From Prototheca cutis (Eukaryota; Chlorophyta; Trebouxiophyceae; Chlorellales; Chlorellaceae), in contig BCIH01000014.1 in assembly GCA_002897115.2 (NCBI GenBank), positions 183,707 through 247,706 of the forward strand: DNA of 64,000 nt. Direction: 5' to 3'. The translations under genes and the position numbers were made by a program. Shown here piece by piece: positions 1 to 64,000 of the stretch (positions within the stretch are counted from its first letter, which is position 1; each line of letters starts with the position of its first letter). The notes beneath the pieces are model-generated. The model had not been told where the DNA came from. It did no database searches and saw nothing but the letters and a program-made list of their open reading frames with translations.

Positions 1-82
1 GGGGGGGGGGGGGGGGNNNNNNNNNNNNNNNNNNNNNNNNNNNNNNNNNNNNNNNNNNNNNNNNNNNNNNNNNNNNNNNNNN
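1..82. other. Assembly gap edge (G run plus N)
   Basis: Sixteen G are followed by 66 N. This is an unresolved gap. The G run resembles the long G tracts found in several introns of this window, so a homopolymer probably broke the assembly here. The first gene is cut by it. Confidence 0.95.
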
Positions 83-185
83 CCTCGGCGCTGGGACACC
101 GCAGGCAATTATTCCCAGTTTGAGCACTATGACGTCATTCTCACTCCAGATTTGCATGCCATCCACCCAGATCCACCAATTCTAC

Positions 186-1268
186 CTTCTGTCACGCTCC
201 CAGAGCCATCGATGAGAAAAACAATGCACGCGTCCTCCGTCTCCAAGGGAACCAGCCGCCGGACTGCAGAGAGTGGGCACGATAACGGCCTCAGCACAGG
301 CATGCAAACGTAAAAGGCACTGCGCTCGTGATGCGCCCCACCTCCAATACCCATGGCCAGGCACACCGTGATCCCTCCCCGATCACGGATCCTCCCCTCC
401 GCTCACTTGACACATTGATTTCAAAATGCGAGGGGCGCTGCCAGGGAGCATGCTCACGCTCGGACAGTGTTCTTGCCGCGTAGAGTGCCTTCCAGCTGCC
501 AGCCACCTTGGCTGCCTCATGCTGGATGTCCGTCAGCGCGCCCCAGCGCCGACCAAACTCCAGCCGCCAAAAGGATTCGGCGCCCTGGCATCGGAGGGGG
601 GTGGGGGAGTGGGGCGCTAGTTGGTGGCCAGTTGCGCCACAAGGTTCATGATCAGTTCATGATCATATCCAAGAATGGTGCTCATATGTGCGAAGAACAA
701 TCCCGCTGGTGAGGGCCGCTTTATCGGGGTCAAATTACTGGGGATGGAGGGGGAGGCAAGCCACTCTCACCAACAGTCCCCTCCCCCAAGTCGGTGTTCC
801 CAGCCCTCCCTAGCCAGTGACCCTCCAGATTGGGAGGTCGGTCCAGCCATCAAAGGCGCCCGCGCACGCGGAAGCGCGGCGAGCAGATGGCAGACACCAA
901 TACCCAAGTGGGCCATGTGACCAAGCTTCCAAAAGCCGAGCAGATCCACAGCGCACGCGCCTCCCACGTACGTCGCTCAGGGCCCTCAGGCGGGAGCAGC
1001 AGAGGGCCACGGTGCAGAGATCCCGGGGTGTGGCATTCGTCAGCACCGTTCTGTCCAGGACTTCGTCTGGGAGGTCTAGGAGAGGGCAGTTTTTGACGAT
1101 CCGACGCTTCTTTGTGCTGTCGACGAGCTGGGTAGGCGTTTCCGGAGCAAGGACGTCCTCGACAGGGAGAGGCCGCTTTGACGCCCCGGTGCGTCCACGA
1201 GAACGGGCTTCCATGCCCTGCAACGCGACCTTGACTGAATTAATGAGCGCCGAAAACACGCCAATCAT
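186..1268 (-). CDS. F-box / von Willebrand factor A domain protein, 3' part lost in gap
   Basis: Likely an SCF ubiquitin-ligase receptor or adaptor; substrate unknown. Three phase-compatible exons are visible: 972-1268, 407-584 and 186-263. Exon 1 ends in an F-box (LPDEVLDRTVLTNATPRDL then CCSRLRALSD) after a basic, disordered start. Exon 2 carries the post-F-box stretch typical of such proteins (FWRLEFGRRWG and WKALYA). Exon 3 gives DACIVFLIDGSGSV, the first strand and DxSxS metal-site motif of a vWA domain. A donor follows at 185 and the rest lies in the gap. The start was taken at the first Met in frame before a plausible N-terminus; a Met 18 codons on is also possible. Domain names follow from motifs; the function is inferred. 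Confidence 0.68.
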
Positions 1269-2091
1269 TACGTGCAAGCTTTGTGCTGACCTCGAGTCTC
1301 GGCAGGACCCATATGGTCGAAGGAAGTGATCCAAATGCCCGGGACCCGCAATTTCGTCCCCACGTGGGGGGGGGGCCTCTCCATTCCGATTGATTTTGGG
1401 GTACACCAACCCCCCAGCAAGACAATCCAACACCGAAATGACTCACGTCCGACATTCCATTCCATGTCTGTTTGGCAATGCATCTCGAATAGCTTGTTCG
1501 TTCATCATCGCCTCCAGCCCGAGACTTGCGGGCATGTGTCGCCATGGAGTGGGCGTACCGGCCGCTGGGTATCTGCCTGGACTCAGAGGTCGTACAAGGA
1601 CAAAGCAAAGCACGTAACAAGTCAATTTGCAGAACTCCAAATTGGAGGTTCCATCCATGCGCCCATCAGCTAGTCAGCAGAAACGCGGTGCAAGGTGGCC
1701 ACACAAGGCAAGTGGGTCAGCAGTCATGCATGCCAGACACAGCATGTGAGGTGTTTGTTTGCCCGCTTGGACATGCAGCAGTGGAATAGGCCATGCCGAT
1801 TCCGGCCTGCATTCAGGCTAAAGAATGCTTCATGCGGCGAGATGTGGGCTCCGGCAGCGTGCAGTTGTTTGTGATGGGCTCCAACGGCGCAGGGTTGCGC
1901 ACAACAACTGCAAGGCACAAAGCGCACGTTCATTCCCGGACTGCCCCGTTCATGCAGAGCCGAGATGCGCGTGGAAGCACCTGGGATGGCGGACGGGGGG
2001 GTTCCCTCAGCCGACCAGCCGCCGCAGATTTCTGCTCATGCGGCAGTCGCCACCCCTGGGCTTCCGCCCACCCGAAGGTCCAGTCACTCGA
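1269..2091. other. Intergenic, no gene seen
   Basis: About 820 bases between two minus-strand genes. It must hold the F-box gene promoter and the 3' UTR of the membrane-protein gene. I see no conserved ORF, RNA gene or clear repeat. Confidence 0.5.
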
Positions 2092-4030
2092 TCAATTGCC
2101 GCGGGAGAAGAGTCCACGGCCCTTTTTGCGGCCGGTGCCCGAGGTAGAATCGGGTGTGGAGTAGGACTCGTTCCGCATGAGCTCGTCCCCTGCATCCACG
2201 CCTGATGGCGGCTCGGCCTGCGGCACGGGGCTAGCCGTCGAGTACATGGCACTGTATGTCGTCGGCATCGGCGTCGCGGGCGCAGCGCCCGAGCCGCCCG
2301 CGCCACCCGCTGGAGAGGCCGTGGCTGAGCGGGAGGAGAACAGGCCCCGGCCCCGGCGGCTGCCGCCTGAGGCCAGCGCGTCGGGCCCGTGGCTGAGCTG
2401 GCGCCCGAAACTGCTGCCGGTGGCCGGCGTCGCCATCGTGGCGGCCGCCTGCGACGATGGCGCTGTCGACGGCGTGCGTGCCGCAGCGCCCATGCCATAG
2501 GGCGTTGGCGTCGAGGCCGCCGCGCCCGCCGGTGGCGGGGGCACCTGCCCGCTAGCTTCCACCTGCCGCGCCGCACGTGCACGATCCAGTGCGTCCCGAG
2601 TGACGCTGGTCTTGGATCCGGCACCTCCGCCACCCTGGCGCTGGCTGTTCACTGCGGGCATTGTTCATCAAGGAACGGGGGTGATGAGTTTGGCTCAAAG
2701 GAGGTGGTTGCTCTCAAAGCTCAGCTCATTTTCTTTCGAGCCCCCGACGGCCCTCTCCAACATGTAAATTCGACCGACTCACCAAACTCGCGCTCCAGCC
2801 GCCACCGGTGAGTCACCATCTCTGCCTTGGTCAGCTCCTTCTTGTGGTTCTTGCGACGCTTGTAGTACATGAACCCTGCCGGGTGGCGCCGGTTGGGTGG
2901 GTGGACGTTCCAATGGACATGATACATAGTAGTGCCACGCCCGTTCACCAGCCTGCTACCCTGGAGACATCTGCAACAAAAGCCAAGAGCCCCCCCCCCA
3001 CCCCATCACCCCCGAGGTAACAGAAAAGCCCTACCAAGAGCGAGGATGATGATCAGACCGACGGCGCCTCCAATGGCGCCGCCGATGGCCGCCTTGGCTG
3101 AGCTGCTCAGACCGCCGCTGTCATCGTCGTTGTCTGGGCTCGGGGAGGGGCTGACCCCGGAATCCGGGCTGGGTGAGGGGGAGGGGCTGCCAGAGTCAGG
3201 AGGTGGGGAGGTCGCAGGTGTGCCGGGAGGGGGTGGCGATGCATTTCGCAGGTAGCAGATGCAGCACAGGTTGTCGTTGTCTGCAAGATTTTTGGGGGGA
3301 ACGGGGGAGGTGTTTGAGATTGAAGTGCTCGGAGAGGGTGGGAATCAAAGGGGGAGACCGGTTTGCATGTGTGGAATAGCAATGGCCCTGACAAACAGCA
3401 TTGCTCTGTTGCACGTCTCCGACAACCCCACCTGGTTTCCAACAATCAGTTCAAGGCCCACAAATTCAGTTATGGTGCATGTGGTGAGCCTGTGGAAGAC
3501 CCTGTAGTTCCTCCCGCCCCAACAAGCCACACGGGCATGGATCGCCATATGCCTTGCACCCAAAGCACGCTGGACATGCCTGCAACTCAAGCGTCTATCA
3601 ACCCCCCCACCCTCAACTTCCCACTGTCACATACTCACACTCATATGTCGTTGGGTCCACCGTGTTGGAGGTACCCGCGACCTTGGCATCGCATGTCGAG
3701 ATGCAATCCGACGTGGAAGACACCACGAAGTGGGTGCTCCTGCGGCACACCCCAGGGGGAGGGGGTGCGGCAGCATCGTCGGAAGGCGGCGGGCTCGAGT
3801 CCTGCAGGGTCAATGTGGGACGAGGGGCGCCGGCTATCGGCAGCTTCAGTCGGAGAACAATCCCTTACGTGGCGTACATGCACAGAATGGCGTGCGGCGC
3901 GGTCCGAGCACCGCGCGGATTCCCTTACCTGGAGCAGGGACCGCCGGGAGACGATCCTGGGTGCTGCGTGGGTCCCAACCATGCATGCCATGACCAGGAC
4001 CGCCAAACAAACTTTTCGACGGGCACCCAT
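2092..4030 (-). CDS. Single-pass membrane protein with signal peptide, function unknown
   Basis: Five exons in phase: 3929-4030, 3639-3801, 3035-3280, 2783-2875, 2092-2651 (387 residues). A signal peptide (basic MGARRK start, hydrophobic core, cut near THAAP) leads a lumenal or extracellular region with six or more Cys and long Pro/Ser stretches. One membrane helix follows, rich in Gly and Ala and ending in IILALG, then a basic YYKRRK stop-transfer signal. The roughly 200-residue cytoplasmic tail is Ala/Pro/Ser-rich and carries two copies of a basic RGRGLFS motif, the second at the very C-terminus. This is the architecture of a surface receptor or cell-wall sensor, but I recognise no family and assign no role. 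Exon 1 starts at the Met just before the signal sequence. Confidence 0.72.
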
Positions 4031-4577
4031 GGTGTTCAATATATCTGCAACGAAAATGGATACAGCGATAATGGCTGGTGGAAGGCCTCGTGGGGTGGCA
4101 CGGCGCAGCTTCGCAGGTAGAGATCCCAAATCCCAAACGCTCCAGGAACTTGGGACGCACCAGTTTCCACAGTACGTCTGCTCCGAACTGTATATGATCG
4201 ACTGTATTGCAACAATCACAGTCAGACAGGCTGCTGATCGACTGCTCGGGCGCCACCCGGCATAGACGCGTTTCTTCCACGGGACCTGTGTGACGAGCCT
4301 GCGCCGCCGAAAAGCAGCAGCCTGCTCTGAAGGATCGACAAGATTGCTCCTCAATGATGATGATCACAGTTATTTGGGTAAGCTCATCCCTTTCAGGCTG
4401 GGCAATCTTTGCCGGCTTAATCAGGAAGCTAAACTGAGCAGGAGTCGATGCGCCCCTCCCGCCGGAAATTTCGAGTTCCGTTATCGAAATGGCCAAGTGG
4501 CAGTCTGACACAGTCCCATGTCCATGCGGCGAGGCCAATGCATGCACAACCACGATGCAACTACAGCAGGTTCACCA
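4031..4577. other. Intergenic, no gene seen
   Basis: 547 bases between two minus-strand genes; promoter of the membrane-protein gene plus the 3' UTR of the methyltransferase gene. No RNA gene or repeat recognised. Confidence 0.5.
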
Positions 4578-5797
4578 TCAGCTCTGAGCATTCTGTGCAC
4601 AGCGCAGCCTCAGGATGGCCATGCCCGCTGGACACGACAGTCCATCGGGGAGCGGGAGCGCCTCCCACGAGGGCTGCAGCTCCGAGGGCCCCGTGCCGCC
4701 GCCACCTGTCAACATTTCACTGCTGAGCAGCCACACCTCTCCACCATCGACTCGGGCGAGATCTTTGCAGGCAGACAGCATGGTTCCCAGCGTCTCCTCA
4801 GTCCCCACCGCCGCCGCCACAAAGACGGTATCCATGCCCTCGGCAAACACCCGTCGCACACTGGACAGCTGTCCCGCCAGCTCAGCGCCGGGGCACAGGG
4901 TGTGCAGGAGCAGGCGCTCGTACATCACGCGATCACCGTTGTTTGTCGCATTGCACCGCAACAAGTCTAGCGCATCGGCGTCCGTCGCCGCCGCCACGGC
5001 ATGCCTGCGACATGTGTGGCTTGTGCGTTGCATGACACACAGAAATCATGGCGCTAAGTTTGGAGTTCGGTGAGCATGCGACTCTGCTGTTTTCCCCCTA
5101 TTTTTGAGGGCACAGAACGACTGCTGTACTTGCTTTCCCCAGGTGGTGTCCCGGGCCATTATAGGACCCTTCAACTCCCTCATCCCCCCTTCTGGATTGC
5201 GCTCAAGGTCCTCACCTGGCCCACTTGAGTGCCAAGGCGGCAGCGAGCCCGCCGCCTGCAGGGCTCCACTCCAGCACCCGCTTCCAGGCCAACCCACCGG
5301 CCCGGCCGATCCAGTCGACCAGCCTTGCCAGCGCCACCGGCAATTGCTCTGTTTGGAGGGTCGACTTTTGACCTGGGACCTGCCAGGTCAGACGGCCAAA
5401 GGCAACCGTCTCCATGCTTTGCAGTTCACCAGCTGGCATCCCAAAGTCGCCTGCCGGGGTCGTTGCAGGGTTGGGGCACGGAGGTACCGGGTCGTGAGTG
5501 CATGTATCACCCGTCAATGCCTCTCCACCTTCCCGCTCTGCAGCCTGCTCCTCGGCACTCAGGAGTCGAAACTCTCCCTGGATGAACAGCCTGTCCATGC
5601 AGAGCTCCAGTTTCTGGTTGGTCACCTTTCTTGCCTGCAGGCTCAATGTGACGCACTCAAAGCCCGCAGCCTCAAACAGGGTACGCAAGTTTTCCTGCAT
5701 GACAGGTGGTGTGTGGGGGCTTGGAAGTCGTGGTGCCTTGGTGGACAACGGAATGGAAGCCTACGGTCGTCGACCTCACAACCCTTACCCAGGAAAC

Positions 5798-5883
<86 letters not shown>

Positions 5884-6658
5884 TCATGGGAACAATGACC
5901 CACGCACCTCTGTAAAATAATACGCCCGGGTCCCGTCCCATCGGACATAAAATCCGTCAGACAGCTGCTGTGCGCGGCCTTCCTTCGCCAGCCGGGTTTG
6001 CGCCAAGTCCCCCCTGGCGTAGTCTCGGACCAGAACCCGCCCACCGGGCTGCAGACTGGGCTTGAGGTTTCCCACCGCCTGCATTGAAATGGGCGGTGGG
6101 GTTTGTGACAATTGCGTTGGAAGGGGGCAGGTGCATGTGGCGCTGCTGGTAGGGTATTTCCTCCCCCAGTTCCAAACAAGGCATGACGACAAGATCCGCC
6201 AGTCGACGGTCAGACAGCAGCACCGGGAAATGCCAACCAGTCGCACCCACCAACACACACACACACACAACGCACTTGGGCCATGGCGTCTGGGGAGATG
6301 GCCGACAGGACAAAGAAGAGCGTGGCCACCTCGATGCTTCCTCCGGGTACAAAAGGCACCAGGGTCTCGCGCGTTACGTCGGCCACACTTGCCTGGATGC
6401 GGCCGCCATAGGCCGCATGGCGGCGCACGACATCGATGGCGGTGGGTGCAAAGTCCACACCAAAGAGCTGAGCCCCAGGGTTGAGCTCTGCCAGCGGGAA
6501 CAGGGTGTTGCCCACGCCGCAGCCGACTTCCAGGATGCTGCCGGCACTGAGCAGGCACGGGAATTCCCGGTCCAGGTAGTGTCGGTCCTTGAAAAAGCGG
6601 TCGGCATTGCGACGGTAAAACAAGTCCCAGTAGTGGGCTGCCCGTTCCTCCAACACGG
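4578..6658 (-). CDS. tRNA N3-methylcytidine methyltransferase (METTL2/6/8 type) fused to a second methyltransferase domain; first exon unresolved
   Basis: Exons seen: 6276-6658, 5908-6078, 5216-5694, 4578-5004. The first domain has the METTL6-family block AAHYWDLFYRRNADRFFKDR, then SAM motif I (LEVGCGVGNTLFPL), FGVDFAP, and later RDYARGD and the DGTRAYYFTE strand. Known members make m3C32 in tRNA-Ser, -Thr or -Arg. The last exon (ATDADALDLLRCN, then VFVAAAV) looks like the second half of a METTL21-like (Methyltransf_16) fold, so the protein is a two-enzyme fusion of a type I recall from plants. A 60-base in-frame intron inside 5216-5694 is possible. The exon supplying the residues before AAHYWD was not found; the start lies somewhere in 6660-7130. 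Confidence 0.78.
5799..5879. repeat. (CA)n microsatellite in a methyltransferase intron
   Basis: About 40 perfect CA units. On the gene strand this is a GT repeat 29 bases after the donor at 5907. It creates spurious poly(His-Thr) and poly(Cys-Val) reading frames. Confidence 0.95.
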
Positions 6659-7110
6659 CTGCCAGGATTGTGTGTGTGGGTTTTTTGGGGGTTGAGCGTG
6701 AGCAGCAGGTTGGGACACTTGGAAGCCAGGTTCATCAGCTGGTACATGCCATGCACATCCAAGAGCTGGCTCCAACCCCAGCCACCCTGCAATCAATCAA
6801 TCATTCGCCAATCCCGCGCTGCCAACAAGCTTCGCCACACGTACCAGCCGTGCTGGGGGGCACTTGGGGGCATCGAGCCAAGTCCATTTCGTATTATCAC
6901 GGCACCATGCGCAAAGTATCTTTAGGTGTTCATTTTTGGGCTTTGAGCGCGACGACACCGTCTGCATGCATGCTTGCGTTGGGAATCCTGTCGGGTCCAA
7001 ACAGTCTGGTCCGATTGCGAGGGCGCCGCCGGGCAGGCTCCCGGAACAGCGACGGAACAAGGCAGGCCACCCGCGGGTGATCATGAGCAACAGCAGTCCA
7101 TCGCATTTCC

Positions 7111-7116
7111 TATATA
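7111..7116 (+). promoter_or_regulatory. TATA-like box before the WDR53-like gene
   Basis: TATATA lies 33 bases before the ATG at 7149, inside a spacer shared with the divergent methyltransferase gene. Position and match are suggestive only. Confidence 0.3.
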
Positions 7117-7148
7117 CTGAATGCATTCAATAAGCTTGTCAGAAGACA

Positions 7149-8723
7149 ATGGAGTTTCAGAGACGCATCAGCTGTCACAGCGACGCCGTGCTCTGCACGG
7201 TGCCCTGTCTGTCCGGCTCACTCCTGGCCTCTGGAGGAGAGGTGCGTGCGTGCGTGCGTGTGTGGGGGAGGCTGGCAACGCGCATGGCCGGGAGGAACGA
7301 CCTCTGCACCACACTCTGCACACACAACCCTCATCAACAACTCACTGCCCAGGATGGTCGGGTGTGTTTCACGGACGTGACGAGCCTGGAGACCAGGGGC
7401 AGCCTGTCTTTGGGACAGGATGTCCCCACACTGGCCCTCAGCCCCTCCAGGGACCACGAGCTCTTTGCTGCGGCGGGTTCCACCATTTACAGACTTGATC
7501 TCCGCAAGGTGCATCCATCCATCCATTTAGGGGGTCATGGGTTGCACTGGTAATTGACTTAGCGAAGAGGACGACAGCAACGCCACCTGGCCAAGTTGAA
7601 GCTGTCATTCGTCAGCATATCTTAAAAGAGTGGGTGCCAATGCAGCCACAGGAGAAAACCCTGGGAATCTCTCTCTCTCTCTCTCTCTCTCTGCGCGTGT
7701 GCACATTGCCAAACCAGATCTTTCCCTCTCCATGAACTTGCTTTTCAGCAACCCTAACCCACTCACAGTCACTCAACGAGGCAGCTATCACTGGCCGGGC
7801 ATCACCCGGCACGGAGGAGATAAACGTGCTGGCGACCGACCCAGCTGGAAACTGGCTGGCAGCTGGCGATGACAGCGGTGAGGCCCTGCTCTTAGACCTC
7901 GGATCCTGGCCGGTCGAGGCCGCCGACTCCAAGCACAACCACCAAGGTCCCCCGTTCCGGACACTGCGGCGAGGCCACTCCAACCTGATAACGACGCTGG
8001 CATGGCGGCCTGGTGGCGCGGCCGAGCTCGTCACGGGGGGAGCAGATTGCTTGGCCGTGCACTGGGACGTCGCCAGGCTGCGCCAGCTGTCCACTGTGCC
8101 CACGAAGCTCCCGGGCATGGACGGCCCAGGTGCGCAGGGAGAGTTGCTGCGGGGAAGGGGTATGGGTGCCTTGGTGAATGAACGGATTTTTTCGCTTCGA
8201 CCAACAACAAGGCTGGATTGGGAACCAGGGCACTGACAACCAATTGCCACCATTCCATCAAAACCCACACCCGACAGGTCCCCAGCAAGTCAACCCACCT
8301 TTCGTCAGCGCAATGGCATTTGTCCCCAGGGACCGAAACACATTGGCCGTCGGCCGAGGAGACGGCCAGGTCTCGCTGCATGTCCTGGGTCGCAGGGTGC
8401 CGACCGCCACGAGTCGGAGGCAAAGATCCGGCGCCCATGCCGGCGCCGCAGCTGCCGTCATCCTCCCCGCCCAGATCCTTCCCAACACTCACAGCGGCGC
8501 CGTCACTTCTCTCGTGTACCTCGCCGAGGCCTCAGTGACGTCGCCGACAACACCCGTCCTCGTCAGCGGCGGCATCGACGGCGCCATGCTGCTGCATTCC
8601 GGGCCGCAGCTGCTGGAACGAGTGCAGCACGGTCCCAAGATCAACCACTTGCAGCTCCTGCCGGGGTCGACGCTCGCGGTGGCCGATGTGAGCTCACACA
8701 TCAGCCTCTATGCTGCCCGGTGA
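7149..8723 (+). CDS. WD40-repeat protein, WDR53-like
   Basis: Exons 7149-7241, 7353-7508, 7769-8129 and 8278-8723, all in phase (351 residues). WD40 blades can be read along the length, e.g. HSDAVLCTV, GTEEINVLATDP, AAGDDSGEALLLDL, RRGHSNLITTLAWRP, VNPPFVSAMAF and HSGAVTSLVYL. The end (KINHLQLLPGSTLAVADV then ISLY) matches the unusual C-terminus of WDR53. WDR53 proteins have been reported as DDB1-CUL4 associated factors, so a substrate-receptor role is possible. The protein is Ala-rich between blades. The gene ends 158 bases from the stop of the convergent minus-strand gene. Confidence 0.8.
7669..7692. repeat. (CT)n microsatellite in WDR53-like intron 2
   Basis: Twelve CT units within the intron 7509-7768. 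Confidence 0.9.
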
Positions 8724-8880
8724 TCAGCTGGTGGAGCTGCCGGTGGGAGGCCGGACGGCTGCCAGGTACAAGGAAGCTGGCCGGGCATCGGAGCAGCTGC
8801 CCATGCGCAGAGGAGAGCCCCATCCCCTTGGTCATGGGCCCCCCCGCCAACAGGACTTGCCGATGCACACCATGCCGCCG

Positions 8881-9377
8881 TCACCAAAGATGTGACTTGT
8901 CCCAGGGCTGGGCGCCGCGGGAATCGTGGATCAGGGGCGGCGTCCATCGCTGGATGTGCATGGCTTGTGCCACCTCCATCACCGCCTCACTCTCGGAAAA
9001 GAGGTCCAGGACCCGGGGAGTCAGCTTGCCCTGCTGCAACACTCTCTGCATCGTTTGTTCAAAGCCATGGTCTCGGCATGCTATAGCGATGAAATGCTGG
9101 TAATCAGTGCAATCGAATCCGCAAAGAACCCAGAACAAGGTCGGTCTTCCCCACGTGAGTTCCTAACAGTTCCGCCCTAACCATCGACACAGCACGAGCA
9201 CGGGCAAATGCCAATTCGCTTCGCCCGCCGGCAGTGCACCTGGAACAGGCTTAGTACAAGATGGTCTGGTACATCGGAAAGGGACTTGATGCAGGTGATG
9301 TTGCGGGCCAGGTAATCGAGGGCCACGTCCGAAAGCCGGGGAACTCCCGTCTCCAAGCGCCTGGGAGGCTGCACCAT
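8881..9377 (-). CDS. Short RNI/LRR-type protein fragment, about 100 residues
   Basis: Two exons, 9240-9377 and 8881-9045, joined in phase 0. The product reads VALDYLARNITCIKSLSDV, PDHLVLSLFQ, QGKLTPRVLDLF and then SESEAVMEVAQ. This resembles the capping region before the leucine-rich repeats of plant RNI-like and RAD7-like proteins (pattern PxxLxxxLFxxIL..GKLT..VL.LF). Those proteins continue for several hundred residues of LRR, but here a stop comes straight after the cap. It may be a genuine small protein, a truncated copy, or a longer gene whose next exon I missed; a donor-like G|GTGACG overlaps the stop. Function unknown. Confidence 0.55.
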
Positions 9378-9707
9378 GGCAGCACAGCGTTCAGATTACT
9401 ATTTTAAACAAAAAAAGACTGTGCTTGGGAGGAAAAGCAATCAAGCGCATCTGACGCGTCTCATCGGCAGGGCGGTGCAAGTCGCTGAGTTATTTTGTCC
9501 GACCCTTCCACTGCCGGGCTTGCCCGGGGGACGCCCGTCTTCGGGCCATGTGACGTGATCACCAGCGTTAGAGGCCATCGCCTATCGATATCAGCAAGAG
9601 AACAGCAGGCCTGACGAGCGAAATCTCCATATTCTTCTCTTGTTGCCGCATTACCCCCTCTTCTCCAGCTGGTCGCTTAAAGGAGCTCGCTTGCAGGGTT
9701 TGTCGCC
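9378..9707. promoter_or_regulatory. Divergent promoter region: RNI-like gene / HIG1 gene
   Basis: 330 bases separate two start codons pointing apart. No TATA box stands out. Confidence 0.5.
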
Positions 9708-10237
9708 ATGGCGTCGGCTGGGTGGCAAGAGTACGAGAGCAGCCCTGCGAAGAGGAAGAACCCGTTGGTTATGGTTGGTACGCTTGGTGAATTGAGAGGC
9801 ATTGGGTAGGCTTTGACGTAGCATCCTGGGGCCTCATGGATGGCAGCTGGCACCGGCAATGGGCAGCCGCCCGGTGCCTGGTACAAGGCCGCCCACGTCC
9901 CTGCCTCCTCCAGGGTGCCTTGTGACCGCGGGCGTCCTCTTCGCCGGGCTTGTTGCGTTCAAGAAAGGGCACCATGATCTGTCCCAGAAGATGATGCGCG
10001 CGCGTGTGATCGCACAGGGGGCCACCGTGGCTCTCATGCTTGGGTCCACAGGTGGGTGAGGGGCGCCTGCACCATGTTGCCTGGCAAGAAACCAGCACGG
10101 CTGGGCGGAGTCTGTGCCCCCCATGCAGTTACTGACACTGGAGTTATTTCTACAACGCAGGGTACTATGCGATGCAAGCACCGTCGGAGGCTTCCGGGAA
10201 GGCTGGTGCCGCTGCAGAGGCAAAACCCACCGCTTGA
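9708..10237 (+). CDS. HIG1-domain mitochondrial inner-membrane protein (Rcf1/HIGD type)
   Basis: Exons 9708-9777, 9914-10051 and 10161-10237 (94 residues). After a short polar start comes the HIG_1 core: RKNPLVMVGCLVTAG, a first membrane helix, the loop FKKGHHDLSQKMMRARV, and a second helix GATVALMLGST leading to YYAM. The paired helices with a QxxMRxRVxAQ-like loop define the family, whose members associate with cytochrome c oxidase and respiratory supercomplexes. Length is normal for the family. A TGTAA poly(A) signal lies at 10449-10453. Confidence 0.9.
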
Positions 10238-11945
10238 ACACCTTCCCTCTGAGTGTCTGCGACACCAAATCCCTTGTTTCTTGACGATGCACCCAGTGCA
10301 CTTTTTTCAGGATGATCATTTACAGTGTGGTTTACCTCTTTCCAATTCCAATCCATCTGCTCGATCAAGCTCGGTCCTGAACTTATATATGAGTTCCTGC
10401 ACGGCACGTGCAGCGAAAGGCACCGTCAGATGCAGATCATCGAGTCACTGTAACTGCGATTTCATCGGAAAGGGGGGGAAAAAGGTCGAAAGAATGTGCC
10501 ATGCCAACTTCTCCGGCCGTCTCCGAAGAGATGGCGGGGCCCCCTCGGCGACGGGATGGGAAACCCGGGCCGAGTTGGGGTGGAGTTGGATGGGTCCATG
10601 CAGTGCACGCTTTCTTTCTGCAACAAGTGGCCTCGGACCTCATTGTGGGCAGGCGGGATGAGACCCCAGCGTGCCCTCTGGTCAAAGGATGGAAACGTTG
10701 CATCGGCGGACCAGGACCACCCTCGCTTTTCAGGACCCCAACCAGCACAGCACCCGTGACTGGGCATTACCTTGAGCATTGAAGATTTCCAATTTCCAGA
10801 GACACTCCCCCTGTCTTCCACACCACCGCTGCAACAATTTGCCCGTGCGGGAGTCGACGTCTTCCTTCATTTGAGTCCGTGGGCCCTGCATGTCACAGGC
10901 AGTGGGGAACAAAGGTTGATGCACATGCTCACAGGCAGCAGGTATCATCCATCCAGCGAGTGGAAAAAGGTGTATGAAATCCATCTTCTGCACAGATCAG
11001 AGACCGTCACAGGCAGAATAGGTTTTGGATTTCTTCTGGTTTCCCCATTGGGAGTGGACCTCTCAAGAGGACGGTGCAACCTCGAGGAGGGCTGGATAAT
11101 AACGGGGCTGAGACCAGGCAGGAACATTGGTCGCATCAGACAATAAGCGGAAAGAGAATAAAATCATCAGGAATCTGTTCGCATAAGTGTCATCATCGCG
11201 ACCATGCCGATGCCAAGCACGAGGAGGCAGAGCTCCCCCACCATCAGTCTTGCCTGTTGAGGCGGCTAGGTGTGAAGTCGCCGCCAAAGAGCGAGTGAAC
11301 ACCCATCATATCTCAGCAATATCAGGACAGGGGAGTAGAGACCCGCTCGGACGTGGTGTGACCAGGCGACGCAGCGGACGGCAGCGCCGGGGACCCCAGC
11401 CGTCCATCTTGGTACTGAGCATACCGGCCTCAGGCCGGTTGCATGAAAGCTTATCCCATTGCCACTGGACTTGACGTCCCTTAATCAAGGAAATACAATG
11501 CCATGCGCAGGCTCGGTGAAGCTTTTGCCCGACCTGGAGGCAGCCTGGGGGCCCGAGGGCAATTTCGGCGAGAGACGGTACCCCAAGGGGGTACTCCAGA
11601 GTTTCGCAATGAATCCCCTCCTCAGCTCTTCCGGCCCTCCCGTGCCGCCACCCCTTGTCCCGCAACACAAAAATACTTATTCGACGCCCAGACAACAATG
11701 CATGAGCAGCACCCCGCCAGAATGGACCATACCTTCGGGCAATCACTCGTTGAAGTTTGCGGGGCTCGGTGGTCACAGTGGTCCTGTTGGCAGTTGAGAT
11801 TTGCTGCACTCCCTGCATCTTGATGTTTCATGGCATTTCCCAACTCAGTCGTTTCCAAGAGAAGCAGTTGTAAGCGCGACAATGCCTTGCATATCTGTTG
11901 CAACTGTGGACATGGAACTGATCCGGGGTTTCACAGCCACTCCCC
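10238..11945. other. Gene-poor spacer of 1.7 kb between convergent genes
   Basis: The largest gap in the window. It holds the 3' UTRs of the HIG1 gene and the DUF1764 gene. On the minus strand a donor-like AAG|GTAATG (about 10768-10778) and a 25-codon hydrophobic ORF (11167-11244) hint at a small spliced gene, but I could not build one. Plus-strand ORF 10772-11146 has no recognisable motif. Confidence 0.4.
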
Positions 11946-12631
11946 TCAAAAGCAGCATTGGCAGTCAAAGGGGCAGAGGTCAGTGCCGCCGGCATTCTTC
12001 CTTCCAAAGCCCAGCTCCTCTTCGTTGTAAATGGCATAGCCCTCTTCGGTCCGTTTCCGGGTCTTTTGCTGATCTGTACCAAACAGATCGTCCTTGCTGC
12101 CTTGCACAGCCGCCGCCGCTGGCGCGGCATGCTCTGCCTCCTTCTCTGGCTTGCTTTTGCCCTGCACGGGGGGCAGGGTGCAGGGTCGAGCCCATGCAGG
12201 CCATATGAAAATATGAACGACAGCCAAATTCAAACCACGTATTTCCACTTGCCTCTCAAGGTCCTCTGCCCTGTTGTATCCCACCACCAACCAGTTACCT
12301 TGATGGAAGATTTGAGCTTGCCGAAGAGATCGTCAATTTCATCAGATACATTGTTCGTCTTGAAGGGAACGCCCTTGCATGGGCCTGGCTCCTCTGCATT
12401 CTGTGGCGCCAGCCGCGCAGCCTTGGTGGGGGGCTGCTGTGCCCCGTTGGCTTCTGTGCTGGCTCTCTTGGCAAGCTTGTTCTTCGTGGGATGTGGCTCC
12501 ATGGGTTTTCCTGTGCTCTCCCTTTCCTTGGACGTCACCATTCGCGGTGCACTCGCGTCCAGAGAAGCCAGGGCCCGGCTGGCACTGGCATGGGCTGGAC
12601 CAACCTCGTCCCGCTGTGCCTTCGTCACCAT
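11946..12631 (-). CDS. DUF1764 family protein
   Basis: Two exons, 12299-12631 and 11946-12161, phase 0 (182 residues). The family signature is clear in two blocks: SDEIDDLFGKLK in exon 1, and RTEEGYAIYNEEELGFG followed by LCPFDCQCCF at the very C-terminus, the diagnostic Cys-rich tail. The rest is Lys/Ala/Pro-rich and likely disordered. DUF1764 proteins are small eukaryotic proteins of unknown function, probably nuclear given the basic patches. The first of several in-frame Met codons was used; translation could begin 30 codons later. Confidence 0.85.
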
Positions 12632-12962
12632 CGCTCCCGAGTTCCTCTAAGCAAAGGCCCAAAAGAGGTGGAAGCAAGTCTAAGCAATAGTTCTTATATT
12701 GTCAGCAATGGACCGGGGCCATGCACTGTCTGCATTGTAAGGGGAGGACATATATCTTCGAGCGCTCGCCGCAGAGGAGATGTCTGGCGAACGTGTGGCG
12801 CCGGGTAGACAGACGATCCTTGAATCCGCCAGTAGGCTCGACTGTGGTCGTCTGTAGAATCTCAAGCATCTTAACGACATCTGCTAACCAAGATATTGCC
12901 AGGATNCNAAANAAANCCCGCCAATGGTGCAGCCAGGCCGTCCATCGAACGTGCCAGCTTGG
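12632..12962. promoter_or_regulatory. Divergent promoter region: DUF1764 gene / PQBP1
   Basis: 331 bases between divergent start codons. Four ambiguous bases (12906, 12908, 12912, 12916) sit here, so sequence quality is low just before the PQBP1 start. Confidence 0.5.
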
Positions 12963-14754
12963 ATGAGTCGTGGAGCCTTTCCCCTGCCAGGTGGGTGGTA
13001 TACTGCCCTGTTTCACAGCACTCGCTGAGGATAATCCCGGCACCTTCAAGCGGGCCCCAGTGGGATTTGATATCCCATGCACCCCTCTGATTCTCGCAGG
13101 TGTGCCCAGCAGTGGCCCTTCTGATGATGTGGAAAATGCAGATGTGGGGCTGGCCGCCACCGAGGCTGCCACCCGTGCCATCATCGGCGGTGCCAAGCGG
13201 CCCAGAGAGGATGACGAACCCGATGAGCCAAGGCGAACGGAGGCGCACTACAAGGCAGCAGTCCTTCAGGCCAGCGCCGCTCTGAAAGCCACAACCGAGG
13301 GCCCTGCGGCGGTTGAGATGCCGCCGGCCGAGCCCGAGCGAGGCACGGGGGACTGGTCACGGTACCAGCCTCCCAGCGCGGTACTGCAGGCAGTCAAGGA
13401 GAAGAGCACCAGCGGCGACAAGGCTCTGCCGCCCGCGCTGGCAGCTCGCCTGGCCGCCCGTGGCATCATCAAGAACAGCTCTCGGGAGGCCGCCGGGGCT
13501 GACATTTCGACGGGCGAGGCAGTCGCTGGCGGGCCCCCAACTCATGTCGGTCGAGGCGCCCAGCCAGATTCCCGAACACTGTCAAGGTCGGAGCCCGCTG
13601 CGCAACTGGCGACCACCAGTGCTCCCGCTGCTGCTGGCCACCTGCCGCTGACAGCGGCGCTTCCCCCAGGCTGGTACGCTGCGTTTGATCAACGGTACCA
13701 GACGACGTATTACTACAACCCTTCTACGGGAGAGCGCAGCTGGGAGCCGCCAAAGGTTCCTGCTCCCAAGGTTTGGCGGTGTATCAGAGGGCACTGGGGA
13801 CGTGGCTGCAGGGGGAGGGGGAACATCTGGCATTGCATAAGGAAAGCACAGCATCGCAGTTGCCAGCTTCGCTGGTGCCATGTGCATGTGCGTGGGTACA
13901 TGCTTGACCTTTGTCACCGCCACAGCAGGTCCTTGGGAGCTGGGAGGAAGCTAGGGACCCGGCGACAGGGCGGCTCTACTATTTCAATTCGGCGACCGGC
14001 ACGACACAGTGGGAAAAGCCCATCCGCAGTAGCACTGCCGAGCCAGCCCCAGCGCCCACAAGTGCAGGAGGCAGCGAGCCTGGCGTGCCAGCTTTCCAGC
14101 CGGCGACGGCGTTTGAGGGTGCACGCCCCGGCACTGCGTTCAGACTGGGACCCTCTGGCCTTGGCTACTATCGGGACGTACCGATCCCGCAGCGCCTGCT
14201 AGGTGAGTTTTTTTGGGATTTGGGCGGGCAGTGTGACGCTCCAGCTGCGACGTCCTGTGGTGCAGCCAGACAGCACCCGGCTCATGGATGCGATGTTTCT
14301 CCAACCAAGCACACGCAATCACTGCAGGCACAGGCTTCTCAGAACCGCCCAAGAGCCAGGAGACTGCACCTCCCGTGCGAGCGAGGGATCAGCGCCGGGG
14401 TCCGAAACGGGGAGCGTCAGCAAGCGATGTCCTGGACCCCATGGACCCGGTACGCCTGTAGTTGGAGGGGGTTAGGGGAATTACTTCTTTGATACCACTG
14501 CAGCATTACTTGATGCGTGCTCCTTGCGACTGCCACAGTGTGACTGGCTGAGCACGTCTTGCGCAACCCCGTTTCCCTCAACCAAACCTCAGGCGTCGTA
14601 CTCGGATGCGCCGCGGGGTGGGTGGTCGACGGGGCTTGAAGGCGCGCAGCCTCGGGCAGCCGACACCACGGCATCAGGCCCACTGTTTCAGTCTAGGCCC
14701 TATCCCAGCCCAGGCGCGGTGCTGAGGGCAAACCAACAAGCGCTGGAAAAGTGA
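12963..14754 (+). CDS. PQBP1: Polyglutamine-binding protein 1 homologue (spliceosome-associated WW protein)
   Basis: Exons 12963-12990, 13100-13770, 13926-14202, 14328-14449 and 14593-14754 (about 419 residues). Exon 1 is only 28 bases; it was chosen because it supplies an ATG with the right phase. The protein has the PQBP1 helix [18 protein letters not shown], then two WW domains ([19 protein letters not shown] to SWEPP, and [18 protein letters not shown] to TQWEKP), and ends with [44 protein letters not shown]. The last stretch carries the YxxPxxVL motif that binds the U5 snRNP protein U5-15kD (Dim1). Animal PQBP1 has a single WW domain. The donor after the first WW domain (AAG|GTTTGG) is weak. 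Confidence 0.88.
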
Positions 14755-15208
14755 GTACGGTTGTAGCAGGGGCTTGAGAACGAAGGATCCCCCCCTTGTG
14801 TCCTTTTTTTGCGTGGCACACAGACTGTGAATTTGTGGTACTAGTTCTGTTTCTCAGTTGTCAATTGGCACATAATTGGGACAAGTTGGCACATTCAGCC
14901 GTATCTGCAAGGATGAGGGCTGGTGGTTGCGGCGGTCGGGGAATTTATAATTTTCCCCCTTCAAAAGTCGGCCCAAGACCCGGGCGCGACACGGCGAGCG
15001 TAGCTCGGGATTGGTATTGAGTTGCTATTGGGTTGGGGATGATGCGACCGGACCCCTCAGCTCACGAAACAGATCCCTCGGACTGTGTCGCTCATTTTAT
15101 TCAGAATATAATTTACACCGACAACGACACTCTGGATGCGGTGATGCGAGTCGACACAGAGTTCCTGTCACAGATGCCCAGTGGCCCGACCACGGTCACC
15201 TCATCGTG
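14755..15208. other. Intergenic between PQBP1 and OTU gene
   Basis: 454 bases, tandem genes. Contains an AT-rich patch (TTTATAATTTT near 14945) that could be core promoter for the OTU gene. Nothing else seen. Confidence 0.4.
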
Positions 15209-16532
15209 ATGGTCGAGACGCCCAGACACCGGGCTTCCACGAGCTCGCAGAGCTCCCTGAGTTCTGGGAGCAGCTCCAGACGGTCCTATGTCCACCGAGA
15301 CTTGCACGCGGCGTATGGATGGATCCAGAGTACGTGCTCTTAAGGGGCCGAGCTCCGCCCTGGTGTCGAGGCTGCACTTCACCCCGCGCAGACGCGCATG
15401 GTTGACATATCTCCTTGTCCCGCTTTTTACAGCGGAGCTGCCAAGGGCGGCGTCACTTTCCCAGGGTTCTCGATCCAGGACGCCGTCGATTGCACGGGTG
15501 CGTTTGGAAGGGCCGAGTCGAGGGTCGCACGATCTCCCTCATGGCAGAAGTGTGTCCCTCTGGAGGGGAAAGACCGGGCCTCCCCTGCCCCGGCCCCCAC
15601 ACACCCTTCTCCACGAGCAGATCTCGGTTTTTTGCACGCATGCCATGACAAATGTCAGTTGACCATCTGCTTATCCTTTCTCTATTTCCTCCTTGGGTCC
15701 CCCTCGCCAGCTTGTGCCTCGGACGAACAGCGGCGGGTTTGGGGAGCGGGCTGCCTCGTCTGTCTCGGCCGGCCGGGAGCGGCTGAAGCTGCGCCTGGAC
15801 ATGTATGGCCTGGTGGAGAAGGCGGTGCAGGGCGACGGGGCCTGCCAGTTTCGAGCCCTCGCCGACCAAATTTATGGGTACGGGTGCTGGTGGCGGTGGT
15901 CCTATTGTTGTGATGCTTGTGACTGATTGGTTCGGTGTAGGGCATGCGCAGGGAATCCTCCACTGGGCGTCAAAAAAGCCCTCAAAAAAGAAGAAGAACA
16001 CCCCTTCTTCATGGACGAGCCCAAAGTCATCTTCCAATCCGGGACACCTCTTCTAACAAAACTCTCCTCCAGCAAAACCCAAAACACCCAATATCATTCC
16101 TGTGACAGGTCAGCCGAGGGCCACGCGCTGGTACGGGAGTGCGTGGTGGTGCAGCTCCGCAAGCGGCCCGACTGGTACGGGCCGTACGTCCCCGGCGACT
16201 ATGGCGAGTACTGCCATGCCATGTCAGCTCCCGGGACCTGGGGCGACCACGTGACGCTGCAGGCCGCGGCTGACTACTACCGTCTCCGCATCGCGCTGGT
16301 GGCATCGTTCCGCGAGACGACGTTTGTAGAGATTGCACCACGGCTGGCGCCCCGCAGCTCGCGCGTGCTCTGGCTCAGCTTCTGGGCCGAGGTCCATTAC
16401 AACAGCCTGTATCCTGCGGCCGAGCCGCCGCGGCCAGCCGCAGCTCAGGAGTCGCCGCCGTCTTCGCCAGAGCCGGCCAAGCGGCCAAAGCTTCTCGGCA
16501 GCCGCCGCCTGTACGGCCTCCTCGTCGGCTGA
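15209..16532 (+). CDS. OTU-domain cysteine protease (deubiquitinase)
   Basis: Exons 15209-15329, 15433-15497, 15711-15877 and 16109-16532 (258 residues). After a Ser/Arg-rich disordered start, the OTU domain runs from LDMYGLVEKAVQGDGACQF, with catalytic Cys at about residue 107, through WYGPYVPGDYGEYCHAM, GTWGDHVTLQAAADYY and LSFWAEVHYNSLYP, with the catalytic His in VHYN at about residue 214. This is the plant OTU9-12-like branch (WGDHVTLQAAAD is typical). It removes ubiquitin from proteins; targets are unknown. The start is uncertain: the same frame is open back to 15011. A TGTAA signal lies at 16944-16948. Confidence 0.85.
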
Positions 16533-17145
16533 CGCCGACGATTATTACCAGGTCCCCGGCGAATTTGTGTGTGTAGGGGGGGGAGGGGGGTCTTTGAAAG
16601 ATCTTCCTTCCCGCTTCACACACGCGCACGCACGCACATTCACCCATTTCTGTCCACCGACCTGCTGTGATGTACCCTGCAGTCCTCGGCATAGGTCCCT
16701 CCGTGCTTGCAGTACACTCATGCACGCCACTTGGGAGTAGATGAGCTCCGCTGCATGCCAGCGCATTTCCTCGATTTCCCTTTTCTTCCGTGTTCTATTT
16801 TCTGCCGCGTGCCGCGGAACGTTGTTGTAGCAGGCTCGCCTTTTGCGTGCCCCATTCTGGGAAAATATTCTTCTTGCCCTACCCTTGCCCCTGCCCCTGC
16901 CCTTACCCTTGCCCCTGCCTCGCGTGACCCGCCGCCCCGCTGCTGTAAAAATTCTGACCCTAACCCGCCTCTGATCCGATGCGATCCTCAACATGTTGAG
17001 GCAATGCCGACAGCGCGGCCCGCGCGAATGAAGTGCTGGATCCTCAAGATTACACTGCACACCATGCCACCCGCATAAATAATTTTTTTTTCTCCCGATA
17101 CAATAGAGTTTGGTCGAGCAGCAGCGTGCCTCGAGAACAAGGACC
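16533..17145. other. Intergenic between OTU and IVD genes
   Basis: 613 bases. Contains a CT/CCCCTG-type degenerate low-complexity tract at 16875-16925, an OTU poly(A) signal, and an AT-rich ATAAATAATT at about 17076 that may be the IVD core promoter. Confidence 0.45.
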
Positions 17146-18835
17146 ATGTTGCGCCAGGTGTGTTCCGTGGCGTCCCGCTCGTCCGGCACGAGCCGTCAGT
17201 TGGCCGCGCCCCTGTGGCAGGCGTCCAGGTCCTTCACCGAGGCTGCTCTTGAGGTCCACGCCCCGGGGGAGACGGCGGACGCCCGGGAGTTTCGGGAGAC
17301 GGTACGGAGTTTCGCCCAGGAGGTGATCGCGCCGCACGCGGCAGCCATCGACGCCACCAATAACTTTCCCAAGGATGTCGACCTGTGGAGGGCCATGGGC
17401 GACATGGGCTTGCATGGTGCGTGATTTTCTGGTTGAGAGAATGGACATGCGTGAAATATTGCAGACTTCACTGTCCTGTCGTCGCACATCCGGACTGTTT
17501 TTTTGTGTGTGTGTGTGGGTGGGTGGGGGGGGGGGGGGGGTCCTAGGGGATCCTCAGAGCTGTAGCTCATGAACCCAGTGGAATTTGCGATTGGCGGGGG
17601 GGTTCCTACTTAGTTCAATTGTCGCCTGGTATGACTCAAAACAACCCCACCCCACCCATACATATGATACAGGCCTGACGGTGCCTGAGGAGCATGGAGG
17701 TCTTGGGATGGGCTACCTGTACCACTGCATTGCCATGGAGGAGCTGAGCCGGGCGTCGGGCTCGGTGGCGCTGTCGTACGGCGCGCACAGCAACCTGTGC
17801 ATCAACCAGATTGTGCGCAATGCCAACGAGGCCCAGAAGCAGAAGTACTTGCCAAGGCTGCTGACAGGGGAGGCCGTGGGCGCGCTGGCGATGAGTGAAC
17901 CCGGTGCCGGGTCAGATGTCGTGTCCATGCGCCTGCGGGCTGATCGCCAGGCCGACGGCTCATACGTTTTGAACGGCAACAAGATGTGGATCACGAATGG
18001 CCCGATTGCCGAGACGCTGGTGGTGTATGCAAAAACCGACCCGGCGGCGGGGGCCAAGGGCATCACGGCGTTCCTGATCGAGCGCGGCATGCCGGGGTTC
18101 TCCACGGCGCAGAAATTGGACAAGCTGGGCATGCGCGGCTCCGACACGTGCGAGCTCCTGTTTGAAAACTGCCGCGTGCCTGCGGAAAACATCATGGGCG
18201 AGGAGAACCGCGGCGTGTACGTGCTCATGAGTGGCCTGGACTATGAGCGGCTGGTGCTGTCGGCGGGGCCACTGGGCCTGATGCAGGCGTGCCTGGACGT
18301 CGTCCTGCCCTATGCCGCGCAGCGCCGCCAGTTTGGTCAGCCCATCGGCGAGTTTCAGCTGATCCAGGGGAAGCTGGCAGACATGTACGCGACGACGAGG
18401 GCGACGCGCGCGTTCATCTATGCCACCGCTGCCGCAGCCGACGCGGGGCAGGCCAACCGCAAGGACTGCGCTGCGGTCATCCTCTACGCCGCGGAAGCTG
18501 CCACACGCATGGCCCTCGACGCCATCCAGATCCTCGGGGGCAATGGGTGAGTTCATTTTGAACCCTTTTTTTGAAGGGGAGGGGGGTTATTGTGAGCGAT
18601 GTTTGGAAGGTTGATTTCACTGGACTCACACGATTGGTGTTGGTCTGCACAGGCCCAATGATGATGACGAAGCTCCAATGATGATGACCAACCTACACGC
18701 TGCAGATACACCAACGAGTACCCGACGGGTCGGCTGCTGCGGGATGCCAAGCTGTACGAGATTGGCGCGGGAACCTCGGAGATCCGGCGCATGCTCATCG
18801 GTCGTGAGCTGATGAAGGAAGTCGCTGCGCAGTGA
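17146..18835 (+). CDS. IVD: Isovaleryl-CoA dehydrogenase, mitochondrial
   Basis: Exons 17146-17416, 17673-18546 and 18706-18835 (424 residues). It oxidises isovaleryl-CoA to 3-methylcrotonyl-CoA in leucine breakdown, passing electrons to ETF. The N-terminus is an Arg/Ser-rich mitochondrial presequence ([18 protein letters not shown]). The acyl-CoA dehydrogenase signature [13 protein letters not shown] is present, with [20 protein letters not shown] and RRQFGQPI. The catalytic Glu sits in LDYERLVLS (about residue 282), the position used by IVD rather than by most other acyl-CoA dehydrogenases, and the end [16 protein letters not shown] is also IVD-like. A TGTAA signal lies at 19141-19145. Confidence 0.95.
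17525..17540 (+). repeat. Poly-G tract in IVD intron 1
   Basis: Sixteen G following a GT-rich stretch. One of several coding-strand G tracts in the 5' part of introns here. Confidence 0.9.
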
Positions 18836-19276
18836 TGATGCAGGCGGGGNATGGGACCCGTTGATTTTGAGTGGCAGTGACTGGTTTTGCCAGCCACTAT
18901 GAAAGTGGACAGCTGTCTTTGTCGTTATTTTCCGGGCACATGATCGGTGGGAGAACGAGGAAGCCGGGGTCGGAGGGGCCCTCAACATCCTGTTCTCTCA
19001 TCCAGCTGCTAAAGCCCAGGAGCCATTTGGCTCCGTTTTTGAAGTGCATTTTGATACTACGGGTTGCCTGCGGCAGCCTTTTTTAACGGCCCAAGCGCTG
19101 ATGCAAAATGGGTTTGGCCTGGACCGAAATGCCTTGAAACTGTAACCCAAGAGAGAGAACCCAGTCTGAGCTGTTAGCAAGAGGAATTATTTTTATCCCT
19201 TGCATCAGTGAGGAACAGAGCACTGGTGCCAGATGTGGTCACAGAAACATGGGGCTGGGCCAAACAGCCCGTATCC
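18836..19276. other. Convergent 3' region: IVD / DEAD-box gene
   Basis: About 440 bases of 3' UTR. Holds one ambiguous base (18850) and the IVD poly(A) signal. No gene seen. Confidence 0.5.
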
Positions 19277-21121
19277 TCACCGCCGCTTGTGCCGGGCCTT
19301 GCTCTTAAACCCGTGGTGACCCTTGCCGCTGCGTTTGACCTTGGCGAGCTCCACTGCCGACAGGCCCCTGGCCGCCTTGCCAGCCTGCAGTTGTTGTGCC
19401 AGAGAGGGAGAGTGCTGTGAAGTGAGCGCACCACACGGCATCGTCGGATGTGATCACTCGCTACAAAACCTGAAAGCCGACCATGCGGTGCTGGCTTGCG
19501 CTCGAAACGGCGACAGCAGCAGCATAGTACCTCAAAGATTCTCTGCCCCAACCGTGCTCCACACGTGCCATTCTGGCACACCCGTCTGTGAAAGAAAGAA
19601 AGACAGAATAAACATACCGCGGGTTTGGAGCTTCTGGCACCGCCGGCGTAGACCTTGGTCTTGGTCGTGGTCGGACCCAGGGAACCGTCCAGACCGTCGC
19701 CTCCAAACAACGCATCCTTGCCCTGTGGTAGGGTTTTAGAAAGTTAGAACGGATGTCTGCTGACACGTTTCGGGGGCAAAAGACGCTGCCAAGCCTGGTG
19801 TTGCAGGATGCGCATGCATCTCGAGATGCACAGGGAAACTCCTCGGGCGGCTGAGACTATGATGAACCCCAACCCCCCGTCAAAATTTCCGGCCAGGATC
19901 TTGCAAGAAACAGCACATCTGCGCACCTTTTTCGCCTTTGCAGTCTTCTTGATGCCTGAGATCATGCTCGCGGCCATCTTGCCTGCCCGAGCACCGCTGA
20001 CGCCAGACTCCCGCAACGCCTTTTCCCGCGACTTGATGGCCTTGACTTTCCGGGACAGGCCCGCCGTCTCCTGCAGAGGGGGTTGTTTGCTTGTTGTTGA
20101 GGGGGGCTTGTGGCATCGGTGATGATGCCTGCACATTGACTCTGACTTTCTTTCCAGACAAGCATCCCCCCACCACCCACCCACCCACCTCCATGAGGGC
20201 ATTGGCCCCCTTCTTCTTCTCAGCGGCTTCTTGGCGTGCCTTGAGCTTCATTTCCTGCTTGCGAGCGTACTTGTCGCGATTCTTTTGCTGCTTGGCGGTC
20301 AGGGGCCCGCGATCCTCGTGCTCCTCCCGTGCTGCCACAGCAGCCGCCCGCTTCTCACGCTCCGTCTGGAACCACGTCCGCGCCGGCCGAGACTTGATCT
20401 CCGCCTCATGCTCCACCAGATTCGCCGCCTGTGTGTTGCGTGGGGGAGGGGTGGTAAAGCAAATCGCCCCAAATATCGATGCACTTAGACCACCCCCTTC
20501 CATTAACACCATCAGCCCCTCAAAAAAAAAGGCCAGAACCTTTTGGGCCTCCATCTCCGCTTTGCGGAGGTGACGCTCCTCGCGCTCTTCGCGGATGACG
20601 TCGTGGAAATCGTCCTGAAGCTGCTCGATACGCTCCTGCCAGTCGGCGACTGCGGTGGCCGGCACCGCACGCTGCGCCAGCTCGGCGCCGGCGCCTTTGA
20701 CCACGGCCTTGAGCAGCGTGCGGTCGCCGTCCTCGGCAAATGTAACCGCCCGCCCCGCCGCGCCGGCCCGGGCAGTACGACCAATGCGGTGCAGGTACGT
20801 CGGCAGCTCGCGGGGAGCATCGTAATTGACCACGGTCTCCACGCCCAGAATGTCCAGGCCGCGAGCCGCGACGTCGGTGGCCAGAAGAAAGGCGGCCTCC
20901 CCCCGGCGAAAGGCCTCCAGGCTCGCCAGCCGGGCCGCCTGCGTCATGTCACCGTGGAGCTCCGCCGCAGCGGGGAGACCGGCCAGGCCAAACAGGATCT
21001 TGGCCCGGTGAGCCCGCTGCTTGGTGGAGAAGAAAATAATGGTGCGCCCGCCGGCCAGCGTCCTGGAGCACAGCGCCATCAGCACCGCCTCCTTCTTCCC
21101 GGCCTATACAATGGTTTTTTT

Positions 21122-21155
<34 letters not shown>

Positions 21156-23872
21156 TATTCTTTGGGCATTTGCAATGCAAGGAGGGTGCCGACAAAAGGA
21201 GTGCAGGCAGCGATTGATCGATTGTGGACGTCCCCAGCCCTCTCTCTCACACACAACAAAACAAAGCCCGTTCACCAAGCTCACATCGCCGCCCTTGAGT
21301 CGGAGAACCTCTTGGGTCAGCTGCTTTGGTGCAGTGGCTGCTGCATCCGCTGCCAGCCGCACGGGCCGTTGGAGCGACACGGAAGCCAGCTTCTTCACCT
21401 CCTCCGTCATCGTGGCTGCACATATGTGTGTGTTGTGGTGTCGCCGGTGGGTGAAGGCACAGGTTTGACAAATCGTGAAGTATGGAGCCCTTGCCGCTTG
21501 AAAGAGGTGTGGGGAGCAGTGTCGTCACAAGGCATTGGGGTCTGTGCTCACAGTTCGTGACCATGGCCTGGGAGATGTCCGCCATCCAGCCCACCGTTCG
21601 TCTCCTCCAATAGGCACACAAATAGATAAATAAACTGTGCAAATTGCATCCCTTCACTAAGCAAGTCCACACACCTGAGAACAGCATGGTCTGGCGCTTG
21701 CGGGGAGCCAGCCGGACAATCTCCTTGATCTGAGTAAGGATGAGGGTTTTGCATTGGAAATCACGAATGACCCAGAAGAAATCCATGCATTCATGCATTC
21801 AACTCTAGAGCAACTATGCAGTCGACCGAACTGTCGCCCAACCGACCTCGGCAGCAAATCCCATCTCCAGCAGGCGGTCCGCCTCATCCAGGATAAGCGC
21901 CTGGAGATCTTCCAGTCCAAAGGACTGCGTGTTGCGCACATGGTCGATCACACGACCCTGCGGTGTTGGCGTTGTTTCTTTCCTTGGGGAAACGGACTCT
22001 ATACGAAGGGGGTCGGGCGAACGCGCAAGCAAGGGCCCGTGTGGTCGGATCACATGGTCACGCTGAGCACGCCACCGTGGAATCCCTGCCAAGACGCCAA
22101 ACCCCCATGCACGACTGTTCAATACCGACAGCCCAGAAAACACATCCCATGCTTTCTCAAAAACAAAGAAAGAAGCAGTTGCTGACCGGCGTGCCGACGA
22201 TGATCTCGGGGCTGGTGCGCAGGGTGGCCGCTTGTGCTTGGAGGGACAGACCCCCCACAAGAAGTGCCGCCCGGATGTCGGTAAACTGGGCGAGCTTCTG
22301 GGTCATGGAGTGGATCTGCACATGTGTGTATGTGTTTGGGCGGCGGCTGGACAGTCATTCTATATGACAAAAGTCTGGGCTGTGGAGTTGCATCTGGCAA
22401 GACCCTGCCCCATGCATGGGTGTTTCCGCGGGGCATTGCCCATCAGATTCCCGCCAATATCCCCTCCCTTCACAACTGGCAACAGCATTACCTGGACGGC
22501 AAGCTCGCGGACGGGCGTAAGGACAAGGACGTAGATTGCAGCAAAGCGGCGGTTGCGGTGCAGCAGGCGCTCCAGCAGGGGGAGAATGAAGGCGGCCGTC
22601 TTACCCGAACCAGTCACCGCGCTACCGGAAATGTCGCGGCCCGTCAGCGCCAAGGGGATGCACGCAGCCTGCTCGTTGGAGGGCAATGGAATTTTGATGT
22701 ATTCGTTTTGATAAAGGGCGTAATGCCATGTAAAATGGAAATCATGGCAGTGCATGCACGCAGATCCAAACAGCGGAGTCTGCCATGCTGACAAGTAGCA
22801 TCACAGGTGCCAGCCTCAGCAATGCAATGCGAAGAGAACACTCAGCCACCAATGGCCGCTTGCCTGGATGGGCGTTGGGTGTGTGTAGCCGAGAGCCTGG
22901 CAGGCCTTGACCAGCGGCTTGGACAGATTGAGCTCCGCAAAGCTCTGCGGTGTTGGGTGGGTCACAAAACCGGAGTGGATTTTGCCTCAAGCCACTGGAG
23001 CAGCACACACTCTGCGGGCATCCCCCGGCCAACAGAGCGCCCAGGTATTTAGCAGCCCAAAGTGCATGGCTCATGCACCTGTCCACACACACTGTGCAAC
23101 ATCGCAACGCCAGCATGCACACCTGTGCCTTGAAAGTCGTGCCATCAGGCGTTGCCGCAAAGAATCCCTCCTTGTCGGACTTGGCACGCTTGGGAGCGCC
23201 ACCTTCGGTTCCGGCCTCCTGCTCCTTCCTCTTGTTGGCCTTTGCTGGAGCAGGCTTTTCCTCCTCTTCTTCGCCGGAAGACGCAGCACCAGCCTCCTCT
23301 TCCTCTGCATCGTCCGCCTCCTCGTCGCCGTCGTCGCTGTCCTCCTCATCCAGCTGCTCCTCCTCGCTTTCTTCCTCTATCTCGTCCTCATCCTCGCTGC
23401 TGCTGTCAACTTCCTCCTCCCCAGGCAGAGGAGCGTCGCTGTCCGAATCCTCCAGGTCTTCATCGTCATCCGAAGCTTCGCCGTCCTCAGACTCGTCACT
23501 GTCGCCTTCCTGGGCCTTTGTGGGGCGAGCTGGTGCCTTGCCCTTGCCCTGTGCCACGCGTTTCCGGATCTTCTCGTCAATGGTCGTCGAGTGTGGCGCC
23601 GGGGCCTCGGCCTGGGCCAACGCACCTTCAGGGGAATCGGAGCAAAGAACAGCAGTTTGGCAGGAATGCAAACACACGGGCAAGTGGGATCCCAGGATCC
23701 CCACATGGGATCTCTAAAATTGCACCATTATCCTCCAACTTCAAGTAAAACAAAATTTAGCACCGTACGGTCCGGAAAACCTCCACAAATCACCTTCGAA
23801 CTCCCATGGGGCCTGAGCTTCGCCGCTGTCAGCTCCCAGGTCGAACGTGAAGCCTGGGTTGAGGTCTGTCAT
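19277..23872 (-). CDS. DEAD-box RNA helicase, DDX27/Drs1/RH28 type (60S ribosome assembly)
   Basis: Thirteen exons, all in phase: 23794-23872, 23123-23625, 22864-22944, 22492-22668, 22187-22315, 21847-21957, 21675-21729, 21285-21415, 20540-21103, 20189-20428, 19927-20070, 19618-19722, 19277-19384 (808 residues). The start [12 protein letters not shown] and a long Glu/Asp domain match RH28. Helicase motifs in order: Q motif ([25 protein letters not shown]), [73 protein letters not shown]. The basic tail ends [14 protein letters not shown]. Drs1/DDX27 acts in the nucleolus on pre-60S particles. The intron after PTPIQ seems to use a GC donor (CAG|GCAAGC). Confidence 0.92.
21115..21154. repeat. 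T9G31 homopolymer pair in helicase intron
   Basis: On the gene (minus) strand this reads C31A9 and ends 8 bases before the acceptor of exon 21103-20540. Confidence 0.95.
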
Positions 23873-24232
23873 CGCGTCATGTGCACGAAAACTCAAGGAA
23901 TACAATATCGTAAACAGGGATTGGATCCCTGCATGCCCAAGCGCCCTGCATGCATTGCTGGGGAATGCGATGCCGGGCTATCCGTCACTGCTAGCCCCGT
24001 CGCGCCCAGGAGCGCCTTTCGGTCGTCGCGATGGTTTGATATGTTTGAAGTTCCGCACCCCCGATCGTCGCAGCTCCTATCGGGCCCCCTGATGCTCCCT
24101 GGCCGCGGAAATAACCCCCCAATAGCTCTCAAACGCATGTCCCATGTTTCATGAGTAAATCTGAATCCAAGACCGCCCGTTCATGATTCAAGACTCCACC
24201 GCGGTGTAGCTCTTCTCGAAGAGGGGCCTCGC
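23873..24232. promoter_or_regulatory. Divergent promoter region: DDX27-like gene / glycosyltransferase-like gene
   Basis: 360 bases between divergent starts. On the minus strand a 3-codon upstream ORF (ATG at 23880, stop overlapping the helicase ATG at 23872) lies in the helicase leader. Confidence 0.5.
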
Positions 24233-27200
24233 ATGGCCCGCGACTCCCACACGGGCCACACAAAGGCTGTCGACCAGGAGCCCCGGCGCAAGCGTGCCGA
24301 GAGCACTGTAAACATGTCGGAAATCGTTTCGTCGCCCATGCACAGGCAGAAGAGTTCCAGGCGACTGCGATCCAGCCTGCTGGTCCTGGTCTGTCTGGGC
24401 TGCGGTGGGTTGTTGTACTCCCAGTCCGCCCTACAGAGCCGAGCCGATCTCGCCAAGTGGAACAGCAGCGGGTGCCCCACCAAGATCCTGGATCTCACAG
24501 CCACAATGCCGTTCATTCTTCAGGTATGGATGGTGTGTGGGCTGGGAAATGGCTGGTAAACATTTCTTGTTTTGGGGGCAAGGGGGGACTGGAAACAGCA
24601 GCGGTGGCAGTGCCCTTCACAGCAGATCACCACGTGCAAGACTCATTTCGAGGTCATGACAGACGGGCATGGATGGGTTTGCGATTTGTTCTGACCTGTG
24701 TGTGAGTATCTTTGCCACTGCTCACCTTCAAACCAACCGCCAGGCCCCCCAAAACAAGAAAACATTGCAAAGCCCCCCCCTACTCCCAACCCCTCCCGGT
24801 GCAGCAAGCCGGCGGCCGCGAGGCTTTGGCTGAAGACCTGGGCGACCCCAGGGAACGGCGGCCACGCACGGCCATTGTCAACATGGTGGCATTCCACACC
24901 GAAGTGGTGGCGGCGCTGACCTACCAGTTTGTCAAGATGCGGCACAACGTGACGGTGTATGCCCGGGATGACTCGTTTGACATGGACTCGGCGGTTGGTC
25001 CCTTCCACTGGAAGGGGTTTCGCAAGTTTGAGCGCTTTTTTGAGCAGTTTTACGAGCACGATAACATCATCATCGCCACGTTTCCCACGTGCCACCTGGA
25101 AGTGCTCCAGGCCCTCCAGGCGCTCCAGGTAGGTAGTCGGCGTGGCGGTTCGGGGTTGGTTGAGGCAGGGCGTAAAGATATATACACAGGGTCTGCGGTG
25201 GCAAGTCTGATGACAGGCCTCCTGTGGCAGCCGCATGGCTACGCGCATCGTTGACCCGATCCATCGTTGGTTTGTGCCTGCACCACCACTCCTTCCAAGC
25301 ACCCCTCAACCTGTGCCGATCTCGATCCCCACGCAACAGCTGCCACAACACTATGGAGTCACGGTGCACACCCCGTCCCAGCTCAACTCCACGACGGTGG
25401 TGGAGACGCTGACCAGCACGGATGCAAGGGTCCTTGTTATCGCGCCCCACGTGCTGAACGCCACGAAGAATACGGCGGAGCAGCTCGGTCTCGCGGTGGG
25501 TTTTGAGTTGAGACGAAAGGGGGGGAAATGGGGAAGCTCTTGGTCATCGACTGACTGACTGGGGAGGGCGAAGAACCAACGGGACATGCGGCTGGCCTTT
25601 GGGACCCAGCGCTGCGTTGTCCATGCAGTCGCACCCTTCACACACCCTGGGTGATGCAGACGGAGTCCATGGGCTGGGTGGCGCCCATCTTCCCCGTAGT
25701 TTTCCCCGAAGAGTGTCTGCCGGGGAGCTGGAAGTTGACGCAGCCGGCCTGCCGCCGGCAGCAAGGCACGCTGGCCATGCTGCTGGGCTCCCTGCCGATG
25801 GATGCGCCGCTGCCCGTGGCCCCCGAGCGCCGGGGGTTTTGCATCCAGGTGTGTGGGCCAGGATGAGTGGTGGGGGGTTTGAGGCCCACGAGCTGGGTAG
25901 CCACATTGAGGAGTTGCACAGATTCTGCACGTGACAGACCTCTTTGCATCGAAAGCCACATAGACAGCTTCAGCCAGCTCTTAGCACGGCCAACTCCATG
26001 TGCAACCTGCAGGGGAAGCTGGACCCCAATCGGCGGGATTACTCATCCATCTTCCAAGAGATGGAGGCTCGGGAGGACGAGCTCATGTCCCTCAACTTTT
26101 CGCTTGTGCTTCAGGTGCATGTCTTTGGGTGCAGGTTGATTTTTTTTTTTTTTTTTTTGGGGGGGGGGGGGGGGATTGTCCGGAACGCTGCACTGTGCTT
26201 CGTGCTGTGGCTCCCTGGATCCCTGCCCTCCATGGGATGGTGGCGGTGGGGAGAATGAGAGCATGCACTGCACCGCCAACTGCACAGGGCAAGGGTGGCG
26301 GTCAAAAAGGGGCAGGCATTCTGCAGATCCCAGACCGCCTGTTGGACACCGGCCTGGTCCGCACACACAGCTCCCTGCCTTTCCAGGTGCGTGGGTGCTG
26401 TGGATGGGGTTCATAAATTGGGTTGGGATTGCAAAACTTGTGCTGGACACATCTTCAATCCAGGCATACCACCACTGCTTAACCTGCCCCCCCAATACAA
26501 ACGCAATTTACAGGAGTACTATGAGGTGCTGCACAGCTGCGTCGCCGTGCTGCCGGCCTTTGCATCGCCGGCGTACTACGTGGACAAGGGGTCCTCGACC
26601 ATTGGGGCAGCCCTGATTGCAGCCACGCCACTCGTGGCCACGCCGCAGCTCCTGCGTGCTTACAGGTATGGGGATTTATAGGACGGGCCAAAGAACCACA
26701 TGCGCGAGATAGTGGTGCTGCTGCTGTTCATGTGCGCGTGTGTGCGGGGGGCCCGGGGGGGGCTTGTGGGCAGTCTGACCCTGGTGGGTGACAGTGCAGT
26801 TTATCAAGGTTCTAAAGTGTGCACCGGCAGTGGCGATAATGCACTGATCATGCGACGACACTCCCAAGCCCGACGACTCCCCCCCACTGCCGTGGCAGTT
26901 TCATTCCCAAGGAGGCAGTCTTCCTGGTGGACGAGTCCCTGTCATACGTTGATGTGCGGGCATTTTTCTTTGGTTTTGGAAGGGGGGGCCAGTGCTGTAT
27001 GAGGCCGATTGCACATGTGCCAGGCGAACCCAAGGGGTCACGCACTGCACCGCTTGAAAGCAACCCAGAAGTTGGCTGTGATGAATGTCGGCGGCGCTCG
27101 CTGTAGTCGATGCTCTTTGGAATCCCCATGCAGGCTCTGCGGGGCATCCTCCAACTGCCTCCCATTGCCCACCGGGCCAAGAGGAAAGCTGTCGAGGACC

Positions 27201-27592
27201 TACGACAGCAGCTGCTCGTCCAAAACGTCAAGGTGCCACCTCAGCGCACCGTCATGTGCTCCCTATGAATGAGTCTGCTCCCTTTCGGTGGCAGCACAGC
27301 ATCGCTGCTGCAGTCTGTCCATCAAAAGAATCCTTGACACTCGGTGCCTCCTTCTCCCCCCTTCACCCGCCTCCTCCCAAGCAACCTCTTGCCACTGCAG
27401 ACTCTGCAGGACCTGTTTGGGCCGGCTGGAATGATGAAGACGAAGCAGGGCGAGATGCGGGACATGGCTCCGGCGGTCGAGTGGGGTGGGCCAGACACCT
27501 CGCGATGGGAGCGGGAAGTGGCCGACTGGCAGGAACGAGGGACCAACGGCACAGAGGCCGCGAGCCCAGACAACGACGAGAGCGAGAAGTGA
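24233..27592 (+). CDS. Type II membrane glycosyltransferase-like protein
   Basis: Ten exons: 24233-24523, 24805-25128, 25340-25495, 25660-25848, 26013-26114, 26288-26386, 26514-26665, 26899-26953, 27134-27232, 27401-27592 (552 residues). A basic cytosolic start is followed by one signal-anchor helix (RSSLLVLVCLGCGGLLYS), as in Golgi enzymes, then a lumenal domain. The late block LHSCVAVLPAFASPAYYVDKG, SSTIGAALIAATPLVA resembles the donor-binding half of GT-B glycosyltransferases and fungal proteins annotated as group-1 transferases. Family and substrate are not identified. Start could also be the Met at 24314. The exon 25496-25659 region contains an open stretch (MRLAFGTQRCVVHAV) that I treated as intron. 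TGTAA at 27620-27624. Confidence 0.68.
26140..26174 (+). repeat. Poly-T / poly-G tract in intron 5 of the glycosyltransferase-like gene
   Basis: About 18 T directly followed by about 16 G, starting some 25 bases after the donor at 26115. Confidence 0.95.
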
Positions 27593-28073
27593 AGGATAGA
27601 TGGCAGCCCATGCTGTGCTTGTAAGGGCCTCGCACATGCTCATGCCCATGCAGGCAGGTTGGACAACCCTCAGGCACGGCCACAGTGGAACCGCTCTGCC
27701 GCACCAACTCCTCAAGTGGCCCAAAATTCACGCTAGATTTCATTCAGGGTCTCGCCGCCCCACAAAGGCACCGACACACATGCATACAATCATGTCCTTT
27801 GCCCGACCAGGTAAAACAGTATCATGCTGCTGACCCATTTGCCACCCGTCTGAGGGGACGCTCTCCCTGCCTACGCATTTGAGGAGGAAGAGTCCTCTTC
27901 TGCTTCTGCTGGGATTGCGGCTGATTCACAGGCCATTGCACCCCCCCTTCCCCCTCTGCAAATAACCTGGCTCTGCCTTGTCCTCGTCGCTTGTGCCTGC
28001 TGCTTCAGCGCTCTTTTCAACCGTGCGTTTACATACAGAGTCTTCGAGCCAGAATGCGAGCCGGAGCAGTCTC
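27593..28073. other. Convergent 3' region
   Basis: About 480 bases between the stops of two convergent genes. No further gene seen, unless the complex I gene uses its alternative C-terminus, which would extend to about 27877. Confidence 0.5.
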
Positions 28074-28909
28074 TCAGTGGCCGCCCTCCCTGCCAAAGTC
28101 CAAGTGCATCTTGACCTGCAGCCGAAAAGAAGGTTTTAACGAAAGATCTCAGGGCCAGGCAGCAATAGACCCCCCAAACAGTTGATCACATCCACAATTG
28201 ACAAAATTCCATTCCCTTGCCGCTAAGCACAGGCCTCACCGAGTCGGGGAAGGGAGGGTTCCGGGCATACAGGGAGCCACCGGGCCTGTATGGCACTGCA
28301 TGGAATGGGGGGACAAGGTGCTGTGGATGAGCGGCGGCAAATAATGTGAAGACCTTGCCCCTTGAACATTTTGGGCATGCATTCGGGGATCTCATCCCAA
28401 GTCACCAAGAACTGCTGCCTTGGGGGACGTGCTATCGCAAACTCCGCACCGATGTAGGGGTCGGGGTGAGCCCACTCCTCCAGCTGCTTCTCGCCCTTCT
28501 CGATCGCCCTCTCTATTTGATCATAGGTGTCCTGCAACATGCATGTGCGACATGGATCAGACCGCCGCCGCTCGACTACCCGGAACAGTGTCGTTGGCAT
28601 GAGTCTGGGCATCCCACCCACCGGCCAGCACCACCAGCTTACCAGGTGCAAGTTCTTCTCAAACTCGCTGCGCAGCTTCACCGCCTGTACGGGGTTCACA
28701 ATGGATTGTACTCTTAGGTAAGGTATGGATGTCAAACCTAGGCGCTCAGCTCGGGACGTCCCTCTCCCGGGGACCCCTCGGCCATGGACGGCCGCAGGGC
28801 GACGCACCTGGACGTAGAACACGTCGCGGGAGACTGCCCAGTCCAGCAGCGTCTTCATAGAGTTTTTGTACAGCGACAGAATCCGCGCCTTCTGCACTGC
28901 GGTGGCCAT
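28074..28909 (-). CDS. Mitochondrial complex I LYR subunit NDUFB9 (B22)
   Basis: Exons 28808-28909, 28643-28684, 28406-28531 and 28074-28115 (103 residues). A subunit of the membrane arm of NADH dehydrogenase. The LYR-type helix reads VQKARILSLYKNSMKTLLDWAVSRDVFY, matching the pattern LYR..LK..L.WAV.R..FY of NDUFB9. It is followed by KLRSEFEKNL, a helix ending EKQLEEWAHPDPYIGAEFA, and a short basic tail. HPDPYI is diagnostic. The last junction is uncertain: a donor giving FL|VKMHLDF is in phase with a 13-residue last exon, while another donor 68 bases further gives a longer Ser-rich end. The N-terminus is unprocessed-looking, usual for this subunit. Confidence 0.82.
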
Positions 28910-29334
28910 GGTGACTCGGGCGGAAAGTACGCTCCACGCCAACGCAGGGCCAGTGCCACCCGTGCAAACCCGGCCAGCAACCGGCGACAACGCTCTACCC
29001 CGGAGCGTTCTTTTGAGAAATGAAACGATGGCACTGAATCTCAGTCCGGTGTGCGGACGTTGAAGGGGCGTATCGCCCTGACTCGCTGGAAGGGATTTGT
29101 CACGGACGTCGACGTCCCCCGGCTCGCTTGTGCAGCAGTGAGATGTCCGCTTGCCGGGAGGGCATCCAGCCCGATGGCAGCCACGAACAATGCACTCCAC
29201 GGCCCGGCATCGCACTCACATAGCCAAAATCAAGGATTGCCCTGAATAATACTAAAAAAACGGCGGCATCGAGCCACAGGAAAGAAGCAGCGCTGCCTGG
29301 GGCTGAAGCCCGATTCAGGGGCGGGCGTGCAGCC
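28910..29334. promoter_or_regulatory. Divergent promoter region: NDUFB9 / SRP receptor beta
   Basis: 425 bases between divergent start codons; no clear TATA box. Confidence 0.5.
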
Positions 29335-30659
29335 ATGGACCTGTCGGAGATCACAGACAAGCTGTTCCGGTCAGGACTGAGCACCTTCCATGTCGTTTTC
29401 CTCGTCCTCTTGGTGCTTGGAATCTTATGTAAGTTAAGACATTGAGGCTGGGCCCTGATCGGCGGGTGGCGGGGTGGATCGCGAGCGCCCAGACCGCCTC
29501 ACCCATCGGCCCCCACCCTTGTCCACAGTCTTCGTATGGACGGCCAAGACGCGGCCCAAGGGTCGCACCGTACTGCTTGTGGGACCCACTGGTGCGGGAA
29601 AGACGACATTATTCCACAGATTACAGTATGGAAGCACGCTGAACGGCACGGTGGCTTCCATGGAACCGCGGGAAGCCAGCTTTGGCCTGCGCAGCGATAA
29701 GGTGTGCGGATGTTTTTTTTGTTTGTTTGGGGGAGCAGGGGGCCCGTATTGGAGATGCTGGACTTTTCTCGGTGGACAGCTATTGCTGGCTGCATTCCTG
29801 GGCACTGCGTGTTGACGGTGTGTTGCTGCGATGCCCATCTGGAGTCTGTCCGGCCTTCCACACGCCCATTGCCACCATCACCTTCCTTTTAAAAAACCCT
29901 CGCCTCGCTGCAGTCGCCTGGCGCCCGGCCCGTGAACGTGGTGGATGTGCCGGGACACCCTCGCGTGCGGGATACATGGCAGGCCTGGCAATCCTCGGCG
30001 CGAGGCGTCGTCTTTGTAGTGGATTCTTCGGACTTTTTGCCTCACAAGGCCTCCATCGCAGAGTATGGATCACGTGTGTTTCGAGTGGGAGCTGGAGAGG
30101 GGATGAAGGCGCCGTGAGCAAATGGAATGGGCTGAAACCCTGCGCAGCGTGTGCGGCCTTACCGCTGCCGTCCCTGCAGACCTCTCATACGCTACCGCAA
30201 TTGCAGGCACCTGTACGATGTGTTGACCAATCCGGCAATCTCGACGCTCCGAGTGCCCATTCTGCTGGTCTGCAACAAGTCAGACTTGGGCGTCAAGGCG
30301 CACTCTGTGGACTTTATCCGCAAGCGGATAGAGCGCGAGCTCGACCAGGTGGGTTGGGTTTTGAAAACCTGATTCATCTGCCCATTCCCTTCTCGCATCA
30401 ACCCTGTTCTTGGATCATGCCTTGCTCCCGAATCCATCCACAGCTGCAAAGCACGAGGGCGTCACTGGAGGAGGTGGGCGGCGGCCGCGCCGCCACCACG
30501 CGGTTGCTGCCGGAGGCCGGGCCGGAGGCCGAACCCTTCACCTTTGCGGCACTCAAGTCTCAGCGCGGGCACGAGGTCGCTGTGCTGGCAGTCAGCGCGC
30601 AAGAAGGCGACGGCATCGATGCCGTCGAGACCTTTATCCGACGCTGCGTGCCTGTCTAG
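29335..30659 (+). CDS. SRPRB: Signal recognition particle receptor subunit beta
   Basis: Exons 29335-29428, 29529-29701, 29914-30062, 30207-30348 and 30444-30659 (257 residues). It is the membrane-anchored small GTPase that holds SRP receptor alpha at the ER for co-translational targeting. A single N-terminal membrane helix (TFHVVFLVLLVLGILFFVW) is followed by the GTPase: G1 GPTGAGKTTLF, G3 DVPGH, G4 NKSD, and a G5-like VSAQEGDG near the end. The switch region SFGLRSDK and the motif FVVDSS are typical of the SRbeta/Arf group. Length is normal. It shares a promoter region with the complex I gene and converges with E(z), 333 bases away. Confidence 0.92.
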
Positions 30660-30992
30660 TCTGATGGGGGACTCGTGCTGGGCTGCCTTGGGCTCTAGGC
30701 AATTGAGGCCGGCCAGAATGAAAGTCTGGCACTGTGTGCACTGTCGGCATACTCGTCACCAGCAACGGAATCCAGCCCCGGGGTGTGTTTCCTAAACTCA
30801 CAAAGAGAGAGCACAGGGAGCGTTTTGGTGGAGCAGCCCCGAAGCAACCCCTCCGCCAACCATCCTGGGCTTGCTTCCTGCTTCATTCCTTGCAGGCTTC
30901 TGCGAGCTTGGCCTGCTGTGACAGCGCGCTCAGAAAACCGGCACCAGACCAGGCACAGGAGTCGGGGTTGACTGACCAGGGAAAAAATTGAC
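30660..30992. other. Convergent 3' region: SRPRB / E(z)
   Basis: 333 bases, 3' UTRs only. Confidence 0.5.
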
Positions 30993-33900
30993 TTATTCGG
31001 GATCGGAATCATCTTGGCCACGACTCTTTGGGCGGCCCTCGACCGCCCAGCTGGGAGCCACCCGCGTGTCGTAGTTGTAGTCGTAAAAGAGCTCCTCGCC
31101 ATCGGCAATGTCACGCCGGGCCAGAATGGCCACTCGATGCGTCCCGTTCACCATGAAGATCCTGCCCGGGGGTTTGGTTTATCGGGCAATGGGGGTTTGG
31201 GTGAGACAGTGAGTTCCTGGTTTTTGCTGGGCTTCTTTTGCAACCAATCCAGGTCCCCAGAACCGTGCCACGCACTCGACCCGGCAGTTGGCAGTGCTGG
31301 AATGGTTGGCAAACCGAAGCTTGGTGCCCAGCGACTTGGCATCCACCACCTCCGCCGAGCTGCAGGAGTGGGATATTGATTGGTCGTTGGCTTGACAGGG
31401 TGAGAGGCAGCATGAGGACAGGTTTAGCTGCCCCCCCCCCTTTTCTCCTTCTTGGGACTCACTTGAGGTTGAAGAGGTACGAGTTGTTGTCCAAGTCGTC
31501 CACCTTGCCCCGACGTTCGGCTTCATCGTGGTTGATCAACTCGCCAACGTACTCGCCCTACATCGTTTTTGGGGGGTATGTATTCGTGTGTTGGGTACTT
31601 GCGATGCTGATGGTGCTGGTGGATGAGAAAGGAGCTGCACCACGAATACAAACGTAGGAGCCACGCAAAGAACACACACACACACACACACACACACATT
31701 AGGATAACGGCAATAAAACATAGCACCATTCCAATCCTACCCCGCCACCCCCTCACCATGAATTCGCCGGCCTTGGCGCTGCCTTGGAGAAAGGCTCCCC
31801 AGCCTTGGACGTCGCTGAGGCCCATGAGCACGCGCTTTTTGACCCCGCGCTGCAGCCGCATGTTTGCACAGCTGGCAGGGCTGGTGTTGTCCCCCGATGC
31901 CAGGCTGGGCCAGCACCCCGTGCAGAGGTCCGGGTCACACTCGCGCCCCGCGGCCATGCAGGCGCAGGACTTTGCGCTGCAGCGCCGGCGGCCGCCCGTC
32001 ACGGGCACGCCACACTTGCACCCCGGGAACCGGTTCCCGCAGCGCTCGGAGTTGCACGCGCAAAACTTCTCGCAAAAGTTGGTCGAGCCGATGCAGGGGC
32101 AGGAGCCCCGCGTGCAGGGGCCCACGCAGGCACACGGCGCGTACGGCGACCACAGCGCGTCGTTATGCTGCAGCCGTTTCCGGACCACGGCGGGCCGTTT
32201 GTTCACGGGGCCCTTGCGTCGGCGGACGGGTGGGCGGGGGAGATCGGCGTCGGCGGCCCGCGGCACCAGGCCCCGGCGATCCAGCTCCGTCGCGACTTCT
32301 GCACAGCTTCTCGTTCCCAGGAGCAACGAAATCGCGCAGGGATCCCAGGCGCCCCATACCTCCAACCCCTCGTCCAATGCCGCGACTTCCCAGTCTGTCC
32401 AGGAAGAGGACGGAGGAATGGGAGCTGGTGGAGAGCTCTGGCACGGCAGTTCCGGCCCCGATGCGGCCGCTGAAGACCCACCCGAGCCCCGGGCAGCAGT
32501 GGTAGCACTTGTCGCGGCTTGGTCGTCGGGCGCTTGGCCCGTAGATACAGCCGCCGTCATGTCGGGTGTGCGAGCAAGCCTCCCACCTCCAACGCCGGCC
32601 CCGCCGGTGGAACTCCGCTGGCCAGGCAGTGCCGTCGCAGGTGGGCCTGCGATTGTCGCAGCACGGTCATTCAGTCCAACACCAGTATTGCTCTGCGGTT
32701 CTGCCATCTCGCCGTTGACTGCTTGGTCAGGCTGAGTTGTCGAGGCACTGGCCCCATTTCTCAACGGCAAACCCGGCCTCGGGGGACTGCAAGCGTCGTC
32801 AGCCATGGGATCATCAGACCAGGGCGTCAGTGCCTCCTCCACTGGGTCTGGGGAGCAATGCTCCCGGTCTGCCGCCGGCCCCCTGCCCGTCAGTGCCAGC
32901 GGGAGCAGACCCAGTCGAGGTGCAGGGCCGGCGTCGTTGGATCCGCTTGGCCGAAGCCGCGACTCGACAACGCCGCTGGCGCTCCGACCCCCAGGGCCAG
33001 TCCCCGCCTCTGACCGGGAAGCTGAGCCCCGCCGGTGATCTTCTTGCACAGTCATGCTTTCCTCCACCACATCCGTCCAACTCGTCTCGCCCGGCTGTGC
33101 AGCGACCGCCACCCCGCTGGCACGACCGGGGCCCTGGCCCTCAGCTGCCACTGCCTGGCCACTGGCCCCCATGCCACTCTCGTCATCCATCGCCAGCTTG
33201 CCAAAGCTGGTAGCAGCACCCTCGGGCCCAAACGCGCAGTGTGGACCGCAGGGCTCCTTTGCCTGGCTCGCTGCACCGAGCCTGCCGCCAAACGCCCCCG
33301 TTCCTTTCGGCTGTGGCCGGATAGGCCCTTGCACCGGCAGCGGCGTGGGCGGGTGGATGCGGCAGGAATAAGCCCGACACAACCGGCACCATGCGGACAG
33401 CAGGCTCGTCCGCCGGCGTGCCGGCGTCTCCGTCCTGCATTACATTGATGGAACACTCATGTGTGTGTGCACTTTTTGGGTGGGGGTGGGGGGGGATACA
33501 TGATGGTACACAAGCTCGGTCGCTCGTCCCACGAAAACCGCCGGACTGGCCCCCAAACGCTGCCCCTCTCCACCATCGGCAATCCCCTGCAACGTCTCAC
33601 GCACAGCGCAGAGCCTGCAGCCTCGCGCGCGGCGGCCTGGGCCGTGGACGTCGACGAATCGCCGCTGCCACCGCCGCCACCAGGCGCGATGTGGGCCTGT
33701 CGAGCCTTGAGCAGCCGCACGCGGTCGGCGACGGCGCTGGAGGGAATGTCCAGGCAGTTGGCGATGGCCCGACAGACGTCCGGCCCATCTCCCAGTGCGG
33801 CGATGATGCCACAGATTACGTAATCATGCTCTGGCTGACGAGGCCCCGACAACTCCACCGCACCCAACTGCAGGCATTGTTGGATCAATCGTGCTTGTTG

Positions 33901-34734
33901 GAAAGGTGGGTGGGAGGAGGGTTTGTTTCAAGCGTATGAATGCAGTGCAGGTCGTCCAGAGGAAAAGAGGAAAGGGAGGAAAGCCCTCTCCCGGGACTTC
34001 TGCAACGAGGCAACAACCCACGTGAGCCATACCAGGATGGGGTCGGTCTCATCATCGCTCACGGGCACCGTCTCGCCTTGTGGATCTGCATGAAGAAAAG
34101 AGGGTACATCAGGGAGGGTGTGTGGCAAAACATGCGGCATGGAGCTGATAACGTTCAAGACCAGCACTGCTTTTCCTTCTACTCCGTATGCAAGCTGGAT
34201 CCAAACAAACGTAGCCAGGACCCATGTCGGACACAGCATTCCTCGACCCCCTCTCAAGGGCCTGCACGCCACTGTTGCTCCAACCCGCAGCAACACACAC
34301 ACGCTGCAAGATCCCAATGGCCCCAACTCCTATGCCCCACCTGTGTAGAACAGCTGACGGCCGCCCTCCAAAGGAGGGACATTGCGGCGGGTATGTGACC
34401 ATCCGACGTAAGGTGCCAGTGGCAGTGGTGTGCTTACCACCCAGGCCACTATGCTGGTCCGGTTGCCGTTCACGGGGTCCACATTGGAGATGGATTTTGT
34501 CTTGCACTCCGACCGCAGCCTGCCGGGGGCGGAGGCCTGCGCCCAGGAGGCTGTGCTGCTGCCCGGATGTTTGGAGCTCCGCGAGCTCTGGCTACGCTGG
34601 CTGCGCTCCAGGGCCTGTCTGTTCCCGCGCAGGATCTGGGCGGCCTTGTGTTGGCGCTCCCGCTCGTACTCATGGGAGAGCCGGGTGAAGAGCTCCCGGG
34701 CCTGAACGGTCACGGACATGTGGCTGCCGGACAT
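30993..34734 (-). CDS. EZH: Polycomb histone H3K27 methyltransferase, E(z)/EZH family
   Basis: Seven exons: 34341-34734, 34033-34085, 33605-33867, 31757-33434, 31463-31557, 31276-31359, 30993-31161 (911 residues). Catalytic subunit of Polycomb repressive complex 2. In order: N-terminal helix (QARELFTRLSHEYERER), the YVGWSHTRRN and GETVPVSDDETD blocks, WCRLCRAYSCRIH (the E(z) two-Cys motif), about 250 residues of Ser/Pro/Gly disorder, a SANT-like segment (SSSWTDWEVAALDEGLEVW), the CXC domain (CACVGPCTRGSCPCIGS through CTGCWPSL), and SET (GEYVGELI, LRFANHSSTANC, EELFYDYNY). NHSS and FYDY are the SAM/active-site motifs. One exon carries half the protein. Chlamydomonas has a functional E(z), so presence in a green alga fits. 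Confidence 0.93.
31431..31441. repeat. Poly-C run (G run on gene strand) near an E(z) donor
   Basis: Eleven or so C on the plus strand, i.e. G on the E(z) strand, about 20 bases inside the intron that starts at 31462. Confidence 0.8.
31672..31698. repeat. (CA)13 microsatellite in E(z) intron 4
   Basis: Perfect CA dinucleotide repeat between exons 31757-33434 and 31463-31557. Confidence 0.95.
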
Positions 34735-35258
34735 GACGCTACACTGACAATCAGCGCATGGACGTCCTCATTTCATCCACGCATGAGGGTCGATGGGCCG
34801 CCACCTGCTGCCAGGGGCTCCCACAGGCGTGATCTCGGGGAGCCTGCTTGCGGGTTCCCGGTCACCCCGGGACCAGCCCCTGCAGGCACGGATCCTGGTG
34901 CATTCCCGATGTCAACAGCACTCGATCATGACACGAATGAAACAAGACGAGCCCACAAAACATGCAGGGCTGCCTCATGGAAGAGCCGTTTTTCGAACAG
35001 CATTTGTGGTGGGCACCTTGATCGTTCGATGTGGTCGGGCGAGAAGGCACGCACCACCTTGCATGCGGATAATCGATTCACTGTTTTACCCTTGGGCAAC
35101 GTCACTGGCCATGAGCAGCATAAACAAATCCATCGTATCAAGTACCATCACTGAAGCCCGTGCGAGAACTGGTTCGGTCGGCATGCCATTGTGGCGAACG
35201 TAGAGCTTGCGGTGCGGAGAAGAGAGGAGCCAGGCCCACCTGCCGGGCCCTAGGCCCG
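34735..35258. promoter_or_regulatory. Divergent promoter region: E(z) / SPF45
   Basis: 524 bases between divergent starts of a chromatin enzyme and a splicing factor. A reading frame upstream of the SPF45 ATG is open back to about 35160, so the SPF45 leader may start inside this region. Confidence 0.5.
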
Positions 35259-37149
35259 ATGTTTTCTGGTCTGTACAGCGACCTTCCCTCGGCCAAGGAC
35301 GAGAATGGCCAGGCAGGGGAAGGATCGTGGGTGGGAAAGGGCCTTGTGGCTCCCCCCAGCGTGAGTGGTGCCCGGCCAAGCACGGTGGCCATGGCGCCCG
35401 CCTCCGTCATGCGCATGGGCAGGGGCGGGGGTCGGGAAGGGCCCGGACCCCTGGCACCCGGAGGCCGTGGCGGAAGAGGGGGCCGGGGTCGCGGTCCCGG
35501 TCCCATGGAGGGTCCCGCAAAGTCCCCGCTGGACAGAGTTGCTGTGCCTGCCTCGACGGCCAGCAGCGCCGAGCCCGGTGGAGCAGCAATGCCCATAGCC
35601 CCGGGATCCTCGAGCGCCATGGCGGTGGAGGACGAGTACGACCCCTTTCACCCCAATGACTATGAAGAGGTTCGGCGCAAGAGAGAGGCCAAGCGCCTCG
35701 AGGCCGAAGCCGCTGCGGCAGCGGCCGAGGCGGCGCAGGAGCGAGCCCGCCGGGCGGCAGAGGCAGCCGAGGAAGCAGTGTCACTGCAGTCTTCTGGTGT
35801 GGGGGCACAGAGGGCTGCAGAAGAGCCGCAGCCCCCACCCAGTGGGCCCCAGCCAGCCAACCGGCGAGGAGCTCCCCAGCTGCCGGCTTGGATGACGCAA
35901 GGAGCGGCGGCGGCAGAGGGTGCACAGCAAGGCGAACCGGACAATCAGCTGGGCGGCCTACCCGTGGCGGATGCCATGGGCAGCTCGGAGTCGGCTCCCA
36001 CCGTACTAAATGCAGGAGGGATGTCCCTGGCACAGGTGCAGGCGTGGCCCCGGCATCTAGTCTGCTTGGGAGATGGGGAGCTGGAGAGTCTTGTCACGTA
36101 CCAGCCCCACACCACACCCGCTCTCCGTGAACCAATGATGCACAGAGAATGCTGGAGAAGATGGGATGGAAGGAGGGCGAGGGTCTCGGTCGGAATCGTC
36201 AGGGCATCACCCAGCCGCTGCAGGTGCAAAAGACGGCAGCACGGGCTGGCGTTGTCGTTCAGGCGGAACCGTTGCCGAGTGAGTCCGGCCCCGAACTGGC
36301 TTCCCAGGGGGCCCTGGGCTGTGCAGACCCAGGACAACCCACGCGGGTCGTCCTTTTGAAAAACATGGTACGTCTGGGTAGGGACGTCACGGGAATATAG
36401 GCTTCCCTTTGCGTCTGGGCTTTCCTGGTCGGTGCCTGTGAGGCACACTGCATGCGTCCCGGTGTCGAGCTCCCTTCGCTCCCTTACTCATTGGCACCCA
36501 TCCCCCTTCCCAAACGGCTGCCAGGTCGGGCCGGGGCAGGTGGATGAGAATCTGGATGAGGAGGTTGGCACAGAATGCAGCAAGTTTGGCCAAGTCCTCA
36601 GGTGAGCCTGCGCTGAGAAAAGATTTTGCTCTTGTCTGCTTCACAATTGAGCAATGGATCATGGGAGGCGGCATCAGCGGCCTATTGCTTGACACACCGT
36701 GTGCTCATGGCACGATCCAGAGGTCTCTGGTGGGCCATCACGCCCACTGTGCCGGCATCCTGGCCCCCAAGCAGTGTGCTGATCTTTGAGGTGACGGAAC
36801 CTGAGTTTAAGGTGGAGGAGGCCGTCCGCATCTTCATCCAGTTTGAGACCCTGGACGTCGCGCAAAAGGCAACCAATGTGTCTTGGAAGTGTCCTTTGGT
36901 GCAGGGATGTCGATGCGTGCTGGGGGAGAGGGTGCGGATGGCATCGCATCACGTCACATGTCCCAGGCTGCAGACTGATGGAATTGTCCCCCCCTGCTGC
37001 AGGCCCAGTCTGAGCTGAATGGTCGATACTTTGATGGACGCGTGGTTGCAGCCAGTTTCTATGACGAATCCCGGTTCGAGGTGTCTGACCTTGCGCCAAA
37101 CGCCCGAGAGCTCGAAGCCCTGGCTTTTCAAAAAAACGCCGCACAGTAA
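35259..37149 (+). CDS. Splicing factor SPF45/RBM17/DRT111 homologue
   Basis: Exons 35259-36035, 36146-36367, 36525-36601, 36775-36868 and 37003-37149 (438 residues). It acts in 3' splice-site choice with U2AF-type partners and has a second role in DNA repair in plants (DRT111). The N-terminus MFSGLYSDLP matches the family; a Gly/Arg-rich run, YDPFHPNDYEE and a coiled Ala/Glu/Arg helix follow. The G-patch reads RMLEKMGWKEGEGLGRNRQGI. The C-terminal UHM (an RRM variant) ends with LNGRYFDGRVV, whose RYF contacts ULM peptides. Intron 4 appears to start with GC (AAG|GCAACC): only that border keeps the UHM the same length as in human SPF45. Confidence 0.92.
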
Positions 37150-38067
37150 CCGGCCTGTGGTTTTTTGACAACAGTTCTTTCGTAAGCCCCTTATGCCAGC
37201 CTTCATGCCATCAACCCAGGCGATAGGGATTTCAGGGACTTGGCTCAGACCCCTTCCTTCCGGGGTGTCCCACGTGGTAGCACCATTGGAAGGTGGATGG
37301 CATCTTCGCCGTCATTAAGAGTTGGCAGACCAGGTTTTCCAGGTCCTCGGTGGTTCGCCCGCGTCCACGCCGCAACTCCGCACAATGTCAGACCAACTGA
37401 GCGTGCAGCCACATAGAACATGTGGAGTCACGCGGTGCAACAACTGAGGCCCAAACAATTCCCCATGCACTGCCCACTGCGGACCCTGATGCTGGCTCCC
37501 AGACTGAGCTGCCAACAAGCCATGGACTGCTTGTTACTTCCCTTGATTTGATGAGGCACCACGTGACATGGACATGCAGGCACGATTGGGAGACTGTCTT
37601 GTGGAATCCCCCCCGAACGTGCTTGTTCAGGAGCTCCAGAGTAATCAGCTGGGGTCACTGGCCTGTGAACTTCCACACTTCTTACGTGAGCCGCGCTTAT
37701 GCGAGCCCTTGTGCCGCTGACGTAAAGGAGGTCGCTCTGTTTTCGTAGCTTTCACACCGCAAAAATTGGCCCATGTGTTGCTTGAGAAGAATGGATCGAG
37801 GTGTCGTGCGGGACAGTGGTCGAAAGGGTGGCCAATCTTTCAGAGATCCAAACTGACGTCAGCTTTCCAGCGCCAGGTGCACCGATTGCGTGAGATCCAG
37901 AGCGGGGGGGTTTGTCACTGGCCGACCGACAGCGGTCGAAATGGACTCGCCGAAATTATTTAGCCTGTGCGATTACCAGAGTTTCCTTGTCCTTGAGAAT
38001 TTGTGGAAGTCGTTGTGGCTCCTCGCCCTGTGTTTTGTTAGATTCAGAAGCGCAAAGGTTAAGCAGG
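37150..38067. other. Intergenic 918 bases before the transporter gene
   Basis: Tandem genes. Holds the SPF45 3' UTR and the promoter of the next gene. A perfect palindrome CTGACGTCAG (37853-37862), a bZIP/CRE-type site, lies 206 bases before the transporter ATG. No ORF of interest. Confidence 0.45.
37853..37862. promoter_or_regulatory. CRE/bZIP-type palindrome TGACGTCA
   Basis: Ten-base perfect palindrome upstream of the acetate-transporter-like gene. TGACGTCA is the classical bZIP core; function here is inferred from sequence alone. Confidence 0.35.
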
Positions 38068-40713
38068 ATGTCCGGCGAGGAGGCCAAGCCCCTGAGCACA
38101 ACGCCTGCGGGCAGCTACGTGCCGCAGGCAAGGCGGGGCACACCTGCGGGGTGTTTGGCGCTTGGCAAATGTGATGGATGTTTGCATCAACAGCTTTCCA
38201 GGTCCGATGGGCAGCTCGCAGCGTGCTGAGCTCAGGCATCGTTCGTCCTGTCGCCTCCCCCCTTGCAGACGAGCATCAGGCCCATCTACGCCCCGCCGCC
38301 GTACCTTGGCTCGACCATGTTCACTCCCGACACGTACGATTGAAACGGCATTGATGATTTTGACAACCGATGCGCAGAACGGGGTCGGCGGTGAGGGGTT
38401 CGGGTGTCCGTTCGAACGACAGATTTTCTAACTGCTCGGCCGCCGTTCACGCCCCTTCGTCAACCTCCGCCTTGCAGTGAGTACAAGGTGGTGCAGCGCG
38501 AGCAGGTCGCCAACCCCGCTCCCCTGGGCCTGTTTGCTTTCGGTGCGCAGTTGCCCGCGCCTTTGTTTGTTGTTTGGGCAAGACTGGTCGGCACCTGGTC
38601 AGGCTGTGGTGGATGTCGGGGGGGGGGGGGGGGGGGGGGTACATCCAGCAAGACATGTTGCTCAGCACGGAAGAATACACAGGTCGGCTGGTGACCAACA
38701 GCCGCACACATGCGCGCCCCGTGCAGGTCTCACCACCGCTCTGCTGCAGGGCGCCAACACCGCCATCACGCAGCCGGATGCCACCGAGTTCTGGGTGTTT
38801 GGTGAGTCAGGCCTTTGATTTTGATGCTCAGGGTGTTGGTGTCGATCGGATGCGATTGCACCGTCAGTGGGATGCCAACACCGCGGTGCCTGGGCCGTTG
38901 GCATCCTTGCCGCAAGCGTCGCGTCTGCCTGCCGGGCCGATATCGGCTGCACTACCCTTACAAAGCCCCACCCCATACCTGTACAGCCTACGGCTTGGCC
39001 TTTGGAGGCTTGGCCCAGCTTCTGGCCGGCATGTGGGAATTCAAGCGCCAAAACACCTTTGGCGCCACCGCCTTTTCATCCTTTGGTCAGTGTGGTGCAG
39101 TTGGGGAGTGGATTTTTCTGGCCAGGGGCGTGTGATTTGTGGTCCACGCCCAGGATTGGTTGAAGAGGATGGGATCCTAGGACGGGGCAGTCCATGCAAT
39201 GCTCGCCAACCTACTCATAATCAGTGTACCACGTGTTTGACCTCCACCTAACACCGACGACGACGGCCACAGGGGCCTTCTGGATTGGGTTTGCGCTGCA
39301 TGGCACCCTGTCGGCCTCCGGGGTCTACTCGGCCGGCAGCGCCAACGCGGCTCAGATCACGCTGGCGCTGTGGGGCATGTTCACCTTTGTCATGATGATT
39401 GCCACCCTGGACCTGAACTTTGCGCTGTTCAGCCTGTTCTTCACGCTCTCCGTCCTCTTCTTCCTTCTGACGGCTGGGCTCACCACCCCAGACCCCTGGA
39501 CCAAGGTCTGTCGGCTTTCCAGGGTTTTACTTGTTTATTTTGTTTTGTTTTGCTTTGGGGAGGAGACGGGGTACGGTGGGAGCCTGGCCAGGAGGAATGG
39601 AGACCCTGGACAACTACCGGGCGCACCGTCCATCCTCATACACCCAGCACCAGCTCCTGACCTCTTCAACAACCCCCGCCCCTGGGCTTCCCTTCCCCCC
39701 TCAATAAATCCCAAAAATCACGCATCTGCAGATTGCCGGCTGGTGGGGCTTTGTCGTCGCCGCCATTGCCTGGTGGGTGAAGGGAAAGGGGGGTTGACCA
39801 GGGTCTTCGTGTTCCGACGCTTGCAGTGATGAAGAGCCAAGGCATGCGCGGTGCATTGAAGATACTTATCGTTCAATTTGTGCACGCCGCCTCCACGCCC
39901 CTGTGCAGGTACATCGCCGCTGCTGATGTGATCAATGAGCAGTTCAAGAGGGTACGCCGACCGGGATTGCCGTTTCTGCTGTTGAGACAGGGCATGCTGC
40001 ATTGGTTGAACACCCTGTTTCAGGCCTGTTTCTTATCACACGAGGACGGACGGGTGCTGGTGGATGGTGTTAGCCAGAGCCCAGCCAAATTGCGTGTGGA
40101 GAGACCAGGAAACAGATATGCATGGGTCATTTTCTCCCCTGATCCCCCCCCCCCCCCCCCCCGACCACAGACGGTGCTGCCGGTCGGCCGCTGGAGCATC
40201 GGTTCTTCGATGTTCAAGGGCTTGCGCGCGGTTCTGCCGAAGATCCCGCTGCTGGGCACCGCCTGCATCACTGGCATGGACCGCGAGGACAAGCTCGCCG
40301 GTAAGGGTGCCGGCCTTTTTGTTCCAGGACATTTAGCCTTGGGAGGAAGGACAGCTGTTTGTGATGCCGACGCCCAAGCCTAACCCGGAAACCACAACCC
40401 GTGCAGGCTACGTCAAGAAGACGGATGTGGAGCAAGCGGAGACGCCGCACGACTACCGCGCCGGGCGCCTGCACACCAACCAGTCGCTCTACATGGGTGC
40501 CTGGGAGGGTCCGGCCGTCCAGTTTGAACAGGTGCGGTTGTGGATGAGCCGAAGTTTGTTTTTTTTGGGGGGGGGGTCCAGAAGCTGACAGTCTGGTGCA
40601 TCTGCTGGTCAATGGTATGGCCTGGACATGATGATGAGTCACGTCACACTCACCCCCGCCACACTATGCTGCAGCAACAAGCCACCCTGGCGTCGGCCAT
40701 TGGACCGTACTAG
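38068..40713 (+). CDS. GPR1/FUN34/YaaH (AceTr) family membrane transporter, probably for acetate or other short acids
   Basis: Eleven exons: 38068-38127, 38269-38333, 38478-38542, 38727-38801, 38987-39085, 39273-39505, 39732-39772, 39909-39951, 40171-40300, 40407-40531, 40675-40713 (324 residues). The family signature NPAPLGLFAFG opens the first helix; LTTALLQGANT, AYGLAFGGLAQLLAGMWEF (motif GGxxQxxAGxWE) and FWIGFALHGTLSASG, MFTFVMMIATLDLNFALFSLFFTLSVLFF and IAGWWGFVVAAIAWYIAAADV complete six helices. Yeast Ato and bacterial YaaH/SatP members move acetate, succinate or ammonium. The cytosolic C-tail is longer than in bacteria. The first intron appears to use a GC donor (CAG|GCAAGG). Confidence 0.9.
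38618..38639 (+). repeat. Poly-G tract (22 G) in transporter intron 3
   Basis: Lies inside intron 38543-38726, about 75 bases after the donor. Confidence 0.95.
40144..40162 (+). repeat. Poly-C tract (19 C) just before an acceptor
   Basis: Ends 8 bases before the AG of the acceptor at 40170 in the transporter gene. Confidence 0.95.
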
Positions 40714-41391
40714 GTGCTTACCTTGAACATTTGCCCGAGAAACCTGCAAGAGAACCCACCCCCCCTCTCCTGGAGAAGTAATGTCCTACCCTTTTTTGCA
40801 TAAGTGGACACAGTTGGTCCTACTACAACTGCACGTGTCGAATGAGCCCAGGGCCATTGGAGCCTCCGTTACGAAACTCCCATGACATGGCAGCCTTTTT
40901 TGCATATGATGCAGTGCCACAGTTTGTGGGCGCTGCTCAGTCACTTTCCATCGGTGCCCCTGTGGCGGCAAATTCTCACCGTCGCCGTTGTCGGTGCCCC
41001 TGCTGGCCTGGGGGCTATTTTGACCCTTTTTCCCTCCGTCTGAGACCAGGGGCTGCGGGCCATCCAGTGTTAGCATTGCGAGCGATGACACCACTGCATA
41101 CTCGTGCCACTGATGTACGAACATAGCCTGTGCGTGGACTCCACCCAACCCCAGTAGACAGACAGCACAGGCCTGCAGTCCACGTGACATTTGAACAGCC
41201 CAACACAGGCGCATTGCCAATCCCGAATGTCCGAGGTCTGGGATTGAGGCGTCACTCGGCGCATCTTATGAGTTTGACACGTTTGTAAACATCGCACATG
41301 TGTTTGTCCAGTATGGCAGGACTGATGGTATCTTGACGAGCGCTGGCGGAAGTGATCTCGCGCTTGCGGTCCTTGTGCCCGTGACGTCGCC
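40714..41391. other. Intergenic before NPC1-like gene
   Basis: 678 bases, tandem genes. No ORF, RNA gene or repeat recognised. Confidence 0.45.
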
Positions 41392-44300
41392 ATGCACCTC
41401 GTCGCACTGTGTTTTGCATTCCTCGTGCCAGCAATATGGTGGGTTTGGGTGAGGTCCGATATTCGACTGGGCTGCCATGCGATTGGAAGTTTTGCCCCTT
41501 CCGGGCAGGTGCCAACCCGGCAAGCACCGGCCCCTCCACTGGCAGGGCCGGCGAGCACTCTCCTGGGACGTGCGCATCCATTGGCATTTGCGGGCATAGA
41601 CCGGATGGCGACGTTCTGAGCTGTGCGGAGACCAAGCCCGCGCCAGGGCTGAGTGCGAGTGGCCTGGCCAAGCTTCAGACGGTCTGCCCCCAGCTTGCCC
41701 AAGAAAGGGGGACGGATCCACATTTCTGCTGCACAGAAGAGCAGCTGGACGTCATACAGCGACAGGTACGAGGAGAGTGGGAGCAGGAGTAACGAGGCAA
41801 CATTTCATGCCGGGCATGGAGCCAGCGGAAGGTTGAGCTGTGGTGGATCCCCACTCGTTCCGGCTTGGGTCCTGCTAGGGTTAAGGAAGTGGACCCATGG
41901 CAACCACCCCGCGGCAGCTGACAGTGAGGGTCAGGCACACACTAGACTGTCCGCACGTGTTCTCACCACTGCCACCGCCCGGCGCTTCCATTTCCGTCCA
42001 ACTCAACAGATCCAGATTGCCAACATCTTCCTCGTTGGGTGCCCGGCATGTTCGCACAACTTCAAGCAGCTCTTCTGCCTGCTGAGCTGTCACCCAGATC
42101 AGTCAACCTTTGCCGAGGTCACGGCCACGCAGCTCGCTGCCGACACCAACGCCACCGCCGTGGCCAATGTGTCGTATTACGTAACCCCAAACTTTGGCGA
42201 CACTTTGTACGACTCATGCAAGGATGTCGTCTACCCCGTGATGAACCAACGAGCCATGAAGTTTGTCGGCGGGTACGAAAGAGACTGTGTGTCAGGGTGT
42301 TTGCGGGGGGGGCCATGGGCGCACGCGCGATAGGATGTGTGCTCAAATGGGACTGTGCATGTTGGGTCAGGTGGAATGCCGGTGCGTGTGTATTTTGTTG
42401 TGCACTTGCCTTTCTGGGTTAAACTGGGGCGCTCTCTAGAACTTGTCCGCACTCAGTCCAGCTGCCTCTGTTCCTTGCTCAGGGGAGCAACCAACTACCA
42501 GGAATGGCTGAATTTTATTGGGACGGTAAAGGATGCCCGGTTCCCGCCGACGGGATCGCCCTTCCAGGTGCATGCTGTGAGACGGTGTTGCTGCTGCCCG
42601 GGGGAGGTGACTGCATGCCTCCATGACAAACGTGTTTTATGAACACCCACTCGTTCATTCCATGGTCGTCCCGTCCAACCACAGATGGACTTCCCACCCA
42701 TGGATGAGTTGCCAGAGGGCATGACAGCCCTGAACGCCAGCTTGCCCAGTTGTTGTGAAGGTCCACTTGCCTGCTCCTGCGGCGACTGTCCCGGCGCCAA
42801 GGGCTGCCTGCCCCCGCCGGAGCCGCCAAAACCCGCCGTCTCCAGCTGTGCATTGGATGCTTGGATGCCGTGGTTGACCTGCCCGGACCTCGGCTGGGCC
42901 GCCGTTCTGGCTGCCGTGCTGGTCGTCGCAATCCCCGCTGTCGTGCGGCGCCATTGCCGGGACGCTGCTGCTGACGGACCAGGCCCTGGATGCCGCGATG
43001 GTCAGAGGCAGGGGACGAAGGCCGAGCTGCTGGACTACCCAATGGCCGAAACGGGGCTGCGCCGTGCTTTCTACTCGCTGGGCGAACTTTGCATGCTCAA
43101 GCCCTGGGCCGTCATCGTGGTCGGACTGACCGCGGCATTCTTCCTTTCCTTGGGCCTCCTGGCTCTGCGGGTGGCCTCGCAGCCGGAGGAGTTGTGGGTG
43201 GGGCCGCGCTCCCAGGCCGCCCAGGAGAAACGAGCATACGAAGTGCGTGTTTCCTTGCTTCTTTGGCATGTGCAAGGGCGTCTGTTCGTTGACAAACATG
43301 TTCAAGTCCCCTCCAACCCCGGCGGTGCTCAAGCCAGCCCCCAACACACATGCTGCTGTAGGACTCCTTTGGCCCCTTTTACCGTGTGAGCCAGCTCATT
43401 GTGTCGACGCCGGATGGCCGGGAACCCATCACAAGTGATGCCAACCTGCGGCTGCTGTTTGACCTGCATGCCAAGGTCGATGCACTGCGGGCTGAAGGCA
43501 ACGTGAGCCTGGCTTCGACGTGCTACCGCCCGCTGGGCACCGAGTGCGCCATTCTGAGTCCCGCCCAATACTGGAAACTCAGTCTCGACATCTACGAGCA
43601 CGGTAGGCGTGTCGTGCGTTTTCCTCCCTTTCTTAGCTTTTTATCCCTTTTTTCTAAGCTTGCCTTGGGGGAGATCCTTGATGGAGGCAGTACGAACGGC
43701 GGCACTGCTGTGGGACTGCCGCCGGTGCTGTTGTCAAAAGAAGTACAGATTTGTTCTCCTCGTCGAATGACGTGATAGCATCGTCCACACAAGTCCAAAC
43801 CCGAGCCCCAGCACCCGTGCATACCACAATCCCCCCAAAAAAACCCCCAAAAAACCCCCAAAAATTCACAACAGGAGCGCCGCCGACCATGTCGCCAGTG
43901 AGCCCCGAATTTTGCTATGGCCACTGGAACACGCAGTGCTTGGGCACCTACGGCGCACCCATGGACCCCCACGTCGTGCTGGGTGGCTTCCCCGCGGCCT
44001 CTGGGTCACCCCGCAACTACAGCGCCGAGGCGACGGCCTTTGTGGTGACATTGCTCCTTGACCCCTCGCCTTTGGTGCGGGAGGCAGCGATGGCTTGGGA
44101 AGCGGCTTTCATTCGGCTGGCCGAGAGCGAGCTAGCACCTGACTGTGAGAAGAACAACCTGCGACTGTCATTTTCAACCGAACGAGCGGTGGCGGACGAG
44201 CTGGCATGCGAGGGATGGGCGGATGCTGGGGCGGTTGCGGCATCGTACGTGGCCATGCTGGTGTACATCGCCGTGGCAATGGGTTCCTGGCCGCGTGGCG

Positions 44301-47202
44301 CACCTGTGTTGCTGTATTCCCGCGCGGGTGTGGGCCTGGCGGGCGTGGGCTGCGTCGCCGCAGCGGTGGCAAGCTCACTGGGTGCGTTTGGCTGGCTGCG
44401 ACTCCCAGCCACCGTGATCCTGATGGAGGTCATTCCCTTTGTGGCGCTGGCCATCGGCGTGGACAACATGTTCATCCTGGCCGCAGCGCTGGAGCGCCAG
44501 CCCGCGCACCGCCTGGGGCCCCAGCGCGTGGGGCTGGCCCTGGCGGCGGTGGGGCCCAGCATCCTGTTTGCCACGGGGTGCGAGGTCCTGGCCTTTGCGC
44601 TGGGAGCGCTGACGCCCATGCCCGCGCTACGGGGGTTTGCGCTGTGCGCCGCGCTGGCCCTGGCGTTGGATTTCGCGCTGCAGGTCACCGTGTTCATGGC
44701 CGTGCTGTGCTTGGACGAGCGGCGTATCGCATCGGGAAGAGCCGATCTTTTGCCGTGCCTGCAGCTGCGCCCGCCGGCACCGTTGTTTGGGGACGACGAC
44801 AGCGAACTCTGGTCAGGATCTTTGGACGTCTGGGAATCGCCCGAGGAGCAGCTCCTCAGCGTTGCCGGGCCGGGCGTGGCCGAGCTCGGTGGGTGTGGTG
44901 CTGACGATGAAGACGAAGAGCGATGCATGGATGATAACCCAGTTGGTATCGTCCGACCGCGCGACAGACAAGCCCCCTGTGAAGGGGAGGAGGAGGAGGA
45001 GGAGGATACTACGCAGCCGCCACGTTGCTATCAACAACAGGTGGTCGACGACAGCGGGCCGGCGACCAGATTACAGAGACGACACACGCATCCAAACCTC
45101 CGTGGGGTGACGCCGGTGCTGCGGTCGCTGGTGGCCCGGTGGCTGGTGCCCATGCTGGCACGACCCGGGGTCAAAACCGGCGTGCTCGTCATTTTTGCCA
45201 CAGCGCTTGTGCTCAGTGCCGCTTCCCTGCCCAGATTACAGAGGTATAGATGTGTTGAGTTGGGCGGGGAGAGAGGGGGGGTTGGCAGACGGGGTTGTTC
45301 TCATCACTGCCATCGATGCATTCCAATTTCGGCAACCTGCCTCGAATATTGCAGGGGCCTGGAACAGACCACGGCGTTGCCGTCAGATTCTTTCCTGCAA
45401 GACTATTTCCGGGACGTCACGCAGCTCCTGCGTGTCGGTCCCCCATTGTACTTCGTGGTGCAGAACATTTCGGTAGCTGAGCACGAGGGAGGAGTGGTGA
45501 GTGGGAGGACAGCATCGTCTGCGGTCGGGAGACAACCAGCGGTTGGCGCCGCCCGAGGGCTGGCAACGGCGACGGGTGTGGCGTTCATGCTGCACAATGG
45601 CAGCACGCCAGGTGATGACGTCCTGGCTATCTGTTCGGTGTCGGGATGCGACCCTGACTCGTTACTGAATGCCATTGCCCAGGAAGCACGGGCTCCCTGG
45701 GCCTCATACCTCGCGGGGCCCGCCGCCTCGTGGCTCGACGATTTCATCACTTGGCTCAGCCCCGAGGCTTCCCTCTGCTGCCGTCAACGCAAGACAACAA
45801 TCGCAGAAGCAGTGGCGGTGGATAAAGGCACTGCAGCCCAGTCATCATACTGCCCGCCTCCGGACCAGGAGCCTTGCGCATCGGATCCGGGGGCCTGCGC
45901 CGGCTGCACGGCGTGTCTGGCGCCGGGGCAACTGCGGGGAAATCGCCCGACAGCGGAGCAGTTTCGTGCTTTCTTGCCCTGGTTCCTCGCCGCCAAGCCG
46001 AGTCAGGCCTGCGCCAAGGGCGGCGCGGGCGCCTATGACGTCGCGATCCAGCGGACAGCTGTGGGCGGCATCGCAGGGCTGGACGACGGCCGCGTTGCTG
46101 CTTCGGCCTTTCGGACCGCATACACGCCGCTGGCGAAGCAGTCTGACTTCATCGAGGCAATGCGCGCGTCCCGGGAGTTTGCCACCCGTCAATCGCGTGC
46201 ACTGGGCATCAAAGTGTATTCATATTCCATCTTCCATGTGTTTTTCGAGCAGTACCTGGCCATCGGTGGCCAGGCTGCCGCCACGCTGGGCATGGCGTTG
46301 GCGGCTATTGCCATCGCCGCCCTCGCCTTTACCGGTGCGTGGGTGTATGTCGGTGGTGTGGGGTTTGTGCCTGATGGGGTTTGGTAGGGAGGAGGGACAC
46401 TGCTACTGCCATCCGTTCAAACACCCGGAACATTGCCTGCAACCCCTACTCACGCAGGGAGCCCCGGGGCGGCAGCGATGCTACTGGCCGTGCTTCTTTC
46501 CATGACGCTGGACATGATCGGCTGGATGGTGCTCAGGGGCATCCAGCTCAATGCAGGTGAGCAGTCATGTTGGATGCAAGCACGGGACGGCAGCGGGGAA
46601 CCGGCGTGGGCGCTGTATTTTGCCGGTGGGTCTTGTGCTTCACTGCCTGCTGTCGATAATCCCTGCAACCCCTCCCTGGACCGGGCCCATCAACGTCACT
46701 TGCAAGCACAACGGACGAACACACAACTGATGCAGTGTCACTGGTCAACCTTGTGGCTGCATGCGGCATTGGGGTCGAGTTTTGCGCGCACCTGCTGCAC
46801 GCGTTTCTTGAGGAGCCCGGTGGCCGGGAGGAAAGGGCGGCGGCCGCGCTGATCGCGGTGGGCGCGCCCGTGCTGTCGGGCATCACGCTGACCAAGGTCG
46901 TGGGCGTGGCCGTGCTCGGGTTTGCCCACAGCGCCATTTTCCGGGTGTACTTTTTCGAAATGTACCTGGCGCTGGTGGTGGTCGGCGCCGCGCATGGACT
47001 GGTGCTCCTGCCAGTGCTGCTGTGCCTGGCCGGGCCCCGTGGCTGGGACAGGTGGGACCTCCGCCCGGCCGCCAGCCTGTCCCAGGGGCCCCAGCCCATT
47101 GGCAGCCCGTGCAGGGGGCGCGACTTGTCCTCTGCCCTGCCTTCCAGCACGCTGAGGGACGATCGCAGCTCGCCCTCATTATGGCATGCGGGCCGGGAGT
47201 GA
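41392..47202 (+). CDS. NPC1-like sterol transporter (Niemann-Pick C1 family)
   Basis: Ten exons: 41392-41438, 41546-41765, 42010-42272, 42483-42567, 42685-43242, 43362-43602, 43875-45243, 45355-46334, 46458-46556, 46736-47202 (1442 residues; human NPC1 has 1278). It moves sterol out of late endosomes/vacuoles. A signal peptide (MHLVALCFAFLVPAIW) precedes the Cys-rich sterol-binding N-domain (LQTVCPQL, HFCCTEEQLDVI, GCPACSHNFKQLFCLLSCHPDQ). The sterol-sensing/RND core follows (ATVILMEVIPFVALAIGVDNMF). The third lumenal domain has WLDDFITWLSPEASLCC and FFEQYLAI. The last helices read VSLVNLVAACGIGVEFCAHLL and SGITLTKVVGVAVLGFAHS. Extra length lies in an acidic loop (about 44930-45010) and a lumenal insertion. 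Confidence 0.94.
43826..43866 (+). repeat. C/A homopolymer tracts before an NPC1 acceptor
   Basis: Alternating runs of C and A (CCCCCC AAAAAAA CCCCC AAAAAA CCCCC) end 8 bases before the acceptor at 43874. Confidence 0.9.
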
Positions 47203-47282
47203 CCCTCCACATGGCAATATCATGATGATACTTTAAGAGACAACCGAAAGCTGTTGCTTTCTGGGGGCCCCAAGCAGAATGA

Positions 47283-48643
47283 CTATGTTACAGAGGCTGC
47301 TGGAACTCCGCCGGATGGAAGGCATTGTTGTTGTGCTGCACTGCCACAGCGGCCCAGGCCGGCATGGGGGTGGATGCCTCTGACGCCATGTTTGGTGATG
47401 ACGTAATCGCAGCGCCGGGGTGGGAGCCAGGGGCTCCACAGCACATGCATGCTGCGCTGGCCGCTGGGGGATGGCTCCTGCCCAGGCTCCGGAGGCTGCC
47501 GCGGTGCGACCGTCGCTACAGCGCCCCGCCCTGCAGCTGCTACGGTTCTCCACTCAGCTGTGCTGCTCCGCTCCACATCAACCACTGCGTCCCCATCCCG
47601 GGCTAGGAACACGCGCGTGTTGACGCAGCAGGACCAGGAAAACCCGAGCGCCGGCAGCACCTCACGACCCGAAGAGAGCAGGGCTCGCCCTGCGGTCGCA
47701 GCGCGGCTCAGTGGGGTCCCGTCCCTGCCGTCATCGTCGATGGCATCAGACACCTGGTTGGTCACCAGGATTGCCAGGTTGTAGGCATCGGCAAGCTCCC
47801 GGAGCAGCGAAGCGATGCGGAACAGCAGCTCGGTTCTCTGGACAAGCTCGGTTACGCCTGCACCGTCAGGCAGCTCCCGGCAGCAGCCAGCCAGCGAGTC
47901 GATGACCAGGAGATGCACGGGTTCAGGGCTGGCCGCGCGCTGCTCAAGCAACGGCCGCAGCGACTGCAGTCGAGTCAGCAAGTCGTGGCCCGTCTCCATC
48001 CCACGCTCCACAAAGATGCCTGACACAATGGACTCGGTAGTTGGAGTTGTGGGGCCGATAGCGGCTGACTTGGCTGTCTTGGCTGGCACAGTGGCAGCTG
48101 CAGCGGCCGCCAGGGTCCGTAGCCGCTGCAGGGGTGGGTCCCCCTCGGTGTAGATGTATCTGCACCCGTTGCCAGGGAGAGCATACAATGTGGTGGAGAC
48201 AATATGCAAGATTATGGCAGACAAGCAGCGTCAGGATCGTAGTACAGTGACCGGGCTGGACAAGGTGCCCAGTTATCCGCATCCGTGCTGACCTCAAGCC
48301 AGCCACTCACACGCAGGATGCCGCCGCAGGGCTGGCCAGTCGACCTTGGATCAGGGCTTGCAGGCAGACCTGCGTCTTGCCCGTTGCCGCCTCACCTGCG
48401 CACGCACAACAACAGCATGGGCCCAAATGAACATAAAGATCTCGAATTATTCGTCCAAAGGTTGGTGACGAGCCCTCGTGTTTGACTCGTCTCCCCGACA
48501 CCGCCGGTGCGCGCACCAACAAGCTCCGTGATTCCGCCGCAGAGCAGGCCGCCGTCGAAAAAGGCGTCCAGCACATCGCATCCCAGCTTGCATCTGTGTC
48601 TCGAGAGGCTGCTTATCGCGCGACACTCGGGAACAGCCACCAT
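47283..48643 (-). CDS. XRCC3: RAD51 paralogue XRCC3 (recombinational DNA repair)
   Basis: Exons 48517-48643, 48311-48395 and 47283-48159 (362 residues). It works with RAD51C in homologous recombination. Family blocks: KLGCDVLDAFFDGGLLCGGITELVG, Walker A GEAATGKTQVCLQ, YIYTEGDPPLQRL, GHDLL, Walker B VHLLVIDSLAG, and AILVTNQVSDAI (the L2-like strand). The end HVLWSPWLPPRRCDYVITKHGVRGI is XRCC3-like, with a further 30-residue tail. The start was placed at MVAVPECRAIS; the frame is open to a Met at 48763. It converges with NPC1 (80 bases apart) and follows acireductone dioxygenase on the same strand only 165 bases downstream. Confidence 0.9.
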
Positions 48644-48808
48644 GGCGAAGGTTCTGCGGCACAGGAGCCTGTCGCCTTCATGTTTTGAAGCGCGGTTAAC
48701 ACAATGACGTAACGGATGGGTGGCCCCATCCATGTGGAGGGACGATGATGGGGTGGGATGCATTCTTCGTCTACTTTACACAGGGATGGCTCAAACCAGC
48801 AGACATCA

Positions 48809-49849
48809 CTACTGCACGGCGACGGGGAATGCCTTTGTGTAATTGATGCGAGAGGGGTGCTTGTCCTGTGGCCGGTTGTAGGGTGTCCAGACAGGCTCGC
48901 CCACAAAGAGCCTCAGTGCCTGCAGGGGATGGGCCGGACAGGGGCTGTTGAGGCTATTCCATGGAATTTCGCAGTCTCCTATCCCAAGCACGCCGATTTC
49001 CAGCCCTCTTGCCTTGATGTAGTTGCTGGTGTCGAGCGTGAACCGGTGGTAGATGCCTTCCGGCAGGACGAGCATGTCGCCCTTCTTCACGGCAATACGG
49101 ATCCATCTGTCCTCGGTGTCCCTGACGTCAAAGTACCCTGCAGTGGTAGTACGCAATGCATTCGGCTCTGCGAAAGAAAGGCGGGGAGCCCAGCACCTGC
49201 AGACAGCCTCGCGGAAGCAGAACAGGACCGAACAGTTTCACGACTGGCAACCCCTCCTCATCCTAGCCCAACCACCACCCACCGCTGCCATCCAGTACGT
49301 AGCGAATCTCCTCATCGGTGTGAATGTGCTCCTGGTAAAACATCTTGATCTTCTCATCGTAGCCAGGCAGTGTTGTGGGCGAGATGTTGACAGTATCCTA
49401 CAGTCCATTGGTTGTGATGGAGGGGCTTGGGCACAATCATTCTTGGGCTAGGTGTTCATGCCATCCACGTCGCACCGACCCGCCGCCACACAACCCTGAT
49501 GTACTCACCATTTCAACCCCCGCTCACCTCGTAGCTGTAGCCCCGGACTTTGCGAATGGCCGCCAGCCTCTCGGCACCTTCCTCGGTGTCGGGGTCAAAG
49601 CTCCAGCTCAGCACGCCCAGCGACCGCAGCACTTGGGCACTGGCGGCGACGTTGGGTTCCAACCTGTGGGTAATAGTGACGCATGATCAATAAAGTGTTC
49701 ATTTGTGTCGAAGGACATTCACGTCTGCAAGAATGTCAATGCCCACCAACAACAGCAGCACCCCACTTGTGAGGCAGCCTCTGGTCCTCGCTGGTGGTGT
49801 CCATGTAGTAGGCGTCCAGCTTCACCGCGCCCAGGGCATCAGGCTGCAT
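48809..49849 (-). CDS. Acireductone dioxygenase (methionine salvage)
   Basis: Exons 49767-49849, 49528-49663, 49283-49397, 49013-49137 and 48809-48919 (189 residues). It converts acireductone to 2-keto-4-methylthiobutyrate and formate with Fe2+ (or to another product with Ni2+). [18 protein letters not shown] opens the family core; metal ligands come from [17 protein letters not shown] (HxHxxxE) and the later His of [21 protein letters not shown] closes it. Intron 4 starts AAG|GCAAGA, a GC donor: only this joins NYIK to ALRLFVGEP as in animals and plants. That intron is a multiple of three, so retention would insert 31 residues without a stop. An acceptor-like CAG at the start Met leaves an upstream exon possible. 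Confidence 0.93.
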
Positions 49850-50428
49850 GGGCTGTGTCAAGACTGTGATGTCGCAGTGCGTACATGGGTTGCCAGTGAG
49901 TGCCAGGTGACCAGGTTACGGAACCCACAACCCATTCAGCGTCACACCTCGGCGAGCGCCAACTCCCGCGGCGTGGCCAATGTCGTCTGCACCATTCTTC
50001 CTCACCAGTGCGCCCCTTTCACACGTCAAGATATGTCGAGGAAAGTAGGCAAGCAAATGGGAAGCGCAAGGCAACTTTTCATCCGTGTGACGTGGATTGG
50101 CATTCCACTGCCAGAATATGCTGAAAATTGCTCGAACAATCGGCGGGGCGACAGTCCCTTCCAGCCCTTCCGGTGCACCACCCGCGCAGCACTTTTTTGC
50201 ACGACTGCACGATGATATTTATTCCGCACCAAAAATCCAGTCTAAGGACAGGGTGGGGCCAGTACGGAGCGCGCTCGTGGGCAGCCACCCTTCCACGTTC
50301 GGGGGCTGCGCAGTTGTGGGGGACGGGGCCACCAAGCCGCGCGCGCAGGCCCTTGAAGCGCCTGTTAACTCCAGAAATCAAGATAATGAAATGATTTCGG
50401 GGATTGACGATACAAATGGGAGTTGTAA
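49850..50428. other. Spacer between acireductone dioxygenase and the nuclease remnant
   Basis: 579 bases. Holds the dioxygenase promoter. I looked for the N-terminal half of the nuclease here and found none in frame; a GIDDT motif at about 50400 in another frame is discussed under rejected items. Confidence 0.45.
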
Positions 50429-51206
50429 CTCTGCGATTATGCCGGTTTCTCGTTCGGCGCCCTGCTCGACGTCACCTGCAGCTACAAATGGAGGAAGGAC
50501 GCGTTTGATGTGTACATGATGAGGTANATGGCCATGGACAAATCCATCNAGGANGTCATTGCCTGCACAGGGCACCAGCCCNGCAGGNTTGTCGTGTTCA
50601 TGGGCAATGCCAGCTTCAGGCACAACTCACCCGGCCATCCTCCGAGCCTGGGGTGGCGCCGCTGGGCCAAGCGCATGCGGGAGGCGCACGGACTGCTGGT
50701 GATAGAGGTCGACGAGTTCCGAACGTCGCAGGCGCCCCGGGGTTGTGCATGTGTGGGGTTGTCTTGTGGCTGCAGGGTTGGATGGGTGCGGGTAGTGGGC
50801 CGGGCGAGCAGATACAGAGGGGGGTTGGAGCAGTGCACGTGCGCATACGTGCGCAGACACACAATGTCCACGGGCTGCTGGTCACGCCGATCCCAAACGC
50901 GCAACGCCGCATATCTGTTCGGCGTGCGAGGCGCATGTGCGCCTGGGTGGATGCAGCACCGCCCGGAACAAGTACGCNNTCCTCAAATGCGACNGNTGTG
51001 GCGTGGTGTGGAACCGCGACGTCAACGCCGCGCGGAGCATCCGCCACCTGGGGGAGAGATGGGTCCTGACCGGCGACAGGCCGCCGCCTTTTGATCGCAA
51101 AACCGAGCTCGCCCCCCTTGCATGTCCCCCTCCCAGGCGCTCCACCTTGTATGATTTGATCACCAAGATGCTCCGCTGGCTCTGGCCTGCGGAACAGCAC
51201 CATTGA
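50429..51206 (+). pseudogene. C-terminal part of a Fanzor/TnpB (OrfB)-type RNA-guided nuclease, probably degenerate
   Basis: A frame opens after a stop at 50426-50428 and can be joined as 50429-50741 plus 50857-51206. It reads SYKWRKDAFDVYMMR, then VVFMGNASF (50591), SLGWRRWAKRMREAHGLL, VIEVDEFRTSQ, a zinc ribbon CSAC (50916-50927) with CDxC (50988-50999), and VVWNRDVNAARSIRHL. The last Asp of WNRD (51018-51020) is the RuvC-III residue of OrfB/TnpB nucleases. In the RuvC-II strand the usual Glu is replaced (MGN), while a Glu stands in DEFRTS, the rearranged layout described for eukaryotic Fanzor proteins. No RuvC-I half, start or intact N-terminus was found, and eight or more ambiguous bases fall in the frame. 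Relic of a mobile element or a partly mis-assembled intact copy. Confidence 0.72.
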
Positions 51207-51525
51207 ACACGTGCTGTGAGGCCAGTTTGTTTCTGGGTAACCTTCGCAGATCTCTTGTGAGGTGCGCCCCAGTTTGTCTGGAATCGTACCCCACCCGAAC
51301 AATCGTGAACCCCCCCTGGCGATTCGCCCCGAGATCGCTCGGTACCCCTGCTGATCCCTTGCATCCAACTGAGCTACCGCCCCGTTTCATATGTCATAAT
51401 ATTTTTTTTTACATCGATGTTGTGGTGATCGAGCATGGTTAGATAGGCCAGGTAGGGGCCCGGTACCAGGGCAACGAGCTCCGGAGCTTTACCTCGGGCC
51501 CTGGCAAACCGGCTAAGCGCAACCC
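51207..51525. other. Structured spacer downstream of the nuclease remnant
   Basis: Contains two adjacent perfect hairpins, 51318-51328 (GGCGA-T-TCGCC) and 51329-51342 (CCGAG-ATCG-CTCGG). On the minus strand it carries a Pol III A-box match (51365-51376) and near B-box (51280-51290). See findings. The promoter of the next gene must also lie here. Confidence 0.5.
51280..51383 (-). other. tRNA-like element with A box and near-B box
   Basis: Minus strand begins GGGGCGG then TAGCTCAGTTGG, a perfect eukaryotic A box and tRNA D-arm start. About 75 bases on is GGTACGATTCC, one mismatch from the B-box consensus. The acceptor stem does not close and the T stem pairs poorly, so it is not a working tRNA by eye; a tRNA pseudogene or tRNA-derived repeat is more likely. 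Confidence 0.35.
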
Positions 51526-52637
51526 ATGCTGGCCGCCACCCTGTTTGGATGGGGATCGGATGCGGATGACACGGATGCCGTGATTGAGGAGCAGATGGCC
51601 GCGTATGAGCGCCAGATCGAGAAAAGCCAGGAGGCCATGCCGGTCCCAACTTGGGATGGTGAGTTGCTGGTTGTAGGTCTCTGGATTCTCAGAGGACTGG
51701 TTCAGCGGAGGCCGCATGACGACAATTCAGGGCTGTCTATCCATTCGAAATTTCAATGTTCCATGCATGCCCGCCACGGCTGGAATTGGCTCCGTCATGG
51801 ATTGTGCATCAACNCCCCCGCCCCATCCCCACCCCCGCCCCATCCCCACCCCCGCCAACAAGGGTACGGTGGGCTGGTCAAGGTGAGCGAAGAGCATCTG
51901 GCACAACAAGTCCAGGAGCTGACACAGCGCCACCTGGCGGCCCGCCAGGCGGCCGGTGCAGCGGCCAAGGGAGCTGGTGGAGAACTGCCACGCCTGGCAT
52001 CACCCTTTGCCGCCGAGCCCGGGGTCAAACCCAACGGCGGTGCGCTGGGCCCGCTGCTGCCGCCGCCACTCCACGCAACGCTGGACCGTGCGGGGGCGGC
52101 ACTGGACCGGGATGACCGGGACGCGGCGGCTGTGGAACTGCGGACGATGCTGGCTGGTGTACCCCTGCATGCCTCAGAGGCCCTGGAAGCCGTGGTGGAT
52201 GTGGTGTTTGACCGATGGCCGGGTGAAGGCACTTCGCCTGCAGGGGGTTCCCCGCTGTCGACTGCACCCCGGCCGCACCTCGGCACGGCTCGGCAGGAGC
52301 TGCAGCAGGCACTCGCATTCCTTCGCAGGTGGGCTTCGACTTGTGGTGCTGGCATTGGGGTTTGAACAGGGGGAGGAGGGGGGTACTGATGGCTGCCTCA
52401 ATGTTTTTGAGGAAGAACGTGGTGCTGAGAACACCTGGAGAGCAACAACCGGCCAGATCTTGTTTCTGACAATGTGATGCATTAAACCAGCTCCTTTCAC
52501 ACTGCAGGAAGGAGCCCAGGAGGGCACTGGCAGTGCTTCGCTCGGCGCAGGAGGCTTTGCAGGGCTGTCAAAAGGGGCCCGACGCGTTTTGCGTGCAGCT
52601 CCTTGAGGATTTCATTTGCTCGAAGCGCCATGTCTGA
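51526..52637 (+). CDS. Unrecognised protein with coiled-coil segment
   Basis: Exons 51526-51658, 51863-52328 and 52508-52637 (242 residues), phases consistent. The start MLAATLFGWGSDADDTDAV is acidic; EEQMAAYERQIEKSQ and EEHLAQQVQELTQRHLAARQ are likely helical coiled coil; a Pro/Gly-rich linker follows; the C-terminal third (AVELRTMLAGVP, RQELQQALAFLRRKEPRRAL, QEALQGCQ) is again helical. No membrane helix, signal peptide or catalytic motif is visible and I assign no family. The acceptor before GYGGLVK is AAG rather than CAG, in a C-rich intron with one ambiguous base at 51814. Codon use looks like that of neighbours, so it is probably a real gene. Confidence 0.6.
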
Positions 52638-52916
52638 CGCTGCTTGACTGTTCTGGGGACCGAGATAATGCCTGGCTCATTTGGTGTTATCGCCGCTGGA
52701 TTTTGGTTGCGTCAGACTCGATGACACCTGGCTGACATGGCTACGGCCCTTGTTTCATTGTGAACCACGGGAATTCTTTTAATCCTTGCAGCACCGGGAG
52801 CAACAAATGCCAGCTCCTTGCGCGGGTGCATTCAGAGTCAAAACGACGTGCAGACCAAGGCAACGGGGCAGGCGGAGTTGATTTGGCTTGATATGCAATG
52901 CCCGTTCAGTTCAGGC

Positions 52917-53913
52917 TTATGCCACGCGGTACTCGCGCGGTACCCTGTTCCGGAGGTAGTACAGCTTGGCCCGGCGGACCTCCCGAGTGTCCAGGACCTT
53001 GATGTCCTGGATGTGCGGCGAGAAGCTGCGGGGAAGGCAGGGATTGCGGGGTCGAGAGTTGTGAAGATAAATTGATCCTTGTTTCTGTGTGCTAGGTGAG
53101 TGGGAAAAGGTGGGTGCAGCCACTCCGTGCCTGGCAGCTCTAACCTCGGAGCAGCTGCTGCAGGGGTACGATCGCCCACCACAAAAAGCACAGAATTCCC
53201 AGCAGCCACCAGCCTCCACAACACGTACAGTGGGAATGTCCGTTCCAGGGCGGCCGGCCCAATAAAGTTGCGGAGGGTGAATGTCGTCCGCATGGCTCGG
53301 TTGGACCTGGCGATGCACAGGCCACGGAAGGTCGTGGTGCGGCGCTTGTTCTCCGGCGTGGTCTGCGGAGCGGTGAGTCGGGTGGGCGTTTTGGTTCACA
53401 GGGCTGCGTGCGTCATCTCGCGCACGGGAGTGGCTGGGCGGGTCAGAGTCATCGGTGGGCAGCCCGTTCCCACCGGGATACCCCAGCGAGCGAGCGAGCG
53501 AGCGCGGCATACACTGCAAGCACACCCAACACAGACGCCTAGCCACGCACCAGTTTGAGCTCGATGACGGAACCCGGGCCAAAGCTAGGTATGTTTTTCT
53601 CCTTCATGGCCTTGTCCAAGGCCTCCTGCTCGAGCACACGCAGCATGAAGCCCATGCGCTTGGGCAGCGTCTTGCGCTTCACCAGCTCCTGGCTGGGCGT
53701 CCATGGGGCCTTGGGCTTGCCCGCCTCCGAGGGGCTGCCGAACGGCGCATTTGAGCCGGTAGCCCGGGAGGGACCCGCCTCCTCCGAGGTCGTCTGCACA
53801 CCGCGGGCCCAGACGCTGGGCAGCATCGCCGGCAGACCCTGCCTGGCTAGAGCCATGTCAGGGCTCACCGCCGACCGCACGGCCAGTGCAGTCTGGCAAA
53901 GACGCCGAAGCAT
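52917..53913 (-). CDS. Mitochondrial ribosomal protein bL19
   Basis: Exons 53551-53913, 53229-53362 and 52917-53025 (201 residues). Large-subunit ribosomal protein at the subunit interface. The bL19 core is unmistakable: PGSVIELKL, RRTTTFRGLCIARSNRAMRT, TFTLRNFIGPAALERTFPL, SPHIQDIKVLDTREVRRAK then LYYLRNRV. A long N-terminal extension starting MLRRLCQTALAVRSAV with AVWARGVQTTSEE-like composition (Arg/Ser/Ala, few acids) marks import; mitochondrial rather than plastid targeting is inferred from the Arg-rich start. It shares a 520-base divergent promoter region with fumarase. Confidence 0.9.
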
Positions 53914-54433
53914 GTTTCTACGTTCTATTCAGGGTCTAAATACGTGTAGTACCTGGTGCGGACAGCCACGCTGGGAGCACGTTCGTGCCAGGTATGCACG
54001 CCGATGGAGCCGTATATGGTCGGGAAGCGGCTGCAACTGATACCGCAGCCGACAATGATAAAAATATTTGGAAATGCGGGGCAGTGCGCCCCTGTCCAAA
54101 TCCTGTCGCAATGGGTCGGAATTGCGGGATGACAGTGCATCTGGCCAAGCCCTGTGATGGGGCGAGTGTCCGGGGTGGGGCCCTGCTCGCACTCGGGGCC
54201 GGGCCCTGGGACTCGGGCCCTCACCGCGCCTTGGGCCCCAGATGACGTGGAGCAGGGCGGGTACTACATTTGTCACCAAACCCGGGGATACGATTCTCAT
54301 GTGACGTAAGTAAGGCGTACTCCAGGCATTGCATTACCTTCTGGAGCATTTATTACACTTGATTGGGGGTGATCCTCACTGGCCCGCGCAGGGGGGCATC
54401 TGGTCTGGTGGTTCAGATCTCGCTTTCCTAACC
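53914..54433. promoter_or_regulatory. Divergent promoter region: mL19 / fumarase
   Basis: 520 bases between divergent starts of two nuclear genes for mitochondrial proteins, a layout that could couple their expression. No specific box identified. Confidence 0.5.
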
Positions 54434-56289
54434 ATGTCCGGGGCGCTCAGGCGTTTGACGGGCAACCTGGTCGCCCAGCGGGCTGAGGCGCGCATGCTGC
54501 CAGGTATGCGCCGTGACGACATGTGTGCTGTAATGTAGGGTTCATCCTGTAAATTTGGGATTGCTACACGACCGCTCCAGGGGGCGTGCCAGCTCCGAAC
54601 AGGCCCGTTCCGTGAGGACTCGTGACTCCGGCACCCGACCCTCTGCGGCCGTCTTACCACTGATCGCAGGCGTGTTCCGCACCATGAGCACCCGCACGGA
54701 GCGCGACACCTTTGGGCCTCTCGAGGTGCCTTCTGACAGGTGCGCGGCAATGGGTTTTCTGGCAGCTGGTGGCACGGAGTGGTTCCCCATGCAACCGGCT
54801 TGATGCCTTGATGCTTTCCTCCATGATCCCATGGTCGTCGAGCAGCCCAGCATGCTTTCTGTTGCAACTGTCTATTCTTGCTTCTGTCGATGATGTCCCT
54901 GATAAACCCCATACGTCGTCCTGAAAACCTATCCATCACCATGACGACAGGTACTGGGGCGCCCAGACGCAGCGCAGCCTGCAAAACTTCAAAATCGGCG
55001 GCGCTCCCGAGCGCATGCCCGAGCCCGTAGTGCGTGCTTTTGGCGTGCTGAAGCGCGCGGCGGCCCGCGTCAATACGCAGCTCGGCGTGCTGGACGAGAC
55101 CAAGTCCAAGGCCATCCAGCAGGCTGCGGGCGAGGTGGCCGAGGGCAAGCTGACCGACCACTTCCCTCTGGTCGTCTGGCAGACGGGCTCCGGCACGCAG
55201 TCCAACATGAATGCCAACGAGGTGATTGCCAACCGCGCGATCGAGATCCTGGGTGGGTCGCTGGGCGACAAGACCGTCGTGCACCCCAACGACCACGTGA
55301 ACAAGGGCCAGAGTTCCAACGATACCTTCCCCACCGTCATGCACATCGCGGGCGTGACGGAGATGTCGCGTCGGTTGATCCCCGCGCTGGAGCATCTGCG
55401 CGACGCGCTGGCGGCCAAGGAATCTGAATTCAACGACATCATCAAGATTGGCCGCACGCACACCCAGGACGCGACGCCGCTGACCCTGGGCCAGGAGTTC
55501 AGCGGGTACCGCACCCAAGTCGAGTACGGCATTGAGCGCGTCCGCGAGTCCCTGCCGCGGCTTTCCCTCCTTGCCCAGGGAGGCACGGCCGTGGGGACTG
55601 GCCTGAACGCGAAAAAGGGGTTTGCCGAGGCCGTCGCGGCGGCCGTGTCCGAGGACACGGGGCTGCCCTTCCAGACCGCTCCGAACAAGTTCGAGGCGCT
55701 GGCAGCGCACGACGCCGTCGTGGAGGCTTCTGGCGCGCTCAACACGCTGGCCGTGAGCCTGATGAAGATTGCCAACGACATCCGGTTCCTGGGCTCTGGG
55801 CCCCGCTGCGGCCTGGGCGAGCTGAGCCTGCCCGAGAACGAGCCCGGGTCGAGCATCATGCCGGGCAAGGTCAACCCCACGCAGTGCGAGGCGATGACCA
55901 TGGTGTGCGCGCAGGTCATGGGCAACAACGTCGCCGTGTCCGTCGGCGGCTCCAACGGCCACTTTGAGCTCAACGTGTTCAAGCCCATGATGATCCGCAA
56001 CTTGCTCCACTCCACGCGCCTGCTGGCAGACGCCGCGGTTTCCTTCACCGACAACTGTGTCGTCGGCATCCAGGCCAACCGCCCCCGCATCGCGCAGCTC
56101 CTCCACGAATCCCTCATGCTCGTCACGGCCCTCAACAACCACATCGGCTACGACAAGGCCGCCGCGATCGCAAAAAAGGCGCACAAGGACGGCTCCACCC
56201 TCAAGCAGGCCGCTCTCGCCCTTGGCCACTGCACCGAGGAGGAATTTGACGAGTGGGTCCGCCCCGAGGACATGATTGCTCCCAAGTGA
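54434..56289 (+). CDS. Fumarate hydratase, class II, mitochondrial
   Basis: Exons 54434-54503, 54670-54739 and 54951-56289 (492 residues). It hydrates fumarate to malate in the TCA cycle. A short Arg-rich presequence ([20 protein letters not shown]) leads to [21 protein letters not shown]. Conserved blocks follow: [53 protein letters not shown] and the signature [11 protein letters not shown]. The second exon acceptor was chosen at 54669 because earlier CAG sites give a stop. Nearly the whole enzyme lies on one 1.3-kb exon, unusual among the short-exon neighbours. The antisense strand is open for over 600 codons purely from codon bias. Confidence 0.97.
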
Positions 56290-56526
56290 TTGATTGATTG
56301 ATTGTCATCATCATCCGAGGACCATGTGCTGTGCACGGTGTTAGCATTCCCCGTGCAGCGATATGTTTTGACTCCTTGCCCTCCTCACAACACGCTGTTG
56401 CCATCTGTCGTACGCACAACCAGCAGCAGCAATGAATGGGAGAGCGACAGTATCCAGGAGTTTGGGGTATTGATTGATTGGGTGACTGCCTTGTGCAAGG
56501 AAAGAGCAACATGGATGGGTCCCAGT
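56290..56526. other. Convergent 3' region: fumarase / FAM32A
   Basis: 237 bases; includes a (TTGA)n-like start after the fumarase stop. No gene seen. Confidence 0.4.
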
Positions 56527-57290
56527 TCACGCTGTGTAGCTGATCCGGAACAGGTCGTGATGCTGCAGGTAAGCAGGAATGGAAACAGGGGTTGGGGGGA
56601 GGGGGGGAGGGTTAGAAGCACATACACAGTGTCCGCTGTGGCACGCACCATCAGGACACGCACACGCCGGTCCAACCCAGCCCCCCAATATACACATACA
56701 GCACAAACAGAGCCATGCGTGCCTCGGTTAGTGTTGAGAGTTTCTCGTTGAGCTCGACGATGCGCTCACGGTGAGACTTGGCGGCCATCTTCCGGATGCG
56801 GGCCTCCTCGTGCCTCGCAGCATGTGCTTCAGCTTTTTTCTCAGCCTCAGTCCGGCGGTCTTCGACCGGCGGCGGCATGGTGCCTCCGGCATTGCTCGCC
56901 ATCACCGTGACCTGCATGTGTGTGGGGCGATTTCCCCTCTTTTGGGGGGGCCTGGGGAGCAAATCGTGGGGGTTGTACGGTCGGAGCCTGCGCATGCTCT
57001 CCATGCCCATCGTTGCGGCAGCTTCCCGCTCGGAAGCCGACGTTCGCACACAGCAGCAGGGACCATCCAATTCTCAAAAACACATGCGGAAGGCTGGCAA
57101 GCAAGACATCACTGAATGAGCGCAGCAATCACAGTACGCTGCATACGTCGTCGGCATTGCTGGTGCCTGGCTCGTCCTGCACGGCGGCCAGCTCCGACTT
57201 GGTCAGGTTCTTCTTCTTCTTCTTTTTCTTGACCCCTGGGGGCTGCGCACCGCCCTTGAGCTTTAGAGCTCCTCCCGTGAACGTGGACAT
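56527..57290 (-). CDS. FAM32A: FAM32A family protein (spliceosome-associated)
   Basis: Exons 57147-57290, 56723-56911 and 56527-56562 (122 residues). FAM32A reaches into the catalytic spliceosome at the exon-ligation stage in human structures. The family pattern is kept: FTGGALKLKGG, a run of seven Lys (VKKKKKKKNLTKSE), then DRRTEAEKKAEAHAARHEEARI, KMAAKSHRERIVELNEKLSTLTE and the C-terminus HHDLFRISYTA, equal to SEHYDIPKVGPG of animals. The junction LTE|HHD needs a GC donor (GAG|GCACGC); reading on would give a hydrophobic tail foreign to the family. Its ATG lies 11 bases after the OST4 stop on the same strand, so it probably has no promoter of its own. Confidence 0.88.
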
Positions 57291-57301
57291 GGCCACAGGA
57301 C

Positions 57302-57518
57302 TTAGGCCCGGCGTGGGGCAGGCTCCGTGATCAGAAAGTGGTACGCGAACACGGCAGCAAAGACAAACAGTCCCAAGAAATCCTGTAGCGATGGATCGAT
57401 GGCGGAGGCAGCCGCGTGAAGATGCAATCCCTGCGGTCGTGGACCCCACCACGCGAGCCCACGACCACCACTATTCCCCACCCACCGCAAAACGGCCCAC
57501 GTCCTGGTCCTGGAACAT
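57302..57518 (-). CDS. OST4: Oligosaccharyltransferase subunit 4 (OST4), 37 residues
   Basis: Two exons, 57486-57518 and 57302-57382. The product MFQDQDVGRFADFLGLFVFA continues into a single membrane helix ending AYHFLITEP. It matches plant OST4 (MFDDQDLGFFANFLG.., AYHF) residue for residue in the conserved places. OST4 is a tiny ER subunit that holds the catalytic STT3 subunit in the N-glycosylation complex. The usual length is 35-40 residues. It shares a 440-base divergent promoter with ribosomal protein S13, and FAM32A starts 11 bases after its stop codon. Confidence 0.93.
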
Positions 57519-57958
57519 TGCAAATGCAATCAGGCCTCGAGGATCGAGGGCAAGATCACAGTCGATGGGATTACTGGGCGAAACGGAGGTGGGACTTCCC
57601 GTTTGATACGATCTGATGCGAGCAGGAGCCCCGATACTGGGAGAGTTTTTTCGCCACCGCCCGGAGGAAAGGAGGAACGCCTCCTTCGCCGGCCCAGCCG
57701 GGTAAAGCCTGGCGGCCTGCCGTGCACTCCCCTTTCCAAGCCTCAAGGTTAGTGCCGCAAGCTTCTGGGTCCGCCTGAATCAGGGATGGTCGTGCAGCTT
57801 GCCGGGCCAGAGCTGTGCGAGCGCGGGACCCGCCGCACATGCCTGTGGTCGGCCGGGAGGAGCCGGCCGGCGTTGAAACACTTGCCCCGGCTGCTCATCT
57901 GCCATTCTTTTACTCGTTTTGCAGATTTGCTTCGGCGGACAAACAAAAGGCGGGCATC
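57519..57958. promoter_or_regulatory. Divergent promoter region: OST4(-FAM32A) / RPS13
   Basis: 440 bases between divergent starts. It would drive a ribosomal protein gene in one direction and the OST4-FAM32A unit in the other. Confidence 0.5.
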
Positions 57959-59182
57959 ATGGGTCGCATGCACAGCAATGGCAAGGGCAAGAGCCGCTCG
58001 ACTCTGCCCTACCGCCGCTCTGCCCCCTCGTGGCTGAAGATCACCAACACCGAGGTGCGAAGTGTTTCTATTACGCGCAAGATGCTCGGTTGAATAATGG
58101 TGACCTGGTGTGCCCCAGCGGAGCGGAATTGTCTGGGCTGCCGGAGCCCCGGCTTGAATGTGCGACTTCCCCTGCACTCACCATCCCCGCCATTTTAACC
58201 ACCTCCAGGTCGATGAGCTGATCACCAAGTTCGCCAAGAAGGGTCTGACCCCCTCCCAGATTGGCGTGCTGCTGCGCGACTGCCACGGCGTCGCCCAGGT
58301 CAAGTCGGTGACCGGCAGCAAGATCCTGCGCATCATGAAGGCTCAGGGTGAGAGGGCGGGCTTGTGTGTTTGTTGTGGGGGGCTGTCGCTGCATTGAGCC
58401 TGGTTTTATCAGCATGTGTCATGCGATGAAACCACCGTGTGCCACCGTCGTGGAAACATGCTTGATGCGAGAGTGAGCCCACGGCTAGCCGGCCGGTGCC
58501 ACTCGGCACTCGGTGCCGGCCGGCCACCGATTGGCCCTCTGGGGTCAGTATGCCTCCCGGCACTTCCCCTGCGCCGGATCCTGTTTTGGTTTCCTGCACC
58601 CTCCGACAGCAAGCATGTGCTGAGTCGCGGCCAGGGACGGAACTTCTAGTGATTGGGGGTTCGGGGTTTGGCTTGTCCTGTTCCTCGGGAGCAGGCCAGG
58701 CCCCCCCACCCCCAGGAAGGACGCTCCCCCCTGGAAACCGTGGCCGGCCTGCATTGCTCAAGCACACCCTGATGCGAATGCTTTCGGTCGCACCTGTGAC
58801 GGGTCGTGGGTTCCCCTGTGGTGGCGCCATTAACTGGCGTCGCTGCAGAGGCAACCTGCGGTCCGCATGGGTGCGGCTGGGGCATATTGCCGGTGTTGCC
58901 CAAGTCTGCTGACCGTGCGCGCCCCCCCCCGGTGCCCGCCCCGCCGTGCCTGGTGCAGGTTTGGCCCCCGAGATCCCCGAGGATCTGTACCACCTGATCA
59001 AGAAGGCCGTGGCCATGCGCAAGCACCTGGACGCCAACCGCAAGGACAAGGACGGCAAGTTCCACCTGATTTTGGTCGAGTCCCGCATCCACCGCCTGGC
59101 CCGCTACTACAAGCGCACGCGCAAGCTGCCCCCCAACTGGCGCTACGAGTCCTCCACCGCCTCTGCCCTGGTGCAGGGCTGA
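57959..59182 (+). CDS. RPS13: Cytosolic ribosomal protein S13 (uS15)
   Basis: Exons 57959-58054, 58209-58347 and 58959-59182 (152 residues; 151 is usual). A component of the 40S subunit. [86 protein letters not shown] and [16 protein letters not shown] follow the eukaryotic protein throughout. Intron 2 is long for this window (611 bases). A TGTAA poly(A) signal lies at 59288-59292, after a short GCCT repeat (about 59219-59242). Confidence 0.98.
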
Positions 59183-59753
59183 GTGGGGTGATGGTAGTGT
59201 GAGGGCCGCGGCCGTGCCGCCTGCCTGCCTGCCTGCCTGCCTCTGCTCGCGCCTGCCTGCAGCTTGGGTCCCTGACCTGCAAGCTGGTGTAAGATTGAGG
59301 TCCGGTGAAAGATGATATCTCATGTGACGGATGTTGGCAGCTCATTTCGAAGGAGGGTGTTGCGAAGGCAGCGGTGGGATATCATCCGTGGTTTTTGTGG
59401 CGAGACTGGAGAAGAAGATCGCTGTGCGATGCATGCCAGGGGCCCGGGTTCCAAAAATTGAGTGATCCTTTGTCCTGCACGGCATTGACGGGTAGCGACG
59501 AGCCTTCCATTAATGGAAGCGCATTTCATGGCAATAATTCTTATTCAACCCTTTGTTAGGCAAAGCTCCGTTTGGTCCCAATAGGGCAATCGGAGCGCGC
59601 ACCGAGGAAATTTTCAACTGTTCTCGTGTCGGCGCCAGGGGCAGTCGGGACAGCAAGGGAGCGCGCTGTCCTGACAACGAGCACTCCACAGATATCGAGC
59701 TTCTGCTGCATCCTATTGCGACACCAGTAGAGCACCCAGTGGAGGGGGTAGAA
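59183..59753. other. Intergenic between RPS13 and NBP35
   Basis: 571 bases: RPS13 3' UTR with (GCCT)n repeat and poly(A) signal, then the NBP35 promoter. No further gene. Confidence 0.5.
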
Positions 59754-60654
59754 ATGACGACGACGGACCGGCCCGCGGGGGCCAATGAACGTGGGTTGGT
59801 GGGGGTGACCATGGTTGGAACAAGTCCACGTGACAGGCAATACCCCATCCCCTGGCACCCAGCAAGCACACTCTTCCTCGCGATGACAAACACCCGGCTG
59901 CAGACTGCCCTGGGACGGAGAGCGAGCAGGCGGGCAAGGCGGATGCCTGCGCGGGGTGCCCCAACCAGCAGATTTGTGCCACAGCCCCGAGGGGGCCCGA
60001 CCCTGACCTTGCAGCCATTGCCCAGCGCCTGGCATCCGTGAAGCACATCATCCTGGTGCTGTCCGGCAAGGGAGGCGTGGGCAAGTCCACCACCGCCGCA
60101 CAACTGGCGTTTACGCTGGCCTCCTCTGGTGCCGAGGTCCGTGGTCCGTGGGGATTTTGTTGTTAGTGACCAGCAGGCGTACGTATCCCCACACTGCAAC
60201 GAGCAAAACAACCGGATAAACAGGTTGGCTTGCTGGATGTGGACATTTGCGGGCCTTCCGTCCCCAAGATGCTGGGTCTGGAGGGCGAGGAAGTCCACCA
60301 GAGCGGCGCGGGGTGGTCCCCCGTTTATGTGGTGGAGAACCTCGGCGTGATGAGCATCGGGTTCATGCTTCCCGACCCCGACGGCGCCGTGGTCTGGCGC
60401 GGCCCCCGCAAGAATGCGCTGATCAAGCAGTTTCTCAAGGACGTGCACTGGGGCAACCTGGATTACCTCATCATCGACACGCCGCCCGGGACCAGTGACG
60501 AGCACATCTCCATCGTGCAGTACCTCAAGGCTGCACGTGTGGCAGGGGCCGTCGTCGTCACCACGCCCCAGGAGGTGTCCATCATCGATGTCCGCAAGGA
60601 AATCAACTTTTGCAAAAAGGTGCCCTTTTGTTTTTTTTGTTTGTTTGTGTTTTT

Positions 60655-60714
<60 letters not shown>

Positions 60715-61280
60715 TGGGGGGGGGGGGGGGGGGGGGGGGGGTTGTCGGCGTATGCATGCAGGGGGGGTTGCTTCTGCAATGGGGTGGCATGGGTGGCTAG
60801 CGCCTGTGGTGAAGGGCGCGGCTACTGACAGGGATAGGTGTCCTGTCCTTGTTTGGACCACCCCTCCTTCACACAACCCGCCCGCAAATACAGACGGGCA
60901 TCAGGGTGCTGGGCGTGGTGGAAAACATGGCCCCGCTGCGACAGCCGCTGCCCAGCTTCTCGCTGAATTCCGCGACGGACGGCGCCGACATCAGCACCGC
61001 GGTGTTTGCGGCGCTGCGGGCGGCGGGGATTGACCCCGGGACCGTCGTCGCTGGCTTGGATGTGTTTGCGGCGACGGGTGGTGGCGCGGCGCGCATGGCA
61101 CATACGTTAGGAGTGCCCTTTCTGGGTTCGCTGCCCCTGGACGGCGCCCTCGGACGGGCGGGGGAGGAGGGGCGGAGTGTGCTGGAGCTCGAGGGACCTC
61201 AACCGCCGGCCTGTGTCGGCCCGCTGCGAGCCATTGTGGGCCGCATCGTTCAAGCCGTCGACGGCAAACAGGAGCAGTGA
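59754..61280 (+). CDS. NBP35: Cytosolic Fe-S cluster assembly factor NBP35 (NUBP1)
   Basis: Exons 59754-59790, 59904-60136, 60224-60619 and 60894-61280 (350 residues). A P-loop scaffold that builds [4Fe-4S] clusters for cytosolic and nuclear proteins. The N-terminal ferredoxin-like motif is intact ([15 protein letters not shown] then [12 protein letters not shown]), followed by the deviant Walker [51 protein letters not shown] and ENMAPL. The 12-residue first exon ending ANEH is the plant-type start. The C-terminal CxxC found in animals and fungi is absent, as in plants, which lack NUBP2/Cfd1. Intron 3 contains the longest G tract of the window. TGTAA at 61486-61490. Confidence 0.95.
60665..60741 (+). 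repeat. G48-T3-G26 tract in NBP35 intron 3
   Basis: Preceded by a T run (from about 60649). It begins about 45 bases after the donor at 60620. Length may be distorted by sequencing. Confidence 0.9.
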
Positions 61281-61528
61281 GATGTTGCGAGCGAAGCTGA
61301 TCATTTCCTTGCTGCCAGAGTGCAGATGTCTGCTATCAAATGAGATTCCAGGGTGTGCTGTAGAATGAAAATGAATGATATCTGTCTGGTGGCGCTGCAT
61401 GGTAGTACCAACCAACCCCAGGACTGCCCTTCCTACCGATGAAACCGGTTTGCTGGCACCAGGGCACAAGCTCATGAGCGGCGTTTGTAACAGCATATGT
61501 ATCGCTGAGCAATCGGAACCCAATCTCG
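61281..61528. other. Convergent 3' region: NBP35 / RH16-like helicase
   Basis: 248 bases with the NBP35 poly(A) signal on the plus strand. No gene seen. Confidence 0.4.
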
Positions 61529-64000
61529 TCACCGTTTCCGGGTCTTGTTCTTGCGGACATTGCGTTTCGCCATAAACTGGCCAGGCTGCTTCACCCTGTG
61601 CTTCTTCCCGTATGCATGCGCCCTCAGCTCCATTTCTGTGGCGGGCTCGCTGCAGGAGGAGTGGTTTTGGTGGGGGGGAAACTAAGGTCAACCGCCCGCC
61701 CGCATCCAGGGAATGAAATTGTGCAACAGGCATGCTTCTGCACGGGGTCCGGAGCTCCGCCCATTTTCTCCTGCCTCAAGCAACAGGCGGTCCCATGCGA
61801 ACAGCATGCACAACACTCACTTTTTGTCGGCACCCTTCCTGGGGGCGGGCGCGAAGCCCTTGATGGGGTCGATCGACTCGGTCCTCCGCCGCTTCTTCAG
61901 GGGCAGCACGCCGCCTGCAACGTCGCGAATGGGTGTGTCCATGGCTTGTGTGCGAGATATACCATGGACATTGTTTTGTGGTTGCAGCGGTCGCCGTTCT
62001 CACCCGTTTGCGGGGGCGGCGCGGCACACACCCATGTTGGTAGGAATCCCTTTCAGAAACAGCGCATCTAGCCATCAACCTCTATTCCAGTCGTACCCGA
62101 AGAGCTGCCGACGTAAGATTGTCCAGGGTTTGTCACCCCTCTTAGGTAGGCAGGCAGGTGCTTGAGGTGGGGCGCTGTGCTTGCCGATGTGGCAGCCAGC
62201 GGCCGATCATGCTTGAGCAGCTGCAGTGAGGGAAAATGTGTGAATTCTTAAAACGTTTCAGGGCAGTAGAATGCAGGAAGGTGTCTGGGCGGGCCCTTCA
62301 GGCCAGGGATCAAATGCATTGGCTCCAGGCGGGCTCATGCATTGCCTACACCAAGTAACGAGCTCGTCGATGAAAATCCATTCCCGACAACCCACCTGGA
62401 GATCAGCCGGATGCTCTTCAAAGAAAGTCTCCAGACGTTTGGAATTGAGCAGCTCTGCCTTGAGTTCCTTTGCCCGCGCCTGTGTTTTGATTCGTTAATG
62501 GGGCCAGGGGTAGTTGGGATTCAGTTCTAAAGAAGGCGGCTGCCAAGAACACATGTACCAGGCGGACTGCCTTCATCAAGCACCGTAAGCCCTTGACGAT
62601 GGGCGTCTCCCCACCAGTAGAACCACACGCACCTCGGTGAGCGTGGCTTGCGTGATGCTGCGGGCCACGTCCTCTGCACGATACCGCAATGCCGCCACTG
62701 CCTCCTTTGTCAGTTTGGTGAACGGCTTGAGGCCCCGCTGTTGGGGACGCGAAGCACCGTCAGCGGTGGCCTCCGCCACTGCAGCTTCCGGCTGTTCCGT
62801 GGACGGGGACAGGGTCGAGCCCACGGCAGCAACCAGTTCTTCATCCGCCGGCCCCACGAGGCTGATGCCCATGCCCTGGGCCCCTGCGCGGCCCGTGCGA
62901 CCCAAACGGTGCACGTACCCCCGCACGCTGACTGGCATTTCAAAGTTGATCACCGTGGACACGCCCTTGAAGTCCACCCCGCGCGTCACTCCAAACTCCT
63001 CGTCCTTGGCCGGCCGGCCGTCGGCCGAGCGCTTTGATGATTGCTTCTTCTTAGAGCCTTTCTTTGAGGGTTTGGGTTCGCCGGAAGTGCTGTCACCGCC
63101 GTGAACGTCGTCCGTGGCGATGAGAACGTCGAAGAGCCCGCGGTTAAACTCCTGCAGTGCATGCGCCCGCGAGTTGGCAGGGAGCTCGGCGTGCACGAGC
63201 GCCGCTCGGACGCCAAAGGCTTCCAGGAACAGGCGCAGGCGCAACCCGCTCTCCACGCTGTTGGCAAAGACCAGCACCTTGCGAGGCACCAGCCCCAGTC
63301 GCAGCAGTGCCAGCACACGAACGAGCCGCTCCGTCAGTGCCGCTTTGTTCTTGGCCGTCGCGGGCACGTCCACTCGCCAGTGGGACACCTCGGTCGCGAT
63401 CCCAGCCGCAGCACCGTCAGCGCCACTGGCCTCCCCGGCCAGCAGGTCGAGCACCTGGGGGCTATGCAGCACGCGCGCCGTCAGATCCTCCACATCCGAA
63501 GAAAGCGTGGCGCTAAACAGAGAACACTGGCACGACCGCGGTACCTGGAGTAGGGTGTTTGGGGTTGTATTCTCGTCTTGGGGTTGGGGGGTGGATGGGT
63601 TTCAAACCAGGCAACTTGCTACGTGAACACATCATAACACACTACAAAGAGACAAAAATACATACGTGTCCGGCAATGTTCTTCATGTCGTCGGCGTAGC
63701 CATAGGCGAGGAGGAGGTCGGCTTCATCCAGGACCAGCGCCTTCCAGCCGCCGGCGACGGCCGCGGCATCGACTTGGGGAGCGGCGAGGGCTTCGGCCAG
63801 CTTGGCCGGTGTGGTTACTACAACAGCCCCAATTCGGGCCAGGGCCGATTTAGAAAGGCCCTCCCCCGCCAGCGTGGTGACAGACAGATCCTGGCCGGCG
63901 GCGGTCGCCACGCGGGTGGCTTCGCTGGCTACTTGGTGGCACAGCTCGCGTGTGGGCACCAGCACCACTGCCTGCCAGGGCGCCGTCGCATCGCCGCCCT
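61529..64000 (-). CDS. DEAD-box RNA helicase, DDX56/Dbp9/RH16 type, N-terminus beyond window
   Basis: Exons visible: 63666-64000 (runs off the edge), 62633-63544, 62396-62479, 62097-62220, 61821-61914 and 61529-61622. Motifs in order: WQAVVLVPTREL, VVVTTPAKL (GTP motif variant), LVLDEADLLLAYGY, LFSATLSSDVEDL, VLVFANSV, IATDDVHGG, the Lys/Ser-rich insertion typical of this subfamily between motifs V and VI, GVDFKGVSTVINF and HRLGRTGRAG. The tail LNSKRLETFFEEHPADLQ, LLKHDRPL, HLKHLPAYL and basic GKKHRVKQPGQF matches Dbp9/DDX56, which works on early 60S precursors. Motif IV-VI residues look intact. The last exon uses a GAG acceptor and is less sure; without it the protein would end GADKK. Confidence 0.88.

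Follow-up and report, generated by a model that had tools for sequence, protein, structure and literature searches.

A very probable internally deleted member of a Fanzor-encoding transposon family in the green alga Prototheca cutis

What is the 3' part of a Fanzor-type nuclease gene doing, without its first catalytic motif, in the small genome of a green alga? The window analysed here, a 64,000-nucleotide stretch of Prototheca cutis contig BCIH01000014.1, holds such a fragment. A sequence-only reading had taken it for the 3' half of a Fanzor-type gene, split by a probable intron, and had offered two reasons why the RuvC-I half was not visible: that the locus is a relic or that the copy was damaged by ambiguous bases.

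The gene fragment and the element around it

Re-reading the translations confirmed, in two frames of the plus strand and at the place noted, the series VVFMGNASFRHNSPGHP, VDEFRTSQ, a CxxC...CxxC zinc ribbon and VVWNRDVNAARSI. A Pfam search with the open reading frame at 50796-51206 returned PF07282 (Cas12f1-like TNB) at 27.3 bits, above the cut-off of 26.3 (E 4e-6); the reading frame with VVFMGN and DEFRTSQ found no counterpart in Pfam with an E of 1 or less. Chance does not explain the PF07282 match: a scan of the genome (19.9 Mb, 23 contigs) with this profile, in which 150 of 181 candidates were scored, gave 97 hits with an E of 0.001 or less. The ribbon reads CSAC...CDXC, where X is a single unknown residue caused by an N, and the RuvC-III aspartate is found in WNRDVNAARS. 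The assignment to the 3' part of a Fanzor-type gene thus holds, but the feature is larger than that, an element spanning 50142-51295. Very probably it is a non-autonomous copy with an internal deletion, belonging to a family of DNA transposons in which the fuller members code for a Fanzor, probably a Fanzor1. The identity of the gene fragment, the sister copies, their common deletion junction and the flanking repeat are shown at the level of the DNA sequence. The parts of the element are as follows.

50142..51295, plus strand: entire insertion of 1,154 bp, derived by a type A internal deletion from a Fanzor element some 5.8-6.0 kb long (from homology extents to other copies, ends and repeat)
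50133..50142, no strand: 5' copy of direct repeat CGAACAATCG (10 bp), the target site duplication; its length is 9 bp if 50142 is counted as the first base of the element
51296..51305, no strand: 3' copy of this direct repeat, an exact match to the 5' copy
50142..50463, plus strand: element 5' end, corresponding to about 243-563 of long copy C6a (from comparison with C6a)
50453..50463, plus strand: deletion junction, where the borders of the lost segment of about 4.6 kb are partly similar over about 11 bp (from comparison with long copies)
50453..50731, plus strand: remaining Fanzor exon part, from ALLDVTCSYKW to VDEFRTSQ (displaced RuvC-II Glu), without RuvC-I (from translation)
50732..50912, plus strand: putative intron of 181 nt, with GC as donor and, in place of AG, AT as acceptor (from comparison with the 17 copies read)
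50913..51206, plus strand: last Fanzor exon, with zinc ribbon, WNRDVNAARS (RuvC-III Asp), the C-terminus ...WLWPAEQHH and stop (from translation and PF07282)
51207..51295, plus strand: 3' untranslated element end including a terminal hairpin, and a candidate for the end of a guide-RNA scaffold (from 3'-end alignment and folding)

In essence, the window copy consists of the first ~320 bp of the long copies joined to their last ~945 bp, the latter reduced to 843 bp because the window intron is shorter. The RuvC-I motif is missing because ~4.6 kb was lost by internal deletion; its DPG signature, deleted here, is present in the fuller copies of the family. The exon at 50453..50731 has no in-frame ATG before VYMMR, and no in-frame start lies ahead of the motif block.

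The other reason offered, an assembly or base-calling fault concealing a copy that is in truth full-length, draws on the quality of the sequence. The window contains 81 N bases, 66 of them in one run at 17-82; nine of the other 15 fall inside the element (50527-50996), as if reads from near-identical copies had been mixed. Since so large a share of these scattered Ns lies in the element, the assembly evidently struggles with the family, and one long copy, C5, carries a 100-N gap and a duplicated block. However, the same junction recurs at eight further places in the genome, seven times exactly and once with one mismatch, and the exact direct repeat at both ends is what would be expected of a unit inserted as such. 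These two observations rule out the ambiguous bases as the cause of the missing half and make a concealed full-length copy very improbable. Of the two earlier suggestions, the relic has therefore stood, through the internal deletion and the lost splice acceptor, and we take the window copy to be one.

Sister copies and the protein that they encode

Regions aimed at 40 of the 97 profile matches were fetched in addition to the window's own, together with five extensions; one of these regions (L013) holds a second match. Among the first 20 loci fetched, all three motifs were found in 15, two in L024 and only the last in L022 and L028, while L025 and L026 showed none by the patterns used. The 40 loci were sorted against C6a, a long copy built from the overlapping loci L033 and L014, into 10 fuller copies, seven of deletion type A, seven of type B, 12 of a separate short family and four others. 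The second match in L013 is an eighth type B copy, and two of the four others, L039 and L040, hold genes more remotely related to that of the family. One locus counted as fuller (L020) starts only at position 5063, downstream of the RuvC-I stretch. The search for sister copies that had been recommended earlier thus yielded fuller members, the two clean ones being C6a at 5.8 kb and C8 at 6.0 kb; C5 and C6b hold N gaps. In L014, a long G-rich expansion occupies ~3735-3830, within the putative intron of one long copy. The separate short family (L025, L026 and L042-L051) comprises elements of ~1.5 kb that also carry the 3' end of a Fanzor gene.

Genome-wide pattern searches, allowing up to three mismatches and run with a control, extended this census. 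The type A junction occurs at nine places including the window (control 0), the type B junction at 65 places spread over 16 of the 23 contigs (control 0) and the element's 3' terminus at 71 (control 1). RuvC-I codons gave seven matches at six loci (control 0); a variant copy, L021, was missed by the pattern and found by separate reading. On these junction and RuvC-I counts, shortened copies are about tenfold commoner than those bearing RuvC-I.

The fuller copies supply what the window copy has lost. GIDPGRK, the RuvC-I motif, is found in seven of the 10 that were read, and the remaining three lack that stretch in the assembly; between RuvC-I and VDEFRTSQ, the frame is free of stops over 181 residues in all six copies read. 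The same copies also carry the zinc ribbon, the RuvC-III Asp and, in the form E-x6-C, the glutamate in its displaced position. The probable intron proposed earlier corresponds to an insert of 170-279 bp between VDEFRTSQ and ICSAC in 17 of 17 readable family copies (C8, not readable by the insert pattern, is outside the 17), with the refinement that it would be of the rare GC-AG type: the insert begins with GC throughout and ends in CAG in 15 copies and in CAT in two, the window copy and L024. The acceptor is broken in two of the eight type A copies. In L039, an insert at the same position has GT-AG ends. After the putative splice, all 17 copies would read E-FRTSQI-C, placing the glutamate six residues before the first cysteine, as is typical of Fanzors (PMC10711439). 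Two gene lineages of the same genome that are further removed, with 53% and 56% identity to the family, likewise keep D, E, four Cys and D. For the fuller copies, dN/dS is 0.38 from REC to RuvC-II, 0.21 in the exon kept by the window copy and 0.47 in the last exon; by these substitution ratios, the protein of the fuller copies is shown to be under purifying selection.

Regulators derived from TnpB exist in prokaryotes, and the short copies might likewise make a nuclease-dead C-terminal Fanzor fragment that acts as a DNA-binding regulator of the host. In the type A copies (n=8), the kept exon is 96% identical compared with 86% for the 5' end, and dN/dS is 0.33 in the kept exon and 0.55 in the last exon, as a retained function might produce. 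Yet the fuller copies show a like contrast between the two regions (97% versus 87%), so that it can have been inherited from them, and the substitutions confined to one type A copy each are near neutral, with five synonymous and 11 non-synonymous in the exon and 13 and 23 in the last exon. Together with the broken acceptors and the want of an in-frame start in the window copy, these private changes leave the truncated protein unsupported as a regulator, and such a role is given very little credence here.

Kinship of the nuclease

A family profile built from five readings was compared with solved structures. The first match was the TnpB-like protein L79 of mimivirus (E 1.6e-8), followed by TnpB, Cas12f and similar chains; Fanzor1 chains ranked lower (Parasitella 0.03, Spizellomyces 0.54). 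A separate PDB search with a poly-G-bearing frame gave low-complexity matches only and was dropped. A protein search with the part from RuvC-I to the C-terminus found the proteins P0001 and P0002, whereas the part from REC to RuvC-II found nothing at E up to 0.01; P0001, used as a query, found itself and P0003. P0002, a protein of 624 residues from public data, aligns collinearly with the family profile from RuvC-I to RuvC-III (probability 99.4, E 1.8e-21) and in turn matches the Fanzor1 proteins of Guillardia theta (E 1.1e-6) and Parasitella (0.0022). The Guillardia theta protein (PDB 9cer) is thereby linked to the family by sequence through P0002, but it is not among the chains matched directly by the family profile at E up to 10. 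On the strength of the P0002 alignment and of the match between P0002 and Fanzor1, the family nuclease can be called a Fanzor with confidence and, with probability, a Fanzor1 rather than a Fanzor2, the direct structure search ranking L79 and TnpB above the Fanzor1 chains. The Fanzor origin proposed from the letters alone accordingly gains support from the profile match, the sister copies and this comparison with another Fanzor-like protein.

That TnpB and Cas12f chains outscore Fanzor1 chains over the zinc-ribbon part would also suit an ordinary prokaryotic-type TnpB, arrived by contamination or by recent transfer from bacteria. Set against such an origin are the putative introns, which share one position across the family and L039, the DPG form of RuvC-I with E-x6-C, the dispersal of the type B junctions across contigs and the collinearity with P0002 through all three RuvC motifs, which together render it most unlikely. 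According to the available text of one study, Fanzors can be told from typical TnpBs by two features, DPG at RuvC-I and the displacement of the glutamate (PMC10711439).

A close parallel comes from Auxenochlorella UTEX 250-A, in which the commonest repeat is described, in the available part of the source, as an uncharacterised Fanzor-encoding element (PMC12633428). The two are alike in encoding a Fanzor and in residing in a small, GC-rich, streamlined trebouxiophyte genome; their kinship would follow from this description, not from sequences (PMC12633428). This source, in the portion available, was the only one found to treat Prototheca and Fanzor together. Because the Auxenochlorella element has already been reported there, the present family belongs to a known kind (PMC12633428); Fanzor elements in such algae were thus known, and what is added here is the anatomy of one family. 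In this one small genome, a few copies encode the nuclease and about tenfold more are shortened, which offers a natural setting for asking whether Fanzor aids the persistence of its transposon and whether shortened copies share the nuclease. Auxenochlorella, a relative of Prototheca, is described in the same available text as modifiable by homologous recombination, which would make the question testable there (PMC12633428).

Ends, mobility and a possible guide RNA

Before insertion, the window site would have been a single copy of CGAACAATC without the element. Direct repeats of at least 9 bp flank three of 13 family copies, compared with one of 156 mismatched pairs; in the second short family, they flank five of 12 copies, compared with none of 132. 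They are absent from the other 10 and seven copies, respectively, and the flank windows were picked after the element ends had been inspected. In the four longest copies, any flanking repeat is 5 bp or shorter. Judged by eye, the two element ends resemble each other only over short, degenerate stretches. Since both ends are retained in the window copy, it could be moved in trans by the products of other copies.

No transposase was recognised among 10 open reading frames from one long copy. The MULE transposase profile PF10551 matched nowhere in the genome (its controls were positive in three of 14), and the hAT profile PF05699 was equally silent in its controls, so that its lack of a match is uninformative. 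Target duplications of ~9 bp fit membership of the MULEs, but the family is not filed among them because neither the long copy nor the genome yielded a match to a MULE transposase. In the available text of an earlier survey, the fungal Fanzor1 elements ROr-4, PBl-3 and MCi-4 have MuDR-like ends (PMC3627910). They resemble the present family in having 9-bp target duplications and a Fanzor on board without a transposase of their own, but their inverted ends are like those of confirmed MuDR elements, in contrast to the short, degenerate end similarity and the lack of a MULE transposase match here (PMC3627910). The same text describes the Chlamydomonas Fanzor1 elements CRe-1, 2 and 3, which share with the present family a green-algal host, many truncated or internally deleted copies, a 3' end that is nearly always kept and target repeats of variable length (PMC3627910). 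They have Helitron2-like ends and insert after TTTT (PMC3627910), which the flanks inspected here do not show.

Exchange between copies was also considered. Type A copies form no clade in the trees of either end, some SNP blocks are common to short and fuller copies, and distances between copies at one end correlate with those at the other (r 0.52, permutation 0.001). The two halves of one end are uncorrelated (r 0.01 and 0.16; four of six comparisons computable), and gene conversion is not established by this test.

Other Fanzors have been shown to cut DNA under the direction of RNA. By analogy, an intact Fanzor of this family would bind RNA transcribed from the element's 3' end into the flank; the flanking DNA in that RNA would be the guide, and cutting of matching DNA could favour retention of the element. 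The window copy makes no such nuclease. For other Fanzors, expressed there in laboratory yeast, the available text of one report describes an RNA from the transposon end that directs the nuclease and whose guide portion is flanking sequence (PMC10432273).

Both deletion types keep the element's 3' region, and this region was aligned for 22 of the 26 family copies (in L018 and L028 the element stops ~40 bp earlier; L034 and L035 were missed by the pattern). Each of the 12 pairs of the terminal hairpin is kept in 20 to 22 of the 22 copies, with no compensatory change among them, and one pair is broken in the window copy. The whole predicted 3' structure has 19 pairs, two of which show one compensatory change, both outside the terminal hairpin. 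Two lengths of the window copy's 3' end were set against 200 shuffles: the last 64 nt fold better than 198 of them (z -2.38), the last 102 nt better than only 183 (z -1.53). Rfam gave nothing at gathering scores in the window, and L012, L014, L033 and L018 had no match with an E of 0.1 or less; one sub-threshold match near the element's 3' end was disregarded. Because most deletion copies keep the 3' end that would encode a guide-RNA scaffold, they could conceivably be guide donors, with the nuclease of the few intact copies serving in trans ~70 natural guides across the genome, each corresponding to the sequence that flanks its own copy. This reading is an unlikely one, and retention of the 3' end may equally serve transposition. 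Three type B copies (L022, L052 and L053) have an extra G+C-rich, hairpin-like stretch in their 3' untranslated ends that is absent from most other copies; L010 has a shortened form of it.

In a weak test, with controls positive only in a cyanobacterium, LHC and PsaD had no match in the genome, which may suit a colourless alga such as Prototheca. Just past the element, 70-88 bp from its 3' end, positions 51365-51383 on the minus strand resemble the 5' half of a tRNA, with an A-box-like stretch GGGGCGGTAGCTCAGTTGG; ARAGORN called no tRNA in the window, this stretch included. Permuted tRNA genes are reported for Auxenochlorella in the available part of the source (PMC12633428). Three neighbouring open reading frames, all on the minus strand, have recognisable products: 47283-48230 matches Rad51, 52838-53603 matches ribosomal protein L19, and 48809-49237 matches acireductone dioxygenase, the element lying on the 5' side of that gene.
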